This document shows, piece after piece, positions 1-64,000 of a DNA stretch of 64,000 nt. The notes beneath the pieces were generated by a model. The model made no database searches. It had not been told where the DNA came from and was given only the letters and a program-made list of their open reading frames with translations. A program made the translations under genes and the position numbers. Position 1 is the stretch's first letter, and every line of letters begins with the position of its first letter. The stretch comes from Nostoc carneum NIES-2107 (GTDB taxonomy: Bacteria; Cyanobacteriota; Cyanobacteriia; Cyanobacteriales; Nostocaceae), in the NCBI GenBank assembly GCA_002368155.1, contig AP018180.1:5541007-5605006 (forward strand), written 5' to 3'.

Positions 1-1
1 C

Positions 2-346
2 ATCGCCTCAGAAATGGCTGACACCAAGTCAACTGACCCGAAAAAAGCCATGTTTAGCGATCGCTACAACTGGGAAACCCCCTTATTAACAGGACGAGCG
101 ATCGCTAAACTAGCCAACGATTCCACAGTCATATCCCGTACAGGACGTGTACATATTGTTGCCGAACTAGCCCAACAATATGGGGTGGTAGATCAAGAAG
201 GAAACCTACCTGTCTCACTCCGTTCTTTACGTTTTCTGCTACCTATGGCAATACCACAATTGAGAAAAAATTCCTGGCTAATACCCGATATCAAAATTCC
301 TTGGTCACTATTACTACTGAGTAGCCTCAGTTCCCCAAAAATTTGA
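2..346 (+). CDS. C-terminal part of an SDR-family oxidoreductase (cut by window edge)
   Basis: The frame is open from the first bases of the window, so this is the 3' end of a gene starting upstream; the ATG at 14 is internal or coincidental. The visible 114 or so residues carry the motif SLRSLRFLLP and end in LSSLSSPKI, which I associate with the C-terminal tail of cyanobacterial short-chain dehydrogenases, beyond the Rossmann domain. The cofactor-binding and catalytic motifs lie outside the window, so substrate and cofactor cannot be judged. The gene runs toward the uspA-like gene, which converges on it from the other strand. The family assignment rests on tail similarity only. Confidence 0.5.
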   Translation: MASEMADTKSTDPKKAMFSDRYNWETPLLTGRAIAKLANDSTVISRTGRVHIVAELAQQYGVVDQEGNLPVSLRSLRFLLPMAIPQLRKNSWLIPDIKIPWSLLLLSSLSSPKI

Positions 347-414
347 TAAAAAACCATGACATGAGACATTTCCAGTGATTTATCGATAGGAGGAAAGAGG
401 TGATGAATTTTGAA

Positions 415-550
415 TTTTGCGGAAAGTTGCGTGCGGGTGTTCCCCCCGTTGAGGAGGCAGTGCGCCCTTGCGGGTTAAGAGACTTGTAGCAACTGCCGTC
501 AAACTTTCCTTGGCGTAGCCTCTGCCTTTGGGAGAAGACGAATTTTGAAT
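415..550. repeat. Dispersed repeat family F, copy 1
   Basis: About 130 bp that recurs in inverse orientation at 15770-15895. Shared words include TTGCGGGTTAAGAGACTTG and CAACTGCCGTCAAACTTTCC. On the minus strand it is open and would encode GKFDGSCYKSLNPQG, but the same words appear in unrelated intergenic positions, so this is repeat DNA rather than a gene. It separates the SDR end from the stress-protein gene. Confidence 0.7.
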
Positions 551-562
551 TCCCCAAAGGGG

Positions 563-1444
563 TCAGCTTCCGGGGAATGGGAAAAAGATTACAGGATACC
601 AGCTTTGACGCAAGATTTCAGCCGCAAAACTAGAAACCAACCATTCCTGGAGCTTACCTATAGTTTCGGAAGACACAGCAATTGCACTAATATCAGCCAT
701 AAAAGCTGTTTCTAAAATCTGATTTACAGGGTTTCCTTCCCGAACTTCTGTTTTTACTTGTAAATTTACTCCTTCCAAATCAGCTTTAATTTGAGATAGA
801 GTTGCTTGCGCCTCCTGTGGCAAAATTTTTGGTGGTCTTTCTTGACGACCAGAATTATCTATTACCCAACAAAGCTGACAATTTTGCATAAATTTGCCAG
901 GCTGTTTCTCTGCTAAATCTTTCACCTGTTGTACTAGGTAATTCGCTGATTGAGTATTGTTATAAGGAAGTAGCAAAGAGCGGAAAAGGTGCTGACAACG
1001 TAGTGTTAATTCCTCGTTAGTATAGGCAGATATTAACTGAGGACGCAGTACTAATAGAGGAATTTTGGTTTGATGGGATAAGTCAGACATCGTACTTCCC
1101 ACTAATTTTTCTGTGAATAAGCTGCGACTTTGAGAGCCTAAAATAATCAGTTCAGACTGATAACTTTGCGCTACTTTCAGGATTTTTTCAACTGCTTTTC
1201 CAGATTGAACTTCTATTTTGACTTCTACATCTGAATTATTTTCACCAACTGCTGCGGCTAATCGGGTTTGCGCTGCTTCGATGTTCTCTGTATCCACTTT
1301 TGGAATAGCACCTTTTTCCCAAACTGGTACAACGTGCAGAAACACAATTTGCTTTATCCCTGCTAGCCCAAGGCTAGAAACAAAATGTGCCAAACGGTGC
1401 AAACCATCAGCAAAATCTGTGGAAATTAAAACTCTTTCAAACAT
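563..1444 (-). CDS. Universal stress protein, two tandem USP domains
   Basis: The protein is 293 residues with two UspA-type alpha/beta domains, about 1-137 and 155-290. Domain 1 starts MFERVLISTDFADG and carries LGSQSRSLFTEKLVGST, an imperfect version of the ATP-binding G-x2-G-x9-G(S/T) signature, in which Ser replaces the second Gly. It is followed by the usual terminal strand PLLVLRP. Domain 2 lacks a recognisable nucleotide loop. Tandem USPs of this length are common in cyanobacteria and are thought to be cytoplasmic stress or nucleotide-sensing proteins. The gene lies 138 bp downstream of the ABC exporter pair on the same strand, with a hairpin between, so co-transcription is uncertain. 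There is no clear Shine-Dalgarno before the ATG at 1444. Confidence 0.85.
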   Translation of the reverse strand: MFERVLISTDFADGLHRLAHFVSSLGLAGIKQIVFLHVVPVWEKGAIPKVDTENIEAAQTRLAAAVGENNSDVEVKIEVQSGKAVEKILKVAQSYQSELIILGSQSRSLFTEKLVGSTMSDLSHQTKIPLLVLRPQLISAYTNEELTLRCQHLFRSLLLPYNNTQSANYLVQQVKDLAEKQPGKFMQNCQLCWVIDNSGRQERPPKILPQEAQATLSQIKADLEGVNLQVKTEVREGNPVNQILETAFMADISAIAVSSETIGKLQEWLVSSFAAEILRQSWYPVIFFPFPGS

Positions 1445-1506
1445 AAATAATTTAATACAACTAAGTTTTCTGTATTTTAGTTTTTTAAGACCCTTGCTGG
1501 GTTGCT

Positions 1507-1539
1507 AGATCCCCGACTTCTTTAAGAAGTCGGGGATCT
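1507..1539. repeat. Perfect 33-bp hairpin, repeat family E
   Basis: AGATCCCCGACTTCTT, one T, then its exact reverse complement. The same hairpin with a different loop end occurs at 13800-13832 and a degraded copy at 53244-53272. It sits 43 bp after the ABC exporter stop codon, so it may stabilise or end that transcript, but no U-tract follows on the minus strand. Confidence 0.8.
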
Positions 1540-1581
1540 GACCACCACCAACTTCTCACAACTAATGCGGCAGACCACTGG

Positions 1582-3363
1582 TTATGTAGCAGTTGCACCC
1601 AACTGAAGAGCATACAAGTTTGCATAGACACCTTGTTTAGCAATTAGTTCTGCATGAGTTCCTTGTTCAACAATTTGTCCTTGCTGAATGACTAACACCT
1701 GGGAAGCCTGAGTTACAGTACTGAGACGGTGAGCAATGACAAAGCTGGTACGCCCTTGCAACAAACGTGCGATCGCACTTTGTACTAGTGCTTCGGTGCG
1801 GGTGTCTATACTGCTGGTGGCTTCATCAAGTATCAAAATTCGCGGGTTAATTAATATCGCACGGGCAATACTAATTAGTTGGCGCTGTCCCTGGCTGAGA
1901 GGCGCACCCCGTTCGCCTAATTGAGTTGAATAACCCTGGGGTAATGAGGTGATGAACTCATGCACATTTGCCCTTTGCGCTGCAGCTTCGATATCTGCTT
2001 GGGTAGCATTAGGAACACCAAAAGCAATATTTTCCGCTACAGTACCGCTAAATAAAATATTATCTTGCAGGACAATACCAATTTGACGGCGCAAACTAGC
2101 TTGTGTCACAGTCCGCACATCAATTTCATCAATTTTGACTGCACCATCAGAGACATCATAAAAGCGCAATATCAGGTTAATAATTGTGGTTTTGCCAGAA
2201 CCAGTAGGGCCGACTAAGGCGATCATTTGTCCTGGATAGGCGTGTAAATTTACACCTTTAAGTACTAATTGCTCTGGGTTATAGCCAAATTTTACATCCT
2301 CGAAAGTCACCTCTCCTTGAATTGGTGGCATTTCAATGGCATCGGGTGCATCATTGAGTTGTGATGGTTCATCTAAAAGCAGGAAAATTCGCTCTAATCC
2401 GGCAAAAGCAGACTGAGCTTGAGTGTAAAACTGGCTGAGAATTTGAATAGGGCGGAAAAACTGTTGCACATACAGTAAAAAGGAAGTCACCACACCCACT
2501 GTTGCGCCACCAGTCACAGCTAGATAGCCACCATAAGCGAGAACACCTGCGGTTGCTAAAGTATTGAGAAAATCAATTGATGGTAAAAATGCCGCAGTAA
2601 TAGCTACAGCTTCGACATTGGCATCCCGATTAGCAGCGTTGAGAATATCAAACTCGGCAATGTTGATATGTACACGATTAAAAGCTTGTGCTTCCCGCAC
2701 ACTACCAATATCTTCTTCCAATTTGGCGGAAAGTTCGCCGATGGTTTGCCTGGTGACACGAAATCTCGCTCTTGCCCAACGTGCAAACAAGCTGGTGGTT
2801 AAAATCATCAGTGGTACAACTAGGTTGCTTAACAAGCCAAGTTGCAGATTGATTGTCAGCATGGCAATCACAATGCCCACCAAACTAAAAGTGTTGCCTA
2901 GCATTTGGGCGATTGTTTGACCAAATGCTTGATTAACAGTGTTGACATCATTTAGCAGACGGCTCATTAAATCGCCTGCTTCACTGCGGTCAAAAAAGCT
3001 CAGTGGTAAACTTTGAATTTTGGTGAAAATATCTTGTCGCAGTTGCGCCAGCAAGCGCTGCATAATCCAGCCAACTCGCATAATTTGACCGCGAATTGCC
3101 CAGACACCAAGGGCATAAATTAGCCCTAGTAAGGCTAATAGCAAGAGCAATCCTGATAAATTACCTTGGGCAATTAGGTGATCGACTGACCAGCCAAGTA
3201 GAAATGGCCCGATCGCCTGAGTTGATGCACCAATGAGAACTAATGTCAAGGCAATGGGGATTTCTTTGCGGTAAGGTCGCAAGTATTGTAAAAAGCGCCG
3301 CAAGGTTGAGAGTTGATTACTTGCTTGTTGTTCGGGCGCAACAACTGGGCCAATACCTCTCAT
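1582..3363 (-). CDS. ABC exporter subunit, TMD-NBD half-transporter with canonical Walker B
   Basis: A 593-residue half-transporter: six membrane segments in about 30-330, then an ATPase domain. Walker A is LVGPTGSGKTT (about 383-393), the signature is LSQGQ rather than LSGGQ (about 490), Walker B is ILILDEATSSID with the catalytic Glu, and the switch is FVIAHRLSTV with the His. Its ATG overlaps the stop of the upstream gene in an ATGA arrangement, which implies translational coupling and equal amounts. The partner has the complementary defects, so the two should form one heterodimer with one active and one degenerate ATP site, as in TM287/288 or BmrCD. The substrate cannot be read from sequence; drugs or lipids are typical for this class. 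Confidence 0.9.
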   Translation of the reverse strand: MRGIGPVVAPEQQASNQLSTLRRFLQYLRPYRKEIPIALTLVLIGASTQAIGPFLLGWSVDHLIAQGNLSGLLLLLALLGLIYALGVWAIRGQIMRVGWIMQRLLAQLRQDIFTKIQSLPLSFFDRSEAGDLMSRLLNDVNTVNQAFGQTIAQMLGNTFSLVGIVIAMLTINLQLGLLSNLVVPLMILTTSLFARWARARFRVTRQTIGELSAKLEEDIGSVREAQAFNRVHINIAEFDILNAANRDANVEAVAITAAFLPSIDFLNTLATAGVLAYGGYLAVTGGATVGVVTSFLLYVQQFFRPIQILSQFYTQAQSAFAGLERIFLLLDEPSQLNDAPDAIEMPPIQGEVTFEDVKFGYNPEQLVLKGVNLHAYPGQMIALVGPTGSGKTTIINLILRFYDVSDGAVKIDEIDVRTVTQASLRRQIGIVLQDNILFSGTVAENIAFGVPNATQADIEAAAQRANVHEFITSLPQGYSTQLGERGAPLSQGQRQLISIARAILINPRILILDEATSSIDTRTEALVQSAIARLLQGRTSFVIAHRLSTVTQASQVLVIQQGQIVEQGTHAELIAKQGVYANLYALQLGATAT

Positions 3364-5138
3364 TTATTCTCCTTTGCCTTAACTTGAGATTCCAAAATTG
3401 CACCGTAAAGCGGGCTGGTTTGCATCAAGTCCTCATGGGTTCCTTGGGCTACCAACCTTCCTTTATCAATTAACAAAATGCGATCAGCATTCTTCACAGT
3501 ACTAATGCGTTGAGCCACAACAAAGGTCACACAAGCTTTGCGACGCATTAAGTTATCGAGTTCGGCTTGGATTTGCGCCGCAGTTTTAGCATCTACTGCT
3601 GAGGTACTGTCATCCAAAATTAGAATACTGTAATCGGTGAGTAGGGTACGGGCGATCGCAATCCGTTGCTTTTGTCCCCCAGATAAACCGATACCTCTCT
3701 CCCCGACAATCGTCTCGTAGCCATCGGGTAAACCTTCGATAAAATCATGGATTTGGGCAGTTTTTGCGGCTTCAATGACTTCTGCTAATGTGGCGTTGGG
3801 TTTCGCGTAAGCGATATTCTCACGGAGAGTACCAGAAAATAGCGTAGTTTCTTGAAAGACAATGCCAATATGCGCCCTCAGGCTTTTGAGGGTAAAATCC
3901 TGCACATCCCGCCCATCGATGCGAATTGCGCCGTTAGTGACATCATAAAAGCGGGGAATCAAGTTCATCACAGTACTTTTACCGGAACCTGTCATTCCCA
4001 AAACAGCGATCAGTTCTTTCGGCTTAGTTTCAAAAGAAACATCCTTCAGCGCTTCGGTTGTAGCACCAGGATAACGAAAAGAGACATTTTCAAAGGTGAT
4101 TCTACCACCACAAGTTTTAAACTCAATTGCATCAGAGCGATCGCGAATTTCCACGGCTGCGTCTACCACTTCATAAACTCGCTGTGCTGAAGCCGCAGCT
4201 TGTGCGATCGCAGGTGCAGCAAACCCAATCAATAAAATTGGTTGCAGTACCAGAACTAAATAGGAGTTAAAAGCTACCAGTTCGCCAATCGAGAACCTCT
4301 GACCAATTACCTGCGCCCCCCCATAGCCAAAAACTGCCAAAGTCACTAAATTACTTAGCAAAAAGATAAACGGGAAGGTATTATGGATGGCATCAATAGT
4401 CCTCATGTTAGCTTTAACAAGGGCATCATTGAGTCCTGTGTAACGTGACCTTTCCGCCGACTCGCGCACAAAGGCTTTAACTACCCTAATCCCTACTAAA
4501 TTTTCTTGTAATACCGCATTCAAGTCACCCAGTTGTTGTTGTATCTGACCAAATAATCGGTCATTGCGGCTAATAAATCGTGCCATTAACCATCCTGAGA
4601 TTGGCACGACTGTTAAGGTAATTAATGCCAATCGCCAATTCATGATCAGCAGAACTACCGCAATCGTCACCAATGTCACTACTGCACCAATTACCTGAAT
4701 TAAGCTAGTGCCAACAAATGTGCGGATTTGCTCAATATCGCTGGTAACGCGAGTTAATAGTTGCGAAGTTTGCGCCTTGTCGTGATAGCTAAAACTGAGA
4801 TTTTGAATTTTGCTGAAAATCTTATTGCGTAAATCATAGGCTACACCTTGAGAAGCCGCTTCCGCCCAATAGCTTTGTCCAAAATTAAACAAACCCCGAG
4901 CGATCGCTGCAACTACCATCCATGCAGCACTATAAAGCACTATTTGTAAATTTTGCTGGACAATACCTCCATCAATTCCCCAGCGAAATAATTGGGGGGT
5001 AATTGCATTCGCAACTGTCAAAAGTAAGAGACTTAATAAAGCTCCTAAGGAAATCCATAGATAATTTCTTAAGCTACCCAAAACACGCTGGATTGCTTGC
5101 ATTGACGAATTTTCTGTGAGTTCTGATTGTGGTAGCAA
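3360..5138 (-). CDS. ABC exporter subunit, TMD-NBD half-transporter with degenerate catalytic residues
   Basis: A 592-residue partner of the gene at 1582-3363. It has six membrane segments, then an ATPase domain with Walker A VLGMTGSGKST (about 381-391), a canonical signature LSGGQKQR (about 485) and Walker B ILILDDSTSAVD. The catalytic Glu is Asp, and the switch His is Gln (VVAQRISTV). Those two changes are typical of the non-hydrolysing half of a heterodimeric exporter. The frame opens with a TTG at 5138 preceded by an AAGGGTGA-like ribosome site; an ATG at 5102 (MQAIQRVLGS) is an alternative start. The gene is first of a two-gene operon, and a 400-bp repeat-rich region lies upstream. Confidence 0.9.
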   Translation of the reverse strand: MLPQSELTENSSMQAIQRVLGSLRNYLWISLGALLSLLLLTVANAITPQLFRWGIDGGIVQQNLQIVLYSAAWMVVAAIARGLFNFGQSYWAEAASQGVAYDLRNKIFSKIQNLSFSYHDKAQTSQLLTRVTSDIEQIRTFVGTSLIQVIGAVVTLVTIAVVLLIMNWRLALITLTVVPISGWLMARFISRNDRLFGQIQQQLGDLNAVLQENLVGIRVVKAFVRESAERSRYTGLNDALVKANMRTIDAIHNTFPFIFLLSNLVTLAVFGYGGAQVIGQRFSIGELVAFNSYLVLVLQPILLIGFAAPAIAQAAASAQRVYEVVDAAVEIRDRSDAIEFKTCGGRITFENVSFRYPGATTEALKDVSFETKPKELIAVLGMTGSGKSTVMNLIPRFYDVTNGAIRIDGRDVQDFTLKSLRAHIGIVFQETTLFSGTLRENIAYAKPNATLAEVIEAAKTAQIHDFIEGLPDGYETIVGERGIGLSGGQKQRIAIARTLLTDYSILILDDSTSAVDAKTAAQIQAELDNLMRRKACVTFVVAQRISTVKNADRILLIDKGRLVAQGTHEDLMQTSPLYGAILESQVKAKENK

Positions 5139-5320
5139 TGGAATTCACCCTTGTATCTTTTAAAGATTATCTCGCATATTGAATACTCATGCTGAGCTTG
5201 ATTATGTATAAAGAGTGAATATTACATTGTCCATGAAATTATGTAATTAAATATGTTTGATTGTTTATTATCTTTTCAAATTGCTTAATAGATAAATATT
5301 ATGTAGCTTGAAATAGCACT

Positions 5321-5419
5321 TATACAAATTAGAAACAACAATGCGACAGATTGTAGGGGCAAGGCACTGCCTTGCCCTCTAGGTTATATTGATGTGTCAC
5401 TAACATTATTTGATTTTGT
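5321..5419 (-). repeat. MITE-like repeat family A, copy 1
   Basis: About 100 bp, palindromic overall, with a core GGGGCAAGGCACTGCCTTGCC flanked by GCGACAGATTG on one side and a GATGTGTC(A/G)C word on the other. Seven copies occur in the window (5321, 9844, 15663, 36560, 39814, 50470, 55117). Full copies begin ATACCAATT and end AATTGGTAT. It lies upstream of the exporter operon and carries no ORF. Confidence 0.75.
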
Positions 5420-5451
5420 AGAAACCTTAACCACACGAAAAGCTTTGGTCT

Positions 5452-5478
5452 GATGCGTTACGCTATCGCTAACGCATC
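5452..5478. repeat. Hairpin repeat family G, copy 1
   Basis: GATGCGTTA, a 9-bp loop, then TAACGCATC. Related hairpins with the same stem occur at 50594-50628 and 53181-53211, and looser variants at 8025, 20479, 25454, 39768 and 47932. Nothing else is visible in 5139-5539 apart from this, the family A copy and the heptamers. Confidence 0.7.
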
Positions 5479-5516
5479 CTACTGGATTTGGAAATTTCAA
5501 AATAATTTTACTCATG

Positions 5517-5545
5517 AATTACGAATTACGAATTACGAATTACGA
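5517..5545. repeat. Short tandem heptamer run (ATTACGA)
   Basis: Four consecutive ATTACGA units, matching the STRR class of short tandem repeats described for heterocystous cyanobacteria. The run touches the stop codon of the M24-type gene. A second run of the same heptamer lies at 31503-31530. Confidence 0.8.
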
Positions 5546-6640
5546 ATTCTCCAAAACTACTGGGCGCAATCTTCCTTCTACTTCTACATGAGGAAAATTA
5601 GCATCAAAAGTTAAATTTTCCAATTTACCATCTTCACGAATTACAAAAGTATCTTCAATCTTTGCCCCTGGTAAACTGGGGTTCCAAGCCATAGCCATAT
5701 TTTGAGCTAAAGTATCACTAGTATTAGGATTAGCTACTATTTCTCTTGCTAAATATCCTGTCGTTCCACCTTGATGATGTTCGCGGATTGCATTAGGAAA
5801 TCCATGCTGTTGATAAGTTTGTGCTAAAGTTTCATAAACTGTATTCAGCGGTTTTCCTGGTTGGCATAAATTCAACACTGAGGCTTCAATTTCGCGGATA
5901 TGTTGGTGCAATTTAGCGTTTGCTTCTGGGAGTTTACCAAAACAGACAAATCGCGTAAGATTTGCATATAATCCATAGCCTCGCGCACAAAATACCATCA
6001 TTGCTTCTCTGCCAATTTCTTCTTTTGTCGCCGTCGCATGGCGATATAAAGGTAAACGTCTTTCTCCTGCAACGAGTGTCAGCGCTGGATGCAAACCCCT
6101 AGCCCACAAAGCTTCTGCACCTGCACCGGCTAATTGATATTCTGTCCAAGTAGGTTGAGCAACTTTTAGTACCTCTGTCATTGCTTCGCTGGCTTTACGC
6201 CCGACTTGGCGATAACGCTCAATTTCCGTAGGTAACAGTACGCGTTTATGATTAAGTAGAGAAGCGGGTAATTGTTTTTCGACATGGGAGAGAGGGCGAT
6301 CGCTTAACACTATGCCCCCATTGGTAGCATCGCGGACAAAAGCTTCACGGGCGTTACTATCAGCCCAAGGGTTAATGTGCAGCTTAAAATCAATTGGTAA
6401 TTCTTCATCCTGTAAACGCTGGGCTTCTATTTCATCCGTCAGTATCCATGCATCTTGTGCAGTTACCAAAACTTCTGCAACCCCAGTTTCCGCAGTCAGC
6501 AGCACAGTGTTGGAACCGCCAGCAGTCGCCCAAGCAAACCAATCAGTTCCACGTAAACGCAATCCTGACGCTTCAGTTTCATTAAGGGTTTGGCGGATCA
6601 ATTCTAACTTGAGGGAAATTTCTTGATTTATGGAATTCAT
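5540..6640 (-). CDS. M24 (creatinase/aminopeptidase P fold) family protein with missing metal ligands
   Basis: About 366 residues from the ATG at 6640 (MNSINQEISLKLELI), chosen because AAGGA lies 7 bases upstream. A longer reading to 6679 adds 13 residues without a better site. The N-terminal creatinase-like half spans about 1-150 and the pita-bread half about 155-366. Active M24 peptidases bind two metals through D, D, H, E and E. Here the first region reads VFCARGYGLYANLTR (both Asp replaced, by Cys and Asn), the His region EHHQGGTTGY is kept, the first Glu region reads MAWNPSLPG (Glu to Asn), and only the last Glu (KIEDTFVI) remains. It is therefore probably not a dinuclear metallopeptidase. 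It has no operon partner; the repeat zone with the IS1 element lies just upstream. Confidence 0.8.
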   Translation of the reverse strand: MNSINQEISLKLELIRQTLNETEASGLRLRGTDWFAWATAGGSNTVLLTAETGVAEVLVTAQDAWILTDEIEAQRLQDEELPIDFKLHINPWADSNAREAFVRDATNGGIVLSDRPLSHVEKQLPASLLNHKRVLLPTEIERYRQVGRKASEAMTEVLKVAQPTWTEYQLAGAGAEALWARGLHPALTLVAGERRLPLYRHATATKEEIGREAMMVFCARGYGLYANLTRFVCFGKLPEANAKLHQHIREIEASVLNLCQPGKPLNTVYETLAQTYQQHGFPNAIREHHQGGTTGYLAREIVANPNTSDTLAQNMAMAWNPSLPGAKIEDTFVIREDGKLENLTFDANFPHVEVEGRLRPVVLENS

Positions 6641-6728
6641 CGCTACTTCCTTATCCCTACTTGCATTCCAAAAGTGCAAACATCAACGCCTGTACTGCAA
6701 TGCATACGGATTTTAAAGTGGGAATTTG

Positions 6729-7483
6729 GGCGTTGCATAATAGAGGGATGAATTTAGGTGCGCTACTGTGAATTGTCCATACTGCGGCTCTACTGAGATT
6801 AGGAAAAATGGCTGGCGACGAGGTAAACAGAATCACATCTGTACTAATTGCGATCGCCAATTCATTGATATCTACAGCCCACCAAAAGGATACTCAGATG
6901 AGAAGAAAGTAGAATGCTTAAAAGCATACGTTAATGGTGCAGGCTTTAGAGCAATTGAACGTCAAACAGGGATTCATCACACGACGATAATTAACTGGGT
7001 AAAACAAATCGGCGAAAAGTTGCCGGAGGCACCGCCAACAGATAAAATACCATCCGTTGGGGAATTAGATGAACTAGAAACTTTTGTGCGGTCAAAAAAA
7101 ACAAAATTTGGATATGGACGGCGTTAGACCACTTTAATAGGGGAATTTTGGCTTGGGTTGTAGGAGACCATAGTGCAGAAACCTTTAAACCTTTATGGAA
7201 TATTGTTAGCCTCTGGGGATGCTATTTTTACGTCACAGATGGATGGCCTGTTTACGCTAGTTTCATTAACCCAGGAGACCATATTATTAGCAAAACATAT
7301 ATGACACGAGTAGAAGGAGAAAATACACGTTTACGCCATTATCTGGCACGTCTACATCGCAAAACATTATGTTACTCCAAATCTGTAGATATGCTTAAGC
7401 TATCAATTAAATTGTTACTACATTACCTGAAGTATGGAGAAATACCCGTATTTAGCTAATTCATCCCGCATTTATGCAACGCC
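6729..7483 (+). mobile_element. IS1-family insertion sequence with terminal inverted repeats and 8-9 bp target duplication
   Basis: About 755 bp. The left end starts GGCGTTGCATAATAGAGGG and the right end, read on the other strand, starts GGCGTTGCATAAATGCGGG; about 24 of 28 bases match, running into GATGAATT. The flanks are GGAATTTG at 6721-6728 and GGAATTTG at 7484-7491 (9 bp if the next G is counted), a target-site duplication of the size expected for IS1. The element encodes one frameshifted transposase. Confidence 0.88.
6768..7459 (+). CDS. IS1-family transposase, InsA and InsB' joined by a probable -1 frameshift
   Basis: The first frame (6768-7127) encodes an InsA-like DNA-binding part: zinc finger with CPYCGS and CTNCDRQF, then a helix-turn-helix (FRAIERQTGIHHTTI). 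The second frame holds the DDE catalytic part, with FYVTDGW for the second Asp and a Glu in VEGENTRLRHYL, ending at 7459. At 7094-7102 the sequence is eight A then C. A -1 slip there converts ...RSKKTKFG into ...RSKKNKIWIWTALDH and joins the two parts without loss. IS1 itself uses a -1 slip on an A-rich site, so programmed frameshifting is likely and the element may be active. An ATG at 7148 could otherwise start a short separate product. Confidence 0.85.
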
Positions 7484-7735
7484 GGAATTTGGTTTGGGGA
7501 AAAGGTGAAAGGGTAAAGGTTAAAGGTTTTTTCTTGTCCCTTTTCCCCTTCCCCTTTTCTCATTTCCCTTTTTCCCCTTCACCGACAAGTATGGGGGTTT
7601 GGGGCTGTACCGTATTTTTATTTACAATTGGTATTACCTCGGATTTAAGCGAATTGTTACCAGAAAAACCTCAACCCTAAGACTGAGGGAATTGATAGCC
7701 ATCGAAAATTGGTTGTGAAAAGTTGCTACAAGGTA

Positions 7736-8002
7736 CGTGAAACACGGAAACGTTAACCCTGAAGTTTATTCCGGGAAAGCGGAAGTTGATTCCGATTACG
7801 CGAAACACGGAAACGTTAACCCTGAAGTTTATTCCGGGAAAGCGGAAGTTGATTCCGGATACGCGAAACACGGAAACGTTAACCCTGAAGTTGATTCCCA
7901 GAACCCTGAAGTTGATTCCGATTACGCGAAATACGGAAACGTTAACCCTGAAGTTTATTCCCAGAACCCTGAAGTTGATTCTGGCTACGTGAAATACAAA
8001 AA
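7736..8002. repeat. Minisatellite of 63-bp units
   Basis: Four full units plus part of a fifth, starting at 7736, 7799, 7862, 7925 and 7988, each beginning CG(C/T)GAAA(C/T)ACGGAAA. Each unit is built of three 21-bp modules, such as GAAGTTGATTCC followed by a variable 9-mer. Because 63 is divisible by 3, several frames stay open on both strands (for example 7737-8039 plus and 7677-8141 minus). None has a convincing ribosome site or homology, so I do not call a gene. Confidence 0.85.
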
Positions 8003-8096
8003 CATCAAAGCAATTACAAAAAATTGTAGGGTGTGTTAACGGCTGTGAAAGGTTTTGAGGCTGAGAGAGAATGCGAATCAGCCGTAACGCACCGCC

Positions 8097-8290
8097 TATA
8101 ACTAACGCTCTTCCGTTACTTTGGGGAGAGTTAAGAATCATTCTAGGTTGGGTTGAGGGACGAAACCCAACATTTTCACGACTTTGTTGGGTTTCACTCC
8201 GTTCAACCCAACCTACGCCAAATAAGGCTTTTGACGCTAACTGAACGGTATTGCCATATAACTAACGCTCTTCCGTTACTCTGGGGAGAG
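8097..8290. repeat. 34-bp direct repeat pair enclosing a nested hairpin
   Basis: TATAACTAACGCTCTTCCG followed by TTACTTTGGGGAGAG occurs at 8097-8130 and again, with one mismatch, at 8257-8290. Between them, 8145-8214 is a nested inverted repeat: AGGTTGGGTTGA with TCAACCCAACCT outside, AAACCCAAC with GTTGGGTTT inside. No gene is supported in 7594-8337. Confidence 0.75.
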
Positions 8291-8354
8291 AAAATAAATG
8301 TAAGTCGGGTTGAAACCAATGAAACCCAACTATATCAAAATACAGTTCAGTTAA

Positions 8355-9667
8355 CAATACTCCGGACAATTTTTAGTTGAGGGAATAGACAAGAAAGCTA
8401 TCGAGCCATTAAGGTGCTGATTAGAAAAAACTTGCACCGACTCGATAGCCATATGGAAATTGTACAAAGCTTACTGAGCAAAATGGGGATTTTCCACAAA
8501 CCGCAGATCAAAGCATTGACAACGCTGTTTGCGACGATTCTAATTGCCTGTGGCAAAGTAAACTTTAGCAACTTGAGTCGTTACAGCCAACGAACAGAGA
8601 GAAGTTATCGCCGACAGTTTAAAAAACAGTTTGATTTTGCTCAGTTCAACGCGGAACTAATCAAAGCAGCAACGTCTTTTGATCACTCAATGATTGCCGT
8701 GATGGATTGCTCATTCATTGCCAAAAGCGGGAAAAAAACCTTTGGCCTTGACCAATTTTATAATGGCAGTCACAATCGAGTCGAGAGAGGATTAGAAGTG
8801 TCCTTGGTGGCGGTAGTAGACGTAGAAACTGAAGTCGGCTATGCCCTGCTTGCCGAACAAACTTTTGACCAAGGCGAATGTCCAGACCTAACGCGGATGG
8901 ACTACTATCTCCACCACCTAGAAATTACTCAACCTCAATTACCTCCCCAAATTCGCTATCTTGCAGTTGATGGAGCCTATGCCAAGGAAGCTTTTGTCAG
9001 CGGAGTGAGGAGGCTCAAGCTGGATGTGATTAGTAAACTGCGGCGAGATGCGAATCTGCGATATGTGTTCGAGGGTGAACAGAAAGTGCGGGGAGCTAAA
9101 CGCAAATATGATGGCAAAGTTGATCTAGCTGACCCTACTCGCTTGACTATGGTACGTGAACTGGAATCAGGGGTTAAACTCTATACAGTAATTGTATGGC
9201 ACGTTTCACAAAGAGCGCAAAATCCGCCTGGCTTACGTACTTGACCATCGTAAGCCTAACAAACCGAGTTATGCTGTCTTATTCTCGACAGATATCAACC
9301 AATCGGCAGACGAGATTTATCGTTTCTACAAACTGCGCTTTCAAATCGAATTTATTTTCCGCGATGCTAAACAATTTACCGGACTAAGTGATTGTCAAGC
9401 CCGTGATGTCAAAAAACTTGACTTTCATTTCAATGCTAGTTTTACTGCCCTCAATATTGCCAAGCTCGATACTCATCGACAGCAGTTGAGCCAACAACCC
9501 TTTGTCTTTTCAATGGCCAGTGTCAAGCGACGCGCACTCAATGACCATTTGCTCGACACTTTTATTTCAAAGTTAGAACTCTCGCCTACTTTAATTAAAT
9601 CCCATCCTAACTATCAATACCTACGTTCTTACGGGGTTATTGCTGCCTAATTTTGTCCGGAGTATTG
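8355..9667 (+). mobile_element. IS4-type insertion sequence with inverted repeats and 5-bp target duplication
   Basis: About 1.31 kb. The left end is CAATACTCCGGACAA and the right end is its exact reverse complement (9653-9667). The flanking bases are GTTAA at 8350-8354 and GTTAA at 9668-9672, a 5-bp target duplication. It encodes a DDE transposase with the YREK signature of the IS4 superfamily, broken by a frameshift. Confidence 0.88.
8414..9650 (+). pseudogene. IS4-superfamily transposase, frameshifted
   Basis: Frame one (8414-9244) encodes about 276 residues with DDE-type motifs: VMDCSFIAKSGKKTFG for the first Asp and YLAVDGAYAK for the second. The continuing product is in the +1-shifted frame to 9650, with LAYVLDHRKPNKPSYAVLF and then YRFYKLRFQIEFIFRDAK. 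The latter fits Y-x2-R-x3-E-x6-K exactly. The switch must fall at about 9205-9235, after VWHVS. I see no slippery sequence there, so a real indel, and therefore an inactive copy, is more likely than programmed frameshifting. The ends and target duplication are intact, so the insertion itself is probably recent. Confidence 0.8.
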
Positions 9668-9843
9668 GTTAAGAAAATTAATTGATAACAAAACCAAAAA
9701 ACTAGTTACTCAACAACAAAACAGAACAATAATTTTGGAGGGGGTTTGGGGGACGCAACCGTCACCCAATCGGGGGTTTGGGGGAGAATCCCCCAATTCT
9801 GGTGGCTGTTTTAATCAATGACAAATCAATCGCTAATGAGCTG

Positions 9844-9944
9844 ATACCAATTCAAATAATGTTTGCCACACATCAATAATATTCTAGAGGGCAAGGCAAT
9901 GCCGTGCCCCTATAGTCTGTCGCATTCTTTTTTCAAAATGGTAT
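9844..9944 (+). repeat. MITE-like repeat family A, copy 2
   Basis: A full copy, starting ATACCAATTCAAATAATG and ending ATGGTAT, with core GGGCAAGGCAATGCCGTGCCC. It directly abuts the family C copy and lies 15 bp from the galT stop codon, so it may act as a 3' hairpin for that transcript. Confidence 0.8.
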
Positions 9945-9958
9945 TATCGATTTCTCCT

Positions 9959-11059
9959 TTATGCGGAAATCGGCATTTCAATATTTACAGCCACCGCCTG
10001 TAAATCCTTCGCTTTATCCTCTGGTAAAGCATCATTAGCAAACATCCCCGCTGCAAGTTCAGTTCCAGCTAAATACTTCAGCCTGTCACTGGTGCGATAG
10101 GGTGGATAAAACTGAGCGTGTAAATGCGCTTCTGGATGGGCTTTGCCATCTGTGGGCGCTTGGAACCAAGCCATGAGGTAAGGAAATGGACGATTCCACA
10201 AACCATCATATTTCAGAGTGACGGTTTTTAATGCCCTAGCTAGTCCCTGACGTTGCTTTGCAGTCAAATCGTAAAAGGTGGGTACTGGTTGTTTGGGCGC
10301 AAGCCAAACTTCGTAGGGGTAGCGCGCACATACCGGGACAAAAGCGATCGCTTCTTCATCTTGATAAATAATCCGCTGGTTGTCGGCTATCTCTTTTTGA
10401 ATTAAATCCGCTAGCAAACCCCGTTGATGTTCTTGATAAAATTGCCCCTGCATCTCCAACATTCTGGCGGGAACTGGCGGCACAAAAGGATAAGCATAAA
10501 TTTGTCCGTGGGGATGGTGTAAAGTTACCCCTACCTCTACACCTTTATTTTCAAAGGGTAGCACGTACTGAATCTGCGGATTTGCGCCAATTTCATGAGT
10601 GCGATCGCCCCAAACTTGCAACAATAACTCAAGATGGGACAATTCCAAAGCGCTGAGGGAAGTATTAGGGTTTTGCGTAAAAACCACTACCTCACACGCC
10701 CCATTTGCAGGTAAGGTTTCCACAATGCTAGCTGGCGGATTATTGGCTGTCACTGCCATTGAGGGAAAGCGATTATCGAACACAGCAATGTCATATTTCC
10801 CCTGTGGCAATTCTGTAGGAAACTCCTGGTTGCTGGTGGGTGCAAGGGGGTTATATTCTGGGGGCGGCATAAAAGTCCGCCCTTGACGGTGACTAGCGTA
10901 AGCTACCCATTCCCCCCGTAAGGGGTGCCAGCGCAGATGGGGATTTGCTTGCACTGGCTCATTACTGGGACTAGTAGCTGTAATATCTTGGGAAATCGGA
11001 TATCTACTATATAAAGTCAGCTGACGACCATCTGGCTTTAACAACTTGTGGGAGTACAT
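9959..11059 (-). CDS. galT: Galactose-1-phosphate uridylyltransferase
   Basis: A 366-residue HIT-superfamily nucleotidyltransferase. The catalytic His triad is in LHHPHGQIYAYP, with a second domain motif HLHAQFYPPYR near the C-terminus. It exchanges UMP between UDP-glucose and galactose-1-phosphate in the Leloir pathway. The start at 11059 is supported by TGGAGGATT directly before the ATG. The gene begins inside the last 22 bases of the glycoside hydrolase gene, which implies co-transcription and translational coupling. Together they suggest release of galactose from a beta-galactoside followed by entry into sugar-nucleotide metabolism. galK and galE are not in the window. Confidence 0.93.
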   Translation of the reverse strand: MYSHKLLKPDGRQLTLYSRYPISQDITATSPSNEPVQANPHLRWHPLRGEWVAYASHRQGRTFMPPPEYNPLAPTSNQEFPTELPQGKYDIAVFDNRFPSMAVTANNPPASIVETLPANGACEVVVFTQNPNTSLSALELSHLELLLQVWGDRTHEIGANPQIQYVLPFENKGVEVGVTLHHPHGQIYAYPFVPPVPARMLEMQGQFYQEHQRGLLADLIQKEIADNQRIIYQDEEAIAFVPVCARYPYEVWLAPKQPVPTFYDLTAKQRQGLARALKTVTLKYDGLWNRPFPYLMAWFQAPTDGKAHPEAHLHAQFYPPYRTSDRLKYLAGTELAAGMFANDALPEDKAKDLQAVAVNIEMPISA

Positions 11060-12924
11060 AATCCTCCAGAAATGGTAGCAGCGCGTATCGTCTCCAGTGG
11101 AATCTTCGGTGTGCGATCGGCGTACAACAACCCGTTAGCTTCTTGGAAGGTATCGGTTAATTGTGTATAGCAGAAACCGCTGAACATATCGATGTTATTC
11201 ACACTTTCCAGCAAAGCAGTGTATTTAATTTCTAATTCCGAGAGATTCCAGCAGCGCTCGTATCCCCAGGCTTTGTTAGCATCAGGCTGATCTTCTGGCG
11301 CATAGGCAATCCCGCCAAACTCGGTCAGCATTACTGGCTGTCCTTGGTGAGGATAATTATCCAGCGTAAGAATACGTCCGCCGGGACGCTGACGGTTAAA
11401 TAAATCTGATAACTTTACTTCTGGGCCATAACGGTTAGCCAAATGCTGGGGATTGGTGTCATAGTCGTGGATGGCGAGAATGTCGGTATCTGTACTTTCC
11501 CAGCCATCATTACCAATCACAGGGCGAGTCGGATCGAGTGTCTTGGTTAAGTGATACATTGCCAAAACATAGTTCCTGTGAGCCTGTGTCTCAACCAGAT
11601 TTGGCACTCCCCAAGACTCATTAAAAGGTACCCAAGCAACAATACAGGGGTGATTGGCATCACGCTTGATGACTTCCATCCACTCATGGGTCATGCGTGC
11701 CACTGCTTTGGGGGAGAAGCGATAAGCGCTAGGCATCTCCTCCCATACTAGCAATCCCAATACATCTGCCCAATATAAAAAGCGCGGGTCTTCAATTTTT
11801 TGGTGTTTGCGGACTCCGTTGAAACCCATTGCTTTTGTGAGTTCTACATCTCGCCGCAACGCCAAATCATTGGGTGCAGTCATTAGGCTTTCAGCCCAGT
11901 AACCTTGGTCAAGCACCAAGCGCAAATAGTAGGGACGACCGTTAAGCATAAAGCGATCGCGCTGAATGCTGACAGTCCGCATTGCTGTGTAAGATATTAC
12001 CTTGTCTACTAGTTGCCCGTTATCCCATAACTCAATTTCAGCATTGATGAGTGTGGGTTTTTCTGGACTCCACAACAATTCATTGCGGTAATCATCAATA
12101 CCAGGGTCAGAAAGGGAAATCCGGCGGTTTACCTCGCCATTAAATACTTCATAGATATCATTAGCCAGCACGCGATCGCCCACAGTTAACTTCATCTTCA
12201 TTTGAATGCCTGAAGCTGGCGCATCACCTGCAAGAGCCGCATAACAACCAATTTCCCAGCGTTCAAAGTCGGGAGTCCAACGAATGTGATCGATATAAGT
12301 CACCCCAACACGTTCTATCCAAACTGTCTGCCAAATTCCACTGGTACGCGGATACCAAATACTGTGGGGTTCTAGCTGCCAATCCTGCTTACCACGAGGC
12401 TTGGCCAGGTCTTGTGGATCGTCCTGCGCCCAGACTGTGACTTTGGTTGTACCTCTGTCATTTAAAGCAGCAGTAATATCCATCGTGAAATTGGTGTGTC
12501 CGCCTTCATGCTCACCAATATATTGATCGTTCACCCAAACACGAGCCAGATAATCTACAGCCCCAAAGTGCAGTAATAATCTACCCTCACCTGGGGGTGT
12601 AGCAAATTCCTTTTCATACCAACAATTAGGATGGAATCCAGTGTCAGCAATACCACTTTTGATAGATTCGGGAGCATAAGGGACTTGGATATCATGTGTC
12701 CAATGGCTCATGTCACTGGGGCGAGTGCATTTGCCTTGGTCATCAAATGCGAACTTCCAGACACCGTTGAGACTTTGCCAAGGCGATCGCGCAGAATTTT
12801 TGGTAGAAATTCGCCGCAATTGTGGACGTGGATAAGCCGTATCAATTACCTCTAAGGTTGTTTTATCGGCATGAGATTTTAAATCAACCGCGTTATTAGC
12901 CATCTCCAATAAATTAGTTTCCAT
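11038..12924 (-). CDS. Glycoside hydrolase family 2 (beta-galactosidase/beta-glucuronidase type)
   Basis: A 628-residue three-domain GH2 enzyme. An N-terminal jelly-roll sugar-binding domain (about 40-215, SLNGVWKFAFDD) is followed by an immunoglobulin-like domain (about 215-325) and a TIM barrel (about 325-628). The acid/base Glu is in WVPFNESWGVPN and the nucleophile Glu in PVMLTEFGG. The length is well below the LacZ type (about 1000 residues), so specificity is uncertain. There is no signal peptide, so it acts in the cytoplasm. It is the first gene of a two-gene operon with galT, which favours a galactoside substrate. Confidence 0.9.
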   Translation of the reverse strand: METNLLEMANNAVDLKSHADKTTLEVIDTAYPRPQLRRISTKNSARSPWQSLNGVWKFAFDDQGKCTRPSDMSHWTHDIQVPYAPESIKSGIADTGFHPNCWYEKEFATPPGEGRLLLHFGAVDYLARVWVNDQYIGEHEGGHTNFTMDITAALNDRGTTKVTVWAQDDPQDLAKPRGKQDWQLEPHSIWYPRTSGIWQTVWIERVGVTYIDHIRWTPDFERWEIGCYAALAGDAPASGIQMKMKLTVGDRVLANDIYEVFNGEVNRRISLSDPGIDDYRNELLWSPEKPTLINAEIELWDNGQLVDKVISYTAMRTVSIQRDRFMLNGRPYYLRLVLDQGYWAESLMTAPNDLALRRDVELTKAMGFNGVRKHQKIEDPRFLYWADVLGLLVWEEMPSAYRFSPKAVARMTHEWMEVIKRDANHPCIVAWVPFNESWGVPNLVETQAHRNYVLAMYHLTKTLDPTRPVIGNDGWESTDTDILAIHDYDTNPQHLANRYGPEVKLSDLFNRQRPGGRILTLDNYPHQGQPVMLTEFGGIAYAPEDQPDANKAWGYERCWNLSELEIKYTALLESVNNIDMFSGFCYTQLTDTFQEANGLLYADRTPKIPLETIRAATISGGLCTPTSC

Positions 12925-13574
12925 ATATTCCTAAATTTGCTATAGAAATTAATTTTGAAAAACTTGCCTCTAGCTGAATATTCCCAAAATCAAAACTGTA
13001 TAAATACCTAGCATTCTCTGCTAACCACCAACCAAGCTCTACATTAGTTTGAGATTACTAAATGCAGAGCTTGCTTATTAGCAAATGAATAATTTACCCC
13101 TATGTTGCTTAGGGGCATTCAGTTTATTACTACCTTTTGACTCGTGACATTATGGCACAAATGAGACAAAAGTTTAAAATAAATTTTTACAGCAAACTCT
13201 CAAAATAATCACCCTATATCAATTATTTTAATAGTCAATTTATAGAGTTAATCTAACTTAAATTCTAGCTAATATTAGCCGTTTCGGATTGTAAAGCAGT
13301 AATAAGCAATAAAACCACCCAGACAGAGTTTTTTATTGCTCAAAATGCTAGAAAATGCTAAATATTCAAGATTTGATTAAATTTCTATCCGCGAACCTAT
13401 AGCGGCGCTCATAAATTAATTAAATGATTGATGAAGCGAAAAATCTAATGGGATGAAAGCACCAGCTAACTAACGCATAAATGCATAAGCTTTGAAAAAT
13501 ATTACAAATTTCTCTAATTAAGCAAAATTATATCTTTATACAGCCAATTGTAGTGAAATTGGGTACAAGAAGTC
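12925..13574. other. AT-rich intergenic region without a visible gene
   Basis: This region lies upstream of the glycoside hydrolase gene. I see no ORF with a ribosome site, no tRNA and no strong hairpin. It should contain the promoter of the GH2-galT operon on the minus strand, but I cannot place it. Confidence 0.5.
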
Positions 13575-13718
13575 AGGACTTACGCAACTGGTACACCAAA
13601 CTTCTGGTTTAAGAGTCAACAGTCAAGGGTCAAGGGTCAAAAATTCAGGTTTTTTGGACTTTTGACTCTTGACTCTTGACAGCCTAAACGAGAAAAATGT
13701 GACACTTGCGTAAGTCCT
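13575..13718. repeat. MITE-like repeat family D, copy 1
   Basis: The ends are AGGACTTACGCAA (13575-13587) and its reverse complement TTGCGTAAGTCCT (13706-13718). The interior is a further inverted repeat of GTCAAGGGTCAAGGGTC with GACTCTTGACTCTTGAC type words. A second family D element with a different interior lies at 53825-53951. Confidence 0.8.
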
Positions 13719-13784
13719 AGAAGTAATCATTTAACTCTTGTGGTGCGGGTATTTTGCCTGGTACAAATAAAACCCTCACCTATA

Positions 13785-13853
13785 ACTTCAGCGAGAATTA
13801 GATCCCCGACTTTTTCAAAAAGTCGGGGATCTGGGGAGCAACTTTGCTGAAGT
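13785..13853. repeat. Nested hairpin containing repeat family E, copy 2
   Basis: The outer stem ACTTCAGC (13785-13792) pairs with GCTGAAGT (13846-13853). Inside is the perfect 33-bp hairpin AGATCCCCGACTTTTT plus complement (13800-13832). The inner hairpin is the same module as at 1507-1539. Confidence 0.75.
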
Positions 13854-13864
13854 AAGTGTCATTC

Positions 13865-13990
13865 CAATACTGCTCGGTTAAGGATTTTCAAGGAGGAATT
13901 TGGTTTGGGGAAAAGGTGAAAGGGTAAGGGTTAAAGGTTTTTTCTTGCCCCTTTTTCCCTTACCCTTTTGCCCTTAACCGACAAGTATTG
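13865..13990 (+). repeat. MITE-like repeat family B, copy 2 (intact)
   Basis: A 126-bp long imperfect palindrome. It begins CAATACTGCTCGGTTAAGG and ends CCTTAACCGACAAGTATTG. The arms are purine-rich (GGGGAAAAGG...) and pyrimidine-rich (CTTGCCCC...) and meet at a run of T. It is the reference copy for the interrupted element at 6693-7593. Confidence 0.85.
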
Positions 13991-14042
13991 AGTGTCATTC
14001 CACCCTATAAATACCAGAATTTTTGCAGAAATCACATCGAAC

Positions 14043-14313
14043 TCAAGCACCAGTCGGCTGTTCATTGAGCAATTCTGCGGCTACTTCGTCTACTGTTTTT
14101 TTTGAGGTAAACAGCACGTTCATCTATTGCTCTCACCCAATCAATGGGGAACCAATGATGTTGTCCATCAGGAGCATTATTCTTGGTCAGCTTGACATAT
14201 TTATTTCCTTCCACAGAGTCGATATTGCCAATATGCGTGTCCGATGCTCCTGCTAAACCGCCTATGCCTTCTGCATAAACTGGCAGATGTTCTTGAAGCT
14301 GTGATACGTCCAT
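14043..14313 (-). pseudogene. DUF2171 protein with a one-base frameshift in an A8 tract
   Basis: The frame starts MDVSQLQEHLPVYAEG and has the DUF2171 core (GNKYVKLTKNNAP, HHWFPIDWV). After AVYLKK the frame runs into NSRRSSRRIAQ and stops at 14062. If the A8 tract (plus-strand T8, 14096-14103) had seven bases, the product would end TVDEVAAELLNEQPTGA at 14043, which looks like a natural acidic DUF2171 tail. It is therefore a one-base expansion, a sequencing error, or a site rescued by polymerase slippage. Function of DUF2171 is unknown; it resembles PRC-barrel-like small domains. Confidence 0.7.
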
Positions 14314-14457
14314 TTTGTACCTCGTAATTAAGTAAAAAATTTAACTTCGCTCCTGCTGAGCCGTTTTATTGATGAGCAGGTAGGATTTTAGACAACTTCA
14401 CTCAATACGATAGTTACATTCATCAAGACGTGCTTCGTTCTCCAGACAGATGGTATT

Positions 14458-14473
14458 GTACTGATATCAGTAC
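14458..14473. promoter_or_regulatory. Perfect 16-bp palindrome, possible operator
   Basis: GTACTGATATCAGTAC lies between the divergent DUF2171 gene and the coiled-coil gene at 14592. Its size and position fit a dimeric regulator site. No regulator gene is adjacent and no second copy was noticed. Confidence 0.3.
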
Positions 14474-14591
14474 TTCAAATGGCATACAGATAAGCTTTGT
14501 TCGTAGGGAAAATTGTTCTCTACGGATGTACTTTATTTACCCAAAAAAGGCTGTATTGATAAAATTTAAGTTAATTTAGGTCAATAAAAAA

Positions 14592-14906
14592 TTGAAACAA
14601 TACCCTGTACAATTCTTAGTTAGATTTAATAAATCGCTGCGACATAAAAGACGACTAGTTAACTTTACTGCTGAGATGGTTCATAGGTACCAGGGTATGA
14701 TTTCTCTAGATTATGATTCCATTCATCATGTAGATGAATTGCTGAGACAAATCAGAATTAAAGAAAGTCAATTAAAAATCGCACAAGAATCTAATATGAT
14801 CTACACAGCTCAAGCATTAGAAAAGCAGATATTAAAATTACAACAAAATTTATCAGAATCACGAGACCCTGAAATTCATGCATTGATGAGTTTGTTAGAT
14901 GATTGA
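14592..14906 (+). CDS. Hypothetical charged helical protein
   Basis: A 104-residue frame starting with TTG at 14592; no upstream ATG is available in frame, and internal ATGs would remove conserved-looking sequence. The C-terminal half (IRIKESQLKIAQ to LQQNLSES) has coiled-coil character and the N-terminal third is basic. I recognise no family. It is flanked by the DUF2171 gene, in the opposite orientation, and the GST gene, which converges on it. Confidence 0.45.
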   Translation: MKQYPVQFLVRFNKSLRHKRRLVNFTAEMVHRYQGMISLDYDSIHHVDELLRQIRIKESQLKIAQESNMIYTAQALEKQILKLQQNLSESRDPEIHALMSLLDD

Positions 14907-14953
14907 AAATTTTGGTTGAGCAAATTGAACCAAATCAAAACTCATCCAAAAAA

Positions 14954-15628
14954 TTATGCTGACAGCAGCTCGTAAGTACCACCACGTTCGAGGGCGCGCT
15001 GATAAGCTGGTCTTGCGTGAATCCGATCCAGAAATTCCATAAGATGAGGGTGGCTGGCATTGAGCCGTCCTAGTGCATTAGCCGCCTCTAGGGGAAAGCT
15101 CACTTGGATATCTGCTGCGGTGAATTCATTGCCAGCAAACCATGTGCTTTTTTGCAGTTCTTCTTCTAGGTAATCTAGGTGCTGCGCTATCTGCGGCCCG
15201 AGAAAGGAACTCTTAACTTTTCCTGCGATCGCTCTGGCTATGGGTCTGGCAAAAAAGGGCATTGGCTCATGTTCGATGCGATCAAAAATCAGCTGAAACA
15301 CCAGCAACGGCATTGCTGAACCTTCTGCATAATGCAGCCAGTAAGTATAGCGTAGTCGTTCTGGTGTATCCCCAGGAGGAATCAGCCTGCCGTTACCATA
15401 TCGTTCCACCAAATACTCAATGATAGCTCCAGATTCCGCTAGAGTGAGCGCACCGTCGGTAATCACTGGCGACTTACCAAGTGGATGTACCTGGCGTAGA
15501 GAAGCTGGAGCCAGCATCGTTTTTGGGTCGCGTTCGTAGCGCTTAATTTCGTACTCTATGCCGAGTTCCTCCAGCAACCAGAGTATACGCTGAGAACGGG
15601 AATTGTTTAAATGGTGGACAGTGAGCAT
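14954..15628 (-). CDS. Glutathione S-transferase family protein
   Basis: A 224-residue protein with an N-terminal thioredoxin-fold domain (about 1-80) and an all-helical C-terminal domain (about 90-220). The start MLTVHHLNNSRSQRILWLLEEL has the Ser-containing N-terminal motif of bacterial GSTs, followed by the cis-Pro GKSPVI and the gamma-glutamyl-binding LAESGAIIEYL. It probably conjugates or reduces with glutathione in the cytoplasm; the substrate is unknown. It is monocistronic by position. Confidence 0.9.
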   Translation of the reverse strand: MLTVHHLNNSRSQRILWLLEELGIEYEIKRYERDPKTMLAPASLRQVHPLGKSPVITDGALTLAESGAIIEYLVERYGNGRLIPPGDTPERLRYTYWLHYAEGSAMPLLVFQLIFDRIEHEPMPFFARPIARAIAGKVKSSFLGPQIAQHLDYLEEELQKSTWFAGNEFTAADIQVSFPLEAANALGRLNASHPHLMEFLDRIHARPAYQRALERGGTYELLSA

Positions 15629-15662
15629 TAAATTATTCTCTGAGCCGTACAGTGTGAAACTA

Positions 15663-15750
15663 ATACCAATTCAAATAATGTTTGCGACACATCAATATAT
15701 TCTAGAAGGTAAAGCATTGCCTTGCTTTTAGAATTATCTGTACTTGTATC
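15663..15750 (+). repeat. MITE-like repeat family A, copy 3 (degenerate right half)
   Basis: It begins ATACCAATTCAAATAATG with GCGACACATCAATATATTCTA, then decays, and ends with a TTGTATCAATT remnant. It lies upstream of the GST gene. Confidence 0.7.
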
Positions 15751-15769
15751 AATTCAAATAATTCCCAAT

Positions 15770-15895
15770 CCAAAATTTGTCTTCTCCCAAAGAGAGAGGC
15801 TACGCCAAGGAAAGTTTGACGGCAGTTGCTACAAGTCTCTTAACCCGCAAGGGCGCACTGCCTCCTCAAGGGGGGAACCCCGGCACGGTATAAGG
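15770..15895. repeat. Dispersed repeat family F, copy 2
   Basis: The reverse complement of most of 415-550, sharing GGAAAGTTTGACGGCAGTTG and CAAGTCTCTTAACCCGCAAG. The plus-strand reading GKFDGSCYKSLNPQG is the same as in copy 1. Confidence 0.75.
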
Positions 15896-15958
15896 ATGCT
15901 CAAATACTCGCTAAAGCTAAGCTCCAGCGAGTTGATCTGAGCCGATCAAATCGCCCAA

Positions 15959-16297
15959 TTAGCTGTCAATTAACTTGAAGCCCCAAGGTTTGAGGGCGGC
16001 TTTGGCTATTTCTTTATCTATACCCTCATAAGCTTCCCATTCAAATGGGTGATCTTTAGGATGTCCTTCGCCAACATTACCCGCAACTTTAATGATGGGA
16101 CAGTTAGCCAAGCGATCGCGCTCCAGTCGTTTTGGCAATGCTAATTGGACTTTGCGGCCAATAAATTTCGATACACTGTCTTTAGCCACAGATTCACGGA
16201 TTAAGCAGATATCCCCAGCTGTACCCCAAGTAGTTTGGTAGATATAAAAGAAAGATATGTAGGTTTGTGGCTTTAGGGATCTTTTGATAACTTGCAT
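15959..16297 (-). CDS. Hypothetical protein downstream of the polyferredoxin fusion
   Basis: A 112-residue soluble protein of unknown family, ending ALKPWGFKLIDS. It has a basic middle (RKVQLALPKRLERDR) and a central motif NVGEGHPKDHPFEWEAYEG. It follows the 844-codon fusion gene by 34 bp on the same strand, so it is probably in the same operon and may be functionally linked to it. The ATG at 16297 lacks a strong ribosome site, and the first 20 residues could belong to a wrong start. Confidence 0.5.
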   Translation of the reverse strand: MQVIKRSLKPQTYISFFYIYQTTWGTAGDICLIRESVAKDSVSKFIGRKVQLALPKRLERDRLANCPIIKVAGNVGEGHPKDHPFEWEAYEGIDKEIAKAALKPWGFKLIDS

Positions 16298-16331
16298 TAC
16301 TTGTAATCCTTACACAAGACGGAAAAATTCG

Positions 16332-18854
16332 TTAAAAAACGATAATCATCCACATACTAACAGCCAGCCCAATCGTTGCTAAATGTTGCCAGAGTAGGGC
16401 TTTCAGCGGTTGACGTGCGATGTTTTGCGTTAATACTACGGTTAGCAACACGGATATAATCAGGGTGCTGCCTTGCAGAAAGTCTATTACTGCGGGGTGT
16501 GCTATCAATACAGGTAACTGTTCTCCATTTAAACCAAAGGTAGCAAAAGTTACAGGAAGAATTCGCCCACCTTCTCCTAAACCTAAACGTAAATAATGGG
16601 CAAAGTTACCTCCTAATACTAATGGTAGGTAACCATAAGCAAGCTCAATAAATTTTTTAGGTTTTCGTCCAGAATTAAACAGTTGCGTGAAGCCGTAAGC
16701 TAGTAAGCAAATTACTGCCGGAATAATCAACACTACCATAGACAATCCTAAATGCTGCCAAAAAATTGTTAAATCTAGGTTTAAGCCTAACCAAGCTTGT
16801 AATTCTGGCAAGCGATGCAGATATATACCACCCAAGAGCAAAAATAACAGTGCTACTTCATAGTTGTGGGCAACATGAGTTGTCCAGAGTTCAATTCCTG
16901 GCGGGCGTAAGTTAAACTCGACGGAACGATGGGGACAGGCTTTCAGGCAAGTCATGCACAGGACGCAATCTTTGTTATCTTCTAATTGTGCAGGATGGGA
17001 GTACAAAGGACAGCCGTTGGTTTCCATGCCCTCACCTTTTTGCGGCCCGCCTTTGTAGCATTGGTAAGTTGTGCAACTAGCAGAACAAATACCTTGTTGG
17101 GCGCGGAGTTCTGTCATTGAGAGTTTAGCAAATAAACCATTCATGCCGCCGATGGGACAAAGATAGCGGCACCAAAACCTGCGCTCAAACAGGGCGGAAA
17201 ATATCATTGCCCCAGCGGTGATTAATAGCAGCAAGCAACCTGAAAGGTAAGCTGTATTTTCCAAGTTCCAGAGTTCTTCCCATAGGAAAATTAGGGTGAA
17301 TAGCCCAAATAAAAACCAGCCGCCCCATTTCTCAGCTTTTTCTCTTGGCCAGCGCTGAAGTTGACGTGGAAACAACCACAGTGATAATTTTTGCGTAATT
17401 TCACCGTAAATCATAAACGGGCACACAGAACACCAGATGCGCCCCAGAAAAGGGAAGAGGAAAAGAAAGAACGGCCACCACCAAGCCCAAAATAGATTTA
17501 AACCAAAATTGCGATCGCGGGTTTGGGGGCCAATAAATAATACACCTAGCAAAAAAGCAAAGGCTGCAAAGGTAAAGCCATAATTAATGCGATCGGGCCA
17601 CCAATCACTACGCAAGAATCTCCGCAAGCCAGGATAAGCATTTAACAAATTAACGCGAAATTGCTTTTTCTGGGGTTCGGCTGACCAAAAGATTTCTTCT
17701 GTGAGTTCTTTCCCCTCTCCTACCTGAACGATCGCCCGTTCTACCAAATTTTTCAATTCTTTGAGATTACCGGGAAAATCGTAAGTCTGTAGGCGGCGTA
17801 AGGCTTCGGGGGTAATATGCGGTTTCTCCAAACCGCGCGCACGGCTGTAGAGACTGATGTAATATTCCACCTGTGCTTTAATATCAGCTTTGCGTACCCG
17901 CAGCGGTGGTACTTTAATTACATGACCAATACAGCGTTCAATCTGAGAATCAGCTTTTTCAGAAACAATAAAAATTCTGGCTTGACTGTTGCGTGGTTCA
18001 GCTTTTGGTTCTCCCGAACGACTAATAGGCGTATATGTATTTGTAGTGAGTAAATCGGCAACTTCAGGTAATAATTCTGGTGGCAATTCTTGAATATTAT
18101 TCAGAATTAAACTACCTTGCCCTAACCATTCCAATAATCCTGGTTTTCCGCCAGCACGACCGAATAATTCTGCGCCACTAGTTTGCAGAATCCCACAATT
18201 GATTTTAATAATTGGCTCTCGCCGCTTCTGAGAACTAAAGTGAATTAAAGTAGCGATATTATCTTTTTCTAACCCAGGTTCCCCAAAGATTTCTACAGAT
18301 TGGAAATCACTACTAGCTTCGCGAATTTGCTCCCGCAGACGTATAGCATATCGGCTTGTACCCACAATTCCCCGTTGCGCCTTGGTAACTAAATATGGTC
18401 GCAAAGCTACAGCGCGTTCTTGTTCGTAGGTTAAAGCCGATGTTACCTCAGCCAATTCTTGCGCCAATAGCCTGAAAAAAGCTTGATTAATTTCTGGGTA
18501 TTGAGTGACTAAAGCGCGAAATTGATCCGCAGGTACAACCCATAATTGACATTCTGAGAGGGTAGTAATTGTGAAGGGTGTTGATTCATCTAAGAGTAAT
18601 TCTTTGAGGTGAATCACTTCTCCTGGGAGAAATCCCCGGGGTAAGGCTGAGTTAGTTTCACTTGGTTCGCTTTCTAACTGACCACTTTGGACAATATAAA
18701 GTGCTTGCGGAGGAGAACCTTCGCTTACTAGAGTAGTGTTAGCTGGCACAACTTCTAACTCCATCACCTGAGCGATCGCTTCTAAAACCGTAGGTGAGAG
18801 AATTTCTAAAGCTGTACGTTCTTGTAGCCACACTGTATCTGGAGATGTCATCAT
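16332..18854 (-). CDS. Fusion: cyclic-nucleotide-binding domain, degenerate sigma54-activator-like AAA domain, NapH-type membrane polyferredoxin
   Basis: About 840 residues. The ATG at 18854 is preferred because GGAG lies 6 bases upstream; an ATG at 18866 adds 4 residues. Part 1 (about 20-145) is a CNB/Crp-like sensor (TLVSEGSPPQALYIV). Part 2 (about 165-400) follows bacterial enhancer-binding AAA domains, but the P-loop is GEPGLEKDNIA, the GAFTGA loop is absent after ELFGRAGG, and Walker B reads LILNNIQ; only FPGNLKELKNL is well kept. Part 3 (about 420-844) has many membrane segments, with CSVCP and CRYLCP loops, a further CSASC cluster and a 4Fe-4S motif CVLCMTCLKACP, as in NapH/NosR-type redox proteins. 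Cyanobacteria lack sigma54, so a role as a signal-gated membrane electron carrier is inferred. Partners are unknown. Confidence 0.85.
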   Translation of the reverse strand: MMTSPDTVWLQERTALEILSPTVLEAIAQVMELEVVPANTTLVSEGSPPQALYIVQSGQLESEPSETNSALPRGFLPGEVIHLKELLLDESTPFTITTLSECQLWVVPADQFRALVTQYPEINQAFFRLLAQELAEVTSALTYEQERAVALRPYLVTKAQRGIVGTSRYAIRLREQIREASSDFQSVEIFGEPGLEKDNIATLIHFSSQKRREPIIKINCGILQTSGAELFGRAGGKPGLLEWLGQGSLILNNIQELPPELLPEVADLLTTNTYTPISRSGEPKAEPRNSQARIFIVSEKADSQIERCIGHVIKVPPLRVRKADIKAQVEYYISLYSRARGLEKPHITPEALRRLQTYDFPGNLKELKNLVERAIVQVGEGKELTEEIFWSAEPQKKQFRVNLLNAYPGLRRFLRSDWWPDRINYGFTFAAFAFLLGVLFIGPQTRDRNFGLNLFWAWWWPFFLFLFPFLGRIWCSVCPFMIYGEITQKLSLWLFPRQLQRWPREKAEKWGGWFLFGLFTLIFLWEELWNLENTAYLSGCLLLLITAGAMIFSALFERRFWCRYLCPIGGMNGLFAKLSMTELRAQQGICSASCTTYQCYKGGPQKGEGMETNGCPLYSHPAQLEDNKDCVLCMTCLKACPHRSVEFNLRPPGIELWTTHVAHNYEVALLFLLLGGIYLHRLPELQAWLGLNLDLTIFWQHLGLSMVVLIIPAVICLLAYGFTQLFNSGRKPKKFIELAYGYLPLVLGGNFAHYLRLGLGEGGRILPVTFATFGLNGEQLPVLIAHPAVIDFLQGSTLIISVLLTVVLTQNIARQPLKALLWQHLATIGLAVSMWMIIVF

Positions 18855-18920
18855 CAGTTTCTCCATGCAGGCTGCTTACGGTATAAAAGGAATTATCCCT
18901 GATAATGGAATGGCTGCGTG

Positions 18921-19013
18921 ATGAGTTGGTCAGATCTCCCGAATCTCTGGGTTCCCTTGGCAATGTTAGGTTTAATTGTGATAGCGGCGGTGTTTTTCAG
19001 CCGTAGCGGTTAA
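18921..19013 (+). CDS. Candidate 30-residue single-span membrane peptide
   Basis: The frame reads MSWSDLPNLWVPLAM and then a hydrophobic stretch LGLIVIAAVFFSRSG before TAA. This is one predicted transmembrane helix with a short charged end, like the very small subunits of cyanobacterial membrane complexes. It is divergent from the polyferredoxin fusion gene. The ribosome site is weak (GGAATGG 8-14 bases upstream), and I cannot match it to a known photosystem or cytochrome subunit. It may be chance. Confidence 0.3.
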   Translation: MSWSDLPNLWVPLAMLGLIVIAAVFFSRSG

Positions 19014-19326
19014 TTTTGCAACCCTAAGTCAAGAATCGCAGAGACGCAATTAATCGCGTCTGTACAAAACTCAAACAATCTTATTTATCCCGTCAGAGAA
19101 CTTGGGTTGGGGAAACTAGATTGCAACTGTAGCGTCAAAGAAACTATCTGAATACTCATTCGCTATCAGGATGCACTTAATATTTAGTAACCTCAGCGTC
19201 ACCGCTAGTAGCAAAGTAGTACGCAAATTTAAATAATTCCCGAAAAATTATCATTATTAAGTGCTTATTCCGGAGAATTGGGATGAGTAGCTAGTTTAAC
19301 TATGCAATTCTCAAGGTAATAAAAGC
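19014..19326. other. Intergenic region upstream of the repeat-domain secreted protein
   Basis: There is no gene or strong hairpin in these 313 bases. It should hold the promoter of the gene at 19327. The word CTCAAGGT 10-17 bases before the ATG is the likely ribosome site. Confidence 0.4.
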
Positions 19327-20325
19327 ATGACAAATATTCCTAAACAATCCCATGTGAGCAACGTTACAAGTCACATACCACAAGGCGTGATTTTAACTCT
19401 AGCGCTAACCAGCCTCCTATCTTACGGAATTGGACTTAGCAGTAACAATACTGCTAATGCGGCTCCCCAAGCAGCGCAAGTACAATTATCCCAAAATGTC
19501 CAAAATAGTGGAAACAGACTACCCAAAGCTGTTGCTCAAGCTGTACTTAATGATGCATCAAAGCGTTCGGGAGTAGCGATCGCTAATTTAAAAATAACTC
19601 AAGCTACAGCCAAAACCTTTGGTAATCCCTGTATTTTTCAGTTTGGGGAAGTTTGTACAAGAGAATACAGGCCGATCCGCGGTTGGGAGGTAATTGTGCA
19701 AGTTAATGAGCAATCTTGGACTTATCACACCAATAGAAATGGCTCACAAATTCTCTTAGATCCCAAAGTTCAGACATCGCCAAATGCTAGTTTACCAAGA
19801 GCGATCGCCAATAAAGTTTTAGCAGATGCGGCTAAACGTTCTGGAGTAGGAGTTGCGAATTTACAAATTACCCAGGCGACAGCCAAAACCTTTGGTAACG
19901 AATGTCATTTTAATTTTGGTGAAGTTTGTGCAGAGATTTACAAACCTGTGGAAGGCTGGGAAGTCATCGTCAAGGTAAAAGAGCAAACTTGGACTTACCA
20001 TGTCAATAAATCTGGCTCACAAATTGTTTTAGATCCCAAAGTTCAGACATCGCCAAATGCTAGTTTACCAAGAGCGATCGCCAATAGAGTTTTAGCAGAT
20101 GCGGCTAAACGTTCTGGGGTAGCAGTTGCAAATTTACAAATTACTCAAGCGACAGCCAGAACTTTTGGTAATCCTTGCGAATTTAACTTTGGTGACATCT
20201 GTACTAAAGAATTTAATCCTGTTGAAGGCTGGGAAGTCAGCGTCAAAGTAAAAGAGCAAACTTGGACTTACCATGTCAATAAATCTGGTTCGCAAATCGT
20301 TTTAGATCCCAAAATTAAGGTATAG
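19327..20325 (+). CDS. Secreted protein with three tandem two-cysteine domains
   Basis: A 332-residue protein. Residues about 20-48 form a hydrophobic export signal ending near NTANAAPQAA. Three homologous domains of about 86-88 residues follow, starting LPKAVAQAVL, LPRAIANKVL and LPRAIANRVL. Each has a helix, an ITQATA(K/R)TFGN motif, two Cys about 11 apart (for example CHFNFGEVC), a GWEV(I/S)V strand and a W(T)YH...LDPK ending. Domains 2 and 3 are nearly identical at DNA level, so the duplication is recent. The paired Cys in an exported protein suggests one disulfide per domain. I do not recognise the family; the fold recalls small periplasmic inhibitor or binding domains. It is monocistronic. 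Confidence 0.8.
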   Translation: MTNIPKQSHVSNVTSHIPQGVILTLALTSLLSYGIGLSSNNTANAAPQAAQVQLSQNVQNSGNRLPKAVAQAVLNDASKRSGVAIANLKITQATAKTFGNPCIFQFGEVCTREYRPIRGWEVIVQVNEQSWTYHTNRNGSQILLDPKVQTSPNASLPRAIANKVLADAAKRSGVGVANLQITQATAKTFGNECHFNFGEVCAEIYKPVEGWEVIVKVKEQTWTYHVNKSGSQIVLDPKVQTSPNASLPRAIANRVLADAAKRSGVAVANLQITQATARTFGNPCEFNFGDICTKEFNPVEGWEVSVKVKEQTWTYHVNKSGSQIVLDPKIKV

Positions 20326-21103
20326 AACAATGTGACGTTAATGATATCGTTTTCGGTAAACGTGAAAGCATAACATTGAGATACAAAATTCGCTGTGGGG
20401 AAAATTGTAAAACCTTATTTTTCCTTTTCCGTTTCATATAGAAATCCGATTTGATTTCTGAAAAAATCTCAGAATTTTGTAGGGTGCATTAAGGCGTAAG
20501 CCTTAATGCACCCTACGCACGAATAGCACTTACTTAAGTACACATTGCTGCCTAAATGCCCAACTTTTTCAAAAGGTCAGGCATCTAAATACCGCTACAG
20601 TAAATGGCATTCCACCCTACGCACGTAATTTCAAAAATTAAATCTGAGTTCTATATATCTCCTGATTGATACTTAACTTGCGGGCAAATACTGTATATTT
20701 TTTTAAGGTTTTTGTGAACTTAGATTATGTATCCCAATGAATACGGTAGTAAGATTACTGAGATATTTAATTAAATGAATTGAGGATATAATTCATTTCG
20801 ATAAATCATTATTATCTATATTTTTCAGATTTTTGATAACTCAAAAACCTTACGTATCAATCATTTTCAACATATATTCCCTTATTCATTACGCAGCTTA
20901 CCTCAAAAAAAGATAATAGTTATAGTAGGATTACTTGTTATTTATAAAAATTTTACGATGTAAATAAAATTTTTTATAAAAATGTTGGTTTGATTCTAAG
21001 TAATATTATTGCCAGTTTTAATAAATATTGGTGAAATTGCAATCTTTACATTCCGTCTATTTAAGTAGAGAATGGATTCACAAGTTGATGGAGATGATTG
21101 GAC
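20326..21103. other. AT-rich intergenic region
   Basis: A stretch of 778 bases with no gene. It holds the family G-type hairpin at 20479-20516 and a degraded family E remnant near 20556-20586 (CAACTTTTTCAAAAGGTC). The last 400 bases are very AT-rich and presumably contain the promoter of the double-glycine peptide gene. Confidence 0.5.
20479..20516. repeat. 38-bp perfect hairpin (family G variant)
   Basis: GTAGGGTGCATTAAGG, loop CGTAAG, then the exact complement. It lies 154 bp after the secreted protein's stop codon. No U-tract follows, so it is a repeat rather than a standard terminator. Confidence 0.75.
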
Positions 21104-21370
21104 ATGAAAAACGTAGCAGTAAATATCAGAGAAATAGACTCTTTAATTGAAGAATTAAGTGATGAAGAACTTGCCAGTTGTGTAGGTGGTTGTGGCTGGT
21201 ATAACCCAGCAGGAAATGAATGTGAAATTGAAACACAAGAAGATGGAACATTTAAAATCACAGAGTATGTTCTAGTTGGTGAACAATGGAATTCATCTTC
21301 ATATACAACAAATTCTATAGCTGATTATTGGTACGATCCCAACGGTTCAGCCCGCTACAAATTCTATTAA
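21104..21370 (+). CDS. Putative peptide precursor with double-glycine leader (RiPP/bacteriocin-like)
   Basis: An 88-residue protein from the ATG at 21104, with GGAG about 13 bases upstream; a TTG two codons earlier is an alternative start. The leader is acidic and helical and ends ELSDEELASCVGG, matching class II double-glycine leaders (LSxxELxxVxGG) cut by C39-peptidase ABC transporters. The core after GG is about 60 residues, starts CGWYNPAGNEC and is rich in aromatic, Ser/Thr and acidic residues, with two Cys 11 apart. No C39 transporter, LanM or other modification enzyme lies nearby, so it is an orphan precursor that would need enzymes encoded elsewhere. The long core could instead mean an exported small protein. 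Confidence 0.6.
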   Translation: MKNVAVNIREIDSLIEELSDEELASCVGGCGWYNPAGNECEIETQEDGTFKITEYVLVGEQWNSSSYTTNSIADYWYDPNGSARYKFY

Positions 21371-21431
21371 ATAGAGAAGATTATGCAATTAAGTATAAAT
21401 AAAAGATAAGAGGGAAGTCCCCAAACAAGAT

Positions 21432-21541
21432 TAATACTAGAAAGAATAGCTTTTTAAACTTTTGGTTTGGTTTTGATCAAAGGTGAACTGATAAGAGTTA
21501 AAGTTTTTTCTTTGTCCTTGTTCTCGGAACCGACAAGTATT
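21432..21541 (+). repeat. MITE-like repeat family B, copy 3 (degenerate)
   Basis: It retains TTTGGTTTGG, GTTAAAG, TTTTTTC and the end CCGACAAGTATT, but much of the palindrome is mutated. It separates the peptide gene from rpmI. Confidence 0.6.
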
Positions 21542-21584
21542 ACCGCCCTTAAAACTATCGCAGGGTTTACCTGTATAAACTATA

Positions 21585-21651
21585 TAGATCTGCCATTGGC
21601 AGATCTATTCTCATTCTGGGGATATTTTTAGCTCATGCAATCTGATGAGCT
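21585..21651 (+). promoter_or_regulatory. Two hairpins upstream of rpmI-rplT, possible leader structure
   Basis: TAGATCTGCC, three bases, GGCAGATCTA (21585-21607), then AGCTCAT with ATGAGCT (21630-21651), 40 bp before rpmI. L20 regulates its own operon through mRNA structure in several bacteria, so an attenuating leader is possible. I cannot match a known motif. Confidence 0.35.
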
Positions 21652-21690
21652 TAGTATATAATGATAGATTGTGTCGATCAAAGCCAAACC

Positions 21691-21888
21691 ATGCCTAAAC
21701 TCAAGACTCGTAAAGCAGCGGCAAAGCGATTTCGTGCCACAGGTACAGGTAAAATCGTGCGTCGCAAAGCTTATAAAAGCCACCTTCTAGAGCATAAAAC
21801 TTCTAACAAGAAGCGCGATATGTCCAAGTCTGCACTTGTACACGAACGCGACGAAGATAATGTACGTTTGATGCTTCCTTATTTGTAA
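21691..21888 (+). CDS. rpmI: 50S ribosomal protein L35
   Basis: A 65-residue basic protein, [14 protein letters not shown] to RLMLPYL, with the typical SKKHLL-like [13 protein letters not shown] segment. The start at 21691 (MPKLK) is the family start; the in-frame ATG 10 codons upstream is not needed. It is followed after 21 bp by rplT, the usual pair. infC, often upstream in other bacteria, is not here. Confidence 0.95.
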
Positions 21889-21909
21889 GTCCTTCAGGAA
21901 AATTAAGTT

Positions 21910-22269
21910 ATGACACGGGTAAAACGCGGTAACGTAGCTCGTAAACGCCGCAATAAAATTCTCAAACTAGCTAAAGGTTTTCGCGGTTCCCACTCAACTC
22001 TGTTTAGAACCGCTAACCAACAGGTAATGAAAGCACTGCGGAGTGCTTATCGCGATCGCAAAAAGAAAAAGCGCGATTTCCGTCGCCTGTGGATCGCTCG
22101 TATCAACGCTGCTGCAAGGGTACATGGTTTAAGCTACAGCAAGCTCATCGGTAATCTCAAAAAAGCCGATATCCAACTCAACCGCAAAATGTTGGCACAA
22201 TTAGCAGTTGTCGATCCAGCTAGCTTTGGCAAAATTGCTGAATTAGCTGCTAGCCAAGCTAAAGCATAA
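21910..22269 (+). CDS. rplT: 50S ribosomal protein L20
   Basis: A 119-residue protein starting [19 protein letters not shown], with the long basic N-terminal helix ([17 protein letters not shown]) needed for early 50S assembly and a C-terminal globular part ([20 protein letters not shown] type). It forms an operon with rpmI. Length and sequence are typical. Confidence 0.97.
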
Positions 22270-22356
22270 AGGATTAAGGATGAAGTATAAAGTATGAAGG
22301 CTGAAGTATACCCCAATAAATTGGGGGGCTGGAAGAAAGACAGCATACTACACACA

Positions 22357-23163
22357 ATGCGTGTCTGGCAGCAATTCTTGTTTTCATCCTTTATCCTTTA
22401 CCCTTTATCCTTTTTATTAATTGTTTGCTTGTGCTTTTTGGGGACAGTACCAATTGCATCTGCCGCCCAAATGCCAGAAATTCAGCGGCGAGGCTATTTT
22501 ACTATTGCTGTCAAAGATAACTTGCGTCCCTTGGGATTTAGAGATGCCAAGGGTAATTTGCAAGGATTGGAAATTGACTTAGCACAGCGTTTGGCAAGTG
22601 ATTTGCTAGGTAGAGCAAACGCTGTGAAATTACAACCCGTAGCCAATCGCGATCGCTTATCTGTAGTATTCAACAATCAAGTTGACTTTGCCATTGCGCG
22701 GGTAACAGCAACAGAGTCACGTTCTCGCTTAGTGAGTTTCAGTGTTCCTTACTACTTTGATGGTAGTTATGTGGTTGTAAAGGATACTGAAATACAGCGA
22801 ATCAATGATTTAGCAAAACGCAAAATTGCTGTACTGAATAACTCTACGACAATTGCCGATGTCAGATACTATGTGTCGAATGCTGAGTTAGTAGGAGTAA
22901 ACTCCTATGAAGAAGCGAGAGAAAAAATAGAAAGCAATGCTGTCTCTGCCTTTGCCGCCGACGCTAGCGTTTTGAGTGGTTGGGTGCAACAATATCCCCA
23001 ATATCGGCTACTCCCAACCAAACTATCCACAGCACCTTTATCTGTAGTCATGCCCAAAGGCTTGCAATACGATGATTTAAGACTACAGGTAAATGGCGCG
23101 ATCGCACGTTACATAGACGAAGGCTGGCTCAAAAAACGCGCCCAATTTTGGGGGTTACCGTAA
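22357..23163 (+). CDS. Periplasmic solute-binding protein, family 3 (amino-acid ABC type)
   Basis: About 268 residues from the ATG at 22357 (MRVWQQFLFSS). An upstream ATG at 22294 would place a hairpin (CCCCAATAAATTGGGG) and non-signal sequence in the protein, so I prefer the later start. A signal peptide ends near PIASAAQ. The mature part has the SBP_bac_3 layout: GYFTIAVKDNLRPLGF, GLEIDLAQRLA, VDFAIARVTATESR and VSFSVPYYFDG. It should bind a polar amino acid or similar small solute. No permease or ATPase genes adjoin, so it pairs with distant components or acts as a sensor. Confidence 0.85.
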   Translation: MRVWQQFLFSSFILYPLSFLLIVCLCFLGTVPIASAAQMPEIQRRGYFTIAVKDNLRPLGFRDAKGNLQGLEIDLAQRLASDLLGRANAVKLQPVANRDRLSVVFNNQVDFAIARVTATESRSRLVSFSVPYYFDGSYVVVKDTEIQRINDLAKRKIAVLNNSTTIADVRYYVSNAELVGVNSYEEAREKIESNAVSAFAADASVLSGWVQQYPQYRLLPTKLSTAPLSVVMPKGLQYDDLRLQVNGAIARYIDEGWLKKRAQFWGLP

Positions 23164-23280
23164 GTTTGTCATTTGTCATTGGGTAATTGGTAATGGGTAA
23201 TTGGTAATTGGTAATCAGATTTTCTTCCCCAGTCCCTAATCCCCAATCCCCAATCCCCAATCCCCAGTCCCCTTGCAGCT
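23164..23280. repeat. Heptamer-type tandem repeats
   Basis: GGTAATT/GGGTAATT units followed by CCCCAATC/CCCCAGTC units. They fill the gap between the solute-binding protein gene and the TPR gene, and similar mixtures occur at 23852, 33732, 36880, 41550 and 60680. Confidence 0.75.
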
Positions 23281-23322
23281 GATAATAAATAAGAAGACTC
23301 TTTATATTCGTATTTCAAGACA

Positions 23323-23847
23323 ATGGATAACAGTCTAGCGGTTGTTTATCTCTCGATTTTCATCGGTATACTCACATTTGCTGTTGTGAGTGTTTTCCAG
23401 CAAATTTTCAAAACTCGTAAGATTGAAAGTTCCTTGTCTCGCTTAAAAAAGAAGTTGAGTAAGGATAAAGGAACTGCTCAAGAATATTACGAGTTAGGCA
23501 GTATTTATTCTCAAAAGAAAATCTATTCCCAAGCGATCGCGCTGTTTCAAAAAGCCCTGAAAGCGGCTGAAGAAGAGGGAGAAGAAGCTGTTGCTCCTAT
23601 CTACAATGGGCTAGGGTATGCTTACTTTGCCCAAGAGCAGTATGATTTAGCAATTCGTCAGTACAAAGAAGCGCTGAAGCTCAAACCGGATTATGTTACA
23701 GCGCTCAATAATCTCGGCCATGCTTATGAGGAAAAAAAATTAACTACACAGGCACTACAAACCTACGAAGAAGCCCTGAAATTCGCGCCTAATAATTCTA
23801 CTGCTAAACGTCGTGCTGAATCTTTGCGCCGTTTAGTTTCTGCATAA
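23323..23847 (+). CDS. Membrane-anchored TPR protein
   Basis: A 174-residue protein with an N-terminal membrane segment (about 6-26, VVYLSIFIGILTFAVVSVF), then a charged linker and three tetratricopeptide repeats (about 55-165: YYELGSIYSQKK, YNGLGYAYFAQEQYDLAI, NNLGHAYEEKK). It probably faces the cytoplasm and serves as a protein-interaction scaffold. Close relatives are widespread in cyanobacteria; the partner is unknown. Confidence 0.85.
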   Translation: MDNSLAVVYLSIFIGILTFAVVSVFQQIFKTRKIESSLSRLKKKLSKDKGTAQEYYELGSIYSQKKIYSQAIALFQKALKAAEEEGEEAVAPIYNGLGYAYFAQEQYDLAIRQYKEALKLKPDYVTALNNLGHAYEEKKLTTQALQTYEEALKFAPNNSTAKRRAESLRRLVSA

Positions 23848-23851
23848 GTAG

Positions 23852-23965
23852 TTGGTATTGGGTATTTGGTGTTGGGTGTTTGGTGTTTGGTGTTTGTTGT
23901 CCCCATTACCCATCACCCATTACCCAGTCCCCAATCCCCAATCCCCAGTCCCCAATCCCCAATGC
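23852..23965. repeat. Tandem short repeats (GGTGTTT and CCCCAAT/CCCCAGT types)
   Basis: TTGGTGTT-type units on the left and CCCAGTCCCCAATC units on the right. The two halves are partly complementary and could fold. No coding function. Confidence 0.7.
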
Positions 23966-24048
23966 TATACTACATTGTATTACACAAGTAGTAGCTCAAG
24001 CACTTGCGACTCAGCACTACTGCACTTTCCCAGAGTGAGGGGGAGAAA

Positions 24049-25425
24049 ATGCAGATTCCACAGCAGGAATGGCAAATCTGTCTTCAGGTTTTGCAGCAGA
24101 TATCAGAAGATTCAGCACTCATCAATTCTGATGAACGCTTTAACAGCCTGATTGCTAAAATCTACAAAAACAGCAGAAAAGAAGTACGTCGCGCAATTCG
24201 ACAAAGCCAACAGGCTGATGATCAACAGTTAAAGGCGATGGCTGTGATGGTACAAAATCAAATCCAGCATCAACCTGCGGCGGCTTTATTAAATGCGCCT
24301 ATATCAGCGAAACTCAAAAAGTCAGGAACTTGCTATGTTTGCAAAAAAGCTTACTTTGATGTTCACTTTTTTTACCATATGCTATGTCCGAGTTGCGCTG
24401 CATTCAACTATGACAAGCGCCACCAACGCACCGATTTAACTGGACGAGTAGCATTAATTACAGGCGGACGCATCAAAATTGGCTATCAGCTAGCATTAAG
24501 AATGCTGCGTGATGGTGCAAGAGTAATTTTGACTACCAGATTTCCTCATGATACTGTACAACGCTTTAGTGCGGAACCTGACTTTAGCCAATGGCGATCG
24601 CGGCTGGAAATACATGGCTTAGATTTACGCTATATTCCGGCGGTGGAAGCATTTGCGCGTCATCTTTTGGATAGGGAATCGGCACTCGATATTATTATTA
24701 ATAACGCTGCACAAACCATTAAACGTCCCCTAGCTTTTTATCAGCATCTCTTGGCGGAAGAAGAAAACCCAAGAGAAATTCTGGCAGAGCAAGCACAGGG
24801 TTTAATTAAATATAGTGCTGTCAGTTTGCCATTATTAGAAACTCAACCATACTACAAAGATTATTTAGCTAACAGTAGAGAATATTTCCCAGCCAATACA
24901 TTTGATGCAGATGGAGAACAAGTAGATTTGCGTCCGATTAATAGTTGGGTATTGAAGCTGAATGAAATCAGTACAGTAGAAATGTTAGAGGTGCAATTAG
25001 TCAATGCGATCGCACCCTTTATTTTAAACAGTCAACTCAAACCTTTGCTGATGCGATCGCCTTTTGAGCGACGATTCATTATTAATGTATCGGCAATGGA
25101 AGGGCAATTCAATCGCCAACATAAAACGGTATATCATCCCCATACCAACATGGCAAAAGCTGCATTAAATATGATGACGCGCACATCAGCAGCAGATTAT
25201 GCCGGCGATCGCATTTTTATGAATAGTGTAGATACAGGCTGGATTACTAACGAAAATCCTTATCCAAAGAAAACCCATGTGCAAGAAACTAGAGGCTTTC
25301 ATACACCACTAGATGTTATTGATGGGATGGCACGAATTTACGATCCAATTGTGCAAGGTATAGAAAATTCTGCTGAACCTTTATATGGTCATTTTCTCAA
25401 AGATTATGCACCATACCCTTGGTAA
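24049..25425 (+). CDS. Zinc-ribbon-SDR fusion oxidoreductase
   Basis: A 458-residue protein from the ATG at 24049, which has GAGGGGGAG directly upstream. Residues about 1-80 are helical. Then comes a four-Cys zinc ribbon (CYVCKKAYFD...CPSC, about 95-120). The rest is a short-chain dehydrogenase domain with GRVALITGGRIKIGYQLA as cofactor loop and IINNAAQTI as the NNAG-like motif. At the usual YxxxK site the sequence is HTNMAKAAL, with Lys kept but Thr where Tyr is expected; a Tyr lies four residues earlier (VYHPHTNMAK). It is either catalytically altered or uses a shifted Tyr. The substrate is unknown. It follows the TPR gene by 200 bp. Confidence 0.8.
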   Translation: MQIPQQEWQICLQVLQQISEDSALINSDERFNSLIAKIYKNSRKEVRRAIRQSQQADDQQLKAMAVMVQNQIQHQPAAALLNAPISAKLKKSGTCYVCKKAYFDVHFFYHMLCPSCAAFNYDKRHQRTDLTGRVALITGGRIKIGYQLALRMLRDGARVILTTRFPHDTVQRFSAEPDFSQWRSRLEIHGLDLRYIPAVEAFARHLLDRESALDIIINNAAQTIKRPLAFYQHLLAEEENPREILAEQAQGLIKYSAVSLPLLETQPYYKDYLANSREYFPANTFDADGEQVDLRPINSWVLKLNEISTVEMLEVQLVNAIAPFILNSQLKPLLMRSPFERRFIINVSAMEGQFNRQHKTVYHPHTNMAKAALNMMTRTSAADYAGDRIFMNSVDTGWITNENPYPKKTHVQETRGFHTPLDVIDGMARIYDPIVQGIENSAEPLYGHFLKDYAPYPW

Positions 25426-25484
25426 TTTGCAATTCGTAATTTGTAATTCAGAGGTAGGGTGTGTTACGCCGTAGGCTAACGCAC

Positions 25485-25628
25485 CTTGAATTTTTGATTA
25501 CATTTTGCAAATTCAAATAAATCTATTCGGTTTACCAACACAATCTAGGAATATAGCTTGAATTTTTGATTACATTTTGCAAATTCAAATAAATCTATTC
25601 GGTTTACCAACATAATCTAGGAATATAG
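25485..25628. repeat. 72-bp tandem duplication
   Basis: Two consecutive copies beginning CTTGAATTTTTGATTACATT (25485 and 25557), with one clear base difference (CAACACAATC and CAACATAATC) and a small change at the end. It lies immediately upstream of the amine oxidase gene, so it may duplicate promoter elements. Confidence 0.85.
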
Positions 25629-25659
25629 ATAGCTATACATGACTGCACATATCTAAAGA

Positions 25660-27639
25660 ATGATTAAGAAGCTACGGTTCTTTAGTTTAGCTATTGCCAT
25701 TATTATCTTCACGGTTGGCGCTTTAGGTTCTAGGGAAATGTTATTTGCACAACCACCTGCGATTTCCCATCCTTTAACAGCGTTAACATCAGCAGAAATT
25801 AATACAGCGGTTGCAGTGGTGAAGAAAGATAAAAATCTTACTGATAACGCTGTATTTTCCTTAATAACTTTGCAAGAACCAGATAAAAAAGAAGTTATTA
25901 ATTTTACACCTGGTAAATCTTTTCAGCGTCAAGCTTTTTTGGTAGCGTATGAACGAGAGAAAAATCAAACTTATGAAGCTGTAGTTGATATAAAAACTCA
26001 AACATTGAGTTCTTGGAAACCAATACCTAACGCCCAACCTGCATTAATTAATCCCGAATATGATTTAGCACGAGAAATTGTACAATCTGACCCCCAATGG
26101 CAAGCAGCAATGCAAAAACGGGGAATTAAAGATTTTGACAAAGTTAAAATTAATTGTTGGGCACCAGGAATTTTAACTGATAGCGAAACTGCTAAAGGTA
26201 AGCGTATTTGTCGCGCATTATCTTACTATAAAGGTAAACATTGGAACTATTTTGCTAGTCCGATTGAAGGTGTACTAGCTACTGTTGATTTGAACATAGG
26301 TAAAATCGATAGCTTTATAGATAACGGAGTAGTACCTTTATCTCAACAAAATTGGAATTACGATATCCAATCTTTAGGTAAATTACTTTCACCACCCAAA
26401 TTATTAAAAATTCTCCAACCTCAAGGTACTAGCTTCCGAATACGAGGCAATACAATTAGCTGGCAAGGTTGGAATTTTCGCTATTTGATGCATCCCCGCA
26501 GTGGCTTAGTTCTTTACCAAATAACTTATGATGACGGGGAAAAAATTCGCCCAGTTTTATATCGCGCTAGCTTATCAGAAATGGTAGTGCCTTATGGTCA
26601 TCCTAATTTTACCTGGGCTTTTAGAAATGCTTTTGATGTAGGGGAATATAACTTTGGTTCTCTCGCAACTTCAATGGAGTTAGGTAAAGATATTCCCGAA
26701 AATGGCTGGTTGCTGAATGCGGTGATGGCTAACGAACAGGGAGAACCTTACGAAATGCCAAAGGTAATTGGTATTTATGAACGAGATAATGGGATGCTGT
26801 GGAAACATTATGAATACAACACCCAGAAAAATTATGTCCGTCGTAATCGCGAATTAGTGCTGACAATGACGGCGGCTGTAGATAATTATGATTACAGCCT
26901 GAATTGGATTTTTCACCAAGATGGCAGTTTAGAAATTGAGAATGATTTAACAGGAATTGTTTTAGTACAAGGAACAGCAGACGAGAAACAAGCTAAAGAT
27001 AATTCCTATGGAAGGCTGTTAGCAAAGAATATCTTTGGTGTAAATCATCAGCACTTCTTCAACTATCGCCTAGATATGGATGTAGACGGACAGGCTAATT
27101 CTGTGATGGAAATGAATGTGCAAGCCTTACCGTTGGATAATCATAATTCTCTGGGAAATGCGATCGCAGTTACAGATACTCCCTTAACTACAGAAAAAGC
27201 TGCTGTGCGCGATTTGGATATGAAACACAGCCGGGAATGGATGATTATTAACGCCAAGCGCCAAAATACTTTAGGCACTCCGCCAGCATATATGCTTATG
27301 CCTGGAGGTAATGCGATATTCTACCCTGTAGAAGGTTCTCAGATTCGAGAAAAAGCTGGCTTTGCGACACATCATGTTTGGGTGACAAAATATCAGCCAG
27401 ATGAACTCTATGCTGGCGGTGATTATCCTAACCAAACTCAACCAGGAAAAGGTTTACCGCAATATATTGCCAACGATGAACCTTTAACTGGTGAAGATAT
27501 CGTACTTTGGTACACAATGGGCGTTACCCATATTCCTCGCCCAGAAGATTGGCCTGTGATGCCAACGCATCGAGTTAGCTTTAAACTTGCTCCTAGAGGA
27601 TTCTTTAGCCGTAATCCTGCGATTAATTTACCAGAGTAA
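25660..27639 (+). CDS. Secreted copper amine oxidase (TPQ type)
   Basis: A 659-residue protein with a signal peptide (about 1-30, ending near MLFAQPPA). It has the copper amine oxidase layout: N3-like domain, then the large beta-sandwich catalytic domain. The topaquinone Tyr is in VDNYDYSLNW (about 410). The catalytic base Asp is likely in AFRNAFDVGEYNFG (about 327), copper His ligands are in NHQHFFNYRLD (about 466) and a third His is in TMGVTHIPRPEDWP (about 625). It oxidises primary amines to aldehydes with H2O2 and ammonia, here outside the cytoplasmic membrane, and so may scavenge nitrogen. It has no obvious operon partner; a tandem duplication lies just upstream. Confidence 0.92.
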   Translation: MIKKLRFFSLAIAIIIFTVGALGSREMLFAQPPAISHPLTALTSAEINTAVAVVKKDKNLTDNAVFSLITLQEPDKKEVINFTPGKSFQRQAFLVAYEREKNQTYEAVVDIKTQTLSSWKPIPNAQPALINPEYDLAREIVQSDPQWQAAMQKRGIKDFDKVKINCWAPGILTDSETAKGKRICRALSYYKGKHWNYFASPIEGVLATVDLNIGKIDSFIDNGVVPLSQQNWNYDIQSLGKLLSPPKLLKILQPQGTSFRIRGNTISWQGWNFRYLMHPRSGLVLYQITYDDGEKIRPVLYRASLSEMVVPYGHPNFTWAFRNAFDVGEYNFGSLATSMELGKDIPENGWLLNAVMANEQGEPYEMPKVIGIYERDNGMLWKHYEYNTQKNYVRRNRELVLTMTAAVDNYDYSLNWIFHQDGSLEIENDLTGIVLVQGTADEKQAKDNSYGRLLAKNIFGVNHQHFFNYRLDMDVDGQANSVMEMNVQALPLDNHNSLGNAIAVTDTPLTTEKAAVRDLDMKHSREWMIINAKRQNTLGTPPAYMLMPGGNAIFYPVEGSQIREKAGFATHHVWVTKYQPDELYAGGDYPNQTQPGKGLPQYIANDEPLTGEDIVLWYTMGVTHIPRPEDWPVMPTHRVSFKLAPRGFFSRNPAINLPE

Positions 27640-27699
27640 ATACTACCGAGACTCATCCTGCGATATCCTATATCCCAAGCCAATCCTCAGGGAAAATGC

Positions 27700-27909
27700 A
27701 TGACAGAAGGAAATCAACCAAACGACTTTGAAAGCTCGGATAATGAAAACTGGGATTGGCGAACCGAAACAAGAGAGTGGTCAGCTGCTGCAACAGAACT
27801 TGCTTGCTTTGCCCTTGCAAGAATGAAAAACAAAGATTTAGTGGAAATAATTGATAGCAAACGCGGAACACTCAGATTTGTTTGTATTTTTAGGGATAAA
27901 CAGCAATGA
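27700..27909 (+). CDS. Small hypothetical protein, first of an overlapping pair
   Basis: 69 residues, acidic N-terminus (MTEGNQPNDFESSDNENW) and a helical middle (TELACFALARMKNKDLVEI). Its TGA overlaps the ATG of the next gene in an ATGA arrangement, so the two are translationally coupled and probably act together. I do not recognise the family; the layout recalls small two-gene modules, but no toxin or antitoxin motif is visible. Confidence 0.55.
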   Translation: MTEGNQPNDFESSDNENWDWRTETREWSAAATELACFALARMKNKDLVEIIDSKRGTLRFVCIFRDKQQ

Positions 27910-28157
27910 CAGAAGCACAATTAACGGCGACTCAAATACCTGTTAATGACCTGATAGGTATGCTGACTGCTATAGGTAACCAAGATTATCCAAAGTTTCA
28001 AGAACTCGAAACTGCTTTTGTCTCTCAACATGGTGAGGAAGTTTGGCAAGAGGTTTTTAATTTTCGGATTCTCCCTGCATTGGATAAACCAACTAGCCAA
28101 TGGTTATTAAATCAATGGTTAAGTGCAGGTATCAATAGTATCAAAAAAATTGGGTAA
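27906..28157 (+). CDS. Small hypothetical protein, second of an overlapping pair
   Basis: 83 residues, mostly helical (LIGMLTAIGNQDYPKFQ, WQEVFNFRILPALDK, WLLNQWLSAG). It is coupled to the preceding 69-residue gene by a 4-base overlap. No family is recognised. It converges with the Uma2-family gene. Confidence 0.55.
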   Translation: MTEAQLTATQIPVNDLIGMLTAIGNQDYPKFQELETAFVSQHGEEVWQEVFNFRILPALDKPTSQWLLNQWLSAGINSIKKIG

Positions 28158-28184
28158 TATTGCTTAATTAGTAATTAGTTAATA

Positions 28185-28889
28185 TTACTCACTAGGTAGA
28201 TTATCAGGATCAACGCCGATTGAACGTAAATACTGGGCTAATTGTTCAGCGCGTTGTCGTTCTTGCTGTGCTTGCTCTTCTGGGGTCAAATAGCGATCGC
28301 CTTTTTCGTCATACCATGACAATAACTCTTGCGGAATCCCAGCAACTACACCCTGATATCTGCCAATCCCTAAACCGATTTCGCTCATCCAGTAAGGTTC
28401 ACCTATTTGCAATTGATACTTACCATCTACCAACTTATATACTTCAAAAGGTTGATGTTGATCGCGTCGCCAAAATTCTGGATTGTAAATCACGTAGTAC
28501 AATACGCCCAGTTTGGTGTATATCTCCATCTTTTCGTCATATTCACCCCCTGGCGTATGGGATACCATTTCTAAGGTGAGGATAGGAACTACATCGTTTT
28601 CTTCCCAAACTGCGTAACTTTTGCGTGATTTCCCGCCTTTTTTCCGTTCAACACCCACACTCAAAAATGCATCTGGCACTACTGGCACTCTAGGATTAAT
28701 ACCTGTGGTGTGATAAACACCCATATCTACGCCAAAGTACCAATCCATCCTGGTTGCCCATATCGAGTTGAGTAAAAACAGGAGAACATTAGGCAACAAA
28801 TTTTGCCCTTCCTCATCAACTGACTTATCGTCGCTGCAAGGCAATTCATCTGTGCTTGGTAACGCATTTTTGAGATTATGGGACAGCAT
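28185..28889 (-). CDS. Uma2-family (DUF820) restriction-endonuclease-like protein
   Basis: A 234-residue protein with the PD-(D/E)xK-like Uma2 fold: VPVVPDAFLSVGVE supplies the Pro-Asp, and LTLEMVSHTPG followed by YDEKMEIYTKLGVLYYVIYNP supplies the E-x-S and K motifs. A C-terminal coiled-coil (QAQQERQRAEQLAQYL) is typical of the cyanobacterial members. These genes are numerous in filamentous cyanobacteria and their role is not established. It is isolated. Confidence 0.85.
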   Translation of the reverse strand: MLSHNLKNALPSTDELPCSDDKSVDEEGQNLLPNVLLFLLNSIWATRMDWYFGVDMGVYHTTGINPRVPVVPDAFLSVGVERKKGGKSRKSYAVWEENDVVPILTLEMVSHTPGGEYDEKMEIYTKLGVLYYVIYNPEFWRRDQHQPFEVYKLVDGKYQLQIGEPYWMSEIGLGIGRYQGVVAGIPQELLSWYDEKGDRYLTPEEQAQQERQRAEQLAQYLRSIGVDPDNLPSE

Positions 28890-29078
28890 AGTCGTTATCT
28901 CACGGGCGTTCAGTTTTTTAATTATAGGCTTTAGGAGATTTAGTAATTGATTTAAAGGATTTTCAAGTAAAAAAATATTGCATTTTTATTGTTGGTTATT
29001 GACAGTTAACAGTTAACAGTCATCAGTCAACAATTAATGTTTAATGAAAGGTTGCAGAAAATAAAGATTTATGTCACT

Positions 29079-29100
29079 TAAACAACATCATTGTTGTTTA
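29079..29100. promoter_or_regulatory. Palindrome upstream of chlB
   Basis: TAAACAACA, loop TCAT, TGTTGTTTA: a perfect 9-bp stem 190 bases before chlB. It could be an operator or an mRNA hairpin in a long leader. Otherwise 28890-29288 holds only AT-rich sequence with TTAACAGT-type short repeats near 28999-29030. GGGAGAAAACCTG is the likely chlB ribosome site. Confidence 0.3.
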
Positions 29101-29288
29101 AATTAAGCCTTAAACCCTAGATGGGGGAAGAGTTTGAGGAATATCACTTGTCTTGAAACTTAATAATTTCCCCGTTTTATTAGGGCTACAAGTTTTGAGA
29201 CAATCAGACAACGATGAGAAAACCAGCAATCATAAGTCCACCTCTTAACGGACTCTGTGTTATTTCAGTTTAAAAGGGAGAAAACCTG

Positions 29289-30815
29289 ATGAAATTGGCT
29301 TACTGGATGTATGCAGGGCCAGCGCACATTGGTACGCTGCGAATTGCCAGTTCTTTTAAGAATGTCCATGCCATCATGCACGCCCCACTAGGCGATGACT
29401 ATTTTAATGTCATGCGCTCCATGCTATCGCGGGAAAGGAACTTTACTCCGGTAACAGCCAGTGTTGTAGATCGCAACGTTTTAGCACGTGGTTCTCAAGA
29501 AAAGGTGGTAGAAAATATCACCCGCAAAGATGCCGAGGAACACCCAGATTTAATTGTCTTAACTCCCACCTGCACTTCTAGTATTTTGCAAGAAGATTTG
29601 CATAACTTTGTGGAACGGGCACAGATAGAATCGAAAGGCGATGTCATGCTAGCGGATGTGAACCACTACCGCTATAACGAACTGCAAGCTGCCGATCGCA
29701 CTTTGCAACAAATAGTGAAATTCTACATTGAGAAAGCCCGTAAAAAAGGCGAATTACCAGAAGGCAAAACTGCAAACCCCTCAGTCAACATCATCGGGAT
29801 TTCTACCCTGGGTTTCCACAACCAGCATGATTGCACCGAACTGAAAAGGCTGATGGCTGATTTGGGAATTGAGGTGAACACCGTGATTCCGGAAGGCGCT
29901 TCTGTCAACGAATTGAAGAAGATGCCCCAAGCTTGGTTTAACCTAGTACCTTACCGCGAACTCGGTTTAACAACAGCTCGTTACCTCGAAGAACAATTCG
30001 GCACTCCTTACGTAGATATTACGCCAATGGGTGTTGTAGAGACTGCCCGTTGTATCCGCAAAATTCAGCAGGTAATTAACGCCCAAGGCGCTGATGTAGA
30101 GTACGAAGAGTTCATCAACGAACAAACTTTGTATGTATCTCAGGCTGCTTGGTTCTCCCGTTCCATTGACTGTCAAAACTTGACTGGTAAAAAAGCTGTG
30201 GTGTTTGGTGACAACACCCACGCCGCCGCCATGACTAAGATTTTGTCACGGGAAATGGGGATTCACGTTGTTTGGGCGGGAACATACTGCAAATATGATG
30301 CAGACTGGTTCCGCGAACAAGTCAGCGAATATTGTGATGAAGTTCTCATTACCGACGATCACGGAGAAATTGGCGACGCGATCGCCCGCGTCGAACCCTC
30401 CGCTATCTTCGGTACCCAAATGGAACGCCACGTTGGTAAACGCTTGAATATACCCTGCGGCGTAATTGCTGCACCTATCCACGTGCAAAACTTCCCCATT
30501 GGTTACAAACCATTCTTGGGCTACGAAGGTACAAATCAGGTTACAGATTTAATCTACAATTCCTTTACTTTAGGAATGGAAGATCATCTTTTAGAAATCT
30601 TCGGTGGACATGATACCAAAGAAGTCATTACCAAAGGAATTTCTGCCGAATCTGATTTGAATTGGACAAAAGATGGTTTAGCAGAACTCAACAAAATCCC
30701 CGGATTTGTACGTGGGAAAGTAAAACGCAACACCGAGAAATTTGCACGCGATCGCGGCATTAAAGATATCAATTCTGAAGTGCTTTATGCTGCAAAAGAA
30801 GCTGTTGGTGCATAG
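29289..30815 (+). CDS. chlB: Light-independent protochlorophyllide reductase subunit B
   Basis: A 508-residue protein of the usual ChlB length, starting [20 protein letters not shown]. With ChlN it forms the NifDK-like catalytic tetramer of dark-operative protochlorophyllide reductase, which takes electrons from ChlL and reduces ring D of protochlorophyllide in chlorophyll synthesis. Asp36 (HAPLGDDYF), the unusual aspartate ligand of the 4Fe-4S cluster shared with ChlN, is present. [14 protein letters not shown] and the GCHII-unlike C-terminal helix region ([17 protein letters not shown]) fit the family. chlL and chlN are not in the window, as is usual in cyanobacteria where chlB is separate. 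A hairpin with a T-run follows. Confidence 0.97.
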
Positions 30816-30849
30816 TTTTGGAACTATAGCATATTGAGTACAAAGCTAA

Positions 30850-30873
30850 GGGCACGGCAATGCCGTGCCTTTT
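30850..30873 (+). terminator. Intrinsic terminator after chlB
   Basis: GGCACGGCA, one A, TGCCGTGCC, then TTTT, 35 bp after the stop codon. The stem also resembles the core of repeat family A, so the terminator may have come from that element. Confidence 0.7.
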
Positions 30874-31536
30874 AATTACTAAATTTACGAGGCGAAAAAC
30901 TAGAAAATAGCTGACGATGAAATGATGAATATTACAGCAGATTGTAAGTTGGTGAGACACCATTTAAAAAGTAAATCTTAATTTTACTTTTTAAATAACC
31001 TCTGCAGTACAGATAATTTTAAGGGCAAGGCACTGCTCATTGGTATCAACTTAAGCAAAAAGGCTTATCCCACAGGCGTTTTACCCCTCCCCTCAATCCC
31101 CTCCCCGCGCGCGGGGAGGGGACGTTTTGGCTTTAGACAAAACTGGGGTGGGGTAACGCGGATCTTGATGGTAAACGATTTGATGCAAAATCAAGTCCTG
31201 ATCAAGGTTTCACGTTAAGTTGACACGTATGGCAAGGCAGTCATACGTGTCAACTTAAGCTAAAAGCTATATACGGCGCGTGTTGTACAAAAACCCTCGC
31301 CCTCATCCCCTCACCCCTTCTCCCCCTGGAGAAGGGGAATTAAATCTCTTGCTCCCCTCTCCTGGTGGGAGAGGGGCACAGGGTGAGGGCGAAACCTTGC
31401 AACCAAGCGGGTTTCACGTTAAGTTGACACCAATGTGCCTTGCCCCTACCCGCTTACCTCATTTATCTGAAAGACGCTGGATGAATTTCTAATTCAGAAT
31501 TCCTCATTAAATTACGAATTACGAATTACGAACTCT
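30874..31536. other. Intergenic region with GC-rich hairpins and repeated phrases
   Basis: No gene is supported. Items seen: CCCCTCCCCGCGCGCGGGG hairpin near 31099-31125; the phrase TTTCACGTTAAGTTGACAC twice (31208 and 31404); a long inverted repeat of CCCTCGCCCTCATCCCCTC with GAGGGGCACAGGGTGAGGGC (about 31293-31391); and ATTACGA heptamers at 31503-31530, just after the kinase stop. Confidence 0.6.
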
Positions 31537-33714
31537 CTAAGGTGTGGTTATCGGCGTAGGTGTAGCCGTCTCTGTCGGTGTCGGCGTACTTGTCTCCGTC
31601 GGTGTTGGTATAGGTGTTTCGGTAACTGTGGGTGTCGGTGTTGGGGTTGGTGGGGCGGGAGATTCAGCTTTGATGCTGAGTTCATAATCTACTGATTGTG
31701 AGGCTGTGGAAACAACCACAAACTCATAAAAGCCATCTTCTGGAAGTTTGATTGATAAACTGCGTTGTGTTGAATCTTCTAAAAATTTGATTTTGCCAGA
31801 GGGCGAATAAACTGATAATAAAACTTTGGTACTTGCTTTTAAATTCGCTGTTAAAGATTGTTCTTTGACTAATTGAGCGATGTAGACTTTGCCATTACCA
31901 GGGGTAAGATTACCACTAACAGTTTTACTAACAGTACCTTGGTCAAAAATTATTTTTTCAACAGCGCTTCCAGCTAAAATGGCGCTGAGTTTATCACTAA
32001 CAAACCCGTACCAAACTTGTCCAATTGGTTTATCAATAAAATCTTTTTTGTTGCGCTGGGTGGGAAATGCTGCAAAGAAAGCTGCATCGCCTAAATCGTA
32101 TAAAGAACGGCTACCAACATTTACTTGGTTAACTTCCACTTTCCAGCGATCGCGTTCTGCTGATGTGTAGGTTCCTAGTTGCTGACGTGCTTTAGCGCTG
32201 AGAAGGGCTAGTTTGTCTAAAGCTTCTGCGGCTTGTTTATCCCATTGTGCCCGTAAACTCTCATCTTCTGGGCCATCACTGAGAGTTCTTCCCTGTAAAC
32301 TGGGGTTTTTCTCCCAGAAGAGTTGATTTACCAAATTCACGTAAAAGTTATAGTCTATTCCCAATTGTTGACGGCGATCGCGCAATCTATTTTTGCGTTG
32401 CTGTTCAGCTTGGGAATACTGGGGTGCGGGTGTGGTAGGTGTTGCTGTGGGTGTGGGTGTCACTCCGCCAAGATTACCACCGTCGGATTGAATTAAATTT
32501 TTGATTCCCCACAAACCAACTCCCGCAAGACTCGCCCCTACTAGCACCGCTAACACAGTCTTTAGGGGTGATGAGGAATTTTGCGGTTCCGGGGAACGAA
32601 CGGGGACAGGAGGAGGGGGAGAGGGTGAAATCGCAATAGTTCCCGATTCAGTAGGTTGTGTAGGGCGTTGAATCGGCGGTTGAATTGGTGGTTGAATGGG
32701 TGGTTGAATTGGGGGCTGAGTCGGCGCTTGAGTTGGTGCATTTCCAATAGTCACTACTGGGGAATTCAGCAGTTGTAAAACTTGATGCACCGATTGATAG
32801 CGATCGCCTGGTCTGGGCGATAACATTTTATTGAATAATTGCCCTAAAGCTGGGCTGAGACTAACTTCTCGTTCCCATTGCCAACTTAGGGTATAAGTAT
32901 CAATTAGTTCGTTTGGCTGTTTACCTGTCAGTAAAACTAACATGGTAGCTGCCAAAGCATATAAATCGCTGTGGGGAGACACCAAACCAGTTTGCATTTG
33001 TTCTGGAGGCGCAAATCCTACCTTACCCAGGAGAGTAGGTGAAGGAGGGGAGCCAGCAACACCCGGCTGGTAATATTGAGAAGCGACAGTGGCGACAACT
33101 TGCTTCACACCGCCGAAATCAATTAAGACTGGTAATTGATCGCTTTTGCGGAGAATTAAATTATCTGGGGAAATATCGCGGTGAATGACTCCCAAGGAGT
33201 GAATGTACTCCAATACCGGGAGAATTTGCTGTAAAAGTTGGCGAATTTCCGCTTCCGTAAACCGCAAACCTTGCTGCTGACGATTATTTAATAAAGAACT
33301 ATAAGTTTCTCCTTCCACATAATCTTGCACCAAAAACAGATATTCCTTACCACCCAAATTGATGCGAAACATTTCCCGAAACCGGGGAATTTGGGGATGT
33401 TGTAGCTGATAAAGAACACTGGCTTCACGCTGAAACAGTTCTTCTGCCTTTTGTAAAACGTAAGCCGTTTGTACTTGCGGCGAAAACTCCTTTAAAACGC
33501 AAAGTTCGCGGAATCTGTTGACATCTTCCGCCAAATAAGTGCGCCCAAAACCACCTTGTCCAATTTGACGCAAAATCGCATAGCGATCGCCTAAAATTTT
33601 TCCAGCTTGGATACTATAACTTACAGGTTGATCTGCTAACTTCTCGCCGCAATTGTGACAAAAGCGACTACCAACCGGATTTTCATGTCCTTGAGAGCAA
33701 TACACAGAAGGCAT
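31537..33714 (-). CDS. Zinc-ribbon Ser/Thr protein kinase with extracytoplasmic C-terminal domains
   Basis: A 725-residue protein. Order: four-Cys ribbon (CSQGHENP...FCHNCGE, 6-23); kinase domain about 43-320 with GQGGFGRTYL, VLKEF, HRDISPDN and DFGGVKQ; Pro/Gln linker with PPIQ repeats (about 335-355); membrane segment about 390-410; a globular domain about 440-600 shared with the neighbouring kinase; a PPC-like beta domain about 600-690 (YEFVVVSTASQSVDYELSI); and a Thr/Pro-rich tail of PTPTET units. The kinase is therefore cytoplasmic and the last 300 residues lie outside the membrane, suggesting a sensor. The paralogue at 33867 is on the same strand, 150 bp upstream. Confidence 0.9.
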   Translation of the reverse strand: MPSVYCSQGHENPVGSRFCHNCGEKLADQPVSYSIQAGKILGDRYAILRQIGQGGFGRTYLAEDVNRFRELCVLKEFSPQVQTAYVLQKAEELFQREASVLYQLQHPQIPRFREMFRINLGGKEYLFLVQDYVEGETYSSLLNNRQQQGLRFTEAEIRQLLQQILPVLEYIHSLGVIHRDISPDNLILRKSDQLPVLIDFGGVKQVVATVASQYYQPGVAGSPPSPTLLGKVGFAPPEQMQTGLVSPHSDLYALAATMLVLLTGKQPNELIDTYTLSWQWEREVSLSPALGQLFNKMLSPRPGDRYQSVHQVLQLLNSPVVTIGNAPTQAPTQPPIQPPIQPPIQPPIQRPTQPTESGTIAISPSPPPPVPVRSPEPQNSSSPLKTVLAVLVGASLAGVGLWGIKNLIQSDGGNLGGVTPTPTATPTTPAPQYSQAEQQRKNRLRDRRQQLGIDYNFYVNLVNQLFWEKNPSLQGRTLSDGPEDESLRAQWDKQAAEALDKLALLSAKARQQLGTYTSAERDRWKVEVNQVNVGSRSLYDLGDAAFFAAFPTQRNKKDFIDKPIGQVWYGFVSDKLSAILAGSAVEKIIFDQGTVSKTVSGNLTPGNGKVYIAQLVKEQSLTANLKASTKVLLSVYSPSGKIKFLEDSTQRSLSIKLPEDGFYEFVVVSTASQSVDYELSIKAESPAPPTPTPTPTVTETPIPTPTETSTPTPTETATPTPITTP

Positions 33715-33731
33715 ATAAAATTAGTTTATAT

Positions 33732-33866
33732 TCATAGGGCATGGGGCATGGGGCATTGGGCATTGGTAATGGGTAATTGGTAATTGGTAATTGATGTTTG
33801 TTATTTCTCCCTTATCTCCCTAATCTTCCTCATCTCCCCAATCCCCAGTCCCCAGTCCCCAGTCCC
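33732..33866. repeat. Short tandem repeats between the kinase genes
   Basis: GGGGCATT, GGTAATT and CCCCAGTC type units. They fill the whole gap between the two kinase genes. Confidence 0.7.
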
Positions 33867-35555
33867 CTAATTGCCAGATTTTACTTTACTTACTTGATCG
33901 GCTGCGATCGCATACCAAATTTGACCATAGGTTTGTTGATTGAGTTTCCCACGCTCTTGACCGGGAAACAACCGATCAAATTTGGTGTAGGTATCTTTTG
34001 TTAGTTGATTCAGGGTGTAATTACCAAATTCGCCGTCTCTTGCTTGTCGCCTCCAGGTGTCGTAATCTCTTTGGCTGTAGCTTCCTAGTTTACGACGAGC
34101 AGCTGAATTGAGATTAGCTTGTTCCAATTTTTGCAACAAGTTTTCTGCAATCCCGTTCCAATCATCACGTAATGGCGCATCTTCGGCGCTAGAGGTAAGG
34201 CTACGCCCTTGTAATTCTGGATGTTTTGTATAAAACAAGTTATCTACCATCCGGATGAAAAAGCCTTCGGGAATTTCCAGTTGTTGACGGCGACTTAAAA
34301 TTTGCTCAATGCGGCTTTTTCCTTTGTCGCTAACTGGCTGACTAGTAGGTAAGGAAATCGAGGGAATTGATGGTACAGAAATTGAAGATACCGCCCGAAT
34401 CACACCATTTACTACCGCAAAAGTACCAGCAACAATTAATCCTACTGCAGCCGTTCCTCCCAAGCTGACAATAAAAGGACGTAACCAAACTGGGGCAGGT
34501 ATTTTATTACTAATTAATTGCGTTTGGCTCTTGATTTTACTAACAATTTGATTAGTCTGTTTACCTTGTTTACCTCCCGGAGCGACAATCATTGTCTTAA
34601 GTTTGGTAATGTAAGAGTTTGGTGGTTTGGTAGACATTTTTGTAGGTAATTCTTTCAAGACTTGATTGGCATTTTGGTAGCGAGCATTCGGTTGATAAGC
34701 TAACATCTTTTTAAATACTGCTTCCAATTTGGGGCTAACTTTAATGTCTTTACCCCAACGCCACATTCCTTGATAACTATCATAAAGCCCTTGCGGTTCC
34801 TTGCCTGTTAGCAGCACTAAAGCTGTCACCGCTAAGGAGTACAAATCACTACTAAAAAATACTTTACCTTGTCTTAATTGCTCCTCTGGCGCATAGCCTT
34901 TTTTACCTAATAAAGTATTATTTGCCGCCAACTGCGTAAACCAAAACCCTTGAGAAGCTGGTAATTGTTTCACTCCCCCAAAGTCAATTAAGACTGGTAA
35001 ATTATCAGAACGTCGCCAAATTAAATTATCGGGAGAGATATCACGGTGGACTACATCTTTTGAATGTAAATAAGCTAATACAGGTAAGATTTTTTCTAAT
35101 AATAAAAGTACTTCTTCTTCGCTAAAAGTTTTGCCTTGACTTTGGCGTTGTTCTAATAGCTGATAATAATTATCACCATCTATATAATCTTGGACTAAAA
35201 AGAAAAAATCCCTACCACCTAACTTCTCTTGTAACGAAGCGTGAAACTGAGGAATTTGTGGGTGCTGGAGTTTTGTCAGCACATTTGCTTCTCTCTCAAA
35301 CAACTCCTTCGCTTTTTGTAAATCTTGCGGTTCTTCTACCTGGGGTGCAAATTCTTTGAGTACGCACTGTTTATCTGCTTGATTTTTATCCTCTGCCAAA
35401 TAAGTACGCCCAAAGCCACCTTGACCGAGTTGACGTATAATTTTATAGCGTTTATCTACCAGCTGCCCTACAGGCAATGGCAATGGTTCACCGCAATGAG
35501 TACAAAAACGGTTACTGCCATTATTCACGTGTTGTTTAGTGCAATATACCTGCAT
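33867..35555 (-). CDS. Zinc-ribbon Ser/Thr protein kinase, paralogue
   Basis: A 562-residue protein. It has a four-Cys ribbon (CTKQHVNNG...FCTHCGE), a kinase domain about 35-310 with GQGGFGRTYL, VLKEFAP, HRDISPDN and DFGGVKQ, a membrane segment about 360-385 and a C-terminal domain about 415-562. That C-terminal domain aligns with the one in the next gene: RRQQLEIPEGFF against RRQQLGIDYNFY, LQGRSL against LQGRTL, and YGQIWYAIAADQ against IGQVWYGFVSDK. It lacks the PPC domain and PT tail. The two kinases clearly arose by duplication and may be co-transcribed. Confidence 0.9.
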   Translation of the reverse strand: MQVYCTKQHVNNGSNRFCTHCGEPLPLPVGQLVDKRYKIIRQLGQGGFGRTYLAEDKNQADKQCVLKEFAPQVEEPQDLQKAKELFEREANVLTKLQHPQIPQFHASLQEKLGGRDFFFLVQDYIDGDNYYQLLEQRQSQGKTFSEEEVLLLLEKILPVLAYLHSKDVVHRDISPDNLIWRRSDNLPVLIDFGGVKQLPASQGFWFTQLAANNTLLGKKGYAPEEQLRQGKVFFSSDLYSLAVTALVLLTGKEPQGLYDSYQGMWRWGKDIKVSPKLEAVFKKMLAYQPNARYQNANQVLKELPTKMSTKPPNSYITKLKTMIVAPGGKQGKQTNQIVSKIKSQTQLISNKIPAPVWLRPFIVSLGGTAAVGLIVAGTFAVVNGVIRAVSSISVPSIPSISLPTSQPVSDKGKSRIEQILSRRQQLEIPEGFFIRMVDNLFYTKHPELQGRSLTSSAEDAPLRDDWNGIAENLLQKLEQANLNSAARRKLGSYSQRDYDTWRRQARDGEFGNYTLNQLTKDTYTKFDRLFPGQERGKLNQQTYGQIWYAIAADQVSKVKSGN

Positions 35556-35737
35556 GGCGCTGATGGATAAATAAGGATTTTTAATAAATTGCTACAAGAG
35601 GCAAGGCCCCAGTTACAGAAATTGTCGCAATTTCTACCTTGAATCAGCAACAGGCGAAAAGTTTCCTTACATAATGTATTGCTGTTACTCATAATTGTTG
35701 CTGGCTCTAAAATTTTAATTAATGAATTGTTTTTTAT

Positions 35738-36538
35738 ATGAGTGAAGCCGAAACCATTGTGAGCACACCATTACCTCGTACTCGCTCTTCACTGTTGAGT
35801 GACTTGCATCAACTTGGGCTAACAGAAGGTATGACAGTCATTGTTCATTCTTCTCTCAGTTCACTAGGATGGGTTTGTGGTGGCCCAGTCACAGTGGTTC
35901 AAGCACTCATGGATGCGGTGACTGTAACAGGGACTTTGGTGATGCCCACTCATTCTGGACATTATTCAGATCCTGCTGGATGGCAAGCTCCTCCCGTGCC
36001 TGAAGATTGGTGGACAATTATTCGAGAAACAATGCCCGCTTTTGACCCAAAGATAACTCCAACAAGAGGTATGGGTCAGATTGTAGAAGTTTTTAGAACT
36101 TGCCCTGATGTCATGAGAAGTTATCATCCAGAATCTTCTTTTGCTGCTTGGGGACAGTATGCTCAAGAGATTGTGAGGGATCACTCCTTAGACTATTCTC
36201 TGGGAGAGGGTTCACCCTTAGCTCGTCTCTACGATTTAAATAGTTGGGTACTTTTGTTGGGAGTTGGCTACGATAATTGCACCTGCTTTCATTTAGCCGA
36301 GTATCGTAGTGGTAAGGCAAAGGAAATGAACAAGCAAGCTCCAATTTTCGAGTCAGGACAAAGAGTGTGGAAATCTTACACAGACATTGATTTTGACACC
36401 GACAGTTTTGTGGAACTAGGTGCAGCTTTTGAACAAGCAGGTCAAGTTAAAGTTTCAAAAGTTGGTTCTGCTACTGCCAAGTTATTTTCGCTCAGAGATG
36501 CTGTTGATTGGGCAGTTCGTTGGTTCAAGGATGTCTGA
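35738..36538 (+). CDS. AAC(3)-family aminoglycoside N-acetyltransferase-like protein
   Basis: A 266-residue protein with the antibiotic N-acetyltransferase fold: VIVHSSLSSLGWVCGG near the start, GTLVMPTHSGHYSDP, TRGMGQIVEVFR, HPESSFAAWG and the conserved FHLAEYRS with the catalytic-type His. Family members transfer acetyl from acetyl-CoA to the 3-amino group of aminoglycosides, but many environmental members are not resistance genes. It is a single gene, divergent from the kinases, with no adjacent mobile element or resistance cassette. The true substrate is open. Confidence 0.85.
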   Translation: MSEAETIVSTPLPRTRSSLLSDLHQLGLTEGMTVIVHSSLSSLGWVCGGPVTVVQALMDAVTVTGTLVMPTHSGHYSDPAGWQAPPVPEDWWTIIRETMPAFDPKITPTRGMGQIVEVFRTCPDVMRSYHPESSFAAWGQYAQEIVRDHSLDYSLGEGSPLARLYDLNSWVLLLGVGYDNCTCFHLAEYRSGKAKEMNKQAPIFESGQRVWKSYTDIDFDTDSFVELGAAFEQAGQVKVSKVGSATAKLFSLRDAVDWAVRWFKDV

Positions 36539-36559
36539 GATACCCTGAAATTTTCTCTA

Positions 36560-36653
36560 ATCAAATAATGTTTGCGACACATCAATATATTCTAGAGGGC
36601 AAGGCAGTGCCCTTGCCCCTACAATCTGTCGCCTTCTTTTTTCAAATTGGTAT
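36560..36653 (+). repeat. MITE-like repeat family A, copy 4
   Basis: It begins within TCAAATAATGTTTGCGACAC and ends TTCAAATTGGTAT, with core GGGCAAGGCAGTGCCCTTGCC. It follows the acetyltransferase stop by about 20 bp. Confidence 0.8.
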
Positions 36654-36658
36654 AAATC

Positions 36659-36860
36659 ATGCAACATCGTGCAGGGTTAAGCCTTAATGTTATAACTTTA
36701 ATGCAATATCGTGCAGGGTTAAGCCTTAATGTTATAACTTAAAGGCAAAACCTTTGAGCATTAAGGGTTAATGTTGTAACTATCATGCAATATCGTGCAA
36801 CATTAAGGCTTAATGTTGTAACCTAAAGGCAAAACCTTTCAACATTAAGGGTTAAAGCCT
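36659..36860. repeat. Complex tandem and inverted repeats
   Basis: Three units start ATGCAA(C/T)ATCGTGCA at 36659, 36701 and 36785, with lengths 42, 84 and about 76 bp. Units 2 and 3 contain the hairpin AAAGGCAAAACCTTT and end in CATTAAGGGTTAA. The word TTAATGTT(A/G)TAAC occurs in both orientations. Noncoding. Confidence 0.75.
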
Positions 36861-36879
36861 ATCACTAAGGAACTTGCCA

Positions 36880-36945
36880 TTACCAATTACCAATTACCCA
36901 TTACCCATTACTCATTACTCATTACTCATTACCCAATCGCCAGCC
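36880..36945. repeat. Heptamer run (CCAATTA, CCCATTA, CTCATTA)
   Basis: At least eight near-identical heptamers drifting from CCAATTA to CCCATTA to CTCATTA. It is a clean STRR-type example, 80 bp before the OppDF gene. Confidence 0.85.
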
Positions 36946-37022
36946 CCCAATTCAAAATCTGCTAGACTAGCTTAAATTTGCAATTATAAAAGCTGCTAGC
37001 TCCGGGCTGAATATATAAAAAT

Positions 37023-38681
37023 ATGAGTGAAGCCTTATTTTGTGTCGAAAATCTGCGAGTTGCTTATCCTCACTCTAGCGAAGAAGAACTCAAGTGGGCG
37101 GTTGATGATGTATCTTTTACGCTGCAACCTGGCGAAAGAATGGGACTGGTAGGAGAGTCAGGTTGTGGGAAATCAACTCTGGGAAGGGCTGTCATGCGTT
37201 TATTACCTTCATCTAGCAGGATTGAAGGCAACGTAAATTTTCTAGGTAAAAAAGTATTTGATTTAACACCCCCAGAAATGCGGAAGTTTCGCGGGGAAGC
37301 GGTGGCGCTGATTTTTCAAGATCCAATGACGCGGCTAGATCCGTTGATGACGATAGGTAATCATTGTTTAGAGACACTACAAGCGCACTCACCAGAATTA
37401 TCAGCGAAGCAAGCCAAAGAAAAAGCGATCGCAACTTTGGAAAAGGTAAAAATTCCCGCGAGTCGTTGGAATCAATATCCCCATGAGTTTAGCGGTGGGA
37501 TGCGTCAACGGGTAGCTATAGCTTTGGCGTTACTTCTCAACCCGAAGTTAATTGTGGCTGATGAACCCACTACTAGCTTAGATGTTACCGTCTCCGCCCA
37601 AATTTTGCAGGAATTAACGCGTTTGTGTGCAGAAGAAAACATGGGGCTATTGTTAATTTCTCACGATTTAGCAATGGTTGCCGAGTACTGCGATCGCATT
37701 GGGGTAATGTACCAAGGCAAAATGGTAGAGATGGGTTCTACAGAGTCAGTATTTCGCCAACCTCAACATGAATATACGCGATCGCTTTTACAAGCAGCTT
37801 TGCATATTCAAGCTGTTGATGATATCGCCAATGAAGACTGGGGATTAGGAAGCGAAGAAATTCCCGCACAAAACCCCATATTAAAGATTACGGAACTCAA
37901 GCAGCATTACACCATCGAACCGAACTTTATTGAACGCATATTCAAAGCCCAAAACCAAACCATTAAAGCTGTAGATGGGATTAATTTAGAACTATACCCA
38001 GGTGAAATTTTAGGCTTAGTTGGGGAATCCGGTTGCGGTAAAAGCACTCTATCACGGACAATTTTGCAGCTAATTCGTCCCACTGCTGGTAAAGTCGAAT
38101 TTTTAGGACAAGAATTAACCAGCTTATCGCGCCAAGAAATTCGTTCCTCACGGCGACAAATGCAGATGGTGTTTCAAGATCCCCATGCTTGTCTCAATCC
38201 AGCGATGACGGTGGGACAAAGTATTGGCGATCCGTTATTAATTCACAACTTGGCTGATGCGACGAAAGCCAAAGAACAAGTATTGTGGATGCTGGAAAAA
38301 GTCGGGTTAACACCAGCAGAAGTATATTATCAACGTTACCCCTCAGATTTATCAGGCGGACAACAGCAACGAGTGGCGATCGCCCGCGCTTTAATTACTC
38401 GTCCTAAACTATTAATCTGCGATGAACCCGTGAGTATGTTAGATGCTAGCGTACAATCGCAAGTATTAGATTTGATGTTGCAATTAAAAGCAGAGTTTGA
38501 GTTAACATACTTGTTTATTACCCATGACTTGTGGTTAGCGAGATTTTTATGCGATCGCATTGCAGTCATGAATGGCGGACAAATTGTCGAACTCGGCCCC
38601 ACAAAACGAATTTTTGCTAATCCTCAACATCCTTATACTAAAACCCTACTAGCTGCGGCACCTTTATTAGCACGCGCCTAG
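37023..38681 (+). CDS. Fused dual ATPase of an oligopeptide-type ABC importer (OppD-OppF like)
   Basis: A 552-residue protein with two complete ABC domains. Domain 1 (about 1-265) has LVGESGCGKST, FSGGMRQRVAIA and LIVADEPTTSLD. Domain 2 (about 285-552) has LVGESGCGKST, LSGGQQQRVAIA and LLICDEPVSMLD. Both have the extended PHEYTRSLL/PHPYTKTLL type C-terminal motif of the Opp/Dpp group. As one polypeptide it would power a peptide or nickel-type importer. The permeases and binding protein are not adjacent, which is common in cyanobacteria. The ATG at 37023 fits the alignment. Confidence 0.93.
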   Translation: MSEALFCVENLRVAYPHSSEEELKWAVDDVSFTLQPGERMGLVGESGCGKSTLGRAVMRLLPSSSRIEGNVNFLGKKVFDLTPPEMRKFRGEAVALIFQDPMTRLDPLMTIGNHCLETLQAHSPELSAKQAKEKAIATLEKVKIPASRWNQYPHEFSGGMRQRVAIALALLLNPKLIVADEPTTSLDVTVSAQILQELTRLCAEENMGLLLISHDLAMVAEYCDRIGVMYQGKMVEMGSTESVFRQPQHEYTRSLLQAALHIQAVDDIANEDWGLGSEEIPAQNPILKITELKQHYTIEPNFIERIFKAQNQTIKAVDGINLELYPGEILGLVGESGCGKSTLSRTILQLIRPTAGKVEFLGQELTSLSRQEIRSSRRQMQMVFQDPHACLNPAMTVGQSIGDPLLIHNLADATKAKEQVLWMLEKVGLTPAEVYYQRYPSDLSGGQQQRVAIARALITRPKLLICDEPVSMLDASVQSQVLDLMLQLKAEFELTYLFITHDLWLARFLCDRIAVMNGGQIVELGPTKRIFANPQHPYTKTLLAAAPLLARA

Positions 38682-38760
38682 CAACTCTTGCATTTTTTAA
38701 ATATCAAACCCTAGATGAAAAGGAGTTTGAGTATTTAATTTCAATAGCTTTTCTTGTGGC

Positions 38761-38788
38761 TTCTCCCCATTCTGGGGAGAAAAATTTT
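38761..38788 (+). terminator. Hairpin after the OppDF gene
   Basis: TTCTCCCC, a short loop, GGGGAGAA, then AAATTTT. It is 80 bp after the stop codon. The T-run is short, so termination is only likely. The rest of 38682-39138 is AT-rich with no gene seen. Confidence 0.5.
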
Positions 38789-39138
38789 AGCTATTAGTAT
38801 ATCTACATAATCCTGCATCTATAGATAATATTTCTTTTTTCAGTGAAGACACGGGCGGAGCTTGATAGTTATAGATTTTATAATCCATTTTAAATAGATG
38901 TAATTTTTTGCTGTATTAGGCAGAAAATAGCATAATTTATAGGTTTTAGTCATCAGATATAAAACTTCATCCCAATTTAGAAAAATAGTGCAGCATATTT
39001 CATCGTAGATATATTAAATTAAATTCTCTACAGGCTTTGTGTGAAACATATTTTTTGAATTGGTATTACTATTCCACAGTATGTAGATTGGCAAAACAAA
39101 CTCAGTCAACTTGCAAATCTGTAACAAGAAGGTATTTC

Positions 39139-39579
39139 ATGGATAACATTGTAATGACAATAATGCTGACTGGCGGCGGACATAAAGCTTATATCAATAT
39201 TCGATTGGCTTTTGAGAATTGGGATACTCTCATCAAGAAAGATAGCGATCCTGAAGTTGAAATGAACGCTATGTTTAATGGTCAAGCTGTGGATTATTCC
39301 AAGTTTACTATTGATGATGCTGGTAACATGGTTTTGAATTCTACTAATGTCTATGCTGTTGGTAAAGAACCAAAAAGAGCAAGTTCCCTCATGATTACTC
39401 TTCAGGGATGTAATTTAAATACAAAATCTGGTGATTCGGGAAAAGTTACAACTTCTGGTGAAGTTCTTGCAGAACCTGCAGATGTAAGACTTAAGTATTC
39501 AAGACCTAATCCATACTCTAGTCAATCGGAAAATTTTAAGTTTCCTAGTGATTTAGCATGGCGCTGTATTGCTCGCTAA
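39139..39579 (+). CDS. Hypothetical protein
   Basis: About 146 residues from the ATG at 39139 (MDNIVMTIMLTGGG), which has AAGAAGG 6 bases upstream. The open frame extends back to 39037, but that part looks non-coding. It contains GGGHKAYINIRLAFENWDTL, then a polar, probably beta-rich C-terminal half with two Cys (QGCNL, WRCIAR). There is no signal peptide or membrane segment. I recognise no family; it stands alone between the OppDF gene and the enolase region. Confidence 0.55.
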   Translation: MDNIVMTIMLTGGGHKAYINIRLAFENWDTLIKKDSDPEVEMNAMFNGQAVDYSKFTIDDAGNMVLNSTNVYAVGKEPKRASSLMITLQGCNLNTKSGDSGKVTTSGEVLAEPADVRLKYSRPNPYSSQSENFKFPSDLAWRCIAR

Positions 39580-39813
39580 GTTTAGGAATTTAAGTTAATC
39601 TCAAACTCAATATCATTGAGAGGAAAGTCCGGCTAATTACATACGAGATGGTTGCTCTTGTTGGTCATTGGGAATTTTTAAACTATATTTTCTTTCCCAT
39701 TACCCATTACCGACATTCACAAATTTGATCAGTGTCCAAACGGACATGATATTAGAGAGTGGTATTTTGTAGTGTGCGTTATGTGTAAGCCGTAACGCAC
39801 GAAAAGCCTTACT

Positions 39814-39900
39814 AATACCAATTCAAATAATATGTGCGACACATCAATATATTCTAGAGGACACAGAAATGCCCATACTTGTCAACGATAATCTGTACCT
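39814..39900 (+). repeat. MITE-like repeat family A, copy 5 (degenerate)
   Basis: It begins ATACCAATTCAAATAAT and keeps CGACACATCAATATATTCTA, but the core and right arm are altered. A family G-type hairpin (GTGTGCGTTA with TAACGCAC) lies just left at about 39771-39800. Confidence 0.65.
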
Positions 39901-40035
39901 CACTTAGAATCTGCTGTATTACTTAAGCCTTGGATATCAAGGCTTATACGAACTTATATCAATTTGTATAAAAATGTAATAAATGCGTATTTTTAGTGAA
40001 ATTTGCTGTAATACGGCATCTACAGCCAGTCCATG

Positions 40036-40070
40036 AAAAACTCCACCCCTTGATGGGTGGAGTTTTTTAT
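40036..40070 (+). terminator. Orphan intrinsic terminator upstream of eno
   Basis: AAAAACTCCACCC, loop of about 6, GGGTGGAGTTTTTT. The hairpin is strong, with a T-run on the plus strand and As on the left, so it can work both ways. No protein gene ends nearby (the last stop is at 39579), so it may end a small RNA or a leader of eno. Confidence 0.65.
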
Positions 40071-40199
40071 TACATAGACTCATATGTAGCAACAAATCCA
40101 AAATTGCAAATTAGTTGACGCAATGATTGGAAATCTTGTTTAATCTCAGCCTATAAAGTCCTTTAAAAGCCTATGCTAGCGATGGGGTGAATTCATTAG

Positions 40200-41549
<1,350 letters not shown>

Positions 41550-41640
41550 GGATTGGGGATTGGGGACTGGGGACTAGGGATTGGGGACTGGGGACTGGGG
41601 GAAAATTCCAATTACCAATTACCAATTACCAATTACCAAT
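41550..41640. repeat. Short tandem repeats between eno and argC
   Basis: GGGGATT/GGGGACT units, then at least four ACCAATT heptamers. The two parts overlap the 3' ends of convergent transcripts and might form structured termini. Confidence 0.8.
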
Positions 41641-41651
41641 GCCCCATGCCC

Positions 41652-42710
41652 TTACGGATAAAACCCGAGTTTGGGCAATCCCAAACTTTCATCCCAACCC
41701 ATCATGATGTTTAAACATTGAATAGCTTGACCCGCTTGTCCTTTAATCAGGTTATCGATTGCTGACATCACAATCACGCGTCCGGTGCGCGGGTCAACTT
41801 CTATACCTATGTAGCAAAGATTGCTGCCGCTAGCCCATTTGGTTTGCGGGTAAACTCCACTATCGCAAACTCTGACCCAAGGGCAATTACGGTAAAAAGC
41901 ATTGTAAATAGTTACCATGTCATCCCTGACTAAACCAGGATCGCGCAGTGTGGCATAAACTGTTGCTAAAATCCCCCGCACCATTGGGATTAAATGCGGT
42001 GTAAATTGAACTTTGACTTCATGTCCTGCAAGTTCGCTGCAAATTTGTTCAATTTCTGGGGTGTGACGATGGCGACCAACTCCGTAGGGAGAGAGAGAGT
42101 TATCTGCTTCAGCTAAGAGCATATTAATTTTGGCTTGTCTGCCACCGCCAGATGTACCAGATTTAGCGTCAATAATGGCGGTTTCGGGGACAATTAAGCC
42201 TTGCTTCAACAGCGGAGAAAGTGCCAGCAGACTGGCGGTAGGGTAGCAGCCAGGACAGCCGATCAGCTGGGCTTCACTGATGCGATCGCGATAAAGTTCT
42301 GGTAATCCATATACTGCTGTAGCTGCAGTTGATTGATCGCTGCGCTCAGTTCCGTACCAAGTGGTATAGGTTGCCAAATCACTAAATCGATAATCGGCAC
42401 TCAAATCTAGTACCTTACAGCCTTTTTCGATCAGTATTGGTGTAATTTGGCAAGCCAGACCATTTGGCAGAGAGAGAAACACTGCTTCACAGCGTTGGGC
42501 GATGACTTCTGCATCTACCGCCTCGATGGGCAAGTTTACTGCATGAGCCAGATGAGGGTAGAGATCCGCAAAGGGTTTCCCGGCACTACTCTCACCGCCT
42601 AAATAAACTAATTCGACTTCTGGATGATCCATCAGTAGCCGAACTAACTGCACTCCGCCATAGCCTGACGCGCCAACAATCCCAACTGGTACGCGTCCAT
42701 TTTTGCCCAT
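41652..42710 (-). CDS. argC: N-acetyl-gamma-glutamyl-phosphate reductase
   Basis: A 352-residue type 1 ArgC. It makes N-acetylglutamate semialdehyde with NADPH, the third step of arginine synthesis. The Rossmann loop is [18 protein letters not shown], the catalytic Cys is in [12 protein letters not shown], and the substrate region [10 protein letters not shown] and the HRHTPEIEQ motif are present. The ATG at 42710 fits the family start. It is a single gene, as arg genes are usually scattered in cyanobacteria. Confidence 0.96.
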
Positions 42711-42830
42711 GATGATGAAATCCTTATCAGCTTTTGTTTAATTGAGTTATTAGCTATCAACATATCAGCGACTAGAGGCGCAACGCACAATCAGCCACGG
42801 ACTGAAGCCGGGATGTTAGTGGTTTTGCAT

Positions 42831-43031
42831 TTAGTAGCGGTGAGATTTTATGCTCTCACCTAACGTTAATTTTTGAGATGTTTCCTCCCAAGGGGGCAGA
42901 AGCAGCTGTTTACATTCTTTAGTAAAGAGAGAATTAGACATTGGGAAAATACCATATTCACGCAATTCCTGAGCTTTTTGGTCAGGAAAGAGCCAGAAAT
43001 AATACTCTCGCTTTGAGCGTCTTACTGCCAC
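42831..43031 (-). CDS. Doubtful small ORF
   Basis: 66 codons with a GTG start, MAVRRSKREYYFWLFPDQ to SIKSHRY. Amino-acid composition is plausible for a small soluble protein, but there is no ribosome site or recognised family. It lies in the 430-bp gap between argC and ribBA, in which I see nothing else. Confidence 0.25.
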   Translation of the reverse strand: MAVRRSKREYYFWLFPDQKAQELREYGIFPMSNSLFTKECKQLLLPPWEETSQKLTLGESIKSHRY

Positions 43032-43140
43032 ACATGAGTATTAAACCTCAATTTTAGGGCAGAAATTTTGTGTCATGTTATCAAATCATTGCTAGTGTAC
43101 TTCTCTGCCTTATAAAGGAGTTACAATCTAAAAGAAGAAA

Positions 43141-44967
43141 TTGTTAAAAAAATTTACTTTTGGTAGCTGGAATTCCTCTGTGTCAAAGCCTAAGACTAAA
43201 CGGCAGTCGCAAGCCACTCCCCTCAACTCTAGTGAGCAGAGTACTGGGGTGGCTCCGCAAGTAGAGCAAGCCTTTCAGCAGTCGCCTGAGTCGGCTGATG
43301 GTGCTAGCACTGCAATTTCATCCTTCAAGTTTGATTCCATTGACGCAGCTTTGGCAGATTTAAAAGCTGGGCGGGTCATCGTCGTGGTAGATGACGAAAA
43401 TCGCGAAAATGAGGGTGACTTGATTTGTGCTGCCCAATTTGCTACACCCGACATGATTAATTTTATGGCGGTAGAAGCAAGAGGACTGATTTGTCTAGCC
43501 ATGACAGGCGATCGCCTGGATGAACTAGACTTACCTTTAATGGTGAGCAATATTACCGACACCAACCAAACTGCTTTTACAGTCAGCATTGATGCGGGGC
43601 CGCATTTGGGTGTCAGTACAGGGATCTCCGCCGAAGACCGCGCGCGGACAATCCAGGTAACTCTTAACCCAGCCACACAACCCTCAGATTTACGCCGTCC
43701 TGGGCATATTTTCCCCCTGCGCGCCAAAGCTGGCGGCGTACTCAAACGGGCGGGACATACAGAAGCGGCTGTAGACTTATCTCGATTAGCAGGGTTATAC
43801 CCAGCGGGAGTAATTTGTGAAATTCAAAACTCCGATGGTTCGATGGCAAGGTTGCCCCAGCTAATTGAGTATGCTCATAGTCATAACCTCAAAATCATCA
43901 GTATTGCCGATCTAATTAGTTATCGTCTGCAACATGATCGCTTAGTGATTCGCGAAAGTATTGCCGATTTACCCACCCAGTTCGGTCATTTCAAAATCTA
44001 CGCTTACCGCCATACTTTAGATAATTGCGAACACGTAGCCATTGTTAAGGGCGATCCCGCTACCTTTAAAGATGAGCCAGTCATGGTACGGATGCACTCG
44101 GAATGTCTGACTGGTGACGCTTTGGGTTCTTTGCGCTGCGACTGTCGGATGCAGTTGCAAGCTGCACTCAAAATGATTGAAGCGGCTGGACAAGGTGTCG
44201 TAGTTTACCTGCGTCAAGAAGGGCGGGGAATTGGCTTAATTAATAAACTCAAAGCCTATTCCCTACAGGATATGGGCTTGGATACAGTAGAAGCAAACGA
44301 GCGCTTAGGATTTGCCGCCGATTTGCGAGACTACGGTATGGGCGCACAAATGCTCATGGATTTAGGAGTCAAGCAAATTCGTTTGATTACCAATAATCCC
44401 CGTAAAATTGCGGGGGTGAAAGGCTATGGCTTAGAAGTAGTCGATCGCGTACCGTTATTAATTGAAGCCAACGATTACAATTCCTATTACCTAGCAACCA
44501 AAGCCAAGAAGTTAGGACATATGCTGCTGCAAACTTATTTAGTCACAGTAGCTATTCACTGGCAAGATGATCCACAATCAGTAACACAACGCTATGAACG
44601 CCTAGAAAAAATTCGGCATTTAGCGAAAAATCATCACCTGTTACTGCAAGAAGAAGCACGACCACTAGCGATCGCACTCTTCGACAAGCCATCATTAACA
44701 GTACACTTGGGTTTTGACCAACCGAAAGTTGCAGATGGCGATTGGTATCAGCAGAAAGGTCATCCTTACCTGCAAGCTATCTGTCAAATTCTCGATCATC
44801 TCGCAACTTTGCCTTATATCGAAAAGTTGGAATTTTTGATTTCATCTGGTAGCGATCCCCTGACGAATTTGCAAGTACAGGTAGATCGTCAGACCTTTGA
44901 AGCTGGTACACTACCCTCAACAATTTGCGATCATCTAGAAACTCAGAAAATTTACAGCTTTAGCTAA
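43141..44967 (+). CDS. ribBA: Bifunctional DHBP synthase / GTP cyclohydrolase II
   Basis: A 608-residue protein with a low-complexity N-terminal extension (about 1-60). RibB domain about 65-265: [11 protein letters not shown] and GHIFPLRA, with the HTEAAVDL motif. RibA domain about 270-470: [20 protein letters not shown] for the zinc Cys, RQEGRGIGL and the NNPRK motif. A C-terminal extension of about 130 residues of unknown role follows. The two activities start the riboflavin branch from ribulose-5-phosphate and GTP. The start is a TTG at 43141, 20 bases after AAAGGAG, so the real start may differ slightly. No FMN riboswitch is evident upstream. Confidence 0.94.
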
Positions 44968-45028
44968 ATCCAATCAAACCCGCGTCTCATACCAATTCAC
45001 AAAAATCCTGATACAGATAGATTTTTCG

Positions 45029-45054
45029 TAGGGGTTTAGCAATGCTAAACCCTC
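45029..45054. repeat. Hairpin in the ribBA-EACC1 intergenic region
   Basis: GGGTTTAGCA, one A, TGCTAAACCC. It lies 60 bp after ribBA; no T-run follows on the plus strand. The flanking CGTAGGG...CCTCTA resembles the short palindromic repeats of the window. Confidence 0.6.
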
Positions 45055-45254
45055 TATTCTTGTATTTGTATCTTGAATCCAGGTGAAATTGTATTACCCA
45101 TTCGATGATCGTGGGTTTTACTTTTACAGCCTTTTACCCAGCGCAGAGTCAATCACATCAAAAGCGAATTGCTAGCCCAGCGGATATTAACTAGATTTTG
45201 GATAATAACCGCTACAATCTTTAAAAAATACTATGAAAAATACTTAGGCATTCC

Positions 45255-45689
45255 ATGACAACGATATCTAACGTTCAGGTAACGATTTCTTTGGCTGGGC
45301 TGGATTTAGATGACGAAGATTTGCAAGCAGAAGTGCAAAATTTGCTCCCGCAGCTAAGAGAAGTAGATGGCGTAGAAGAAGCCGCTTTAGTACCTGAAGA
45401 CAATGCACCCAAAGGCTCAAAAGCTTTCGGGGGCTTTTTGTGGAATTTGTTAAATTTAGAAATTAATCCGGCGAATATCAAGACATTGTTTAGCTTTTTG
45501 GGCGATCGCTTCGGCAACAAACCCATTAAACTGGTAGTCAAAGGTACTGATGGTAGAGAACTCAACCTTGAAGCCAGCAGTCGGGAAGAGTTTGAATTTG
45601 CTTTCCAAAAAGCACAGGATTTTTTGAATAGTACCAATAAGGCGCAAGACAGCAAAGATGGCGAAGGTAGCACTGCTAATAGGGATTAG
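45255..45689 (+). CDS. EACC1-like effector-associated constant component
   Basis: A 144-residue protein, alpha/beta in pattern: strand VQVTISLAGLDL, helix LQAEVQNLLPQLREV, strand EEAALVPEDNAPKGSKA, a helical stretch with INPANIKTLFSFLGDRFG, then hairpin strands IKLVVKGTDGRELNLEASS and a last helix. The VPEDxxPKGSKA and KGTDGREL signatures match, in my judgement, the EACC1 component described by Aravind and co-workers in NTP-dependent or caspase-linked conflict systems. Its last 32 bases overlap the caspase gene, so the two are translationally coupled. Its exact role (adaptor or inhibitor of the effector) is not established. Confidence 0.7.
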   Translation: MTTISNVQVTISLAGLDLDDEDLQAEVQNLLPQLREVDGVEEAALVPEDNAPKGSKAFGGFLWNLLNLEINPANIKTLFSFLGDRFGNKPIKLVVKGTDGRELNLEASSREEFEFAFQKAQDFLNSTNKAQDSKDGEGSTANRD

Positions 45690-47799
45690 TGAATATGAGC
45701 CAGGTTTAAATCCCCTACCTGCTGCTGTCAACGATATCGAGGCGGTTAGGCGAGTATTAGTAAACCCAGAAATGGGTAACTTTGCTGAGGAAAATATTAC
45801 TGTATTGGCAAATGCTGAACGCCAGAAAATGGAAGAAGCAATAGAGAAGTTGTTTGTGGATCGTCAAAAGGATGATTTGGTAGTTTTCTTCTTCTCTGGT
45901 CATGGAATTAAGGATGACACAGGCAAACTTTATCTAGCAACACGTACCACACGCAAAACTGCAAAAGGTGATTTAATTCGCGCATCTGCAGTTACAGCTA
46001 GTTTTGTACATGAAAGTATCAGTCGTAGCAGATCTCAAAGACAAGTCATTATTTTAGATTGTTGTTTTAGTGGTGCGATCGCTCAAGGGATGACTGTCAA
46101 AGATGATGGTAATGTAAATGTACAAGAGCAGCTAGGTGGTAAGGGTCGGGCAATTCTCACTTCTTCCACTTCTACCCAGTATTCCTTTGAGCAAGAAGGC
46201 TCAGAACTCTCAATTTATACCCGTTATTTAGTAGAAGGTATTGAAACAGGTGCAGCTGATAAAGATACTGATGGTTATATTTCCATCGATGAGCTGCATG
46301 AGTATGCAAGTACAAAAGTTCAAGAAGCCTCACCAGCAATGACTCCGAAGTTCTATCCAGTGGAGGAAGGGCATAAGATTTTGCTGGCAAAGTCGCCTAA
46401 GGATGACCCTAAGCTGAAATACCGTAAGGAATTCGATAAGATTGCCCTTGAAGATGAAGGAGATATTTCAATTGGCAATCGCTTTTATTTAGATGAGTTG
46501 CGTAATAATTTGAGATTATCGGTAGGTGAGGCTGAGACAATTGAGTTTGAGGTTCTGGAACCCTATCGGAAACGCCAAGAAAAATTGCAACGCTATGAGC
46601 AAGCTTTATCGCAGATAGTACAACAGCAATACCCCATTAGTGAAAGAGATCAGAATGGATTGCAACGCTTACAAAATATCTTGAATCTTCGGGATGAAGA
46701 TATAGCTGTAATTAAACAACAAGTGCTTGCACCAAAAGAAGCCGAAAGATTACACCAACAACGAGAAACAGCAGAATTTCAAAGACAGGAAGCTGAAAGA
46801 TTACGCCAGCAAAGAGAAAGGGCAGAACTTCAACGACAGCAAGAAATACTATGGTCTCCAACTGTTTCTGAGCCTAAATCTCCCCCAGATATTCAAACCC
46901 AGACTTTTGAGTTTGACACCGCTACCTTAACGGTAAAAAGCTCAGGATGGTTTGGAATGGGGAAAAAAACCTATGAAATTAACCCTAGTCGTGGACAAGC
47001 TGAGTTTTTTACAGAAAATCTGGGTAATGGCGTAGTTTTGGAAATGGTGGCAATTCCTGGTGGTAAATTTCTCATGGGTTCGCCAGAGAATGAGGAAGGA
47101 CGATATGACTCAGAAAGTCCACAGCATAACGTTACCATTCAACCCTTTTTCATGGGGAAGTTTCCTGTTACTCAAAGCCAATGGCAAGCCGTTGCTGCTC
47201 TTGATAAAGTAAATATTGATTTAAATCCCGATCCAGCTAGATTTAAAGGTGCTAATCGACCTGTAGAATGTGTTTCTTGGGATGATGCAGTTGAGTTCTG
47301 CGCTCGACTCTCAAAACAGACACAGACAATGTATCGCTTACCCAGCGAAGCAGAATGGGAATATGCTTGTCGGGCGGGAACAAATACCCCGTTTTATTTT
47401 GGCGGAACAATTACAACCGATTTAGCAAATTATCGCGGTACAGACTGGGATTATCAAGCAACAGTTTACTCAAGCAATTATGGTCAAGGCCCTAAGGGTG
47501 AATTTCGTGAGCAAACAACCGATGTGGGAAAATTTCCTGCCAATCGCTTTGGTTTATTTGATATGCATGGAAATGTATGGGAATGGTGTCAGGATGAGTG
47601 GCACGAAAATTATAATAATGCACCAGCAGACGGCAGTGCTTGGTTAGTTGAGAATGATAATCAGAAAAGGCTGCTGCGTGGTGGTTCGTGGGGCAACGTT
47701 CCCTGGAATTGCCGTTCAGCGTATCGCGACTGGGGCGCGCCTGCCTATAGGTACGGCAGCGTGGGTTTTCGGGTTGTGATGGTTTGGCACAGGACTTAG
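45658..47799 (+). CDS. Caspase-like protease fused to a SUMF1/FGE-type C-type-lectin domain
   Basis: A 713-residue protein. Caspase (C14) domain about 1-245: MAKVALLIGISEY, catalytic His in FFFSGHG (about 82) and catalytic Cys in IILDCCFSGA (about 134). A helical region (about 260-360) and an Arg/Gln/Glu-rich coiled-coil (about 362-400, repeats of AERLRQQRE) follow. The SUMF1/FGE-like domain (about 455-713) shows IPGGKFLMGSP, PVTQSQWQAV, RLPSEAEWEYACRAGT and MHGNVWEWCQDEW, ending RGGSWGNVP...GFRVV. The paired redox Cys of true formylglycine enzymes are absent, so this fold is probably a binding module. I infer a sensor-triggered cell-death protease, coupled to the EACC1 protein. The last exon-like stretch resembles a DGR variable region. 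Confidence 0.9.
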   Translation: MAKVALLIGISEYEPGLNPLPAAVNDIEAVRRVLVNPEMGNFAEENITVLANAERQKMEEAIEKLFVDRQKDDLVVFFFSGHGIKDDTGKLYLATRTTRKTAKGDLIRASAVTASFVHESISRSRSQRQVIILDCCFSGAIAQGMTVKDDGNVNVQEQLGGKGRAILTSSTSTQYSFEQEGSELSIYTRYLVEGIETGAADKDTDGYISIDELHEYASTKVQEASPAMTPKFYPVEEGHKILLAKSPKDDPKLKYRKEFDKIALEDEGDISIGNRFYLDELRNNLRLSVGEAETIEFEVLEPYRKRQEKLQRYEQALSQIVQQQYPISERDQNGLQRLQNILNLRDEDIAVIKQQVLAPKEAERLHQQRETAEFQRQEAERLRQQRERAELQRQQEILWSPTVSEPKSPPDIQTQTFEFDTATLTVKSSGWFGMGKKTYEINPSRGQAEFFTENLGNGVVLEMVAIPGGKFLMGSPENEEGRYDSESPQHNVTIQPFFMGKFPVTQSQWQAVAALDKVNIDLNPDPARFKGANRPVECVSWDDAVEFCARLSKQTQTMYRLPSEAEWEYACRAGTNTPFYFGGTITTDLANYRGTDWDYQATVYSSNYGQGPKGEFREQTTDVGKFPANRFGLFDMHGNVWEWCQDEWHENYNNAPADGSAWLVENDNQKRLLRGGSWGNVPWNCRSAYRDWGAPAYRYGSVGFRVVMVWHRT
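47683..47775 (+). other. Candidate DGR variable region (VR) at the 3' end of the caspase-FGE gene
   Basis: From RGGSW to GFRVV the codons at positions usually Asn-rich in this fold are GGC, AAC, GTT, AAT, TAT, GAC, GGC, GCC, TAT, TAC, GGC and AGC. All are NNC or NNT, as expected if AAC/AAT template codons were changed at their adenines. Intervening codons (CGT, TCA, GCG, CGC, CCT, AGG) look constant. Such C-terminal C-type-lectin segments are the standard DGR target. No template repeat or reverse transcriptase was found in the window. Confidence 0.55.
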
Positions 47800-47931
47800 T
47801 AACCCTTTAAACTTTTGTCCTTTAGCACTTTACCCTTCTTTTTGTCTCGTGCTCTGCGCGATCAAATTTTTTATTTAATTTTTTAGATGAGTGATTTACT
47901 AATAATTCGTAATTCGTAATTAAAAAGTTAG

Positions 47932-48035
47932 GGTGTGTTGTCGCGCAGCGCAACGCACCGAAATATTTTACATAATCAAAGGTGCGTTAGCCTATCCTGC
48001 GGGAACGCTAAAAGCGAACGGCATAACACACCCTT
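47932..48035. repeat. Two family G-type hairpin repeats
   Basis: GGTGTGTTGTCGCGCAGCGC followed by AACGCACC, then GGTGCGTTAGCC...GGCATAACACACC. They lie between the caspase gene and the 21-bp minisatellite; nothing else is seen in 47800-48137. Confidence 0.65.
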
Positions 48036-48137
48036 GTATATTGAAAGAAGTGGTGAATGGAAATTCATCGGGTGTACCAAAAAAAAGTCCAGGCTTATTC
48101 CAGTGAGGTTGATTAAACTCTCCCTCTGAAACTTGTT

Positions 48138-48423
48138 GCTTTGTTAACCAAAGTCGTTAGCTTGTTAACCAAACTCGCGACCTTATTAAACAAAGTCGTA
48201 GTCTTGTTAAACAAACTCGTTAGCTTGTTAAACAAACTCGCGACCTTGTTAAACAAAGTCGTAGTCTTATTAAACAAACTCGCGACCTTGTTAAACAAAG
48301 TCGTAGTCTTATTAAACAAACTCGTTAGCTTGTTAAACAAAATCGTAGTCTTGTTAAAGAAAGTCGTTAGCTTGTTAAAGAAAGTCGCAATCTTGTTAAA
48401 CAAACTCGTTAGCTTGTTAAACC
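48138..48423. repeat. Minisatellite of 21-bp units, open on both strands
   Basis: About 13.5 units of CTTGTTAAACAAACTCGTTAG type, with alternating endings GTTAG, GCGAC and GTAGT. TTGTTAAACAA within each unit is self-complementary. On plus it reads as heptads such as LLNKLVS, and on minus as LFNKTTT. The plus frame (48141-48452) resembles a leucine zipper, but has no convincing ribosome site. It ends 20 bp before the amidase stop codon. Confidence 0.88.
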
Positions 48424-48443
48424 TAGGTGAAACCCTTGTGAAT

Positions 48444-49295
48444 TTAGCCTAAGTGCTGGCGATAGCTGTGAAGTAAATCAAAGAATTTATCAAAATCAAA
48501 GTTTATCGGGTCAATTTTTTGGCGTGAACGGTCTACGGCTTTATGGGTAGTAATCCGCTCATCGGGAACTTGACTTTGAGCGATTAACCAAGCTAAAGAT
48601 TCATATTGAGCTTCGGTATAGCCACTGTGATATTGTGCTGTGTTATCTCCCCATGCTTCTGGCGGTGTTTCTAAAGAAACGTGATAGGCAAAGTTATTAA
48701 CAGAAGGTGGTAAATTGGGATTTGTTTTCACCGTTTCCTCACCATTAGGGCCTTCAAACACCGAATTACCTGCACCAAAGGCGCGTTTATCTGGAGGAAT
48801 GAGATAAACTACTGTCCCATCTTGGGTAATTAAGGTGTGATAACTTGCTTGAATATTTTCATTATCATGAGGTGTTTGAAAAAAATTAACCGCGCTAGAA
48901 GCAGAATTACCAGTTTCATGTATGACTATAATTGGCTGATTGTGGAGAGTCACACCATTAATATCTTTGGCGTAACGTTCTCCATAGTTGGTTGGGTTTA
49001 CATTAGTGATAAGATATCGAGGTTTATAGCTAGCAAATGCTTGAGTAGTGCGATACAATCCTGCAACCTTTTTCTTTTTGGCAGTTGGTTTAATTGAAAT
49101 CTGAGATTTAGTCTCTGGATTTTTGGCTGATTGTAATTGCGCCTGGGGATACTCACTCCAAGCTATAACCTCTGGATTAGATATTGCATTATTGTTCTCA
49201 ATTTTTGGTGATTTACCAGCAAAAACCGCCAAAATTAGAGTGGCGAACAATAAGAAAATAAGCATTACTTTAGTCGCCCATTCTCTGAATCTCAT
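48444..49295 (-). CDS. Peptidoglycan amidase (N-acetylmuramoyl-L-alanine amidase, amidase_2/PGRP fold)
   Basis: A 283-residue protein with an N-terminal membrane anchor or signal (about 8-27, VMLIFLLFATLILAVFAG), a polar linker, and an amidase_2 domain about 115-275. Zinc ligands are the His in IVIHETGNS, a His in YHVSLETP or nearby, and the pair around THKAVDRSRQKIDP. It cleaves the bond between muramic acid and the stem peptide in the periplasm. The coding end abuts the 21-bp minisatellite, so that repeat forms its 3' untranslated region. Confidence 0.88.
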   Translation of the reverse strand: MRFREWATKVMLIFLLFATLILAVFAGKSPKIENNNAISNPEVIAWSEYPQAQLQSAKNPETKSQISIKPTAKKKKVAGLYRTTQAFASYKPRYLITNVNPTNYGERYAKDINGVTLHNQPIIVIHETGNSASSAVNFFQTPHDNENIQASYHTLITQDGTVVYLIPPDKRAFGAGNSVFEGPNGEETVKTNPNLPPSVNNFAYHVSLETPPEAWGDNTAQYHSGYTEAQYESLAWLIAQSQVPDERITTHKAVDRSRQKIDPINFDFDKFFDLLHSYRQHLG

Positions 49296-49522
49296 TTTTT
49301 TATACTAATAAAATACTTACTACTAATTTTAATATCTAAATATTACAGAAAAATAGACTATTAGTATACTTGTCTGGGCTAAGTATTTCTGTTAGGCTAT
49401 AAATCTTTTCATAAAGAAATATAGGTTAGGCTTTTAAGATTCATGTTGGGTTGCGCTGTGCTTAACCAAATCTACGTCGGCTACATCTACTACTTGAGAG
49501 AAATGCAGGTTTAGCTATTACT

Positions 49523-50134
49523 CTATAAACCATCCCACTGAAATTCCGCTAACATTAATAAGCAAAAAGCCATAAAAGCGCCAGTGCAGAGAAACTGCCA
49601 AGGAGCAATATAAGGTAATAAAAAGATTAACAATAGGTGCAGTATACCTGTGAAGATTAGGGCACGCGATCGCACTCCCAAACCAGTACATATGTATCCA
49701 ATGGTGCTTAACCCTAACCATAATGCACAGAGATTAGATAGTATTTCCACCCAACCCAAATAAATACTCAAATCTGTTAATATCACCCCCAACAGCATTA
49801 GTAATACCCAGGAATACAGCACCCATCTCACTTTTCTTTCGCTTACCCAGTAAGTAGCCCAACTTACCATTGCTACTGTACCGATACAACTGAGAATAGT
49901 CCATAACGTAGCTTGTAAACTCCAACTAATAGGAAGAAACTGAGCATTGATAAATATTGTTAGTAGTAGCAAACTCCAAAATATGCAAGCTTGATCGACG
50001 CAGGTGTAAAAAGTGGAATGAAGTTTAACACTACCGATTTGCCAGTTAATATACCTGATTCCAAACTGGTTTTGAACTTCTAGAGTTAATAGTTTCCGGA
50101 CTAAAAGAGGTTGCGAATAATTAAAAAAACTCAT
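49523..50134 (-). CDS. Hypothetical multi-span membrane protein
   Basis: A 203-residue protein with an N-terminal soluble part of about 45 residues and then five or six hydrophobic helices (for example ACIFWSLLLLTIFINAQFL, VLYSWVLLMLLGVILTDL, ALIFTGILHLLLIFLLPYI). No motif identifies a transport or enzyme family. It is isolated on the minus strand between the amidase and a repeat region. Confidence 0.7.
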   Translation of the reverse strand: MSFFNYSQPLLVRKLLTLEVQNQFGIRYINWQIGSVKLHSTFYTCVDQACIFWSLLLLTIFINAQFLPISWSLQATLWTILSCIGTVAMVSWATYWVSERKVRWVLYSWVLLMLLGVILTDLSIYLGWVEILSNLCALWLGLSTIGYICTGLGVRSRALIFTGILHLLLIFLLPYIAPWQFLCTGAFMAFCLLMLAEFQWDGL

Positions 50135-50469
50135 TATGGAAAGTTTTTACCAAGTTTATATAATCTTTTTTGTTATATATAAAATTATTTGAGTTTTAAT
50201 CTAATCTCTCTTGGGTGATAAATTTAGCTTTGTTATATTCTGTATTTAGTTATAATTTTGTAATTGTTTTTACAGAAACCTAGATGGATAAATAAACCTA
50301 AAGCCAGAAAATTTATACAATGGCTAAATTATTATCATTTCATGACAAAAATTCCGACTGTATAGAAGCCGGAATTAAGAGTTTTTAATAATAATCGGGT
50401 TAATAAATTACAGCTAATTTTTTAGTGTTTAACTTGCTATTGGCTAATACCTATGCAATTTATAGAACT

Positions 50470-50570
50470 TATACAAAATTCAATAATGTTGGCGAAACAT
50501 CAATATATTCTAGAGGGCAAGGCAGTGCCTTGCCCCTACAATTTGTCGTATTCTTTTTTCAAATGGGTAT
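50470..50570 (+). repeat. MITE-like repeat family A, copy 6
   Basis: ATACAAAATTCAATAATG on the left and TTTTTTCAAATGGGTAT on the right, with core GGGCAAGGCAGTGCCTTGCCC. The surrounding 50135-50664 is AT-rich and otherwise empty. Confidence 0.8.
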
Positions 50571-50593
50571 AATTTTTGATTGTTGAAATTAAC

Positions 50594-50628
50594 GTAGGAT
50601 GCGTTACGCTATCGCTAACGCATCCTAC
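50594..50628. repeat. Hairpin repeat family G, copy 2 (perfect)
   Basis: GTAGGATGCGTTA, a 9-bp loop CGCTATCGC, then the exact complement. It lies 36 bp beyond the phytol-kinase stop codon, so it may form that transcript's 3' hairpin. Confidence 0.8.
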
Positions 50629-50664
50629 ATGGTAATGAGATTTTTCAGAATTTAAATCATACTC

Positions 50665-51369
50665 CTAGATGGGAAAAAGCTGCATTAACATAAACGCTAA
50701 AGCCGCGCTACCTAAAGGAACTGTGAGATTATCAATTCCAAGAAACGAAAAAGCTTCTAAAGCTGTAGCGACAACAGCCACTAGCAAAGATACTATCCAA
50801 GTTTGCCAGATATTACCTTGGCTAACCAGCAAAACTAAACTACTGACTAGGTAACTAGCAAAGGTCATTGTTAATGAGCCTTCCCAGCTTTTTTGTGACC
50901 CGAAAACTTTATACTTATGTTTACCAAAGCGCTGACCAATTAAGGCTGCAAATCCATCACCCCATGTCATTACCAAAATTCCTAAGGCTGCGTATTGGGG
51001 TTGTTGCAGATACCAGAAGCAAGCAATTAAAATGCCGAAACTCACAGAGTAAAAAAATGTCCCTAAACTTTGACGACCGACGCTATTAATACCGGGGAGA
51101 ATTGGCAAGCGATAAGACAATAAGGTAACTGCACTGGCTACAATTGAAGCTGTAATACCAATACTTGCAGGAATATTTAACCACCACGCCAGTAAAATCA
51201 CATTACCAGTGCCAATGTGAACTATCTTGCGGATGATTTCTGGTTCTTTATGGGCAAAGCGATTTACACCCCAAGCGATCGCTAAAATAAATAACACCCA
51301 AACTGCTGCGATCGCAATTTGTAGCCATAAAGGGGGAATTGACTCTAAACCAGGAATTGTAATCACCAA
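50665..51369 (-). CDS. Phytol/polyprenol kinase family membrane protein
   Basis: A 234-residue protein with six or seven membrane helices and the CTP-dependent kinase motifs of the dolichol/phytol kinase and CdsA-like group: EIIRKIVHIGTGN, MTWGDGFAALIGQRFGKHKYKV and SQKSWEGSLTM. In cyanobacteria the best-known member phosphorylates phytol released from chlorophyll, for tocopherol and chlorophyll recycling. Polyprenol as substrate cannot be excluded. It is divergent from yidD. Confidence 0.85.
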   Translation of the reverse strand: MVITIPGLESIPPLWLQIAIAAVWVLFILAIAWGVNRFAHKEPEIIRKIVHIGTGNVILLAWWLNIPASIGITASIVASAVTLLSYRLPILPGINSVGRQSLGTFFYSVSFGILIACFWYLQQPQYAALGILVMTWGDGFAALIGQRFGKHKYKVFGSQKSWEGSLTMTFASYLVSSLVLLVSQGNIWQTWIVSLLVAVVATALEAFSFLGIDNLTVPLGSAALAFMLMQLFPI

Positions 51370-51427
51370 AAATGCTAGTAGAAAACTTGGCTCTTATTTA
51401 CTACTTTATTAGATTTAGGTTATTGCG

Positions 51428-51664
51428 ATGAAACTATTATTGATTTGGCTGATTAAAGGCTACCGAATGTTTATTTCGCCGTTGTTTCCCCCAACTTGTC
51501 GGTTTCAGCCCACTTGTTCAATGTATACTATCGAAGCAATTGAAAAATTCGGTGCATTGCGGGGTACTTGGATGGGAATTCGCCGGATTTTACGCTGTCA
51601 TCCCTTCCATCCTGGTGGTTACGATCCAGTACCGGAAGTTGTAGAAAAAGTAACTAAAGATTAG
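51428..51664 (+). CDS. yidD: Membrane protein insertion efficiency factor
   Basis: A 78-residue protein. [19 protein letters not shown], then [16 protein letters not shown] and [13 protein letters not shown] are the family signatures, with three conserved Cys. YidD is a membrane-associated helper of YidC-dependent insertion. Here it is not beside rnpA or yidC; the next gene on the same strand is the dipeptidase, 43 bp on. Confidence 0.93.
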
Positions 51665-51707
51665 CAATTTCTACCGTATATTTTTTTAGCCTCAATCTGC
51701 TGCGACA

Positions 51708-52421
51708 ATGAGACCATATCACCAAATCCCAATTTTAGAATGTGGTGAACCTTTAATAGCGATTCCCTTAGAACTATTTGCTGTGGAATCTCCCCATCCT
51801 TATGAAAAACTGGGCGCGCCTTATGGCGAACATTCTCCTTATTATCTGCGGCAAAGTGTGGTTGAATGTTTGATTCAAGCGCAAAATTATCTGCGATCGC
51901 AATATCCTAATTGGTACATCCAAATTTTTGATGCTTATCGCCCCGTTGCGGTGCAGCAGTTTATGGTAGATTACAGCTTTGCCGAAGCACTGAAGCAAAG
52001 AGGACTGATTGAGGTAGAGTTATCGCCTCAACAACTGCAAGAAATTTGGGAAGCTGTTTATCAAATTTGGGCTGCACCTAGCTTAGATACAAAAACTCCA
52101 CCGCCCCATAGTACTGGTGCAGCAGTAGATGTGACATTGGTAGATGATACTGGGAAAATTGTGGATATGGGTTCACCGATTGATGAATTGTCAGAGCGAT
52201 CGCTTCCCGATTACTATGCCAATAGTGAGTCCCCACAGGCAAAACAGTATCATACTCACCGTGAGTTACTGCGAGATGTGATGTTAAAAGCTGGATTTTG
52301 CCGCAATCCTAGAGAGTGGTGGCATTTTTCTTATGGGGATCAAATGTGGGCTTGGTTAAATAATCAATCTCATCCCAATAATTCTTTTACAGCCCGCTAT
52401 GGGCGTTTTCATATAAATTAA
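51708..52421 (+). CDS. D-Ala-D-Ala dipeptidase-like peptidase (M15D, VanX/DdpX type)
   Basis: A 237-residue protein. The zinc and catalytic motifs are PPHSTGAAVDVTL (SxHxxGxAxD) and REWWHFSYGD (ExxH), with FDAYRPVAVQQ as the Arg-containing YRP motif. It hydrolyses D-Ala-D-Ala. In organisms without vancomycin-resistance operons it is thought to recycle cell-wall dipeptide. There is no signal peptide, so it is cytoplasmic. It is probably co-transcribed with yidD. Confidence 0.9.
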   Translation: MRPYHQIPILECGEPLIAIPLELFAVESPHPYEKLGAPYGEHSPYYLRQSVVECLIQAQNYLRSQYPNWYIQIFDAYRPVAVQQFMVDYSFAEALKQRGLIEVELSPQQLQEIWEAVYQIWAAPSLDTKTPPPHSTGAAVDVTLVDDTGKIVDMGSPIDELSERSLPDYYANSESPQAKQYHTHRELLRDVMLKAGFCRNPREWWHFSYGDQMWAWLNNQSHPNNSFTARYGRFHIN

Positions 52422-52583
52422 TTTATCGTAATTAGTCTCAATTAATATTCAATAAATCTAGTGTTTCCAAGCAGTTAGGTGCTGATTAAATCTGTCCATA
52501 CTAGGCAAATATTAAATATTTTGAGGTGGATTAAGGGAAAAATTATTATAAATAATGTAGGAGACTCAATATCATACATACCC

Positions 52584-52709
52584 CAATACTGCTCTGTTAA
52601 GGATTTTCAAATCGGAATTTAGTTTGGGGAAAAGCTGAAAGGGGAAGGGTTAAAGGTTTTTTCTTGCCCCTTTTCCCCTTCCCCTTTTCCCCTTAACCGA
52701 CAAGTATTG
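52584..52709 (+). repeat. MITE-like repeat family B, copy 4 (intact)
   Basis: It begins CAATACTGCTCTGTTAAGG and ends CCTTAACCGACAAGTATTG, the same length (126 bp) as the copy at 13865. It ends 25 bp before the DUF2127 gene, so the ribosome site lies just outside it. Confidence 0.85.
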
Positions 52710-52734
52710 ATAGATACCCTACTCAGGAGGTTGC

Positions 52735-53184
52735 TTGGCAAAGCGTTCACCGGGATTGATAACAATTGTTTGTTACAAAGCATTTGTTGCTTCACTTTTA
52801 ATGGTTACTTCTATAGCTTTATTATTGGCATTAAAAAATCATCAATATTTAGAAGAATTTTCCGATAATTACGTATTAGAAGGTAAAGCCAGCATCATTA
52901 ATTGGCTTGTAGAAAAAATTCTAAATTATAATCGTAAAACCTTAGTATTTAGCGGTATTGCTTCAGGAATATATGCTATTGTGACTGCTATTGAAGCGAT
53001 TGGGTTATGGTACGAAAAGCGTTGGGCACATATTTTAGTGCTGATACTAGTCGGTATTAGTATACCGCCAGAAATATATGAATTAATTCGCGGACTATCC
53101 CCAATAAAATTAATTGTTTTAATCGTCAACTTAGGCGTATTTTGGTATTTATTAAAGAATTTCCCTAAACATAAACATTCGTAG
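52735..53184 (+). CDS. DUF2127 membrane protein
   Basis: A 149-residue protein with a TTG start supported by AGGAGG 5 bases upstream. It has four hydrophobic helices (SLLMVTSIALLLAL, FSGIASGIYAIVTAIEAIGLW, HILVLILVGISIP, IVLIVNLGVFWYL), with the typical LWYEKRWAH and IPPEIYEL motifs of DUF2127. Function is unknown. Its stop codon lies inside a family G hairpin (53181-53211), so the last codon or two were supplied by the repeat. Confidence 0.85.
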   Translation: MAKRSPGLITIVCYKAFVASLLMVTSIALLLALKNHQYLEEFSDNYVLEGKASIINWLVEKILNYNRKTLVFSGIASGIYAIVTAIEAIGLWYEKRWAHILVLILVGISIPPEIYELIRGLSPIKLIVLIVNLGVFWYLLKNFPKHKHS

Positions 53185-53272
53185 GATGCGTTAGCGATAG
53201 CGTAACGCATCAGCACAAAAGCTAAATCATTAGTGAAAAATTCAATCCCCGACTTCTCAAAGAAATCGGGAA
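53181..53272. repeat. Family G hairpin (copy 3) and family E hairpin (copy 3)
   Basis: 53181-53211: GTAGGATGCGTTA, loop GCGATAGCG, TAACGCATC. 53244-53272: ATCCCCGACTTCT with AGAAATCGGGAAT, a degraded family E hairpin. Both lie between the converging DUF2127 and TspO genes. Confidence 0.7.
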
Positions 53273-53315
53273 TATAGACATCGTGCATTTTCACAAATTA
53301 TCCCTTTTTGATAGC

Positions 53316-53798
53316 CTACGCATCTTCAGGATTGAGATGTTTTAACTCATCAGTAGTGTATGTGCCGATAGGACTCCAAACTAGATAAGGAACGAGTAAA
53401 AGCGCTGCTACCCAAGAAATTGGCAAAACGAAAATTGTGAGAATCACACTTAAAATTAATCCACTAAGCCCTAAATTTTCCCCGATATTGAGGCTATGAA
53501 ATCTCAACATTACAGGAATATAGGCAACAGTAATAATTTCTAGCGCTAGGTACAAACCCATTATTATCCAGGTAATTAAACTACCTGGATTTTTTTGCCA
53601 AACAATATTAGCGGAAGCTGCACCACAAATAAAAATCGTTGTCCAAATAAATGGAATAAGTGGTTCAAAAACTAGCCAGCGAGGGCGACTTAACAGCGCG
53701 AACCATTTGACATCACGGGGTGTGATGAAGAAACTACCGAGTGCAATCAAGAATGTGACAGCACCAATCACCATCCAAGATTCAATCATGGTGTTCAC
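53316..53798 (-). CDS. TspO/MBR family membrane protein, copy 1
   Basis: A 160-residue, five-helix protein. SRPRWLVFEPLIPFIWTTIF and VPYLVWSPIGTYTT are the TspO signature regions; the Trp/Pro-rich loop that helps bind porphyrins is kept in part. Family members bind tetrapyrroles and respond to stress in cyanobacteria. A paralogue lies 350 bp upstream on the same strand, with a family D repeat between them. Confidence 0.88.
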   Translation of the reverse strand: MNTMIESWMVIGAVTFLIALGSFFITPRDVKWFALLSRPRWLVFEPLIPFIWTTIFICGAASANIVWQKNPGSLITWIIMGLYLALEIITVAYIPVMLRFHSLNIGENLGLSGLILSVILTIFVLPISWVAALLLVPYLVWSPIGTYTTDELKHLNPEDA

Positions 53799-53824
53799 CT
53801 TTGCCTGTACATTTTGTTAAGCCC

Positions 53825-53951
53825 AGGACTTACGCAAGCAAAATTTGTCATTGCGACCGGAACGTAGTGTAGGGAAGCAATCCCAGTATTTTAGGCGATT
53901 ACGTCGCTACGCTCGTAATGACGTAATTCCGTGACTTTGGCGTAAGTCATA
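53825..53951. repeat. MITE-like repeat family D, copy 2, with internal inverted repeat
   Basis: The ends are AGGACTTACGCAA and GGCGTAAGTCAT. Inside are GTCATTGCGACCGGAACG and CGTAATGAC, a second, unrelated palindromic repeat (the GTCATTGCGA word is widespread in bacteria). It separates the TspO paralogues. Confidence 0.75.
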
Positions 53952-54148
53952 AAGCCATACAATGCAAGTTTGGCAATTACAGGCATGAGTTAAATCAGTC
54001 GCGGGTGGGATCTAGATGTTGATTTAGGGTCTTCCTGAAAATAAATTATCCAATTTACTCAGATAATATTTTTCTTTCTCCCCCTGCTCCCTGCTCCCTG
54101 CTCCCCTGCCTACTCAGCGACGGGATATTTTTTTAGCTTGGAAGTCCC

Positions 54149-54622
54149 TTATGCTTCTTGCGGATTGAGGTGAAGCATCTGCCAAGTGGTATATGTCCCG
54201 ATGGGACTCCAAAGCAAATAAGGAACTAATAAAAGTGCAGCCCAATTAGAAGTAGTTAAAACTGCAAGTGCTAATAGTAAACCAATAATAAAGCCTGTAC
54301 CGCCTAAAATCGTACCCACTTTGAGGCTACGCAGGCGAAACATTACGGGCGTGTAAGCAATAGTTACAATTTCTAAAAGTAGATATATACCCATCAATAG
54401 CCAAGTATTGTTAGTTCCTGGGTTTCGTTCCCACACAATGTAAGCAGACCAAGCACCACAAATAAAAATTACAGTCCAAATAATGGGAATTGCAGCCTCA
54501 AAAGTTAGCCATCGAGGTCTTTGCAAACGCTGAAACCATTTGCGATCGCTAGGCGTAATGAAGTTAGCGCCTAAAGCAACTACAAAAGCTACAGCCCCTA
54601 TCACCATCCAAGATTTAATCAT
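54149..54622 (-). CDS. TspO/MBR family membrane protein, copy 2
   Basis: A 157-residue, five-helix protein, about half identical by eye to copy 1: QRPRWLTFEAAIPIIWTVIF and VPYLLWSPIGTYTTWQM. The same start motif MIKSWMVIGAVAFVVALG occurs in copy 1 as MIESWMVIGAVTFLIALG. It is probably a tandem duplication later separated by a mobile repeat. It may be the upstream gene of a two-gene unit. Confidence 0.88.
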   Translation of the reverse strand: MIKSWMVIGAVAFVVALGANFITPSDRKWFQRLQRPRWLTFEAAIPIIWTVIFICGAWSAYIVWERNPGTNNTWLLMGIYLLLEIVTIAYTPVMFRLRSLKVGTILGGTGFIIGLLLALAVLTTSNWAALLLVPYLLWSPIGTYTTWQMLHLNPQEA

Positions 54623-54827
54623 GCCGCCCTATCCTTTGCGATCGCTAGCAAATACTGAAATATCACTTATTCAAGTGCAATCATGGCAATTTAGCCCAGA
54701 TTTCTCATCATCCCTGGGTTTGATTAAGTAGGTAGGTGCGATTAATCCGAATTATATAAAGTTTTGTAATGTTTGTTGATGTCAATAATACCAATTGAAA
54801 ATATAGCTGTGCGTCCCACTCATGTAT

Positions 54828-54993
54828 CAATACGGTTCAGATCATTAGTGATTGATTTGTCAGTTGTGGAAACAGTTAGCAAACTTGGGGGATTCTCCCC
54901 CAAACCCCCGATTGGGTGACGGTTGCGTCCCCCAAACCCCCTCCAAAATTATTTGTTTTGTTGTCAATTTATTTTCTTAACTGAACTGTATTG
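54828..54993 (-). repeat. MITE-like repeat family C, copy 2 (intact)
   Basis: 166 bp with ends CAATACGGTTCAG and CTGAACTGTATTG. It contains the nested palindrome GGGGGATTCTCCCCC and CCGATTGGGTGACGGTTGCG. It is the uninterrupted reference for the element split by the IS4-type insertion at 8355-9667. Confidence 0.8.
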
Positions 54994-55116
54994 ACTCATG
55001 TATTTGCTCGATTCTGTTTTTAAACTGGTGTAACATTAAGCGCATCTATTTGATTTTAGCAATGAGATTGGTTGCTAAATTATTCCGGATATTGAATCAT
55101 CCATCCCCAATCTCTA

Positions 55117-55214
55117 ATACCAAATTGCAAAAAGAATGCGACAGATTGTAGGGGCACGGCATTGCCTTGCCCTCTAGAATATATTGCTGTGTCGCCAACA
55201 TTATTTGAATTGAT
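55117..55214 (-). repeat. MITE-like repeat family A, copy 7
   Basis: ATACCAAATTGCAAAAAG on the left, core GGGGCACGGCATTGCCTTGCC, and GTCGCCAACATTATTTGAATTG on the right. It lies 500 bp upstream of kdpA. Confidence 0.8.
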
Positions 55215-55369
55215 TTATTTAAAATTTCAAAATTTGTTTTTACTACTAAGCACATATATATAACGGCAGATTCACTTTCCTGCATTGATGACCAGGAATT
55301 AGTTTTACTACCAGATTTTTGTAATTATTGTCGCCAAATTTTAGGAATATGCAATATAATTTTTTGCTA

Positions 55370-55560
55370 ACTTCAGTTAGGCTGAGAGCCTTCTCCCTGA
55401 ACTGTGTCGGCTGATACGATATCAGCTAAAGTAGATGTAATAAAAATATCATCCTCCCTGATACAGCAGGATATATGTAAGTAGCAACATCAGAAAATGT
55501 ATTGTATAAACAAATAGTACACAGGAGACAGATTAATGACTAAAACTAAAATTTAAGTAT
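55370..55560 (+). promoter_or_regulatory. Long structured leader of the kdp operon with a six-codon mini-ORF
   Basis: GCTGATA, CGA, TATCAGC (55409-55425) is a perfect hairpin; nearby are TCCCTGAACTGTGTCGGC and TATCATCCTCCC...AGGATATA. At 55536 a tiny ORF MTKTKI follows a good ribosome site (AGGAGA). This could be a leader peptide or the remnant of a gene. I cannot match a known K+ or c-di-AMP riboswitch. Confidence 0.3.
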
Positions 55561-55720
55561 TCTTAGCAGAAACTTCAAGAAGTATCTGGAAAATAAAAAG
55601 TTATCCAAATACTTAATCCAGATTAATGAATCGAGTTTATATGAGATATTGTCAGGCAGTTGATGTATTAATTTGCATGAGTAACTGTCTAGAACTTAAA
55701 TTTAATTGAGTACAAAATAC

Positions 55721-57421
55721 ATGGGACAAGGTTTTTTACAAATTGGGTTAACACTATGTATTGTGATAGCAATTACATCAGTGTTCGGAAGATACATAGC
55801 ACGTGTCTTCATGGGAGAAAGAACCCTGCTTGATTCCTTCATGAATCCCCTAGAACGAAGCATCTTCGTCCTAGCGGGTGTAAGACCGAAAGATAGTATG
55901 ACAGGCGGGCAATATGCCAGGGCTGTAGTATACAGTAACCTTGTCATGGGCATTGTAGTGTATTTATTAATATTTTTTCAGAGATTTTTACCCTGGAATC
56001 CCAATGGCTTTGGTGCGCCGACTTGGGATACACTACTGCACACTACAGTTTCTTTTGTCACTAATACCGACCAGCAACACTACGCAGGTGAGACGACCTT
56101 AAGCTATTTTAGTCAGGTAGCAGCTTTGGGGTTCTTGATGTTCACCTCAGCAGCTACAGGTTTGGCGGTAGGAATTGCCTTTATTCGCGGACTAACAGGT
56201 AGAAAATTAGGGAACTTTTATATTGACCTCACCCGTGCCATTACCCGCATTCTCCTACCAATATCAATAGTGGGTGCGATCGCACTCCTCATCTCAGGTG
56301 TACCGCAAACATTAGGCGAACCTGTAGTAGTGAGAACCTTGGAAGGCGGGACACAGTATATTGCTAGAGGCCCAGTTGCATCTTTCGAGATGATTAAAAT
56401 GTTGGGTGAAAACGGTGGTGGCTTTTTTGGTGTTAACTCTGCCCATCCCTTTGAAAATCCTAATGGCGCTTCTAATTTAATAGAACTCGTGGCCATGATT
56501 TCTATCCCCGCAGCTTTAATTTACACCTATGGGGTCTTTGCCAATAACCTCAAACAAGCATGGCTGCTGTTTTGGATGGTGTTTGTAATTTTCTTGGTCT
56601 TAGTAGGAATCACATCCACCGCCGAACTACAGGGAAATCCCTTGATTAATGGCACTCTAGGATTAGAATTTCCCAATTTAGAAGGTAAAGAACAGCGATT
56701 TGGTTGGGCACAAACAGCGCTATGGGCAGTCATGACTACCGCCACCATGTCTGGTGCTGTTAACGGAATGCATGATTCCTTAATGCCCCAAGGAATATTT
56801 TCAACTTTATTTAACTTATTTCTCCAAATTATTTGGGGTGGTCAAGGAACTGGAATAGCTTATCTATTAATTTACGTAATTCTTACCGTCTTTCTTACTG
56901 GCTTAATGGTAGGGCGTACCCCAGAATTTTTAGGACGCAAAATCGAAAAACGGGAAATTGTGCTCGCCAGTATAGTATTACTGATACATCCGATTGCCGT
57001 ATTAATTCCCAGTGCGATCGCCTTAGCCTACCCCATTTCCTTTGCTGGAATTACCAACCCTGGCTTTCACGGCATTTCCCAAGTAGTTTATGAATATGCC
57101 TCAGCCGCAGCTAACAATGGTTCCGGGTTGGCAGGGTTAGCTACTACTCAACCTGCACCTACAGCTTTGTGGTGGAATTTGAGTTGCTTATTTCCCCTTT
57201 TAGCAGGACGCTACATACCAATTATTGCCATATTGTTACTTGCTGATAGTATGTCTCGTAAGAAACCAGTACCAGAAACCCCTGGTACTCTCAGAACCGA
57301 TTCTCTACTATTTACTTGTGTCACAGCTGGCGTAAGTATCATTCTAGGCGTACTTACCTTTTTCCCTGTTTTAGCCCTAGGCCCCATAGCCGAGGGTATT
57401 AAATTATCCTCTGGCAGTTAA
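55721..57421 (+). CDS. kdpA: Potassium-transporting ATPase subunit A
   Basis: About 566 residues from the ATG at 55721 ([15 protein letters not shown]), the usual family start; a TTG five codons earlier is in frame but unnecessary. It is the channel-like K+-selective subunit of the KdpFABC pump, with ten membrane helices. The four pore-loop motifs are visible: [40 protein letters not shown] and [10 protein letters not shown]. It is the first gene of kdpA-kdpB-kdpG-kdpC. High-affinity K+ uptake of this type is usually induced by K+ limitation or osmotic or desiccation stress. Confidence 0.96.
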
Positions 57422-57504
57422 ATATACAAGGAAGATAATAGAAAATTCCCCCTACCTCCCTGCCCCCTGCCCCCTGCCTCTCATCCCCTCACTCACTAAA
57501 ATCT

Positions 57505-59610
57505 ATGAATCAAGCTGCAGCTACCTCCAAAGCTAGACCCCCACGTTCTCGTTCAGGCGATCGCCGTCAACCACGCAAAAAGACCAAGATAAGTGCTACA
57601 GGCATCTACTTGCGAGCCATTAAAGATGCTTTTGTCAAGCTCAATCCGCAACACGCCATCAAAAACCCAGTAATGTTTTTGGTATGGGTTGGGACGCTCA
57701 TTACTTTAGCGGTGACAATTGAGCCCAGCCTGTTTGGCCCAGTTCAGCAGAATAATCCGCAACTCTTCAACGGCATCTTAACTGGGATTTTATTTTTCAC
57801 AGTCTGGTTTGCTAATTTTGCGGAAGCTGTAGCCGAAGGACGAGGTAAAGCCCAAGCCGATGCTTTGCGATCGACAAAATCAGAAACAACTGCCAAAAAA
57901 CTCGCCACCGATGGCACTATTACTGAAGTCCCATCTAGCAGCCTCAAACAAGGTGATACCGTCTACGTAGTAGCAGGTGATTTCATTCCCGCCGATGGGG
58001 AAGTGATTATGGGTGTGGCTTCTGTGGATGAATCGGCAATTACTGGAGAATCTGCACCAGTACTGAAGGAATCTGGCTCAGATGTTGCTAGTTCGGTGAC
58101 TGGTGGTACGCGGATTATCTCCGATGAATTAATCATCCGTATTACAGCCGAATCAGGTAAAGGGTTTATCGACCGGATGATTGCCTTGGTGGAAGGGGCA
58201 GAACGCAGCAAAACACCCAATGAAATTGCCTTGACTGTATTATTGGCAGTTCTCAGCTTAGTGTTTTTATTTGTAGTAGTCACTCTGCCTGCATTTGCTT
58301 ACACCGTTAAAAATCCAGTCAGCATCCCAGTTTTAATTGCCTTATTAGTGGCATTGATCCCCACCACCATTGGCGGATTGCTAAGTGCCATTGGCATCGC
58401 CGGTATGGATCGAGTCGCCCAATTTAACGTGATTGCTACATCTGGTAAAGCTGTCGAAGCCTGCGGAGATGTAAATACCTTAGTTCTCGATAAAACAGGG
58501 ACAATTACCCTTGGTAACCGCTTGGCAGAAGAATTTATCCCAATTAACGGTCATACACTTGAAGACATCGCCAATGTTGCTTGGGTAGCTAGCGTATTTG
58601 ATGATACGCCTGAAGGGAAATCGATTGTGCGACTAGCAGAAAAATTAGGCGCAAGGGTAGATTTTGACTACAATCAGGCACAAGCAGTAGAATTTTCTGC
58701 CAAAACCCGCATGAGTGGTACTAACTTACCCGGTGGGAGAGAGGTACGCAAGGGAGCAGTGGGAGCAATTAAAGGGTTTGTACGTTCCCGTAATGGCCGC
58801 GAAACCCCAGAACTTGATGCAGCTTACGAGCGAGTTTCTCACCTGGGTGGTACACCCTTAGCTGTGTGCTTAGACCATGAAATCTACGGCGTGATTTATC
58901 TCAAAGATATTGTCAAACCTGGCATTCGCGAACGCTTTGACCAGTTACGCCGCATGGGAGTACGTACCATTATGCTGACTGGAGACAACCATATTACAGC
59001 AGCGGTGATTGCCAAAGAAGCTGGCGTTGATGATTTCATTGCCGAAGCCACCCCCGAAGATAAAATTACTGTCATTAAACAAGAACAGGCGAAAGGCAAA
59101 CTAGTCGCCATGACCGGAGATGGTACCAATGATGCCCCAGCACTAGCACAAGCTAATGTTGGTTTAGCCATGAATACGGGAACTCAGGCGGCAAAAGAAG
59201 CAGCAAACATGGTGGATTTAGACTCAGACCCCACAAAATTGATTGATATCGTCAGTGTTGGTAAACAATTGCTCATTACCCGTGGGGCGTTGACGACATT
59301 TTCCCTAGCAAATGATATTGCTAAATACTTTGCAATTATTCCCATCATATTTGCCTCTGCAAATTTGCAAAGCCTAAATATTATGAAGTTGACTAGTACT
59401 AATTCAGCAGTATTATCGGCATTAATTTATAACGCTTTAATTATTCCTGCCTTAATTCCTTTAGCTTTAAAGGGCGTAAATTTCCGACCCTTAACAGCTA
59501 ATCAACTACTGCAACGCAATATTTTGATTTATGGTTTAGGTGGAATAATTACACCATTTATCGCCATTAAATTAATCGATATTCTAATTACACTGGCAGG
59601 GTTAACTTAG
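57505..59610 (+). CDS. kdpB: Potassium-transporting P-type ATPase subunit B
   Basis: A 701-residue protein with a basic N-terminal extension (about 1-35). The P-type ATPase motifs are complete: VDESAITGESAPVLKESG (actuator, TGES), LVLDKTGTITLGN with the phosphorylated Asp, MLTGDNHITA, and MTGDGTNDAPALAQANVG, plus LIPTTIGGLLSAIGIAGMD in the membrane part. It drives K+ import with ATP. It follows kdpA by 83 bp containing CCCTGCC-type short repeats. Confidence 0.97.
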   Translation: MNQAAATSKARPPRSRSGDRRQPRKKTKISATGIYLRAIKDAFVKLNPQHAIKNPVMFLVWVGTLITLAVTIEPSLFGPVQQNNPQLFNGILTGILFFTVWFANFAEAVAEGRGKAQADALRSTKSETTAKKLATDGTITEVPSSSLKQGDTVYVVAGDFIPADGEVIMGVASVDESAITGESAPVLKESGSDVASSVTGGTRIISDELIIRITAESGKGFIDRMIALVEGAERSKTPNEIALTVLLAVLSLVFLFVVVTLPAFAYTVKNPVSIPVLIALLVALIPTTIGGLLSAIGIAGMDRVAQFNVIATSGKAVEACGDVNTLVLDKTGTITLGNRLAEEFIPINGHTLEDIANVAWVASVFDDTPEGKSIVRLAEKLGARVDFDYNQAQAVEFSAKTRMSGTNLPGGREVRKGAVGAIKGFVRSRNGRETPELDAAYERVSHLGGTPLAVCLDHEIYGVIYLKDIVKPGIRERFDQLRRMGVRTIMLTGDNHITAAVIAKEAGVDDFIAEATPEDKITVIKQEQAKGKLVAMTGDGTNDAPALAQANVGLAMNTGTQAAKEAANMVDLDSDPTKLIDIVSVGKQLLITRGALTTFSLANDIAKYFAIIPIIFASANLQSLNIMKLTSTNSAVLSALIYNALIIPALIPLALKGVNFRPLTANQLLQRNILIYGLGGIITPFIAIKLIDILITLAGLT

Positions 59611-59751
59611 TACACAGTATTTCATTAACTCATAACCAAGTTTTGAGGAAATACTCTGCGTTACTTTGCGGTAACCTCCGCGTTACTCTGCGTTTAATTA
59701 GATTATTTACCATTTAAAAGTAAATACTAAGGGTGCAAAAAATCAAGAAAT

Positions 59752-60003
59752 ATGAAAAAAATTGTGGATAAAAGCTCAAGACAGACAATATCTTTTGTCA
59801 GGACAAAATTGCGTAAACAAAAGTTCTTAGTGTCAACCTTGATTGCACTGGGATTCACTTTAGCAATTGCCCCTGTAGTTTATGCCGCCTCTGATGTCAG
59901 TTTAGAAAGCCGCACCACATGGGCAATTGGCATTTTGGGACTTGTCACGATATCGCTTGTTATATACTTGTTTGTTGTCGTTTTTCAGCCAGAACGCTTC
60001 TAA
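59752..60003 (+). CDS. kdpG: KdpG/KdpF-like small membrane subunit
   Basis: An 83-residue protein: a basic N-terminus, a first hydrophobic segment (FLVSTLIALGFTLAIAPVVYA) and a second (TTWAIGILGLVTISLVIYLFVVVFQPERF). The C-terminal part resembles KdpF, which stabilises KdpABC in E. coli. The position between kdpB and kdpC matches kdpG of Anabaena strains, where it occupies the KdpF role. The first segment could be a signal (VYA-AS cleavage). Confidence 0.75.
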   Translation: MKKIVDKSSRQTISFVRTKLRKQKFLVSTLIALGFTLAIAPVVYAASDVSLESRTTWAIGILGLVTISLVIYLFVVVFQPERF

Positions 60004-60060
60004 CAGTTCAAAATTATTATTCAAGATTAAATTCAAAAGCGCGATCGCACAGATTATTGT

Positions 60061-60672
60061 ATGTCTATTATTCGAGAAATCATCAAGTCAATTCGTATAA
60101 CTTTAGTACTTTGGTTACTAACAGCACTCATCTATCCTCTGTTAATTTTAGTAGTCGGTCAAGTTTTTTTCCCTTTGCAAGCTAATGGCAGCATCATGCA
60201 AAATATAGATGCTCAACCAGATGCCCCACCAATTGGTTCTGCTTTAATTGGTCAGGTATTTACATCAGAGAAATATTTTCATGGTCGTCCCAGTATAGTG
60301 AGATATAGCCAAGGTAAAAAAGCCAAAGCAACTGGCATCTCTGGCGCGAGTAATCTTGCTCCTACTAATCCAGAATTACTCAATCGTATTATTGAGCAAG
60401 CTAATCAATTTCGAGACGAAAATGTTCAACCAACTGCAGATTTAATTTACACCTCTGCATCTGGCTTAGATCCTCATATTTCTGTGAAATCTGCTAGGCA
60501 GCAATTGGAGAGAGTCGCTAGTGCCCGTAACGTCAAAGCAGAAGAAATATTACCTCTAATTAATAAATATACTGACGATAGATTTTTATGGGTTTTTGGT
60601 GAACCAGGAGTAAATGTTTTGCGATTAAATTACGCTCTTGATTTGCAAGAAATTAATCGTAAGGCAAATTAA
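60061..60672 (+). CDS. kdpC: Potassium-transporting ATPase subunit C
   Basis: A 203-residue protein with one N-terminal membrane helix (ITLVLWLLTALIYPLLILVVGQ) and a periplasmic domain with the family motifs ALIGQVFTSEKYFHGRPS, GASNLAPTNPELL, TASGLDPHISV and FGEPGVNVLRLN. It assists K+ binding by KdpA. It is last in the operon; no kdpD or kdpE follows, so regulation is from elsewhere. Confidence 0.95.
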   Translation: MSIIREIIKSIRITLVLWLLTALIYPLLILVVGQVFFPLQANGSIMQNIDAQPDAPPIGSALIGQVFTSEKYFHGRPSIVRYSQGKKAKATGISGASNLAPTNPELLNRIIEQANQFRDENVQPTADLIYTSASGLDPHISVKSARQQLERVASARNVKAEEILPLINKYTDDRFLWVFGEPGVNVLRLNYALDLQEINRKAN

Positions 60673-60679
60673 TAAGTTT

Positions 60680-60745
60680 AATTGGGCATGGGGCATTGGT
60701 AATGGTTAATGGGTAATGGGTAATTGGTGTTGGGTGTTTGGGATT
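60680..60745. repeat. Short tandem repeats after kdpC
   Basis: GGGCATTGGTAATGG, GGGTAATGGGTAATTGG and GTTGGGTGTTTGG units, then CCCTGCCCC units up to about 60790. No terminator hairpin was recognised for the kdp operon. Confidence 0.7.
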
Positions 60746-60814
60746 TGTCATTAATTATTCTCCCCTGCTCCCTGCCCCCTGCCCCTCTGCTTGACTCAGT
60801 CTCCCTCATCTCCC

Positions 60815-62587
60815 TCATCCCCCTAACCCAAGCTGCTGCTTCAATCCTTCTGGCACATTAACTGCGGTTTCTAATCCGCGCACAGTTTCCCATTGCTGCT
60901 TTTCTCCCCAGGTCATTTCTTCTAGGTTGGCTTCGCTGACATCAGCATTGCTGAGTATGGCATAGCTCAGGTTGCTGTGGCTGAGATCCGCGCCATTGAG
61001 TAAAGCACCGCTGAGGTTACTACCGCTAAGGTTGGCTTGGTTGAGATTGGCATAGCTGAGGTCGGTACCAAACAGCATGGCATCGCTGAGGTTGGCACCA
61101 CTGAGGTCAGCATCATTAAGCATTACGCCGCTGAGGTCGGCATCGTTGAGAATTACGCCACTCAAATCTACACCGCTGAGATCTGCACCTAAAAACATTG
61201 CACCGTTGAGCTTTGCACCATTGAGCTTTGCGCCATTGAGTTTGGCGTAGCTGAGATCTGCAGCTACAAGAATGGCATCATTCAGCTTGGTACTGAAAAG
61301 AATTGTATCGCTGAGGTTGGCACCGTTGAGGATAGCACGGCTGAGATCTGCGCCACTGAGGTCGGCACGGCAGAGGTCAGCATGATTGAGGTTGATACCA
61401 GTTAGCTTAGCTTCGCTAAGGTTGGCACCGAAAAGTATTGCATGGCTGAGGTCACTACCGCTAAGGTTAGCATCTTTGAGATTGGTGCTACTCAAGTCAG
61501 CGCTAGTAAGATTGGCATTTTTGAGATTGGCACTGCTGAGGTCGGCGTGGCTGAGGTTAGCGCGGCTGAGGTCGGCATGATTGAGATTGGCACCACTAAA
61601 GTTGGCACTGCTGAGGTCAGTACGGCTGAGGTTGGCATTGCTGAAGTTGGCACCACTGAGGTTAGCGTCACCAAAGTTAGCACCTGTCAAGTTGGCATTG
61701 CTAAAGTTGGCACCTGTTAAGTTGGCATCTCCTAGGTAGGCACCTGTGAGGTTAGCACCGCTAAAGTTAGCACCTGCCAAGTTAGCATTTCCTAAATAAG
61801 CACCACGAAAGTTGCCGCCTCTTAAGAATTCCCCAACGATACTAGTAAAATTACCAATTTCTATGGCATCGCTATAGTTGATAATACGTAGGAGTTGCGA
61901 TGTAAAAAAACTTTCTGTATCCGGTTGGCTGGAAGGATAAAACGTAATATGCTGCTGGAGTTCAGCTAGCCTTTGGGCGTAGCGGTGTAACTCCAATAGT
62001 AAAATGAGTACATTCAGTCCTGTATATATATCTACTTGCCTCAGTCCGATTTCTCGATTTTTCTCTAGTATCTGTAGCATTTTTTTCTGGGGCAAGTTAG
62101 CATTCGGTGCTGCATCGATAAATTCCCCTCGACACCAGCGACGATAAAACTCTTCTAGACGTTGAAATAAGACCACTGGACGAAATTTTTTCCCCACAAT
62201 TAACAAGTTCATAACTTGTTCAACTATGTCTGGGGTCAACGCATTCTCACCTAATAAATCGTAAATTTGTGCATATAATTGGCGATATCTAGCGGTGAGT
62301 CGCTGCGCGTCTATACGGATTGTTGCGGATGGCATCTCGCTTGTGAACTCTGGTAACCCACTACTTGGGTTTGACCATTCTTCCAACCTTTTTTGTAATC
62401 GTTGGGGTAGTAAGGAGTCTGGTAAATTATTTTGAGCAAATTTAACGCCTTGCTCAAAATCTGAAGTTGTTTTTCTCTTAGAAGACACTGCTTCGGCTTC
62501 TAGAGATTCTGTCTGCGCTATCTCTAGTAACTTTGTCCCTCTGGCGTAATTGCTTAAACGCTTCCAAATTTGCGATAAATATGACAT
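60815..62587 (-). CDS. Pentapeptide-repeat protein
   Basis: A 590-residue protein. Residues about 1-255 form a helical, non-repeat N-terminal region (LRQVDIYTGLNVLILLLELHRYAQRL). Residues about 265-555 form an unbroken run of A(N/D)LSx pentapeptides (AFxGANL, ADLSxANL type), which would fold into a right-handed square beta-helix. A short C-terminal cap ends VPEGLKQQLGLGG. Such proteins are abundant in cyanobacteria and their functions are mostly unknown. There is no signal peptide. It converges with the kdp operon. Confidence 0.92.
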   Translation of the reverse strand: MSYLSQIWKRLSNYARGTKLLEIAQTESLEAEAVSSKRKTTSDFEQGVKFAQNNLPDSLLPQRLQKRLEEWSNPSSGLPEFTSEMPSATIRIDAQRLTARYRQLYAQIYDLLGENALTPDIVEQVMNLLIVGKKFRPVVLFQRLEEFYRRWCRGEFIDAAPNANLPQKKMLQILEKNREIGLRQVDIYTGLNVLILLLELHRYAQRLAELQQHITFYPSSQPDTESFFTSQLLRIINYSDAIEIGNFTSIVGEFLRGGNFRGAYLGNANLAGANFSGANLTGAYLGDANLTGANFSNANLTGANFGDANLSGANFSNANLSRTDLSSANFSGANLNHADLSRANLSHADLSSANLKNANLTSADLSSTNLKDANLSGSDLSHAILFGANLSEAKLTGINLNHADLCRADLSGADLSRAILNGANLSDTILFSTKLNDAILVAADLSYAKLNGAKLNGAKLNGAMFLGADLSGVDLSGVILNDADLSGVMLNDADLSGANLSDAMLFGTDLSYANLNQANLSGSNLSGALLNGADLSHSNLSYAILSNADVSEANLEEMTWGEKQQWETVRGLETAVNVPEGLKQQLGLGG

Positions 62588-63091
62588 TTTGTATCTTGTA
62601 TTACTATCTTGTTACTGATTAATTAGAGATGATCTAAAGATTAAGACGGATTCAAAAGCTTATCAGGCAAAAATGCATACGTATAATTTATAACTAGTAA
62701 AAAAAGTGAGATATTTCCGTGGTAGCTAACCAATAGGAGCCTGACAATTTTTCTCTGTGTAAATCGAAATCGACAGCTTGAAAAATTTTGCCTTTTCCAG
62801 TAATGTCATCGATTTGGCATAAATTGTTATACTTTCTTCCCAGCAAGTTTACTAGTCTGGTGTCAAAATAATACGTACTGTATGCTACAGACACAATTGT
62901 TAGCAAAAATACTACAGTAAAACTGTCCAATCAGATTCAAAAAAATAATGATAACTTAACGAAAAAGTTCACTGCTGCATATTAGCCAGCTAATAATATT
63001 TTTAGAATAAGCTTCAGTTAGATCAGCGCCAAGCGGCTTAACTTTACAACAATGAGAAATTAGCTATTGATTGTTATCGGGGATTGATTAA
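62588..63091. other. AT-rich divergent intergenic region
   Basis: It separates the pentapeptide-repeat gene from the metalloprotease gene, which diverge. A TTG-started 78-codon frame on the minus strand (62694-62930) is too weak to call. No hairpin or repeat was recognised. Promoters for both genes should lie here. Confidence 0.4.
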
Positions 63092-64000
63092 ATGAATAGA
63101 TTAACTTTTTATGTAATTTTGTTGCATGGTTTGTTTTTAGGATTAACAACCGCTAGTGCTAAGTCTGTACCTAATAACAGAGTAAATACTGAGTTACACA
63201 ATCTCCAAAAGGTAGATCAAGTTAGTGTAAAACCAGTGACAGCAAAGGTTATAGAAAAATCTGAGAGTAGTCTACAAAACCTGAAAGCTTTAAAAAAGCT
63301 AGACAATAATGCTCTCAAACGAGCCTTAGAAGCATCACAGTTACCCCATTCTTTAGGGCAAAAGACGGATCAAGTCTGGGTGCTTAATCAAAATCAACAA
63401 GTACAGCAGCAACCTTTTAACTGGATAGTTCAAAGTCCCAAACAAGCTGGTAAACAACCTTTTTTACAAGCGGTCAAAACCCCAGACAAGCCCAGCGAAA
63501 AACCTAACTCATCTAGTAAACCACCAAAAAAGGATGACTTAGAGCCATTTGATGAAGTCACTAAAGACACTGAAAAGTCAGCGGGAGTATTCACGCTTTA
63601 TCGCCAAAAAGAAAAGAATAAAATTTATTTAGAAATTCAGCCAGAGCAACTAAATAAAAATTATCTAGCTACCTCTACCTTGGAATCTGGGATTGGGGAA
63701 CAGGGTATTTATAGCGGTATGCCTTTGCAGGACTTTTTATTTTACTTTAAGCGAGTGGATAATAACCTGCAATTTGCTGTTCGTAATGTTAATTTTCGTA
63801 CTCGCGAAGGAGATCCGCAAGCGCGATCGCTTGCCCGGTCTTTTAGTGACTCTGTACTGTACACTATTCCCATTAAAAGCATTCATCCAGAACGCAAAAC
63901 ACTGCTAATTGACTTGGGCGATTTGTTACTGACAGATTTAGCGGGCTTATCTTTAAGTTTAGGAATACCAGGTGGTACAGACCAATCCTATTTTGGCGAG
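63092..64000 (+). CDS. DUF5117-type zinc-dependent metalloprotease, N-terminal part (runs off the window)
   Basis: 303 codons are open to the window end. The ATG at 63092 starts MNRLTFYVILLHGLFLGL, a signal peptide probably cut after TTASA. A Gln/Lys/Ser/Pro-rich linker follows (about 60-165), then the start of the conserved domain: FTLYRQKEKNKIYLEI, LATSTLESGIGEQGIYSGMP, LQFAVRNVNFRT and SFSDSVLYTIPI. These match the DUF5117/DUF5118 N-terminal region of secreted zinc metalloproteases. The HExxH catalytic part would lie beyond the window. Confidence 0.75.
   Translation, partial: MNRLTFYVILLHGLFLGLTTASAKSVPNNRVNTELHNLQKVDQVSVKPVTAKVIEKSESSLQNLKALKKLDNNALKRALEASQLPHSLGQKTDQVWVLNQNQQVQQQPFNWIVQSPKQAGKQPFLQAVKTPDKPSEKPNSSSKPPKKDDLEPFDEVTKDTEKSAGVFTLYRQKEKNKIYLEIQPEQLNKNYLATSTLESGIGEQGIYSGMPLQDFLFYFKRVDNNLQFAVRNVNFRTREGDPQARSLARSFSDSVLYTIPIKSIHPERKTLLIDLGDLLLTDLAGLSLSLGIPGGTDQSYFGE

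Follow-up and report, generated by a model that had tools for sequence, protein, structure and literature searches.

At the 3' end of a caspase-FGE gene in the window (the whole stretch of 64,000 nucleotides of Nostoc carneum NIES-2107 DNA analysed here), a run of codons resembles the variable region (VR) of a diversity-generating retroelement (DGR), a targeted mutation machine. The locus raises two questions: whether this segment was rewritten by such a machine, and where the machine is. Taken together, the observations identify a real and well-supported former DGR target from which the machinery is gone, leaving a diversified receptor and a readable scar.

A caspase-FGE gene and its 5' neighbour

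Two overlapping open reading frames on the forward strand make up the locus:

45255..45689, + strand: candidate diverged EACC1-like companion gene (ORF, 144 amino acids), its last 32 bases shared with the caspase gene
45658..47799, + strand: caspase-FGE gene, the former DGR target that encodes the variable protein (ORF, 713 amino acids)

The 713-residue protein contains a caspase domain (Pfam PF00656, residues 3-225) and an FGE-sulfatase domain (PF03781, residues 462-707). Its score of 177 bits against the NCBIfam family NF047832, caspase_w_EACC1 (cut-off 140), assigns it to the EACC1-associated type of caspase, and PADLOC also reports a caspase, at 62 bits. The orthologue in the nearest relative, genome G003, is 91% identical. 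Across 20 aligned homologues, His82 and Cys135/Cys136 of the caspase domain are invariant; we take these residues to be the catalytic pair. In the FGE domain, residues 97-246 of the query match TvpA (PDB 2Y3C) with an E-value of 7e-19. Together with the Pfam assignment, this sequence match places the VR at the C-terminus of the C-type-lectin/FGE domain. An AlphaFold2 model of the whole protein, built from 20 sequences, has pLDDT below 50 at residues 562-713, which include the VR, and was left aside in assigning the fold.

The identity of the companion gene is less clear-cut. Its product scores 14.7 bits against Pfam EACC1 (PF19953), below the cut-off of 23.6, and of 13 homologues that were scanned, eight give an EACC1 match at E<=1, the best with an E-value of 1.3e-4. 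A tblastn search with the 144-residue protein over 88 loci recovered a homologue in 37 of them at E<=1e-3 (L143 and L219 being the same place). Just 3' of the caspase-FGE stop codon lies a candidate inverted repeat, noted by eye.

Adenine-directed rewriting of the variable region

The 3' end of the caspase-FGE gene divides into a variable and a constant part:

47689..47763, + strand: variable region, 75 bases compared with the template repeat (TR); from the mismatch test against the TR of G002
47764..47799, + strand: constant 3' end of the target (GFRVV... and the stop codon); from the comparison of VR and TR tails

The reference template is the TR (L072) of G002, a genome from the same genus but another species, aligned to the VR without gaps. 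Against this template, 16 of the 26 template adenines and 2 of the 49 other bases are mismatched in the VR (Fisher p = 6.7e-8). The VR of G002 compared with its own TR gives mismatches at 13 of 26 adenines and at none of the 49 other positions. Outside the VR, the same genes are without this bias: between NIES-2107 and G002, differences affect 21 of the 182 adenines and 43 of the 414 remaining bases; between NIES-2107 and G003, with each site assigned to a class by its base in G002, they affect 9 of the 178 adenines and 25 of the 404 others. The adenine bias consequently belongs to the VR. The segment at 47689-47763 is a DGR variable region that has been rewritten relative to a G002-type template. 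The constant tail of the target reads AGGACTT where the corresponding TR tails read AGTACTC, and this constant end is presumably the homing-initiation site.

An earlier note on this DNA had proposed a DGR variable region in the caspase-FGE protein from codon usage, and the adenine mismatches bear out that proposal. All twelve codons that it named between RGGSW and GFRVV are present. As a list of the rewritten codons, this set is incomplete, as two TGG codons that face AGG in the G002 template also belong to it. The common feature on which the proposal drew, codons ending in C or T, can be seen in the sequence and is weak by itself, since 17 of the 24 codons from RGGSW to GFR end in this way.

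No complete DGR found in the assembly

The assembly of NIES-2107 (G000) comprises 9,359,223 bases (9.36 Mb) in four contigs with completeness listed as 100, and the absences reported here are those of this one assembly. A search with the RVT_1 profile, for which 49 of the 58 genomes in the set of relatives are positive, returned no match at E<=1e-3 in NIES-2107. A protein search for a DGR reverse transcriptase (RT) likewise gave no match at E<=1e-5 (six candidates scored); the same query was found over at least 344 of its 347 residues in 17 of the 58 relatives' genomes, including G002 and G003. The TR pattern search had no match in the genome. When the G002 TR and its tail were used as a DNA query, the search of the genome recovered the VR, a relic of the post-TR segment and one FGE paralogue, and no TR. 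The search for avd found no intact gene in the genome, only its first six codons at 47887 and, elsewhere, a possible fragment of 35 residues with stop codons (L272, C1 5951924-5952040; E 0.002), beside which neither an FGE gene nor a TR was found. In the plasmid DNA search, no record covers 80% of 46680-48130.

By RT, TR and avd alike, no complete DGR was found in this assembly. The template repeat, DGR RT and avd-like gene that the earlier note proposed to look for in the genome were not recovered by whole-genome searches, and a genome lacking RT or template was one of the two outcomes that it had named as speaking against its proposal.

A deletion scar downstream of the target

The same place was compared in eight genomes of the genus. 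In G002 the cassette at this locus is complete, with the order EACC1-like gene, caspase-FGE, avd, RT and TR between a ribBA-like gene and an amidase; its avd matches the DGR Avd family NF033474 at 141 bits (cut-off 80). NIES-2107 and G003 keep the target together with a scar, G006 keeps the start of the target and the scar, and G004 keeps a target fragment and the part of the scar that holds the avd start. No cassette lies between the flanking genes in G001, G005 and G007. G001 and G005, which lost the machinery by different deletions, have copies at other places; these are accompanied by degenerate remnants of a TR but by no RT.

In NIES-2107 the scar consists of the following elements:

47887..47906, + strand: avd remnant, the first six codons and two bases, followed by the junction (comparison with G002 by eye; scar alignment of G000, G003, G006 and G004)
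47931..48033, no strand assigned: MITE-like dispersed repeat in place of avd, RT and TR, with ends GGGTGTGTT ... AACACACCC
48046..48130, + strand: relic of the segment 3' of the TR in the DGR RNA, 89% identical to G002 L218 7644-7728

The left junction has the motif ATAAT in common with the end of avd in G002, as judged by eye. The MITE-like repeat is present at no fewer than 41 places in the NIES-2107 genome at E<=1e-3, itself counted (40 of 98 candidates scored), and most of these copies span only 30-70 bases of its length. At a minimum of 12 bases, an inverted-repeat finder gave no result for it. The G002 segment that matches the relic (7644-7728 of L218, in reversed coordinates) lies directly 3' of the G002 TR, and of the nine pairs that the covariation model places in its inner hairpin, the relic keeps eight. 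G000, G003 and G006 agree in both junctions and in the MITE-like insert.

Given the gene order in G002 and what is left here of avd and the post-TR segment, a cassette of this kind must have been present in cis and deleted. Sequence comparison thus indicates that the machine sat next to the caspase-FGE gene and was deleted there. G002 serves as a stand-in and not as the ancestor, because its target gene is far more diverged from that of NIES-2107 (dS of 1.14 in the caspase and 0.38 in the FGE domain) than are the genes beside it. The earlier note had suggested that the receptor is being diversified in trans. With no RT, no TR, only a 35-residue avd fragment elsewhere and a deletion scar in cis, this suggestion finds no support here, although the VR could have been rewritten in trans at some earlier time.

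Directly after the scar, positions 48129-48422 hold a 14-copy array of a 21-bp unit. Similar sequence occurs in G003 and G006, and the array sequence has no match in G002.

One scar and two variable regions

NIES-2107 and G003 have the scar in common, yet 18 of the 75 VR bases are different between them, 16 of these at template adenines. Over the 26 VR codons, dN is 0.355 and dS is 0.058. Ordinary divergence between relatives across this segment, which the earlier note had set against a DGR, is not what these positions display. If the scar is older than the split between NIES-2107 and G003, then rewriting in cis cannot explain the difference between their VRs.

Divergence along the locus is patchy. 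Between NIES-2107 and G003, dS is 0.211 in the ribBA-like gene, 0.178 in the upstream ORF, 0.082 in the caspase, 0.043 in the linker and 0.267 in the FGE domain; downstream it is 0.110 in the amidase and 0.106 in the gene at 51708-52421. Between NIES-2107 and G002, the corresponding values are 0.134 in the ribBA-like gene, 0.081 in the upstream ORF and 0.177 in the amidase. By this measure NIES-2107 is nearer G002 upstream of the target and nearer G003 downstream of it. This patchiness favours allele exchange by recombination, and the likeliest account of the sequences, although not a proven one, is that recombination within the locus joined one scar to two VRs. As the dS of the FGE domain (0.267) is similar to that of the ribBA-like gene (0.211), the FGE domain may be vertically inherited, with the low-dS caspase as the exchanged part.

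Drift does not account for the change in the VR, since the VR residues of an FGE paralogue (L127; C1 6380979-6381840 in NIES-2107) are the same in five species, represented by G000, G002, G003, G004 and G006. The G001 copy of this paralogue differs at two residues. L127 is a useful frozen control.

A second DGR in G003, on contig C4, carries the only full-length DGR RT among the matches listed for that genome. It was considered as the writer and rejected, as its TR misfits both VRs, with 15 of 44 non-adenine positions mismatched in each.

Proposed history of the locus and its alternatives

Taken jointly, the data favour a gene that was the target of a directly downstream DGR, now lost, whose specificity would now be fixed and whose VR alleles have probably recombined; we assign this reading a probability of about 0.8. 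Two steps of this history can be read from the sequences: rewriting of the caspase-FGE VR at template adenines by a DGR with avd, RT and TR directly downstream, and loss of avd, RT and TR from the locus, with the avd and post-TR remnants staying behind. A third step is probable: recombination, by which the downstream part lacking the RT came to sit beside FGE/VR alleles that had been diversified before and differed from one another. By analogy with other DGR-diversified FGE/CLec sensors, the FGE domain may bind a ligand and gate the caspase. If so, binding specificity in NIES-2107 would now be fixed.

A broader proposal is that diversified FGE/VR modules of the EACC1-type caspase system continue to be swapped between species by homologous recombination after the deletion of avd, RT and TR, giving the clade an inherited, machine-free repertoire of receptors. 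We put this forward tentatively, as an idea that has a reasonable chance of being right and a better one of being wrong.

The strongest alternative is that, after the loss in cis, the VR was rewritten in trans by a second DGR of the same template class, since lost or unassembled. Such a machine would accommodate the 16 template-adenine differences between two genomes that carry one scar, and its later loss could explain a change in the VR that drift, given the paralogue with the same VR residues in five species, does not. Trans DGR activity is reported in the cited text on Thiohalocapsa (PMC10907252), and RTs 66-72% identical to that of G002 occur on plasmids of Fischerella, Anabaena, Microcystis, Nostoc and Acaryochloris. 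Against this stand the lack of any RT or TR match in G000 and the poor fit of the contig C4 template of G003 to either VR. On balance we regard rewriting in trans as rather unlikely.

It is also conceivable that rewriting took place in cis in each lineage separately, and that the same scar then arose twice or spread between species. Recurrent deletion could follow from the ATAAT motif at the left junction and from the MITE-like repeats, and the machinery was indeed lost by different deletions in G001 and G005. The affinity of NIES-2107 to G003 downstream of the target and to G002 upstream would likewise fit a scar that arose twice or spread. A recurrent event is harder to reconcile with two identical junctions around the same insert in three genomes, which makes this an unlikely history. 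Ordinary positive selection on a binding surface, with no DGR, would account for the excess of dN over dS in the 26 VR codons, and is already contradicted by the concentration of 16 of 18 changes at template adenines and by the avd and post-TR remnants that adjoin the gene, so that its chances are very slim.

Other targets and remnants

The NIES-2107 genome has 11 FGE matches. Besides the caspase-FGE gene, three of these end in VR-like segments related to the G003 TR, and comparison with that TR gave mismatches at 18 of 31 adenines and 5 of 44 other bases for L126 (C1 2501156), 18 of 31 and 6 of 44 for L128 (C1 1467466), and 17 of 31 and 2 of 44 for L131 (C1 2497103). These ends belong to another template class than the caspase-FGE VR of the same genome. 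L126 and L128 both carry a 9-base insertion, and their true template is therefore probably another one. Searches of the stretches fetched around the three loci detected neither RT nor avd nor TR. RT and avd protein queries near the FGE genes of NIES-2107 gave no match below E 0.89, while the positive control, L269, was found.

A census of remnants began from 76 loci of the genome collection and kept the 49 that have a VR-like end, by pattern, and at least 3 kb downstream. The 27 left out (18 without the pattern, nine too short) include the avd-remnant loci L141, L148, L152 and L153. With the G002 RT and avd as the only queries, four of the 49 loci have a complete RT next to the target, three an RT fragment and nine an avd remnant only; two, in G003 and G001, have the post-TR motif only, and 31 have none of these. 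In all, 14 of the 49 loci, those of G003 and G001 among them, thus retain some part of avd, RT or the post-TR segment. Set against the four loci with a complete RT, this means that a DGR census based on RTs would miss many written targets. Among the 31 loci with none of these, a few lie outside the cyanobacteria, and some may be remote targets whose genomes carry a DGR at another place.

The post-TR segments, which lie directly 3' of cyanobacterial TRs and were taken from L065-L092, L138, L140, L179, L197 and L201, appear to share a covarying RNA structure. The window relic and 26 of the 30 extracted segments fold into a common structure of 17 pairs. Of these pairs, 11 have changed on both sides, and 97.8% of cells pair, compared with 30-50% when the partners are slid, in a structure derived from the same alignment as was scored, which favours it. 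Rfam, at gathering thresholds, had no match on the two DGR loci scanned.

Two further FGE genes, at position 8891 of L268 (G003 contig C37) and position 7069 of L183 (Nostoc sp. KVJ20), run from a rewritten VR straight into a TR-type tail (AGTACTCTT) and the post-TR segment. They look as if VR and TR had recombined, deleting the part between. A scan for such ends found one among 51 distinct ends (L268); L183 was noted by eye.

Comparison with known systems

The locus shows, base by base, how a targeted-hypermutation system was lost while its product was kept. It also makes it possible to ask directly whether receptors of this type remain of use when they no longer vary. No description of the present series of losses was recognised in the literature searched, whose coverage leaves out most subscription journals.

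TvpA of Treponema denticola is a surface lipoprotein and is not known to have a caspase domain. By sequence match (PDB 2Y3C), the protein described here resembles it in having an FGE-like/C-type lectin fold with a C-terminal DGR VR.

Earlier publications already cover DGR targets of the caspase-CLec kind, remote targets and the replacement of RTs by MITEs, as the cited portions of PMC7517822 and PMC10907252 make clear. Cyanobacterial DGRs with CLec variable proteins are described there as having the VR in a C-terminal CLec/FGE domain, in some cases an orthocaspase N-terminus, and dispersed targets (Vallota-Eastman 2020, PMC7517822). The same account reports that all3226 of Nostoc PCC 7120 has remnant TR-VR homology with no RT nearby, and suggests that, after a favourable variant has arisen, the machinery may be dispensed with. 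The present gene is like these systems in its caspase N-terminus, its VR in a C-terminal FGE domain and its state as an RT-less remnant. It differs in that Nostoc PCC 7120 still has two DGRs by that account, whereas no RT or TR was found genome-wide in NIES-2107, and in that the deletion scar here is readable and can be compared between species. DGR hypermutation has also been reported in cultured Nostoc, according to the part of PMC12691664 cited.

In Thiohalocapsa PB-PSB1, MITE-like arrays are reported to replace the RT or TR at some loci while the targets stay, and a single population contains both intact and degraded variants (Dore 2024, PMC10907252, as excerpted). The locus in NIES-2107 is like those degenerate loci, with a MITE-like repeat in place of the machinery and a target that stays. 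Unlike PB-PSB1, which on that description has complete DGRs able to act in trans, NIES-2107 has none that was found, and its target is an EACC1-type caspase.

In the sections of Kaur 2020 (PMC7159879) drawn on here, the EACC1-caspase pair is a two-gene conflict system with a 5' EACC1 gene and a 3' caspase gene that has a variable C-terminal domain. EACC1 is described as having a single TM helix and as found mainly in actinobacteria, and DGRs are linked to VMAP-ternary systems. The locus in NIES-2107 has a like arrangement of a 5' gene, a candidate EACC1-like one, and a 3' caspase with a variable C-terminal domain. It departs from that system in that the C-terminal domain is a DGR-written FGE domain and the host is a cyanobacterium.
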